Shown: one piece after another, positions 1-23,253 of the stretch | Layout: each line of letters opens with the position of its first letter | How positions within the stretch are numbered: position 1 is the first letter of the stretch | DNA from: a virus | Reading direction: 5' to 3' (one strand) | Virus record (IMG/VR): IMGVR_UViG_3300017788_000181 | Span: 1 to 23,253 of that record | DNA: 23,253 bases | Translations under genes and position numbers: made by a program | Notes under the pieces: generated by a model | What the model saw: only the letters and a program-made list of their open reading frames with translations | Databases searched by the model: none | Told to the model about the DNA's origin: nothing

Positions 1-750
1 ATTTTCATCGTTAGCTGGATCTTGAGGTGGTATGGGTCTGCCAGGTGTACTGAAACCGAAAACACTACTTATAGGATCACGCTGACTGCTACTTGTTATT
101 GGACCACGAACTTCATCTCCATCTAGCCCAGAAACTAATAATTGTATAGTTTTGTATATGTGAAGAGGTTTAGGTACTTCCTTTGTTGGCTTTGAATAGC
201 CTGCTGGTAAGTTTTCATTCCATTCACTAACTGGATACTTTTTATTTGAATTCAGTGTTAAACCAGACTCTTGTATGCTTACAGGATCTATTAACCTAAC
301 ATCAACTGCGCCAATGCCAGGTGTCATGTAAATACTGGCACTTTTGTTTATACAAGCAAACCAATAACCAGCGACTTCTCCGTCCACAAAACAACAAAGA
401 ACTTGATTGCCTATATCAGGAGGAATCATATGGAAACCATAGGTCTGAGTTGTATTCAAGAAGGTATTCTGATTTTGTCCTGCTCTTGTAAATTCTGTAT
501 TTTGTTTTCCAGATGTTTGACCAAAAAATGGACTAGCGTAGGACACCAATTTCCAGTTAGAAGGATTGTCAGGATCTGGTCCACCTAATTGTGTTATGTA
601 TACCTGTAATCTTCCGGTACGAGTAGTTGTATCTATCTGTTTTACAACTCCAACATATATTCCAGACTGTTTTGGTAATTCTGCTCCAGTTTGATCTATG
701 AAACTAGGCAGCCTTGTTCCTAGATATGGTCTACTCAATGATGACGACAC
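1..750 (-). CDS. gp5: Baseplate hub/spike protein gp5, N-terminal part (runs off left edge)
   Basis: An open minus-strand frame of 250 codons begins at a GTG (748-750) and reaches the window edge without a stop. Near the N-terminus, 'GIYVGVVKQIDTTTRTGRLQ' followed by strand-rich sequence matches the oligosaccharide-binding (OB) fold that opens T4 gp5, the cell-puncturing spike at the centre of the baseplate. A later stretch around 'GFHMIPPDIGNQVLC' followed by 'DGEVAGYWFACI' also fits this OB domain, where a conserved 'P.vG..Vlv.F..Gd...GyW.G' pattern is usual. The ATG 24 bases upstream is closed by an in-frame TAA, so GTG is the best start; a weak AGGA lies upstream. The gene follows the hub gene, as expected for the gp27-gp5 pair. 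Whether a lysozyme domain and beta-helix follow cannot be seen, because the C-terminus is outside the window. Confidence 0.8.
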   Translation of the reverse strand, partial: MSSSLSRPYLGTRLPSFIDQTGAELPKQSGIYVGVVKQIDTTTRTGRLQVYITQLGGPDPDNPSNWKLVSYASPFFGQTSGKQNTEFTRAGQNQNTFLNTTQTYGFHMIPPDIGNQVLCCFVDGEVAGYWFACINKSASIYMTPGIGAVDVRLIDPVSIQESGLTLNSNKKYPVSEWNENLPAGYSKPTKEVPKPLHIYKTIQLLVSGLDGDEVRGPITSSSQRDPISSVFGFSTPGRPIPPQDPANDEN

Positions 751-760
751 TTTTTATATC

Positions 761-859
761 CTATATTCCATTTCCAGGCACTGAATTCCAACCTACATCA
801 GTTATTGTAGGTGCTGGCGTCGGCAATGCCTGAGTTACTGTTTGTCTAACAATACTTAG
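761..859 (-). other. In-frame 32-codon extension behind the TGA stop of the hub gene
   Basis: Directly after the TGA that ends the large hub gene, the same frame stays open for 32 sense codons and ends at TAG (761-763). The peptide reads as normal coding sequence: it starts LSIVRQ, has a Pro/Thr-rich middle (PTPAPT) and ends VPGNGI. The TGA is followed by CTA. If the protein really ends at the TAG, the gap to the gp5 start is 10 bases, in line with the tight spacing of this operon; with the TGA it is 109 bases. Readthrough, a recent nonsense mutation or a sequencing error could explain this. Confidence 0.45.
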
Positions 860-3619
860 TCATTCTTGTATTCCACCTAAAGTTCTTTGAACTGAAGTTC
901 CTAGATTTTCTAATTTTCCTACCAGTCTTCCTGCTTGAGGTATGCCAGTCAATACATTTAAATCGTGCCCTAGAATATTTCTGCCGCCTAATCCGAAATT
1001 ATTCAACAGTAACGAATTAACTTTATTAACGTCAGAAAAAAAATCATTAGATGCTGCGTTAGTAGCAGCGGCAATTCTAGAATTTATTTGAACTCCAGTA
1101 TTGACTTCTTGTGCTACCTGTTGAACTTGTCGCTGTCTTAATTCACTCACGGGTAACCCAACTTGATCAAATAACACTTTAGCCATTCTCAGATTTTGTT
1201 CAAATTTTCCTCTAACGAATGTTGAATCTACCGTTATTAACTTATATACTCCACTAAAATTACTGTATCCTATATTAGACGCCTCGATAACAGCACTCTC
1301 TGGTCCTAATATATCATTTGCTTTTATTTCGGCTAAACCTTTTTCTTCATCGTAATCAACAGGGCTCAAAAAATTTACAAATATGTACAATTCTCCAGTG
1401 TCCATATATAAACTTTTATTTGGAGTTAATGCGGGATTTTCTCCTGCCCTAGGTCTACTATAAAATACGTCGTCCTGTTTTATGAATAGTGGATCACCTA
1501 TTATTTTCAGATCCAACTCAATCATATCTCCCCTAGCATCTAAAAACAAGGAATTTTTTAGATCAGCCGAGGCAATATTTTTTTGTATATTTCCTCCCTC
1601 GATGCTAGAAGATTTGTTATCTCCCGCTATAGGTGCGACTCCTGGAGTTGCCACTGGATCTCCTAACGTAGATACTCCGGCAGTAGTTTGACCATTTCTA
1701 GTAGGATCTGCTGCGTTTCCAGCCGCATTTAATCCAGCACCAGTAGATCCCTGTACACTTTTGTTTAACCCAGCAGTTACTGCCATCAGATAAAGAGTGT
1801 TGAAATTTATATTCCAATCTATGATATCACGATTTCTTCCCGTGAATAGATAGTCATACTTTTTAACATATCCAGGAACTCTACCTCTGGGTCCGTATGG
1901 GTATTTTGAAGAGATCTTAAATGTCTTAACACTGAATCTTATCACTTCAGGTACATATCTACCTTGAATACTATCCCATTGACCTATTTTCATCGTTGGT
2001 ACTATTTTGAACCATTTCAACGGTTTACCCAATTTGTCAACTATTTCTGCTACATTTGAACCAGATTGTGCTTTACTTTGTAGATCTAATGTAACTTGAA
2101 CCTGTTGTGGTAAATAGATTTGATCAAGTATATAGCTACTTTGACGAACAATAAAATCTATTAATTGTTCTATGCTAGTGCCAGCGGGTATATTAATCAC
2201 TCCAGAACTCAATGCTAACGAACTTCCCTTAGCAGCACCACCCGCTGATTGAGCGTCTGTTCTAGCATCGGATCTGACTGTACCCGCTGATGCTACATTA
2301 GTTGGTTGTGGTCCAGAATACAGTGTCGCATTAGCAATTTCTTCATCAAATTCTATTTCGTAGCGTGGTGCATGATTTATATCACCACGTTCTTTTAATG
2401 TCGCATAATAATCATTGAATGCCGCACAAATACTGTTTACATCCAACACTGTATCTTTTAGACTAGCCAGTCTAGTAGTCGCACTAGATAGTCGTGTATC
2501 AACATCATCTAAAGATGTAAAAAAACTACTACTATCCACATTAGTAGTACTACTAGATTGAATTATATCCTCACGTTGTTTTCGTAATTGAGAGATTTCT
2601 CTTTCTGTATTTTTTTGATTTTGTAGCAAACTTGAAAAACTGTTGACGTTTTCACCGTTATTTGTTCTATAATTAAATATTGAAGCAACAGTTGACCCTT
2701 GAATCTTTGTCGTGTACGGCAAAGAAACATTTATTTGACTGTAAGCACCATGATTATATGGCACTGCCTCAATTCTATATTCGGCACCACTTTGGCGAAC
2801 GCTTGTTTCTATATTAACAATTTTTATTGGTATAATTTTGGTTAAATCTTTAATCTTTTCAGGCTTTGAATCTTCAGTCTCTTTATATCCAAAAAAATCT
2901 ATTTGTAAAACATAAGGCACCTGTATATATGAACCAGGCGCTCTAACATAACCAGTGTTTATTTCATTCGCCGCTGCTATCATTCTATTGATAAGCGTAA
3001 AGCCGTTTGGCTCAATAATGGTAAAAGAACACTCGATTACGTTAGTGTTTCTATTTCTCATATTTGGCGTAATAACTGTCTGCATTTTAAAATCTTCAAA
3101 GTAAAAATCTTCTTTGAAGTTTCTATTACGCTTAAAGTCAGTATCGTTATATCTGCCAGCGCCACTTATTAGAACGTTTTCCGGAACATAAGGCGATGGT
3201 GTTGTGTTTTCAAAATTGTTATTAACTATTCTGTTATATCCCTCAATAGAGAGCATATGCAAACTTAAATTATACGTATACGACGCATATTCATATAGAG
3301 GGTTTTCAATTGGACGTTGTGGTTCAAAGAATCCAGAAACTTCATATCTTCCGGGGCCAGTAAAACCTTCACGGCCCAAACTACCGTATACTCTATTTGA
3401 TTCTGCGACTAGGGCTTCGTCAGCGAAAGTTTCGTCATTTGTATTGCTCTGAGCGCCAATATTATTTTGAACATTAATAGAGCCTGATTGAATATCAGCA
3501 ACACGTTGTCTATCTTCTGGAGTTAATTTAAAATCTCCTGATAAATCACCTAAACTGTCTCCCAACGGAGTATTCAACGGTGTCACTGCAAAAGGTATTA
3601 AACTGCCATCAACACTCAT
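860..3619 (-). CDS. Large baseplate hub protein (gp27 / gpD-like), 919 aa
   Basis: This very long protein lies between gp53 and gp5, the place where a gp27-type hub protein is expected. Its N-terminal half carries beta-rich hub-like sequence, including 'ITPNMRNRNTNVIECSFTI', 'YVLQIDFFGYKET' and 'YRIEAVPYNHGAYS'. Around residues 335-395 a charged stretch (QKNTEREISQLRKQRED and following) could form a coiled coil. A linker rich in Ala, Gly and Ser lies near the middle. The C-terminal part has 'SGVYKLITVDSTFVRGKFEQ' followed by 'NLRMAKV', typical of the last strands of gp27/gpD-like hub domains. T4 gp27 is only about 390 residues, so this is either a fused or a greatly expanded hub. The start ATG is 4 bases downstream of the gp53 stop. 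The gp27 assignment rests on order and general character rather than a diagnostic motif. Confidence 0.6.
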   Translation of the reverse strand: MSVDGSLIPFAVTPLNTPLGDSLGDLSGDFKLTPEDRQRVADIQSGSINVQNNIGAQSNTNDETFADEALVAESNRVYGSLGREGFTGPGRYEVSGFFEPQRPIENPLYEYASYTYNLSLHMLSIEGYNRIVNNNFENTTPSPYVPENVLISGAGRYNDTDFKRNRNFKEDFYFEDFKMQTVITPNMRNRNTNVIECSFTIIEPNGFTLINRMIAAANEINTGYVRAPGSYIQVPYVLQIDFFGYKETEDSKPEKIKDLTKIIPIKIVNIETSVRQSGAEYRIEAVPYNHGAYSQINVSLPYTTKIQGSTVASIFNYRTNNGENVNSFSSLLQNQKNTEREISQLRKQREDIIQSSSTTNVDSSSFFTSLDDVDTRLSSATTRLASLKDTVLDVNSICAAFNDYYATLKERGDINHAPRYEIEFDEEIANATLYSGPQPTNVASAGTVRSDARTDAQSAGGAAKGSSLALSSGVINIPAGTSIEQLIDFIVRQSSYILDQIYLPQQVQVTLDLQSKAQSGSNVAEIVDKLGKPLKWFKIVPTMKIGQWDSIQGRYVPEVIRFSVKTFKISSKYPYGPRGRVPGYVKKYDYLFTGRNRDIIDWNINFNTLYLMAVTAGLNKSVQGSTGAGLNAAGNAADPTRNGQTTAGVSTLGDPVATPGVAPIAGDNKSSSIEGGNIQKNIASADLKNSLFLDARGDMIELDLKIIGDPLFIKQDDVFYSRPRAGENPALTPNKSLYMDTGELYIFVNFLSPVDYDEEKGLAEIKANDILGPESAVIEASNIGYSNFSGVYKLITVDSTFVRGKFEQNLRMAKVLFDQVGLPVSELRQRQVQQVAQEVNTGVQINSRIAAATNAASNDFFSDVNKVNSLLLNNFGLGGRNILGHDLNVLTGIPQAGRLVGKLENLGTSVQRTLGGIQE

Positions 3620-3623
3620 ATAA

Positions 3624-3926
3624 TCATCCTAGTAATGAATCTAAGGTTGATTTTTTTGGCAAATAAATCTTCGTACCAGCACGCATATCAAATATTGAGT
3701 CCTTAATTGTATTAGGATTTCTGAGAGCAAATACCCACCACAAATTAGCATCACCATACAAGTCAAATGCTAGTAAATCTGGACGATATTGATATGTTCG
3801 GTTTATTTCAAACACCACATCATCGGCATTTTTTGGTATATTAGGAAATTGAGCGACATCTAAAAAATTGCCATAGAATTTGGTACGAGCATAAGGACTA
3901 TTCCTAGCATAGGTAACTTCAGCCAT
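3624..3926 (-). CDS. gp53: Baseplate wedge protein gp53 (LysM-like)
   Basis: A 100-residue protein with the gp53 pattern 'YQYRPDLLAFDLYGDANLWW' followed by 'VFALRNPNTIKD', then 'AGTKIYLPKKSTLDSLLG'. This is the LysM-like core found in gp53 and in related wedge proteins, where it helps join baseplate wedges around the hub. T4 gp53 is about twice as long, so this is a compact form limited to the core domain. The start codon overlaps the stop of the upstream gene by one base (TAATG), so the two are probably translationally coupled. Confidence 0.85.
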   Translation of the reverse strand: MAEVTYARNSPYARTKFYGNFLDVAQFPNIPKNADDVVFEINRTYQYRPDLLAFDLYGDANLWWVFALRNPNTIKDSIFDMRAGTKIYLPKKSTLDSLLG

Positions 3927-4843
3927 TAAATGAATCCTCCTCTGGTACTATTACCTCCTTGAATTGTCAATCCACGAGCGTAATTCTCTAGTGTAAAGTT
4001 TTCAGAAATGTTCTTTCTACTGTATACGGGCTGTAGATTTATGGTTATCGTACTACTGGTTGGCAATCTAACAATACCACCATATGAATCGTTAGGCGAC
4101 GGTGGGCCCACTGGTAATTCTCCAGATGATCCAATATCAACACCTATCGGTATTTGAACATAATCAACTTCACTCTGCATAGTATGCGAGAACTGCGTTA
4201 CTACACATGGAATGTGAGGCAGATAAGCATCGCCATAGCCATCTAAGAATACAAGTGGCGGTGGGCTACCAGCATACTCATCTCTACCAAAGAACATTTT
4301 TGTACATATCCTGAAAAACTGTATGGCTGCCATCAAGTATTGACCTTCTCGAACATTTTGTACAGTAAATTCACCATTGATTTGAATTGCGCCAATTTCA
4401 CTGCCTTCATAGAAATAACTGTTGTAATTTGAATGCGTTAATGCTTGTGTACCATATCTAGCAGTATGCGATAGCGTTACTGTGGGAGTGTACGGGAATA
4501 CAACACCAGATGTGCCAGTTTGACTGTTTAGAGGACGCATTAACGTGTTTGCTGGATTGTCATAGAACAAATTGGCAATTTGTGAACTCATACTTACACG
4601 TACACGCCAATCATTTTCTGGAGCAATCACTGAACCGTCTGAATTTTGAAAATTTATGTTAAATACACTGCCTGCTATATCTTTTAATAACCCAGTAGCA
4701 CCTGCCATTAATCCAGCCTGCGCTAAACGTGCTCCACTAGAATTCCCTGGGCTTAAACTATTAGCAAGTGCGGAGGTGCCAGAAGATGATAATATGTTTC
4801 TTGAAACACCGCCAGATTCAAAATCATTTTCAAGGCCTGTCAT
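3926..4843 (-). CDS. Baseplate tail-tube cap/initiator protein (gp54/gp48-like)
   Basis: A 305-residue protein and the first gene of the minus-strand baseplate operon. Its centre has 'VVFPYTPTVTLSHTARYGTQ', 'HSNYNSYFYEGSEIGAIQI' and 'GEFTVQNVREGQYLMAAIQF', and its C-terminal third is strand-rich. In aquatic T4-like phages I associate this pattern with the proteins that cap the baseplate and start tail-tube polymerisation. T4 gp54 (320 aa) and gp48 (364 aa) are close in length. The N-terminus is Ser/Gly-rich and probably flexible. The gene is read from a divergent intergenic region with a late-type GATAAATA at 4873-4866. Which of gp48 and gp54 it represents cannot be decided by reading. Confidence 0.6.
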   Translation of the reverse strand: MTGLENDFESGGVSRNILSSSGTSALANSLSPGNSSGARLAQAGLMAGATGLLKDIAGSVFNINFQNSDGSVIAPENDWRVRVSMSSQIANLFYDNPANTLMRPLNSQTGTSGVVFPYTPTVTLSHTARYGTQALTHSNYNSYFYEGSEIGAIQINGEFTVQNVREGQYLMAAIQFFRICTKMFFGRDEYAGSPPPLVFLDGYGDAYLPHIPCVVTQFSHTMQSEVDYVQIPIGVDIGSSGELPVGPPSPNDSYGGIVRLPTSSTITINLQPVYSRKNISENFTLENYARGLTIQGGNSTRGGFI

Positions 4844-4865
4844 AATAATCCATAGTTAGTAAAAC

Positions 4866-4873
4866 TATTTATC
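4866..4873 (-). promoter_or_regulatory. Late-type promoter for the baseplate operon (GATAAATA)
   Basis: On the minus strand GATAAATA matches the T4 late promoter TATAAATA at seven of eight positions. It lies 22 bases before the ATG of the tube-cap gene. It is the only minus-strand copy of ATAAATA I found in the window, and it sits in the divergent intergenic gap. Confidence 0.55.
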
Positions 4874-4897
4874 TCATAATAATATATGTTTATTATG

Positions 4898-4926
4898 TTG
4901 ACTGAGGATTAATTATGTGTTACCAT
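4898..4926 (+). promoter_or_regulatory. Sigma-70-like promoter for gp55
   Basis: TTGACT (4898-4903) is followed after 17 bases by TACCAT (4921-4926), which is preceded by TG plus one base, an extended -10. Predicted transcription start is near 4933. This suits a regulator gene that must be made before late transcription. The promoter would exclude the upstream GTG at 4917 as start codon and favour the site behind AGGAG. Confidence 0.45.
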
Positions 4927-4937
4927 GTACTGTTTTT

Positions 4938-4942
4938 AGGAG
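4938..4942 (+). promoter_or_regulatory. Ribosome binding site AGGAG that decides the gp55 start
   Basis: AGGAG lies 7 bases before ATT (4950-4952), which is in the gp55 frame. No ATG, GTG or TTG lies at a suitable distance. The site therefore points to a non-canonical ATT start. Confidence 0.5.
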
Positions 4943-4949
4943 AACGACT

Positions 4950-5807
4950 ATTAAAACAAATTATCTCAACAACAAAGATATACTAAAAGAAATACACAAG
5001 AGCAAAAATTCTTATTGCTCTTATCTGGATGCTACCTGTGCTGATTACGACATCATTCTAAGCAGCGTCGAAGCCATCACAGAAGAAAAAATCATAGAAG
5101 CAATACAAAATCGTGCCGAACGATTGACCAAACTACAATACGATCTAAATGCCGCTGAAAGTACCGAAAAAAAGCGCCTAGATGATTTTCAAGTAAAAGA
5201 AGAAGATATAAAAAGAACTGATTTGGTATTCAGAATTATGTCATGGGAGCATGTTCCTAGCGATGCTGTAAAGTCAAACAAAGTCAAGGAAGACATAGAA
5301 GACGAGGACATTATCGTTACAGAATATGATGACGAGGATACTAAGCCAACGAAGTACATAAAAGTTAATTTTCCACCATTTGTACACTACAAATTAGGCG
5401 ATAACGACAAGCCATATCTCGTAGGCAAAAGTCACTGGAAGGGTTCCCTGATTGATGGTCAATTCAGCAAGGATCACGGCAAAATGACCAACAAATTAGC
5501 CCATATGTTCATTAAGTTATGTGAACGGTATGCTACTCGTAGTAACTGGCGGGGCTATACCTACAATGATGAAATGCGTAGTCAAGCCCTACTACAATTG
5601 AGTCAGATTGGACTACAGTTTGACGAAAGCAAAAGTTTGAATCCATTTGCGTATTATACGGCTGCCATCACAAATGCGTTTACTAGAGTTTTAAACATAG
5701 AAAAACGAAATCAAAATTTACGTGATGATATCCTGGAACTCAACAACCTAAATCCTTCATATACCAGACAGGGTATGCACACGGGTAGTGGATTTTACGA
5801 AGATTGA
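4950..5807 (+). CDS. gp55: Late-transcription sigma factor gp55
   Basis: gp55 is the divergent sigma subunit that directs host RNA polymerase to phage late promoters, working with the sliding clamp. The signature is in the C-terminal half: 'FPPFVHYKLG', 'GKMTNKLAHMFIKLCERYAT', 'NDEMRSQALLQLSQIGLQF' and 'LNPFAYYTAAITNAFTRVLN', the sigma region-2-like helices, then 'RNQNLRDDIL'. The N-terminus 'KTNYLNNKDILKEIHKSKNS' is what I remember from gp55 of other aquatic T4-like phages. At 285 residues it is about 100 longer than T4 gp55; much of the excess is a charged insert rich in Asp and Glu. I chose ATT at 4950 because AGGAG sits 7 bases upstream and the family N-terminus begins there. The alternative is GTG at 4917, which adds 11 residues but lies upstream of the predicted transcription start. 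Confidence 0.85.
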   Translation: MKTNYLNNKDILKEIHKSKNSYCSYLDATCADYDIILSSVEAITEEKIIEAIQNRAERLTKLQYDLNAAESTEKKRLDDFQVKEEDIKRTDLVFRIMSWEHVPSDAVKSNKVKEDIEDEDIIVTEYDDEDTKPTKYIKVNFPPFVHYKLGDNDKPYLVGKSHWKGSLIDGQFSKDHGKMTNKLAHMFIKLCERYATRSNWRGYTYNDEMRSQALLQLSQIGLQFDESKSLNPFAYYTAAITNAFTRVLNIEKRNQNLRDDILELNNLNPSYTRQGMHTGSGFYED

Positions 5808-5823
5808 TTTGGTCAAGCACTAT

Positions 5824-5853
5824 TTGACTTGCGCTATCAGAAAAGAGTACAAT
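5824..5853 (+). promoter_or_regulatory. Sigma-70-like promoter directly before gp47
   Basis: TTGACT (5824-5829) is followed after 18 bases by TACAAT (5848-5853). The start expected seven bases after the last T is 5860, the A of the gp47 ATG. No Shine-Dalgarno sequence precedes the ATG. The message would be leaderless. Confidence 0.5.
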
Positions 5854-5859
5854 GCTTAG

Positions 5860-6876
5860 ATGAGTAATCTATTTAAAAAAGCACTAGTCTGTACAGACAT
5901 TCATTTTGGCCTCAAGTCAAACAGTCAACTCCACAACGATGATTGCCTATCTTTCATCAAGTGGGCAACCAAAACGGGAAAGGAACAAGGTTGTGATGTA
6001 GCGTTTTTTCTAGGCGATTGGAATAACAATCGTGCTGCGATCAACATTCTTACACTGAACTATAGCATCCGTGCTCTTGAGCATCTTAATGACAATTTTG
6101 ATAGAGTATTTTTTATTCCTGGTAATCATGACCTCTATTACCGGGATAAGCGTGATGTTCAGAGTGTAGAGTGGGCAAAACATCTAGACAAGGTTACTAT
6201 CTGTAACGATTGGCACAGGGAAGGTGATGTCATCATTGCTCCATGGATGGTAGGCGACGATTACAAGCGAATTCCAAAAATGAATGGCAAATACATTTTT
6301 GGCCACTTTGAACTACCACACTTCTTGATGAATGCTATGATAGCAATGCCAGATCACAGTGAAATCAAACGTGAACATTTTTCGCACTTTGATCATGTGT
6401 TCAGCGGTCATTTCCATAAACGTCAAACATACAAAAACATTACATACATAGGCAATTGTTTCCCACACAATTACGCCGATGCTGGCGACGATGCTCGTGG
6501 AGTAATGATCCTAGATTGGGGCGGAGAGCCAACCTATCATGTCTGGCCAGATCAACCAACCTATCGTGTTCTTACACTAAGTGATTTGCTCAACAGAACT
6601 GATGAGGCATTGAAGCCAAAGATGCATGTTCGGGTTAACATTGATATTGACATTTCATATGAGGAAGCCAACTTCATCAAGGAAACGTTCGTCAAGTCTC
6701 ATGGCTTACGTGAGATATCAATTCTGCGTAACAAAAACACAGACATGGATCAACACGAAATCAAGGGTAACATTAATTTTCAAACAGTGGATCAGATCGT
6801 TACCAATCAACTTAATCAAATCAACAGTGAACAGTATGATCCAGCATTATTACTGGAACTGTACAGAGGACTATAA
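5860..6876 (+). CDS. gp47: Recombination endonuclease subunit gp47 (Mre11/SbcD-like)
   Basis: This is a calcineurin-like metallophosphoesterase that pairs with gp46 to resect DNA ends in phage recombination-dependent replication and host DNA breakdown. All metal-binding motifs are visible in order: DIH (residues 13-15), GDWNNN (from 52), GNHD (88-91), GHFE (148-151) and GHFHKR (183-188). Length (338 aa) equals that of T4 gp47 (339 aa). gp46 follows after 7 bases, giving the standard 47-46 pair. The ATG has no Shine-Dalgarno sequence and coincides with the start predicted from the -10 box TACAAT. Confidence 0.95.
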   Translation: MSNLFKKALVCTDIHFGLKSNSQLHNDDCLSFIKWATKTGKEQGCDVAFFLGDWNNNRAAINILTLNYSIRALEHLNDNFDRVFFIPGNHDLYYRDKRDVQSVEWAKHLDKVTICNDWHREGDVIIAPWMVGDDYKRIPKMNGKYIFGHFELPHFLMNAMIAMPDHSEIKREHFSHFDHVFSGHFHKRQTYKNITYIGNCFPHNYADAGDDARGVMILDWGGEPTYHVWPDQPTYRVLTLSDLLNRTDEALKPKMHVRVNIDIDISYEEANFIKETFVKSHGLREISILRNKNTDMDQHEIKGNINFQTVDQIVTNQLNQINSEQYDPALLLELYRGL

Positions 6877-6883
6877 GTAAGTC

Positions 6884-8677
6884 ATGCCAAAAATCAAGAA
6901 CATCACCGCGAAAAATTTTCTATCAATAGGCAATCAAACACAGGCCGTAAATTTTGATAGAGATAACTTAACTCTGGTGTTAGGCAGCAATATTGACTTA
7001 GGCGGCGACGACGCTGGCAGTCGTAATGGCACGGGCAAGACTTCTATCATCAATGCTCTAAGTTATGCGTTCTACGGTCAAGCCCTCACTAACATCAAAA
7101 AAGATAATCTAATCAACAAAACCAACGGCAAAAACATGTTGGTAACTGTTGATTTTGAGTGTGGTAATACATCTTACAGAATTGAACGTGGTCGTAAACC
7201 TAACGTCCTGAAATTCTTTGTCAATGATCGTGAGATGGAAAGTTCTGACGACAACAGTCAAGGTGATAGCAGAGAAACGCAACAGGAAATTGAACGTTTG
7301 ATAAACATGCGCCATGATATGTTTAAGCATATCGTGGCACTTAACACGTATACAGAACCTTTTCTAAGCCTAAAAGCGGCCGATCAACGAACAATCATTG
7401 AACAATTGCTTGGCATTACACTACTAAGTGAGAAAGCGGAAGGTCTTAAAGAAGGGATCCGCATCACCAAGGATGCTATCCAGCAAGAAGAATTTCGCAT
7501 CAAAGCAGTCAAAGATGCTAATACCAGAATTCAAGAACAGATTGACTCCACCAAACGTAGACAAAAACTGTGGCAAAAGAAGCACGATGATGAACTAACA
7601 GAATTAACTGCTGCTTATGATGAACTACTTAAACTTGATATTGATGTTGAGATAGCCTCACATAAGCAATTGACAGCATACAAAGCCAAGGAAACAAATC
7701 TAACAGACTTAGAAAAAACAAAGAAGTCACTGAAGAAGGATTTTGCCCGAGAAGAAAAAACCTTATTTCAACTAAACTCAGACGTACAATCACTGAAAGA
7801 TCATAAGTGTCATAGTTGCGGTCAAGCCCTACATGATGATAATCATGCTATCCTACTTGAACGCAAAGAAAAAGATCTAAGCAAAACTGCTGAACTTCTT
7901 GAACGGATAACAGAAAGTCTGGCAGAAGTTAATAAGAAGATAGATGCTATCGGTTCATTAGGTGTTTCTCCCGTTGTATTTTATTCCACGGAAAGTGAAG
8001 CGGTTGCTCACAAAAGTAGTATCAATCATCTATTTTCACAGATAGAAAAAAAAGTGTCAGAGACTGACCCATATGCTGAACAGATCACCGAAATGGAGAA
8101 GAATGGCATTGAAGAAGTTTCTTACGATTTGATTAACAGTTTGACCAGGGTTCGTGATCATCAAGAATTTCTACTCAAGTTATTGACCAACAAGGATAGT
8201 TTTATTCGTAAGCAAATTATTGATCAGAACTTGAATTTCTTGAATGGTAGACTTGCGTACTACTTGAACGATATTGAACTGCCTCACACAGTTAAATTCA
8301 ATAATGATCTATCTGTTTCCATTGAAGAACTGGGACGAGAGCTGGATTTTGATAACCTTTCGCGTGGGGAACGAAATCGTCTTATCTTAAGTCTAAGTTG
8401 GGCTTTCCGTGATGTATGGGAAAGTCTGTATCAGCCTATCAATCTGCTGTTCATTGACGAACTAGTAGATAGTGGCATGGATAGTTCTGGTGTGGAAAAT
8501 TCTCTGAAGATTTTGAAGAAAATGGCAAGAGGAGGCGGTAAATCTGTATGGTTAATTAGCCATAAAGATGAATTGGCCAGTAGAGTTAATAATATAATGT
8601 ACGTAGTTAAAGAGAGTGGCTTTACTAGATATAGTTCTGATGTAGAGATCGTGAAAAATTCCGATACTATATCATGA
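6884..8677 (+). CDS. gp46: Recombination endonuclease subunit gp46 (Rad50/SbcC-like ATPase)
   Basis: This ABC-type ATPase partners gp47. The Walker A is GSRNGTGKTS (residues 45-54). Long coiled-coil arms run on both sides of a zinc hook, CHSC (309-312). The ABC signature LSRGERN is at 492-498. The Walker B is LLFIDE, with the D-E pair at 525-526, followed by a D-loop ('DSGMDSSGVE') and the switch histidine in 'VWLISHKDEL'. At 597 residues it is close to T4 gp46 (560) and looks intact. A perfect late promoter follows two bases after its TGA. Confidence 0.95.
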   Translation: MPKIKNITAKNFLSIGNQTQAVNFDRDNLTLVLGSNIDLGGDDAGSRNGTGKTSIINALSYAFYGQALTNIKKDNLINKTNGKNMLVTVDFECGNTSYRIERGRKPNVLKFFVNDREMESSDDNSQGDSRETQQEIERLINMRHDMFKHIVALNTYTEPFLSLKAADQRTIIEQLLGITLLSEKAEGLKEGIRITKDAIQQEEFRIKAVKDANTRIQEQIDSTKRRQKLWQKKHDDELTELTAAYDELLKLDIDVEIASHKQLTAYKAKETNLTDLEKTKKSLKKDFAREEKTLFQLNSDVQSLKDHKCHSCGQALHDDNHAILLERKEKDLSKTAELLERITESLAEVNKKIDAIGSLGVSPVVFYSTESEAVAHKSSINHLFSQIEKKVSETDPYAEQITEMEKNGIEEVSYDLINSLTRVRDHQEFLLKLLTNKDSFIRKQIIDQNLNFLNGRLAYYLNDIELPHTVKFNNDLSVSIEELGRELDFDNLSRGERNRLILSLSWAFRDVWESLYQPINLLFIDELVDSGMDSSGVENSLKILKKMARGGGKSVWLISHKDELASRVNNIMYVVKESGFTRYSSDVEIVKNSDTIS

Positions 8678-8678
8678 G

Positions 8679-8686
8679 TATAAATA
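8679..8686 (+). promoter_or_regulatory. Perfect T4 late promoter match (TATAAATA)
   Basis: TATAAATA matches the T4 late consensus at all eight positions and begins just after the gp46 stop. The expected start, about six bases after the last A (about 8692), falls on the GTG of the GIY-YIG gene. It could drive that gene and, by readthrough, the structured region that follows up to the terminator at 9550. Confidence 0.6.
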
Positions 8687-8690
8687 GTTG

Positions 8691-9107
8691 GTGACTTGGA
8701 TATTTGAAGAAAAAATTATTGAAACACTACCAGAAGACGTTGTTGGTTTCGTATATATGATAACCAACAAGTTAACTGGACGAAAATATATAGGCAAAAA
8801 ATTATCTAAATTTAAAAAAATCAGGTTAAAAACATCAAGGCTCAAAAACGGCACTAAAAAGAAATCTAAAATAAGATATGAAATTGATAGTGACTGGCAA
8901 ACTTATTATGGCTCAAACACGGTATTATCAGAAGAAGTAAAAACAACAGGTTCAGAAAATTTTCATAGGCAAATATTAAGGTATTGTTATTCAAAGAACG
9001 AACTAAACTACTGGGAAGCGAAGTATCAATTTGATTACGGTGTTTTACTCAGTGGTGATTGGTACAACGAATGGATATCGGTCAAAGTTCGTAAATTGAA
9101 GATTTAA
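8691..9107 (+). CDS. GIY-YIG family endonuclease (free-standing, homing type)
   Basis: A small protein (138 aa from the GTG at 8691) built around one GIY-YIG nuclease domain. The first motif reads GFVY (residues 19-22) and the second KYIGKK (32-37). The likely metal-binding glutamate is E109 in 'YWEAKYQFD', a common ending for this phage subfamily. A basic stretch (residues 36-62) and 'SDWQTYYGSNT' lie between. No separate DNA-binding domain is visible, as in other short phage members. Such genes often sit beside conserved phage genes and spread by cutting alleles that lack them; here the neighbour is gp46. TTG at 8688 is an alternative start. There is no Shine-Dalgarno sequence, and a TATAAATA ends four bases before the GTG. 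Confidence 0.8.
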   Translation: MTWIFEEKIIETLPEDVVGFVYMITNKLTGRKYIGKKLSKFKKIRLKTSRLKNGTKKKSKIRYEIDSDWQTYYGSNTVLSEEVKTTGSENFHRQILRYCYSKNELNYWEAKYQFDYGVLLSGDWYNEWISVKVRKLKI

Positions 9108-9117
9108 TTCATCATGG

Positions 9118-9550
9118 TTTAATAGCGACGCACCGCACATCTGCGAAATCTACAGGCAAACACAAAACAGTAAATGGCTAGCATCGGCCTAATTTCGGAT
9201 GCCCTAAAACTGGACCGCCGGGTCACAGGGAATGGAAACCTCGTCGCTGTTACGAGAACTCAATCACTATCCTTGACAGGACGTAGATCGCTAATCCCGC
9301 GGTTTGATTGTTTGAACAGGAATTATGGGTAAAAAGACGCGATAGAGATATCGCACGGTTATATTGAAGGACAGCATTAGCAATATAGCCCGCCGTTGTA
9401 AGAAAGACTGGATGAGTAGGTACCGGACAACCGCCTACGTTACATTTCCTGAGTTGAAAAATTCAGATGTTGTTGTAGTCCCTATGCTGTGTGGTGGTCA
9501 ACTCAGATGAAACACCATAGAAGTCGTAGTGTATCACTACGATTTTTTTT
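9118..9550 (+). ncRNA. Candidate large structured non-coding RNA, part I (ends at a terminator)
   Basis: No reading frame of useful length exists here on either strand, and GC is higher than in flanking genes (34 of 60 bases in 9181-9240). Visible helices are: a domain-closing helix 9120-9130 with 9242-9252 (11 bp, one G-U); hairpin 9134-9137/9142-9145; 9261-9266 with 9305-9310; hairpin 9339-9344/9349-9354 capped by a GAGA (GNRA) loop; 9357-9366 with 9381-9390 (10 bp, one G-U); 9416-9420 with 9434-9438, with an inner CGG/CCG; and 9449-9457 with 9498-9506 (9 bp, perfect). CTATG at 9482-9486, inside the last loop, can pair with CATAG at 9516-9520 outside it, a possible pseudoknot. The stretch ends in a strong plus-strand terminator. 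Its size and density recall the large phage RNAs GOLLD and ROOL, but I cannot confirm membership in either. No clear own promoter was found; the late promoter at 8679 is the nearest. Confidence 0.6.
9521..9550 (+). terminator. Intrinsic terminator inside the structured region
   Basis: TCGTAGTG (9524-9531) pairs perfectly with CACTACGA (9535-9542), followed by eight T (9543-9550). The stem can extend to A9521 by pairing with the T tract. This fixes the plus strand as the transcribed strand for the region to its left. Confidence 0.8.
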
Positions 9551-9770
9551 CGCCCTGCGTGGGCGAAAGGGAGGCAGTAATCTAGATGAATGGTATTAGG
9601 TTGGATCCTGGTTTTAGTATGTTCCTCTCGAAAAGATCGTCAAGTTAATCGCTGGAGCGAATAGCGACGAAGATTAACGCAGACGATAGCGGCGAGTACG
9701 CCGCTGATAGAACTACGGTCTAATAGAATAGAGATACGGTAGAACTTAAAATGGGTTGTATAAATGAACT
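9548..9770 (+). ncRNA. Structured region after the terminator, possible RNA part II
   Basis: The sequence stays non-coding and hairpin-rich past the terminator. Seen directly: hairpin 9548-9555/9561-9568 (8 bp); GGGAGG at 9569-9574 with CCTCTC at 9624-9629 (one G-U); a two-part helix 9636-9641 with 9682-9687 and 9644-9650 with 9672-9678 (6+7 bp), enclosing a small hairpin; and hairpin 9688-9694/9699-9705 (7 bp, loop AGTA). It may be the 3' part of one RNA reached by readthrough, or a separate RNA. Strand is inferred from part I. A TATAAATG at 9759-9766 is noted but unproven. Confidence 0.45.
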
Positions 9771-9787
9771 ATAGCGTCTAAAATTGA

Positions 9788-10006
9788 TCAAACAAATAGA
9801 TGACCAGTCTCGTTGGTTCTCTCTATGTTTTCCTTGATGATATCGTTAATGATATCACGATCTTGATATCCCATCTCAAAACCTTGGTCTATATTGACTC
9901 CACCTCGCATGTACCAGACTAGTTTGTATATGTATTTTCGTAGTGCTTTTGACTCCCGGTCGTAATCATCAATTAGTTTGATTACTTCCTCATTGGAAAG
10001 AGTCAA
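9788..10006 (-). CDS. Small conserved phage protein downstream of gp26 (possible baseplate/tape-measure accessory)
   Basis: A 72-residue, mostly helical protein that starts 5 bases after the gp26-like stop, so it belongs to the same minus-strand unit. The core 'YKLVWYMRGGVNIDQGFEMG' followed by 'RDIINDIIKENIERTNETG' resembles small proteins that I recall as a conserved companion of gp26 in aquatic T4-like phages. Its function is not established to my knowledge; a chaperone or assembly role for the hub or tape measure is only a guess from position. The start is TTG (10004-10006), giving MTLSNEEV; the nearby ATG is out of frame. No clear Shine-Dalgarno sequence is present. Confidence 0.65.
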   Translation of the reverse strand: MTLSNEEVIKLIDDYDRESKALRKYIYKLVWYMRGGVNIDQGFEMGYQDRDIINDIIKENIERTNETGHLFV

Positions 10007-10011
10007 AAGCG

Positions 10012-10854
10012 TTAGCCGAAAAAATTGGACATCTCAAAAACTAAGGGTGTTTGATAATCCTTTGTACATGACTCACACTGTAGATCTATTTTATTTGTGG
10101 GTGTGTTTGATTTAATCTCAGCGATAGCATCATTGACTGTATTCCATATGTCCCTATCACAGTTTTGGAAGAAGTCATTGATAAATTCAGAATTTTCCAC
10201 TACAGTGTGTGCGTCTAACTTGATGTAATTTATATTACCTGCAACACCTTCAACAGTGAGTTTGAGTAGATTTTTGAACATCTCTTTGAATTTTTCTAAC
10301 TTTTCTTCTTCTGAAAGATTATTTTGACCAACCATTTGTATTAGTCTTTGCTCTTCAAATGTTTTAATACTTCTGCCATTTAGGGTTTTATATGACTCCG
10401 GCTTCAAATTTATTAATAAATCTTTTATGTGAAGAGTTTTGTTCCAAGATGGCACAGTGTTGTACTTATCTAGCAATAGTTGAAGATCTAAGGTGTGTTC
10501 ATTCTTATGCTTACAGTGTGGACATAAACTGATGAAATCCATAGCGTTACCGTATGTTGCTAATCTTATCGCTATAAGAAGGTGATCTATATCACATACT
10601 GGTGTATGCCACGCATCTTTTATGTTTGGTATACAACTCTGAATAACATCTACTGTAGATTGACCGTTTAGTAGCGCATCTGGGGTTTTTAATGCCAGTT
10701 CATCACGGGCAGTCATTGCGAACACGGGATATTCGTTTGTTACAGTTTTGGATAGACTGCCATCTGGCCACCATTCACCGCGACTGGGTAGTTTGATGTA
10801 AAGTTGTGGTTGTCTATAGTATTTTTTCAGTGGATTGTCTATTTGTTCATTCAT
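10012..10854 (-). CDS. gp26: Baseplate hub protein gp26 (T4_baseplate family)
   Basis: The N-terminal half has the gp26-family pattern 'NPLKKYYRQPQLYIKLPSRG', 'YPVFAMTARDELALKTPDAL', 'LNGQSTVDVIQSCIPNIKDA' and 'LLIAIRLATYGNAMDF'. The protein is 280 residues, longer than T4 gp26 (208). It carries two Cys pairs, CPHC in the middle and CESC near the C-terminus, that could together bind one zinc ion, which T4 gp26 is not known for. It is expected in hub assembly or as a baseplate component. It is divergent from the probable tape-measure gene across a 52-base gap. I see no clear Shine-Dalgarno sequence or late promoter for it. Confidence 0.8.
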   Translation of the reverse strand: MNEQIDNPLKKYYRQPQLYIKLPSRGEWWPDGSLSKTVTNEYPVFAMTARDELALKTPDALLNGQSTVDVIQSCIPNIKDAWHTPVCDIDHLLIAIRLATYGNAMDFISLCPHCKHKNEHTLDLQLLLDKYNTVPSWNKTLHIKDLLINLKPESYKTLNGRSIKTFEEQRLIQMVGQNNLSEEEKLEKFKEMFKNLLKLTVEGVAGNINYIKLDAHTVVENSEFINDFFQNCDRDIWNTVNDAIAEIKSNTPTNKIDLQCESCTKDYQTPLVFEMSNFFG

Positions 10855-10906
10855 TGTAGTTCTGCTAAATATATGTACTTATCTTGTAGAAACAGTATAC
10901 TAAAAA

Positions 10907-13012
10907 ATGGCAGCACCTGATTCAGAAATAGCTCGATTTGCGGCAGCAATGGGATTAACTACAGCACAGGCTGAAGCAACTCTTAGATCATTGGCTAACT
11001 TAGCAAGGTCAACGGATACTACCACCAATGCCCAGAATGTTCAAACTCAGTCTATAAATAATCTTACTGCTACCCAACAGCGTTATATTTCTACTATTAA
11101 TGGTGCCATTGGTGTTGCTGGAAATTTAAATAGTACTTTGTTAAGTATGGCTGACAGCATGGCAGCAAGTACTAGTATTTTCTCACAGATAAAGCCAGCA
11201 TTATCTTTTCTTTCTACAACTGCTAGTACGATAGGTAAATATATTCCTGACGTATTGACCGGAATAGGAACAGGTCTAGGAGCATTTTTTGGTGGACCAG
11301 GTGGCGCGGCCGTTGGTAATAGACTTGGGTCATTGGTTGGCGGGGTTGTTGGAGGTGCTTTTGGTGAGTTAAATACAGGAGCAAAGGCTGTAGCTGAGTT
11401 GTACTTAGATCAAGGCGAAAAAGTAATGAATGCCTTTAATATGTTAAGTTCAACCGGTGTAACATTCGGTGCCAGTTTACAAAACATGTCCAGAGTTGTT
11501 AACAGTACAGGTGTTCCGCTTGAAATGTTAGCAAAAATCGCACAACAAAATGCTGAAAATCTTGCTGTTTTAGGTGGTGGAGTGAGTGGTGCTCTTGAAC
11601 GTGTGGCAAAAGCGGCTAGAAATGATCTAGGTCCGCAATTGGTAACATTGTACGGTGGCTTTACTAATCTAGGTGATGAATTGGCTGATTATTTGGCTAT
11701 GCAGCAACGCATAGGAGTACAAGAAAATTTATTGAGCAGTGAAAATATTGAAGGTACCAGAAATTATCTTTATGTTTTGAAAAATATATCTGATTTAACT
11801 GGTAAAAATGCTAAACAATTAAAAAATGAAATAGAGCAACGAAACAGAAATGTAGCAGCACAAAATTTCATGAACTCATTGGACGCAAAAGGCCGTGAAC
11901 AATATCTTGCGATGATGGCTCAAATTCCAAAAGGTATGGAAGGTGTTATGCAGGATATTATTATGGCTGCTGCTAGAGGACAAGAAGCGATAAGTCCAGC
12001 CTATAGACAACTTAGTGTCATGATGCCGGAAGTAACGCAAGCGATGACTCGTATGGCAAGCGGGCTAGGTAAAAGTAATGAAGAATTTGTAAAAATAATG
12101 GATGAATCTGGAAAAAGTTTAGTTAAAAGTGGTCAGATGTATTCAAAGGAATATGATCCTTTGTTTTTCTTGAAAGAACAAGGTGTGCTTTCGGCTAGTA
12201 TTATTGAAACAGCAAATACAATTCTTACGGATATTAACAGTAACGCGGGACGACTTCAAAAACTGGGAGAAACCCTTGGTAAACTATTAGAAGAAACTAA
12301 AAATTTAAAGGATAAACCTACTGATTTCGCAACGAGTGTGGCGGCAGTTGCTAACGCTCAGGCTAAATTAGGAGTATCTCTTAACAATTTAATGACAGGT
12401 ACAGATAAAGTTGAGGGCAAATTTTCCGAATTTGCCAATGTAGCTGGCAAATTAGTGAGTACAACTCAGAGTTATGTGGATGGATTAGACAGTATTGTTG
12501 CTAAAATTTTAGGTTTAAAACCAGAGTTGGAGAAAAAGGACGAACGCGGACGAGGCGGATATGAATCCTCGCAGAGACTTAGATCCGCTATTCAAACGGA
12601 GGAATTAGCACTACGTGAGTTTGAATTACAAAAAATTAAAGCTGAGAGAGAATTGGCCATAGAACAATCTAGAGGGAATATCGGAAGCGTAGATATATTA
12701 AAAAAACAAATTTCTGATTTAGACACGTATTTAACTGAATCTAGAGAAAAATTGCAGGAATTGAAAGAAAAACGAGATCAGTTACAAAATTCAACGCAGG
12801 GAAGTACTGGTAATAATACAACTGGTTCAACCACCAGCAATGTTGTAAGTAGTGTTTCAACTATACCCAATGACTCTTCTGATAGTGAATCTAAATCATA
12901 TACTATGTTTGAACGTGCCCTACAAGAACAAAACACTGTATTGACGGATTTAGCACAAAGTGTAATCAGTCAAGGCGAGCAAATTAGAAGAGCAGTAGAT
13001 AGAATGGCATAA
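10907..13012 (+). CDS. Probable tail tape-measure protein (gp29-like)
   Basis: A 701-residue, mainly helical protein. The N-terminal 90 residues are Ala/Thr/Gln-rich. Around residues 115-155 lies a hydrophobic Gly/Ala-rich block, including 'GTGLGAFFGGPGGAAVGNRL' and 'GSLVGGVVGGAFGE', of the kind found in tape-measure proteins that form pores in the host membrane. A long helical region follows, then a strongly charged coiled-coil-like segment near residues 560-630 and a Ser/Thr-rich tail. T4 gp29 has 590 residues. Position between gp26 and the portal fits a tail or hub gene, but no diagnostic motif proves it; another internal virion protein is possible. The ATG at 10907 has no Shine-Dalgarno sequence, and a -10-like TATACT ends 5 bases before it. 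Confidence 0.5.
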   Translation: MAAPDSEIARFAAAMGLTTAQAEATLRSLANLARSTDTTTNAQNVQTQSINNLTATQQRYISTINGAIGVAGNLNSTLLSMADSMAASTSIFSQIKPALSFLSTTASTIGKYIPDVLTGIGTGLGAFFGGPGGAAVGNRLGSLVGGVVGGAFGELNTGAKAVAELYLDQGEKVMNAFNMLSSTGVTFGASLQNMSRVVNSTGVPLEMLAKIAQQNAENLAVLGGGVSGALERVAKAARNDLGPQLVTLYGGFTNLGDELADYLAMQQRIGVQENLLSSENIEGTRNYLYVLKNISDLTGKNAKQLKNEIEQRNRNVAAQNFMNSLDAKGREQYLAMMAQIPKGMEGVMQDIIMAAARGQEAISPAYRQLSVMMPEVTQAMTRMASGLGKSNEEFVKIMDESGKSLVKSGQMYSKEYDPLFFLKEQGVLSASIIETANTILTDINSNAGRLQKLGETLGKLLEETKNLKDKPTDFATSVAAVANAQAKLGVSLNNLMTGTDKVEGKFSEFANVAGKLVSTTQSYVDGLDSIVAKILGLKPELEKKDERGRGGYESSQRLRSAIQTEELALREFELQKIKAERELAIEQSRGNIGSVDILKKQISDLDTYLTESREKLQELKEKRDQLQNSTQGSTGNNTTGSTTSNVVSSVSTIPNDSSDSESKSYTMFERALQEQNTVLTDLAQSVISQGEQIRRAVDRMA

Positions 13013-13015
13013 ATA
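13008..13015 (+). promoter_or_regulatory. Late-type promoter for portal gene 20 (CATAAATA)
   Basis: CATAAATA overlaps the TAA stop of the preceding gene. Predicted start near 13021 gives a 10-base leader containing AGG before the ATG at 13031. Confidence 0.55.
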
Positions 13016-13030
13016 AGTAGAGGTTTATTC

Positions 13031-16012
13031 ATGACTTGGAAAAAATATTTTCGTGTAGCAAATCTATCGGGTTCAGTAAGTCCGATAAATGGCTCAAGTG
13101 GCAATCACTTTACTTATAGAAACTATCAAAGCAATCTGCCTGATGTTTACATTGGTCATCCAAATCGTATTGAGCGATACAATCAGTACGAACAGATGGA
13201 CATGGACAGTGAAGTAAATGCCGCCCTGGATATTTTGAGTGAATTCAGTACGCAAATCAACAAAGAAAATAGTTCAGCATTTCAATTCGTTTGGAAAGAA
13301 AAGCCAACCGACAACGAAATAAAAATTATTAAAGAACAACTAAATCAGTGGGTAAGTTTAAACGAACTAAACAAACGCATATTCAAAATTTTCAGAAACA
13401 CAATCAAGTACGGCGATCAAGTTTTTATTAGAGATCCAGAAACATTCAAGTTGTTCTGGGTTGAAATGAGTAAAGTTGTTAAAGTAATTGTAAATGAGGC
13501 CGAGGGTAAAAAGCCAGAGCAATACATCGTCAAAGAACTTGCGCCAAATTTTGAAAATTTAACTGCTACAGCAATAAACAGTAGTGACGTTAGCGTTAAT
13601 CATCCACAGGTCGGTGGACCAAATGGTGCCTATATACAACCAAAGTCACCATATAGCGGTGGTAGCAGATTTAGTAAAGCACAAAACGAACAGGCGATAA
13701 ATGCTGAACATATAGTACATCTCAGTTTAACTGAAGGTTTAGATTTCAGTTGGCCGTTTGGTAATAGTGTACTTGAAAACGTATTCAAAGTTTTCAAGCA
13801 AAAAGAATTACTAGAAGATGCCATCATCATCTACCGTGTACAGCGTGCTCCAGAGCGTAGAATTTTCTATATAGACGTAGGTAACATGCCGAGCCATATG
13901 GCTATGGCATTCGTTGAACGTGTTAAAAATGAAGTACATCAGCGTAGGATACCAACACAAACTGGTGGCGGTCAAAACATGATGGACGCAACCTATAATC
14001 CATTGTGTCTTGATTTGGGAACAGTAATACCTTTACTTGATGGCAGAAAATTAACGTTAGAGGAAATAATTGAAGAATTCAATGAAGGTAAAGAAAACTG
14101 GACTTATAGTTGTGATCCAGATACAGGTAAAATAGTTCCTGGTGTTATTAATTGGGCGGGTATAACTAGGAAAAATACTGAGGTTCTGGAGTTAACATTT
14201 GATAATGGACAGACATTGATTTGTACTCCTGATCATAAAATACCTGTGTTCGGTAAAGGATTTGTGGAAGCAAAGGATATTACTCCAGAAGATAGTTTGA
14301 TTGCTTTTAATGTAAAAAACAAAAAGATATCAAATAATGGTGGTGAATATCAGCAAGTATGGGACCATGAGAAAAAAGAGTGGGTCTGGACACATCGTAT
14401 GATTGGTGAGTTTTTCAGAGATTTAGGAAAACATCAAGAATTTACATATTTGCCAGAAAATGTTACTTCTGTAAAAAATGTAATCCATCACAGAAATTAC
14501 GATAGATTTAATAATGATCCTAGAAATTTAACATACATGAATAAGCAAGATCATATATTGTATCATGCTTCAATGAAAAAAGATTTTTGGGAAAATATTT
14601 CTGATGAATATCGTGCCCAGATGATTGGTAAGATTTCAGAAACTACCAAAAATAACTGGAAAAACATGAGCGAAGAGCAAAGGCAAATTGCTTTATGGAA
14701 ATTACATTCAGCCAGAGAACATGGCATTTGGCTGAGACAAAATGATCAAAATACCAAGGATCAATATAAAGAAAAAATGCGTGCTGCCAGAAAGAAATAT
14801 TTTTCTGAACATCCAGAAGCATTAGATCAAGCAATTAAGAATTGCGAGAACAGAGTAAAAATTAAAAATCAACCTCTGAATGTAACATTTGACATGTTAC
14901 AAATAGTAGCAAAATATGTAAAAGATGGAGTAAAAAATAAAAATAAGGTTATAGAACTTTGTGATAATAATCAAGATTTATTAAAATTAGTAAAAGAAAA
15001 TAACTCCGAGTCCTTTGACTATAAGAATTCACAGTGTAAAATAGATTTTACTAAATTTGGTTATAATAAATTAGATCATTTGATTTCTAAGTTTGGATAT
15101 ACAAATTGGAAAAAATTTGTAAAAGAAATAGATAATTTTAATCACCGAGTAGTTAAAATAACAAAAATTCAAAATAGAGACACAGGTACTATAACTATTG
15201 ATGGGCTTGAAAGGTGGCATAACTATCATACATTTGCTATTGATAGTGGTATATTCGTTAAGAACTCTACAAATGAAGATTATTTCTTCCCACAAACCGC
15301 TGATGGTCGTGGTAGTAAGGTTGATACTCTTCAAGGTGGTACTAATCTAGGTGAAATTACAGACTTACACTTCTTCACTAATAAACTATTTCGTGGATTG
15401 AGAATTCCAGCCAGTTATCTACCAACTGGGTTGGACGATGGCACTAGTAATCCAAACACATTCAGTGATGGAAGAGTTGGAACGGCCCTAATACAGGAGT
15501 GGCGTTTTAATCAATACTGTATCAGATTACAGCGTTCAGTTGCTGAAAAATTAGATCAAGAGTTCAAGATGTTTATGCGTTGGCGTGGCATAAACATTGA
15601 TGGCTCATTATTTGAACTTCAGTTCAACGAGCCACAGAACTTTGCCAGTTATCGTCAAGCAGAAGTAGACAGTGCTCGTATTACCAGTTTCACACAGTTG
15701 GAAGCATATCCATACTTAAGTAAACGATTCTTGATGTCTAGATTCCTAGGATTAACTGAAGAAGAAATGTCCGAGAATGAAAAGTTATGGGAACAAGAAC
15801 AAGGGAACGCTGATGCTGCTAAACCAGATGCTGTTGGACTAAGAAGTGTGGGTATTAGTCCAGGTGGACTGGATATGGGAATTGAGGCAGCAGAAATGGC
15901 AGGAGCACCACCGCCAGAAGGTGGCGAAGGTGAAGGAGCAGCACCGCCAGGTGGCGGTGGCGGAGCAGTACCGCCATTACCACCACCAGGTCCAGTAGCA
16001 CCAGCAATGTGA
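13031..16012 (+). CDS. gp20: Portal vertex protein gp20, interrupted by an intein
   Basis: gp20 forms the dodecameric portal through which DNA enters the head and on which head assembly starts. The host part shows T4 portal motifs: 'NRIERYNQYEQMDMDSEVNA', 'ERRIFYIDVGNMPSHMA', 'VERVKNEVHQRR', then 'MMDATYNPL' | intein | 'STNEDYFFPQTADGRGSKV' and 'GGTNLGEITDLHFFTNKLFR'. Removing residues 326-745 leaves about 573 residues, close to T4 gp20 (524). The intein lies exactly inside the conserved 'YNPxS..(E/D)DYFFP' block. The C-terminus is a Pro/Gly-rich tail ('GAAPPGGGGGAVPPLPPPGP') that T4 does not have. Splicing is required to make a working portal. A small head gene follows, overlapping only through the shared late promoter region. 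Confidence 0.95.
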   Translation: MTWKKYFRVANLSGSVSPINGSSGNHFTYRNYQSNLPDVYIGHPNRIERYNQYEQMDMDSEVNAALDILSEFSTQINKENSSAFQFVWKEKPTDNEIKIIKEQLNQWVSLNELNKRIFKIFRNTIKYGDQVFIRDPETFKLFWVEMSKVVKVIVNEAEGKKPEQYIVKELAPNFENLTATAINSSDVSVNHPQVGGPNGAYIQPKSPYSGGSRFSKAQNEQAINAEHIVHLSLTEGLDFSWPFGNSVLENVFKVFKQKELLEDAIIIYRVQRAPERRIFYIDVGNMPSHMAMAFVERVKNEVHQRRIPTQTGGGQNMMDATYNPLCLDLGTVIPLLDGRKLTLEEIIEEFNEGKENWTYSCDPDTGKIVPGVINWAGITRKNTEVLELTFDNGQTLICTPDHKIPVFGKGFVEAKDITPEDSLIAFNVKNKKISNNGGEYQQVWDHEKKEWVWTHRMIGEFFRDLGKHQEFTYLPENVTSVKNVIHHRNYDRFNNDPRNLTYMNKQDHILYHASMKKDFWENISDEYRAQMIGKISETTKNNWKNMSEEQRQIALWKLHSAREHGIWLRQNDQNTKDQYKEKMRAARKKYFSEHPEALDQAIKNCENRVKIKNQPLNVTFDMLQIVAKYVKDGVKNKNKVIELCDNNQDLLKLVKENNSESFDYKNSQCKIDFTKFGYNKLDHLISKFGYTNWKKFVKEIDNFNHRVVKITKIQNRDTGTITIDGLERWHNYHTFAIDSGIFVKNSTNEDYFFPQTADGRGSKVDTLQGGTNLGEITDLHFFTNKLFRGLRIPASYLPTGLDDGTSNPNTFSDGRVGTALIQEWRFNQYCIRLQRSVAEKLDQEFKMFMRWRGINIDGSLFELQFNEPQNFASYRQAEVDSARITSFTQLEAYPYLSKRFLMSRFLGLTEEEMSENEKLWEQEQGNADAAKPDAVGLRSVGISPGGLDMGIEAAEMAGAPPPEGGEGEGAAPPGGGGGAVPPLPPPGPVAPAM
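14006..15265 (+). mobile_element. Intein with HNH endonuclease in the portal gene (420 aa)
   Basis: The element starts at Cys326 ('CLDLGTVIPLLDGRKLTLEE') after YNPL and ends at Asn745 before Ser746, the expected nucleophiles for splicing. Block B is TPDH (residues 399-402). The C-terminal blocks read 'HNYHTFAIDSGIFVKN', so the usual penultimate His is Lys. Between the splicing halves lies an HNH nuclease: 'VIHHRNYDRFNNDPRNL' (His pair at 486-487) followed by 'DHILYH', then a helical basic region that probably binds DNA. The inserted DNA is more A-rich than the portal gene around it, as expected of a transferred element. The endonuclease looks intact, so the intein may still be mobile. Confidence 0.92.
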
Positions 16013-16018
16013 TAAATA
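16011..16018 (+). promoter_or_regulatory. Late-type promoter (GATAAATA) overlapping the gp20 stop
   Basis: GATAAATA begins inside the TGA of gp20. The expected start, six bases after the last A, is 16024, exactly the A of the next ATG. The resulting message would be leaderless. Confidence 0.5.
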
Positions 16019-16023
16019 ATATT

Positions 16024-16257
16024 ATGATTTTGAATGAATTATTAGAACCAACGCCTAGTGGCTACAGATCAGAGAAAGAGGATAACACTTCTATAAAATT
16101 GTCTGATACTAGAAAGTTACGTCTGTCACTGGATAGACTCAATAAACTTCGTAAGATGAATGACACTAGAAAACTTGAACACGAGTTGAAGTTGGATAAA
16201 TTATCAAAGCAATATAAGCCTGCTGCTGCTCCTGGCGGTGGTTTGGGTGGAATGTAA
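16024..16257 (+). CDS. Small prohead protein, gp67-like by position
   Basis: A 77-residue protein between portal and acidic core protein, the place of gp67 (80 aa) in T4. It begins MILNELLEPTPSGY, has a basic helical middle ('LSDTRKLRLSLDRLNKLRKM') and ends in an Ala/Pro/Gly tail (APGGGLGGM). The strong acidity typical of T4 gp67 is not seen, so the link rests on order and size. A GTG at 16009 would add five residues and overlap the gp20 stop. I prefer the ATG because the late promoter's predicted start coincides with it. A terminator follows 21 bases downstream. Confidence 0.6.
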   Translation: MILNELLEPTPSGYRSEKEDNTSIKLSDTRKLRLSLDRLNKLRKMNDTRKLEHELKLDKLSKQYKPAAAPGGGLGGM

Positions 16258-16278
16258 ATATCCATACATAAAAACAGC

Positions 16279-16307
16279 AAAAAGTGCTCATTATGAGCAC
16301 TTTTTTT
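16279..16307 (+). terminator. Intrinsic terminator after the portal unit
   Basis: AAAAAGTGCTC (16279-16289) pairs with GAGCACTTTTT (16295-16305) around an ATTAT loop, followed by a T run. It separates the portal transcript from the scaffold operon. Confidence 0.85.
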
Positions 16308-16315
16308 CTATATGG

Positions 16316-16323
16316 TGTAAATA
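16316..16323 (+). promoter_or_regulatory. Possible late promoter of the scaffold-capsid operon (TGTAAATA)
   Basis: TGTAAATA keeps the TAAATA core and lies between the terminator and the acidic core gene. The leader would be about 33 bases with AGGA (16351-16354) before the ATG. It matches the consensus less well than the ATAAATA copies. No better candidate exists before genes 21, 22 and 23. Confidence 0.35.
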
Positions 16324-16361
16324 ATTATACTTAATTGGATATTTTTATAAAGGAATAAAAA

Positions 16362-17411
16362 ATGTCAAAATACGAAAAGTTAATTGAATATATTGTTAAC
16401 GAGCAAGAAGAAAAAGCCCGTGAACTATTTCACCAACTCGTTGTTGAGCGTTCACGCCAGATTTATGAGTCATTAATTGACGAAGAAGATTTGGCTGAAA
16501 TCGGTGGAGACGAAGTTGAAGACTTAGTTGACGAAATCACTGCCGATGAAGATGGAATGTTAGAGGCAGAAGACGAAGACATGGACATGGACGATGCTGA
16601 AGACGATATGGATGACGCAGATATGGACATGGACGACGCTGAAGGCGACATGGACAACGCTGAAGACGATATGGATGACGCAGAGATGGACATGGACGAC
16701 GCTGAAGGTGACATGGATATGGACATGGACGACGAAGGCGGTGAAGAAGGTTTAGAAGACCGTGTTATGGACCTAGAAGATTCCCTGGAAGAACTAAAGC
16801 GCGAATTTGAAGAACTAATGGGCGATCAAGGCGGCGAAGATATGGGCGGAGACATGGATGCCGACATGGGCGACGAAGAAATGATGCCGGAGACCTTGGA
16901 AGTAGTACCGAATATGGATCATCACAGCCCAAAGAACCCAAGCGGGCCAATGGAATCCAAAATGAAGAAAGAAGAAATGCTCAAGGATAAAAAAGCCAAA
17001 GCCAAAAAGAAAATGACTGAGGCTGAGTGGATTCGTGAATATGTCGAAAAGATTGGCGAACCATATCCTGGTAACAACTCTGATACGCACGAAGTTGGCG
17101 CTGGTGGTTCTGTAACTCTTAACAAGAAGAGCATCGTTGCTGGCAAGAACGACATGGGCGGTACTACGCAAAATATCGCTCGCGGTGGTTCAGAGGCAGA
17201 TCCAAAAGGAACTCCAAGCAACAAGCCAAGTGGTTTGTTAAAGAAGGGTGGAGATCTAATCGGTAAGGTACAGAATAGTCCTGGTGCTAATGCTGGCAAA
17301 ACTGGGTACAAGACTAGTGCTGGTAAAGAGTATTCAAAGGCTAACGGCAAAGAAGGTCAGACCACTTCTGGCTCAATGAGCGTAGACAAGAAGAGTTTAC
17401 TAGGACACTAA
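16362..17411 (+). CDS. Acidic prohead core protein (gp68-like)
   Basis: The first gene of the core/protease/scaffold/capsid run. Residues 1-60 ('YEKLIEYIVNEQEEKARELF', 'HQLVVERSRQIYESLIDEED') form a conserved-looking helical domain. Residues 60-130 are an extreme Asp/Glu/Met low-complexity block with a 21-residue tandem repeat. A short helix follows ('LEDRVMDLEDSLEELKREFE'), then a Lys-rich stretch and a Gly/Lys/Ser-rich tail with 'KKSIVAGKNDMGG'. The overall plan matches what I recall as prohead core proteins of cyanophage-type T4-likes; T4 gp68 is much shorter (141 aa). It probably fills the prohead and is cleaved by gp21. Good Shine-Dalgarno sequence (AGGA) at 16351. Confidence 0.7.
   Translation: MSKYEKLIEYIVNEQEEKARELFHQLVVERSRQIYESLIDEEDLAEIGGDEVEDLVDEITADEDGMLEAEDEDMDMDDAEDDMDDADMDMDDAEGDMDNAEDDMDDAEMDMDDAEGDMDMDMDDEGGEEGLEDRVMDLEDSLEELKREFEELMGDQGGEDMGGDMDADMGDEEMMPETLEVVPNMDHHSPKNPSGPMESKMKKEEMLKDKKAKAKKKMTEAEWIREYVEKIGEPYPGNNSDTHEVGAGGSVTLNKKSIVAGKNDMGGTTQNIARGGSEADPKGTPSNKPSGLLKKGGDLIGKVQNSPGANAGKTGYKTSAGKEYSKANGKEGQTTSGSMSVDKKSLLGH
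16596..16721 (+). repeat. Two tandem copies of a 63-base coding repeat (acidic block)
   Basis: Copies at 16596-16658 and 16659-16721 agree at most positions, with differences mainly at the copy ends. They encode two 21-residue acidic units beginning AEDDMDDA. The repeat could expand or contract by slippage or recombination without breaking the frame. Confidence 0.8.
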
Positions 17412-17422
17412 AGAGATAAGCA

Positions 17423-18058
17423 ATGTTACTGCTACAAGAACATTTAAGTTTTGACGGCGCACGGATGGAGCTGATGACTGAATCGGCTCCAGACGGCAAA
17501 GGAAAAAATCTATACATGAAAGGCATTTTTGTACAAGGTGGTGTCAAGAATGCCAATCAACGTGTATATCCTGTTGATGAAATCGCTAAAGCCGTCGAGA
17601 GTGTTGGTAAGCAGATAAAGGGCGGCTATAGTGTTCTTGGTGAGTTAGATCACCCCGATGATTTGAAGATAAATCTTGATCGCGTATGTCACGTTATTAC
17701 TGATATGTGGATGGATGGTCCAAATGGCTACGGTAAGTTAAAAGTACTTAACACACCTATGGGTCAACTAGTTACAACTATGCTGGAATCTGGTGTAAAA
17801 CTAGGTGTTTCTAGTAGAGGCAGTGGTAACGTTAATGAAAGTACTGGACATGTAAGTGATTTTGATATTGTAACAGTTGATATAGTAGCCCAACCAAGCG
17901 CACCGAATGCATATCCTAAGCCAGTTTATGAAGGTCTAATGAACATGAGACATGGTCATAGAGTTTTAGAGATGACTAAGGATGCAAATGCCAATAAGAG
18001 AGTCCAAAAATATTTGGCAGAGGAAGTAAAACGCCTCATACAGGACTTAAAAATTTAA
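17423..18058 (+). CDS. gp21: Prohead core protease gp21
   Basis: The 211-residue protein equals T4 gp21 (212) in length. It is the serine protease that cleaves scaffold, core and capsid proteins during head maturation. Likely catalytic residues are His77 in 'LGELDHPDD' and Ser130 or Ser131 in 'KLGVSSRGSG', the positions conserved in herpesvirus-type and T4 prohead proteases. 'DFDIVTVDIVAQPSAPNA' is also typical. It sits between the core protein and gp22 in the standard T4 order, 11 bases after the preceding stop. It probably cleaves itself after activation. Confidence 0.92.
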   Translation: MLLLQEHLSFDGARMELMTESAPDGKGKNLYMKGIFVQGGVKNANQRVYPVDEIAKAVESVGKQIKGGYSVLGELDHPDDLKINLDRVCHVITDMWMDGPNGYGKLKVLNTPMGQLVTTMLESGVKLGVSSRGSGNVNESTGHVSDFDIVTVDIVAQPSAPNAYPKPVYEGLMNMRHGHRVLEMTKDANANKRVQKYLAEEVKRLIQDLKI

Positions 18059-18072
18059 CAGGAGAATGATAC

Positions 18073-19179
18073 ATGTTTGACGCTATCAAGCCATTAATAG
18101 ACAGTGGTATCATTAACGAAGAAACCAAGACCGCTATAAATGAGGCCTGGGAAACTAAGTTAAATGAAGCACGCCAACAACTTCGTGCCGAAATACGCGA
18201 AGAGTTTGCTCGCAAATATGACCACGATAGAAGTGTAATGGTCGAAGCAATAGACAAGATGGTAACAGAAGGTCTCCAGGAAGAAATCCGCGAATTCGCA
18301 GAAGAAAAAGCACAAATGGCAGCAGATAGAGTTCGTTACTCACGCGCTATGTCTGAAAATGCCGCAAAGTTTGATAAGTTCTTAGTTGCCAAATTAGCAG
18401 AAGAAATTAAAGAACTACGTGCTGATCGTTCTATTCAGAAAGAAAGCATTGGCAAACTAGAACAGTTTGTAATTCACTCTCTATCTGAAGAAATTCAAGA
18501 ATTCCACAAAGACAAGCAAGATTTAGTAGAAACTAAAGTCAGACTAGTTAGAGAAGCGAAAGGTAAACTTTCAAAAATTCAAAAAGAGTTTGTACAACGT
18601 TCCGCTCGTCTTGTAAATGAATCTGTGACCAAACATCTAAATGCTGAGATGTCACAATTGAAAGAAGATATCCAAATTGCTAGAGAAAACAATTTTGGAC
18701 GTAAACTTTTTGAAGCTTTTGCGACTGAATTTGCTGTGACTCACCTAAATGAGAACAAAGAAATTGCTAAGTTGCAACAAGCGGTAAAAAAACGTGAAGC
18801 ACTAATTGCCGAAGCCAAAAAAGCAGAGCAACAAAAAGCATCACTACTTGAATCCAAAGAGCGCGAAATTCGCATTCTGAAGGAATCACAAGAGCGTAAA
18901 GAGACTCTTAACGAATTGCTAAAAACACTAAACAAAGAAAAGCAATCCGTTATGACGCAGCTATTAGAGAATGTTCAGACTGATAAATTAAGGTCTGCGT
19001 TCGATAAGTATCTTCCAGCAGTTCTGAACAATACTACTCCACAACACAAGCAAGTAGAGAAATCTGCCATGCTAGTTGAGAGTCGTACAGAAGTAACTGG
19101 TGATAAAACTGCTAAGGTCAGCGTTGAAACCGGTGATAATAATGTCATCGAAATTAAACGTTTAGCAGGGCTTAAGTAA
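18073..19179 (+). CDS. gp22: Major prohead scaffold protein gp22
   Basis: A 368-residue protein, almost entirely helical and highly charged. It has repeated acidic/basic heptad-like segments ('EEIREFAEEKAQMAADRVRY', 'LAEEIKELRADRSIQKESIG', 'KKREALIAEAKKAEQQKA'), as expected of the rod-like scaffold on which gp23 assembles. It lies between protease and capsid gene, like gene 22. It is longer than T4 gp22 (269). The C-terminus 'NNVIEIKRLAGLK' is short and basic, which fits a capsid-binding tail. AGGAGA stands ahead of the ATG. It is presumably degraded by gp21 after assembly. Confidence 0.85.
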   Translation: MFDAIKPLIDSGIINEETKTAINEAWETKLNEARQQLRAEIREEFARKYDHDRSVMVEAIDKMVTEGLQEEIREFAEEKAQMAADRVRYSRAMSENAAKFDKFLVAKLAEEIKELRADRSIQKESIGKLEQFVIHSLSEEIQEFHKDKQDLVETKVRLVREAKGKLSKIQKEFVQRSARLVNESVTKHLNAEMSQLKEDIQIARENNFGRKLFEAFATEFAVTHLNENKEIAKLQQAVKKREALIAEAKKAEQQKASLLESKEREIRILKESQERKETLNELLKTLNKEKQSVMTQLLENVQTDKLRSAFDKYLPAVLNNTTPQHKQVEKSAMLVESRTEVTGDKTAKVSVETGDNNVIEIKRLAGLK

Positions 19180-19203
19180 ACCCTAAGAAGGAAAAAAGAA
19201 AAA

Positions 19204-20388
19204 ATGACACAAGTACTATTAGAAGGCCGCTGGGGCGAAACTAGAGAAGCCCTGTTAGAAGGTCTACAAGGTTCTCGTAGAACCACCATGGGCGTTATTC
19301 TAGAAAATACACGTAAGAATCTTCTTGAAAACGCAACCGCTGGCGCAACCAGTGCTGGTAACGTAGCAACACTTAACCGTGTTATTCTTCCAGTTATCCG
19401 TCGTGTAATGCCAACCGTTATCGCTAACGAAATCGTTGGTGTTCAGCCAATGACTGGCCCAGTAGCACAGATCCACACTCTACGTGTGCGTTATGCTGAA
19501 ACTGCTACTGCTACCGCTCCAAGTCCATTCGACACAAGCACAACTGCTGGTGACGAAGCACTAAGCCCATTCAAAATCGCTACAGCATACTCTGGTAGTT
19601 TAACTACTGGTCGTGCTGCTAGCACAACTGCCCTAGAAGGTGTACCTGGTCGTAAGATCAACGTACAAATCTTGAAGCAAGTTGTAGAAGCCAAGACACG
19701 TAAACTAAGCGCACGTTGGACATTTGAGGCCGCTCAAGATGCTCAAAGTATGCACGGTCTTGACATCGAAGCCGAAATCATGGCCGCTCTTGCTCAAGAA
19801 ATCACCGTAGAAATCGACCAAGAAGTTCTAGGTTCACTACGTTCATTAGCCGCTACTGATTTTGCTTACGATCAGGCTGCTGTTTCTGGTACCGCAACAT
19901 TCGTTGGTGACGAACACGCTGCCCTAGCAGTTCTAATCAACCGTGCTGCTAACCTAATCGCTCAACGTACCCGTCGTGGTGCTGGTAACTGGGCAGTTGT
20001 ATCACCTGCCGCACTAACTGTTCTACAGAGTGCTACCACCAGTGCTTTCGCTCGTACTACAGAAGGCACCTTCGAGGCTCCAACAAACACCAAGTTCGTT
20101 GGTACTCTAAACGGCGCTATGCGTATTTACGTAGACAGCTATGCTGCTGACACACAAGCAGTTCTAGTTGGCTATAAGGGTTCAAGCGAAGCCGATGCTG
20201 CTGCTTTCTATTGCCCATACATTCCTCTAATGAGTTCTGGTGTTGTTCTAGATCCAGCAACATTCGAACCAGTAGTTGGATTTATGACACGTTACGGCTA
20301 CGTGGAGCTCACCAATACTGCATCTTCTCTAGGCAATGCAGGTGACTACTTGAGCGAAATCTCTGTAGCAAATCTATCATTCCAGTAA
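19204..20388 (+). CDS. gp23: Major capsid protein gp23
   Basis: This is the HK97-fold shell protein. The N-terminus ('LLEGRWGETREALLEGLQ', 'RKNLLENATAGATSAGN') is the cleavable propeptide zone. Sites matching the (L/I)-x-E preference of gp21 end at E7, E19, E34 and E42, with E42 a reasonable guess for the final cut. Further gp23-type motifs are 'VIRRVMPTVIANEIVGVQPM', 'ALAQEITVEIDQEVLG', 'RTRRGAGNWAVVSP' and 'AAFYCPYIPLMSSGVVLDPA' followed by 'FEPVVGFMTRYG'. At 394 residues it is clearly shorter than T4 gp23 (521), so the inserted surface domain is probably reduced or missing. Codon choice is strongly biased compared with neighbours, in line with very high expression. A strong terminator follows. 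Confidence 0.95.
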   Translation: MTQVLLEGRWGETREALLEGLQGSRRTTMGVILENTRKNLLENATAGATSAGNVATLNRVILPVIRRVMPTVIANEIVGVQPMTGPVAQIHTLRVRYAETATATAPSPFDTSTTAGDEALSPFKIATAYSGSLTTGRAASTTALEGVPGRKINVQILKQVVEAKTRKLSARWTFEAAQDAQSMHGLDIEAEIMAALAQEITVEIDQEVLGSLRSLAATDFAYDQAAVSGTATFVGDEHAALAVLINRAANLIAQRTRRGAGNWAVVSPAALTVLQSATTSAFARTTEGTFEAPTNTKFVGTLNGAMRIYVDSYAADTQAVLVGYKGSSEADAAAFYCPYIPLMSSGVVLDPATFEPVVGFMTRYGYVELTNTASSLGNAGDYLSEISVANLSFQ

Positions 20389-20410
20389 TCTTTAGATTAC
20401 TACTTAATAA

Positions 20411-20433
20411 AAACCCGCTTCGGCGGGTTTTTT
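20411..20433 (+). terminator. Intrinsic terminator after gp23
   Basis: AAACCCGC (20411-20418) and GCGGGTTT (20423-20430) pair around a stable TTCG loop, followed by T. It lies 23 bases behind the capsid stop. Confidence 0.93.
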
Positions 20434-20434
20434 A

Positions 20435-20463
20435 TTGACATTCGTATAATAATAGTGTATTAT
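20435..20463 (+). promoter_or_regulatory. Sigma-70-like promoter for the HNH endonuclease gene
   Basis: TTGACA (20435-20440), a 17-base spacer, then TATTAT (20458-20463): a perfect -35 and a one-mismatch -10 at ideal spacing. It directly follows the gp23 terminator, so the gene can be transcribed by unmodified host polymerase, apart from the late capsid operon. Confidence 0.65.
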
Positions 20464-20477
20464 GTTGAATTAACAAA

Positions 20478-20485
20478 CATAAATA
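20478..20485 (+). promoter_or_regulatory. Late-type promoter (CATAAATA) at the HNH start codon
   Basis: CATAAATA ends five bases before the ATG at 20491, and the expected start six bases after the last A is that ATG itself. There is no Shine-Dalgarno sequence between. Confidence 0.45.
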
Positions 20486-20490
20486 CTAGC

Positions 20491-21249
20491 ATGAACAAAT
20501 ACGAAAAATGGTATAAAAATATCACAGATTCTGCGAAACACAGAATCACTGAAAATTACACGGAAAAACATCATATTCTGCCTAAAAGTATTGGAGGCTC
20601 AGATAGTGTCACGAATTTAGTGTATCTTACTGCTAGAGAGCATTTCATATGTCATTGGTTATTGACTAAGATATATACTGAAGGTGAAGCGCATTGGAAA
20701 ATGATTAACGCATTTAGAATGATGCGAGCGGAAAATCCTAAGCAAAAAAGATATGCTACGAAGATAACTGCTAGAGTGTATTCTAATTTGAAAGAAGAAT
20801 ATTCTGTATTACAAAGTGAACGATATAAAGGCACAGGAAATGGCTTTTACGGCAAAAAACATTCAGAAGAAGTTAAGAACAGAATAAGCGAAGCAAATAA
20901 GGGTGATAAAAATGCCTCTAAACGTCCAGAAACTAAAAAGAAAATTGCAGAATCAAAAATTGGTAAAAAGAGGGATCCCTTCGATAATACATGGAGACTC
21001 AATCTTTCTAAAGCATCATCTGGTGAAAATAACGGAATGTATGGCAAATCACATTCTGATGAAACTAAACAAAAACAGCGTGAACGTGCTATTGATAGAA
21101 AACAAAGTAATGAAACTATACAAAAAAAGGCCGACGCTATACGAGGCATGAAGAGAGAAAAGAAATTATGCCCACATTGCGAGAAACTAGTGGCTGTGAA
21201 TGGATATGCTAGATGGCATGGTGATAATTGCAAGTCTAAAGATAAATAA
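20491..21249 (+). CDS. Free-standing HNH homing endonuclease with NUMOD3-like repeats
   Basis: The N-terminal HNH domain reads 'TEKHHILPKSIGGSDSVTNL' followed by 'VYLTAREHFICHWLL'. Two DNA-binding repeats of NUMOD3 type follow ('NGFYGKKHSEEVKNRISEAN' and 'NNGMYGKSHSDETKQKQRE'). The protein ends in a zinc-finger-like CPHC...WH...NC module. This layout is typical of phage homing endonucleases that invade next to or within conserved genes; here the neighbour is the capsid gene. From the ATG at 20491 it has 252 residues. A GTG at 20455 is in frame, but it lies upstream of the -10 box, so I reject it. The gene has its own early promoter and terminator, an autonomous cassette between two structural units. 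It is A-rich compared with gp23. Confidence 0.88.
   Translation: MNKYEKWYKNITDSAKHRITENYTEKHHILPKSIGGSDSVTNLVYLTAREHFICHWLLTKIYTEGEAHWKMINAFRMMRAENPKQKRYATKITARVYSNLKEEYSVLQSERYKGTGNGFYGKKHSEEVKNRISEANKGDKNASKRPETKKKIAESKIGKKRDPFDNTWRLNLSKASSGENNGMYGKSHSDETKQKQRERAIDRKQSNETIQKKADAIRGMKREKKLCPHCEKLVAVNGYARWHGDNCKSKDK
21241..21248 (+). promoter_or_regulatory. Late-type motif (GATAAATA) overlapping the HNH stop
   Basis: GATAAATA overlaps the last codons of the HNH gene. The only feature downstream is the terminator at 21286-21309, so if active it would yield an RNA of roughly 55 bases. It may be chance, given the AT-rich context. Confidence 0.25.
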
Positions 21250-21285
21250 AGTTATAAAAGAATTCTCAATCGGGATGGGAAGACT

Positions 21286-21309
21286 AGAGGGACTACGGTC
21301 CCTCTTTTT
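21286..21309 (+). terminator. Intrinsic terminator after the HNH gene
   Basis: AGAGGGAC (21286-21293) pairs with GTCCCTCT (21298-21305) around a TACG loop (UNCG type), followed by T. Confidence 0.9.
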
Positions 21310-21318
21310 ATTGATTAT

Positions 21319-21326
21319 GATAAATA
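21319..21326 (+). promoter_or_regulatory. Late-type promoter for the next structural gene (GATAAATA)
   Basis: GATAAATA lies ten bases after the terminator. The leader to the ATG at 21401 would be about 70 bases and holds AAAGGA at a good distance before the ATG. Confidence 0.55.
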
Positions 21327-21400
21327 CATTAGTTACTAATCATCTCGTTGAGTAGCCAACTCCGGGTAGCCTAGAACGCTAAAACATAAAGGAAATTAAA

Positions 21401-22126
21401 ATGGCAAAATTAAAGATACAAAAAACAAACTCAGTTACAAGCACTGTTGTTGACAGTTATGTAAGCCCAACTCTGATCAATGGAAATCATATCGGTGGCA
21501 CTGGTGGTGATAATAGTCAAACAGTACCAACTATTAGGTGTAGTTTTCTAAAAGATGTGGGTGATGCTGTTGATACTGGATATATCAATTTCCAAAAAGG
21601 TATGCGTAAATTTGAAGTTAGCAATACCAGTGATGCCAACACAACTGTTGCTACTTTAGTAAACAAATTATCTTCTGAATTAACCGCTGCTGATACCATG
21701 ACTATTCTTGTTACCACTGCGACTATAGTTGGCGCAAACGTAGCAAACATTGGTGCTGGTAGTGGTAGTTTCACTGCTAATCAGGATTATGCTTATGTTC
21801 AGTATGCCACTGGCAACGTTACTGGAACACCTATCATTAGTGTTGGACATCAGATCAACGGTACAAGTTTAACTGGTAATGTTACTGTGGTTGCGGTAAA
21901 CACTACTGGCAACGTTACAGTAGCAGTTGCTACGCAGGATGTTTCTGATGAGCAAATTAACGTTAGTGTTCAGTTCAATGCTTCTAGAATTACTAACAAG
22001 TATGTTTGGGATTGGAGCAATGAAAAGTATAGATACTGGTTCTCGGCTCCAAGTTACTCTGCTACTGCGTTGAGTAGTCAGCCTGGTTGGCAAGACACTG
22101 TTTTTGTTCAAGTTAATAATAATTAA
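21401..22126 (+). CDS. Probable virion structural protein (unknown), 241 aa
   Basis: I do not recognise this protein. It is rich in Thr, Val, Asn, Ser and Gly with almost no charged runs, and appears to be all beta. The middle repeats short units such as GNVTGTP, GNVTVVAVN and TTGNVTVAVAT. The C-terminus is more distinctive ('ITNKYVWDWSNEKYRYWFSA'). It has its own late-type promoter, a strong Shine-Dalgarno sequence and a terminator, so it is a single-gene late unit behind the capsid region. A surface or decoration protein of head or tail would fit composition and setting. No signal peptide or membrane segment is visible. Confidence 0.6.
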   Translation: MAKLKIQKTNSVTSTVVDSYVSPTLINGNHIGGTGGDNSQTVPTIRCSFLKDVGDAVDTGYINFQKGMRKFEVSNTSDANTTVATLVNKLSSELTAADTMTILVTTATIVGANVANIGAGSGSFTANQDYAYVQYATGNVTGTPIISVGHQINGTSLTGNVTVVAVNTTGNVTVAVATQDVSDEQINVSVQFNASRITNKYVWDWSNEKYRYWFSAPSYSATALSSQPGWQDTVFVQVNNN

Positions 22127-22145
22127 TTTTGAAGTGACTTGATAC

Positions 22146-22172
22146 AAATAGGCTGTTTTTACAGCCTATTTT
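22146..22172 (+). terminator. Intrinsic terminator after the 241-aa structural gene
   Basis: AAATAGGCTGT (22146-22156) pairs with ACAGCCTATTT (22161-22171) around TTTT. The T tract after the stem is short, so it may be leaky or act in both directions. Confidence 0.7.
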
Positions 22173-22196
22173 CATTTGGAGATAATCCACAGTTTG

Positions 22197-22213
22197 AATA
22201 AATACTGTAAATA
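22197..22213 (+). promoter_or_regulatory. Two overlapping late-type motifs (AATAAATA, TGTAAATA)
   Basis: AATAAATA (22197-22204) is followed by TGTAAATA (22206-22213). Predicted starts near 22210 and 22219 leave leaders of 14 and 5 bases before the ATG at 22224. The first is the better match. Confidence 0.5.
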
Positions 22214-22223
22214 GAGAAATAGC

Positions 22224-22751
22224 ATGAGCGTAACTAAGCGAATCAACACTGGTGATTATACTATTGATACCTTCAAGTATGATGGTAATCCAGATGGCAA
22301 CATTTTTGTGTATACTCATACACTTAGGATTGATGGTAATCTAGAGGTTGTAGGTAATACGGCAAACATTCAAGCATTTGATACTACCAAGCAGATATTT
22401 CAAATAAACGCAGATCAGACGACTAGTGATTTGCCAAGATCTGGTATAAGTGGGTTTGAAAATAATCGCGGTAATGGGTCAAATGTCGGGCTATATTGGG
22501 ATGAAGACGGTACGTACTCTGGACAATGGATAGCAAATAATGCTTCTGGAAGCACTGGACCAATACTCACTAGTTACAATGTGAAAATTGATCAAACTAC
22601 TGATCAACCAGTAGGTGAAGCAGGTTATGTGGTTGTTACTGGAAATACTGCTGGAGCGGGCGGTAGTGGTTTGTACGTAAACACTGGAGCATCATCAGAT
22701 GAACTAGTAACAACTGCTAAGATCAGAAAATATGGAATAATTTTTGGATAA
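22224..22751 (+). CDS. Probable virion structural protein (unknown), 175 aa
   Basis: A beta-rich protein with 'VYTHTLRIDGNLEVVGNTAN' in its first third, a pattern seen in many phage fibre or baseplate-associated structural proteins where short strands build repeated shapes. Later parts are Gly/Thr/Ser-rich ('VVVTGNTAGAGGSGLYVNTG'). I cannot name a T4 equivalent. It follows a terminator and a pair of late motifs and is 5 bases from the next gene, so the three last genes probably form one late transcript. The Shine-Dalgarno sequence is weak. Confidence 0.6.
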   Translation: MSVTKRINTGDYTIDTFKYDGNPDGNIFVYTHTLRIDGNLEVVGNTANIQAFDTTKQIFQINADQTTSDLPRSGISGFENNRGNGSNVGLYWDEDGTYSGQWIANNASGSTGPILTSYNVKIDQTTDQPVGEAGYVVVTGNTAGAGGSGLYVNTGASSDELVTTAKIRKYGIIFG

Positions 22752-22756
22752 ATTAT

Positions 22757-23068
22757 ATGGCAATACAAAACGCAAATCTAACAACAACTACTTCTAACAT
22801 CTATGTTAGTAGCGGCTCTACTGCTGCGATGACTTTTTACTTTTCAAATTATGAAACTAGCAATAATGTAACATTTAGTTTATGGGCAGTTCCTGATGGA
22901 GATGAACCTGGCAACTTAAATGTACTTTATAGTAATGTAGTTGTGATTGCTGGTGACACTTATGTTATGGATTCAGAGCGATTATTTTTAGAAGATGGCG
23001 ACAGATTGTGTGGTTATGCTAATGCTAACAACACCATATCTTGTACCTTGACATATACAACAGTGTAA
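22757..23068 (+). CDS. Small probable virion protein, 103 aa
   Basis: A compact all-beta protein with a regular strand pattern: 'NIYVSSGSTAAMTFYFSNYE', 'FSLWAVPDGDEPGNLNVLYS' and 'DTYVMDSERLFLEDGDRL'. Similar small proteins occur among structural genes of aquatic T4-like phages, as I remember them, without a proven function; they look like short decoration or adaptor domains. It starts 5 bases after the preceding gene and is followed after 12 bases by the next, so it is part of the same unit. Confidence 0.6.
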   Translation: MAIQNANLTTTTSNIYVSSGSTAAMTFYFSNYETSNNVTFSLWAVPDGDEPGNLNVLYSNVVVIAGDTYVMDSERLFLEDGDRLCGYANANNTISCTLTYTTV

Positions 23069-23080
23069 AGTGAAATAAAC

Positions 23081-23253
23081 ATGGGTCGTTCAGTAAAAAA
23101 TCCTGAAATAGAAATTGGTAAACTAAGTGCTACTACAGTACTGGCTAACAACAGTCCTGTATTGACTGTTGCCAATAGTACTTTTGAAAATACACTTTAT
23201 GTTTCAAAGAATGGTAATGACACTAATGATGGTAAGAGTTTGGCTACTCCCAA
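23081..23253 (+). CDS. Start of a probable tail-fibre or beta-helix structural protein (runs off right edge)
   Basis: The frame opens at ATG 23081 and stays open for 57 codons to the window end. After about 40 residues it shows 'LYVSKNGNDTNDGKSLATP', the opening motif of many right-handed beta-helix proteins ('yVd.nG.D...G....P'), common in phage tail-associated and depolymerase-like proteins. Only the N-terminus is visible, so any enzyme function is unknown. Confidence 0.7.
   Translation, partial: MGRSVKNPEIEIGKLSATTVLANNSPVLTVANSTFENTLYVSKNGNDTNDGKSLATP

Follow-up and report, generated by a model that had tools for sequence, protein, structure and literature searches.

A private in-frame TGA near the end of the baseplate hub gene of a T4-like phage contig is most likely a recent nonsense mutation or sequence error

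Why does the baseplate hub gene of a T4-like phage stop at a TGA 33 codons ahead of the normal end of its frame, when the codons behind the stop remain readable? The window—the whole stretch of DNA analyzed, 23,253 bases—is the complete virus sequence IMGVR_UViG_3300017788_000181 from an environmental collection. On its minus strand, the hub open reading frame (ORF) as interrupted (positions 860 to 3619) comprises 919 codons and the TGA (862-860), which is followed by a C in the hexamer TGACTA. Behind it lie 32 sense codons (859-764, minus strand), a TAG (763-761), and, after a gap of 10 bases, the GTG start (at 750) of a gp5-like baseplate hub/tail lysozyme ORF (1-750, minus strand) that is truncated by the end of the contig. 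An earlier note on this DNA had described the arrangement in just these coordinates and had raised two readings of it: a leaky stop with programmed readthrough or, more simply, a recent nonsense mutation. The TAG and the GA after it resemble the Shine-Dalgarno sequence AGGA and may be a putative ribosome-binding site for gp5. Only 860 bases separate the TGA from the end of the contig, which is cut off there inside gp5, and read depth may be low in this region.

What kind of protein is interrupted? The contig carries a T4-like gene set, with a portal (gp20), a prohead protease, and gp23 recognized by Pfam and a gp25-like wedge protein, a late sigma factor, an SbcCD-like nuclease, and the gp5-like lysozyme matched in PHROGs. 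The 919-residue protein itself has a single PHROG match (11190, virion structural protein). Its predicted structure, a moderate-quality model with a mean pLDDT of 60.8, was matched by Foldseek to hub proteins of phages and injection systems (e.g., a P1 baseplate chain at E = 1.9e-5 and T4 gp27-gp5 entries at E = 0.003-0.008). A search of Protein Data Bank (PDB) sequences with the hub profile returned 0 sequences at E up to 1, which a shared fold does not require. Because the model matches hub proteins of contractile tails (P1 and T4 gp27-gp5 entries among others), "hub," with a gp27-like fold, is a fair name. Residues 818-952, which include the stop and the extension, were modeled with pLDDT below 50, and the extension therefore probably lies within a disordered tail.

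Is the extension more than an accidental open frame? By length alone it is unremarkable: with a stop-triplet frequency of 0.058 on the minus strand, a run of 32 open codons has a chance probability of about 0.15, and open runs of 29 and 26 codons also follow stops among the 20 ORFs listed. A first scan of viral sequences gave 54 loci with hub relatives, and a second, with a four-sequence profile, gave the best 80 of 105 stretches, some of them on the same contigs as in the first. The tail could be aligned in three lineages: G001/G002, L002/G003, and L005-L007. Contigs G001 and G002 are identical in the stretch printed and were treated as a single lineage; so were L005-L007, which leaves three independent lines. 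The nearest, G001/G002, has 80% amino acid identity, and the other two have about 60% and 55%. Among named phage records, blastn of positions 1-1600 found no relative and tblastn gave only partial matches, in 13 records, all of which fall short of the tail; tblastn against cellular genomes found no relative.

In all three lineages with an alignable tail (3/3), a sense codon stands at the TGA site. The hub gene of G001 and G002 is a single open frame without an inner stop (947 codons in G001) and has a glycine codon at the site, while the L002/G003 and L005-L007 lineages are open there, with an asparagine in the alignment. The frame ends at TAG in the L002 and L005 lineages, as in the window, and at TAA in L003. 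Compared with G001, 24 of the 32 residues of the extension are identical, as opposed to 18 of 33 over the codons that immediately precede the stop. Of the 24 base differences, 4 are at first, 4 at second, and 16 at third codon positions (dN 0.165, dS 0.94, dN/dS 0.18). They change 8 amino acids, whereas random placement of the same 24 differences changed a mean of 13.9, never as few as 8 in 5,000 trials, and created a stop in 65% of trials. Trp 944 (numbered in the read-through frame) and Gly 949 are invariant in 4/4 sequences, and the extension past the TGA has no visible decay (i.e., no further stop and no frameshift). The extension thus keeps its frame, its length, and 24 of its 32 residues in G001, with few amino acid changes, which is more than chance would give. 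By this comparison the extension is genuine conserved coding sequence. Because the tail is conserved, open, and under purifying selection in the relatives, the extension would have been the usual hub C-terminus until recently. The earlier note's reading of these codons as part of the hub frame is borne out: relatives replace the TGA with a sense codon and conserve the codons downstream, rather than ending at the same TGA with unconserved codons behind it.

The hub gene is heterogeneous over its length. Between the window (860-3619, minus strand) and G001, dS is 0.015 in the first 100 codons and 0.17 in the next 100, and mostly about 1-2 thereafter. Because dS is so uneven along the gene, a mosaic origin by recombination is suggested.

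How private is the TGA? Run against the viral collection with any base allowed at the first position of the codon, a nucleotide pattern spanning the site recovered only the G001 and G002 contigs, both stop-free, and the tail as a protein query recovered the same two. We found no second sequence with a TGA at this site among the relatives searched, in collections that may lack the closest kin of the window. The TGA thus appears to be new in this contig, where it would truncate a conserved C-terminal tail. Among the relatives, 88 distinct ends of the hub gene, drawn from about 120 loci after excluding exact duplicates and cut ends, have TAA in 79 cases, TAG in 6, and TGA in 3. Directly past the stop codon, the window and G001 share the bases CTAAGT; because G001 has them without a stop, the leaky-looking context is older than the stop and inherited from the sense version. 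A tblastn comparison of the 20 other window ORFs, gp5 included, with pieces of G001 and G003 revealed no second stop-type lesion.

The window otherwise differs from G001/G003 in a portal intein, one ORF of low identity, and a gene without a true counterpart. In the portal gene (13031-16012, plus strand), residues 333-716 match an intein-splicing domain (Pfam PF14890); the G001 and G003 portals lack the insert, which covers about residues 340-745. The ORF at 10907-13012 (plus strand, 701 amino acids) is 39% identical to its G001 counterpart, with neighbors at 90% or more, and has no Pfam match; it is perhaps a fast-changing tail protein. A NUMOD3/HNH-type homing endonuclease gene (20455-21249, plus strand) directly follows gp23; G001 has no matching gene at that place and only a weak 33% match elsewhere. 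A 349-amino acid ORF also gave several blastn matches to G001 that overlap at 16572-16721 (plus strand), which suggests an internal repeat in that ORF.

What, then, is the TGA? Because the relatives read through at that place, it is very probably an ordinary nonsense mutation of recent origin in the sampled phage, or a base-calling or assembly error, and not a stop selected as a recoding site; we infer a recent origin and no programmed role for it. A glycine-type sense codon would have become TGA by a single-codon nonsense lesion, or would appear so by error, and the true gene end would be the TAG 33 codons on. Should the lesion be real, termination at residue 919 would leave most hub chains without the C-terminal tail, which is modeled at low confidence but conserved, while a near-cognate tRNA may carry a small basal fraction past the UGA. 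Such an event in a conserved phage structural gene has two marks, a single stop in a frame that relatives keep open and intact, conserved codons downstream; both are present here, and we saw no difference. A literature search on G-to-T sequencing errors found nothing, and we make no claim as to the type of error. Two observations count against a nonsense mutation or error: the extension is undecayed, and a stable predicted RNA fold is present only in the lineage with the TGA.

Could the TGA instead be a site of programmed readthrough? In this reading, a lineage-specific UGA-C with an RNA structure 3' of it would set a ratio of short to long hub, as with the coat and A1 proteins of Q-beta. We consider this unlikely. 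The stop is a UGA with C at +4, and of the properties expected of a readthrough site, conservation of the extension as coding sequence is seen here (24/32 residues identical, dN/dS 0.18). Conservation of the stop itself is not: the three alignable lineages have a sense codon, no second TGA-bearing sequence turned up among the relatives searched, and the UGA-C context came from the sense version. Of what the earlier note proposed, the extension is therefore real, while an unconserved TGA in a context that predates it supports the note's nonsense alternative. The note had also held that UGA-C terminates weakly in bacteria. UGA is indeed the stop most frequently read through, and +4U lowers readthrough (PMC5289835); the +4C effect given there, however, was measured in yeast, and for Escherichia coli the same text reports that +4A favors misreading as Trp and that UGA-C is the RF2 frameshift site, so that the note's statement has backing there only in part.

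The known cases of UGA readthrough resemble this locus in part. In Q-beta, A1 is made by readthrough of a UGA as Trp about 1 time in 15, and, as here, the UGA lies in a virion protein gene and is followed by an open in-frame extension (PMC8067240). In Q-beta, however, the coat gene normally terminates at this UGA, whereas at the hub locus the nearest relative carries a sense codon in place of the UGA, which occurs in one contig only. In E. coli K-12, the UGA extension products (nudL, pheL) depend on the weak RF2 of that strain (PMC5373646). Such low-level readthrough would predict a slight basal extension product here as well, but it is unprogrammed and depends on the RF2 and RF3 of the host.

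Does the RNA behind the stop speak for recoding? The predicted structure (854-774, minus strand) starts 6 bases past the TGA and consists of a small hairpin (854-836) and a long stem (833-774). For the 93-base stretch beginning at the TGA, the predicted folding energy is -29.8 kcal/mol, compared with -18 in dinucleotide shuffles (z -3.9; -4.2 with 400 shuffles). Among synonymous versions of the sequence, 3,000 of each kind, equal stability was reached by only 1.4% of those that follow the codon use of the contig and 0.6% of those that permute the sequence's own codons. The fold is missing from G001 (z -0.3) and G003 (z -1.0) and thus accompanies the TGA lineage. It ranks, however, only 7th of 1,169 coding windows of 93 bases (60 shuffles; z -3.85, with 6 windows reaching -3.89). 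The length of 93 nucleotides was an unplanned first choice on which the result depends: with lengths of 80, 99, and 110 bases, z was -1.1, -3.3, and -3.0, respectively. No Rfam family matched positions 700-950. Once one allows for how many windows were compared and for the freely chosen length, the signal is a mild one, and the predicted fold makes a weak candidate for a stimulator of readthrough; its role is doubtful, and it is the sole result that favors programming. The two strongest predicted folds among the coding windows are at gene starts (17423-17600 and 8688-8810, plus strand; z about -5). If programmed readthrough were true all the same, a recoding site would have been born from a glycine codon in one step in a large DNA phage, with a newly formed 3' RNA stem helping to make two forms of the hub, one of them ending in a conserved C-terminal docking tail that the other lacks.

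Might the phage have shortened its hub adaptively? The tail would then be dispensable, and the protein would now end at residue 919. The C-terminal ends of hub proteins do differ strongly among distant relatives, and residues 818-952 are modeled at very low confidence. At the divergence examined here, however, the tail is under purifying selection, with Trp 944 kept in 4/4 sequences, and we regard adaptive shortening as very unlikely.

Alternatively, UGA could encode glycine in the phage or its host (code 25, as in SR1/Gracilibacteria) and thus be no stop at all, as the glycine in the nearest relative might suggest. We rejected this reading, which is highly improbable, on the TGA stops that the window and G001 have in common, at the ends of gp25, the sigma factor gene, the ORF at 9788-10006, and the portal gene. 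Read as sense, the gp25 frame closes 4 codons past its TGA, and the portal TGA is directly followed by TAA; no other in-frame TGA was seen inside genes conserved in G001, and the window has no tRNA gene. (The TGA end of the SbcC gene is not shared, G001 stopping one codon earlier.) TGA is by these signs an ordinary working stop elsewhere in this contig, which makes an altered code unneeded. Selenocysteine at the TGA was rejected as well: Rfam gave no match to a SECIS-like element, and the residue in the relative is Gly rather than Cys.

By far the simplest explanation of the TGA is thus a nonsense mutation of recent date or a sequence error. The hub gene carries a caution: when a stop is private to a single contig, it is no evidence of recoding before the relatives have been checked, even if its context looks leaky.
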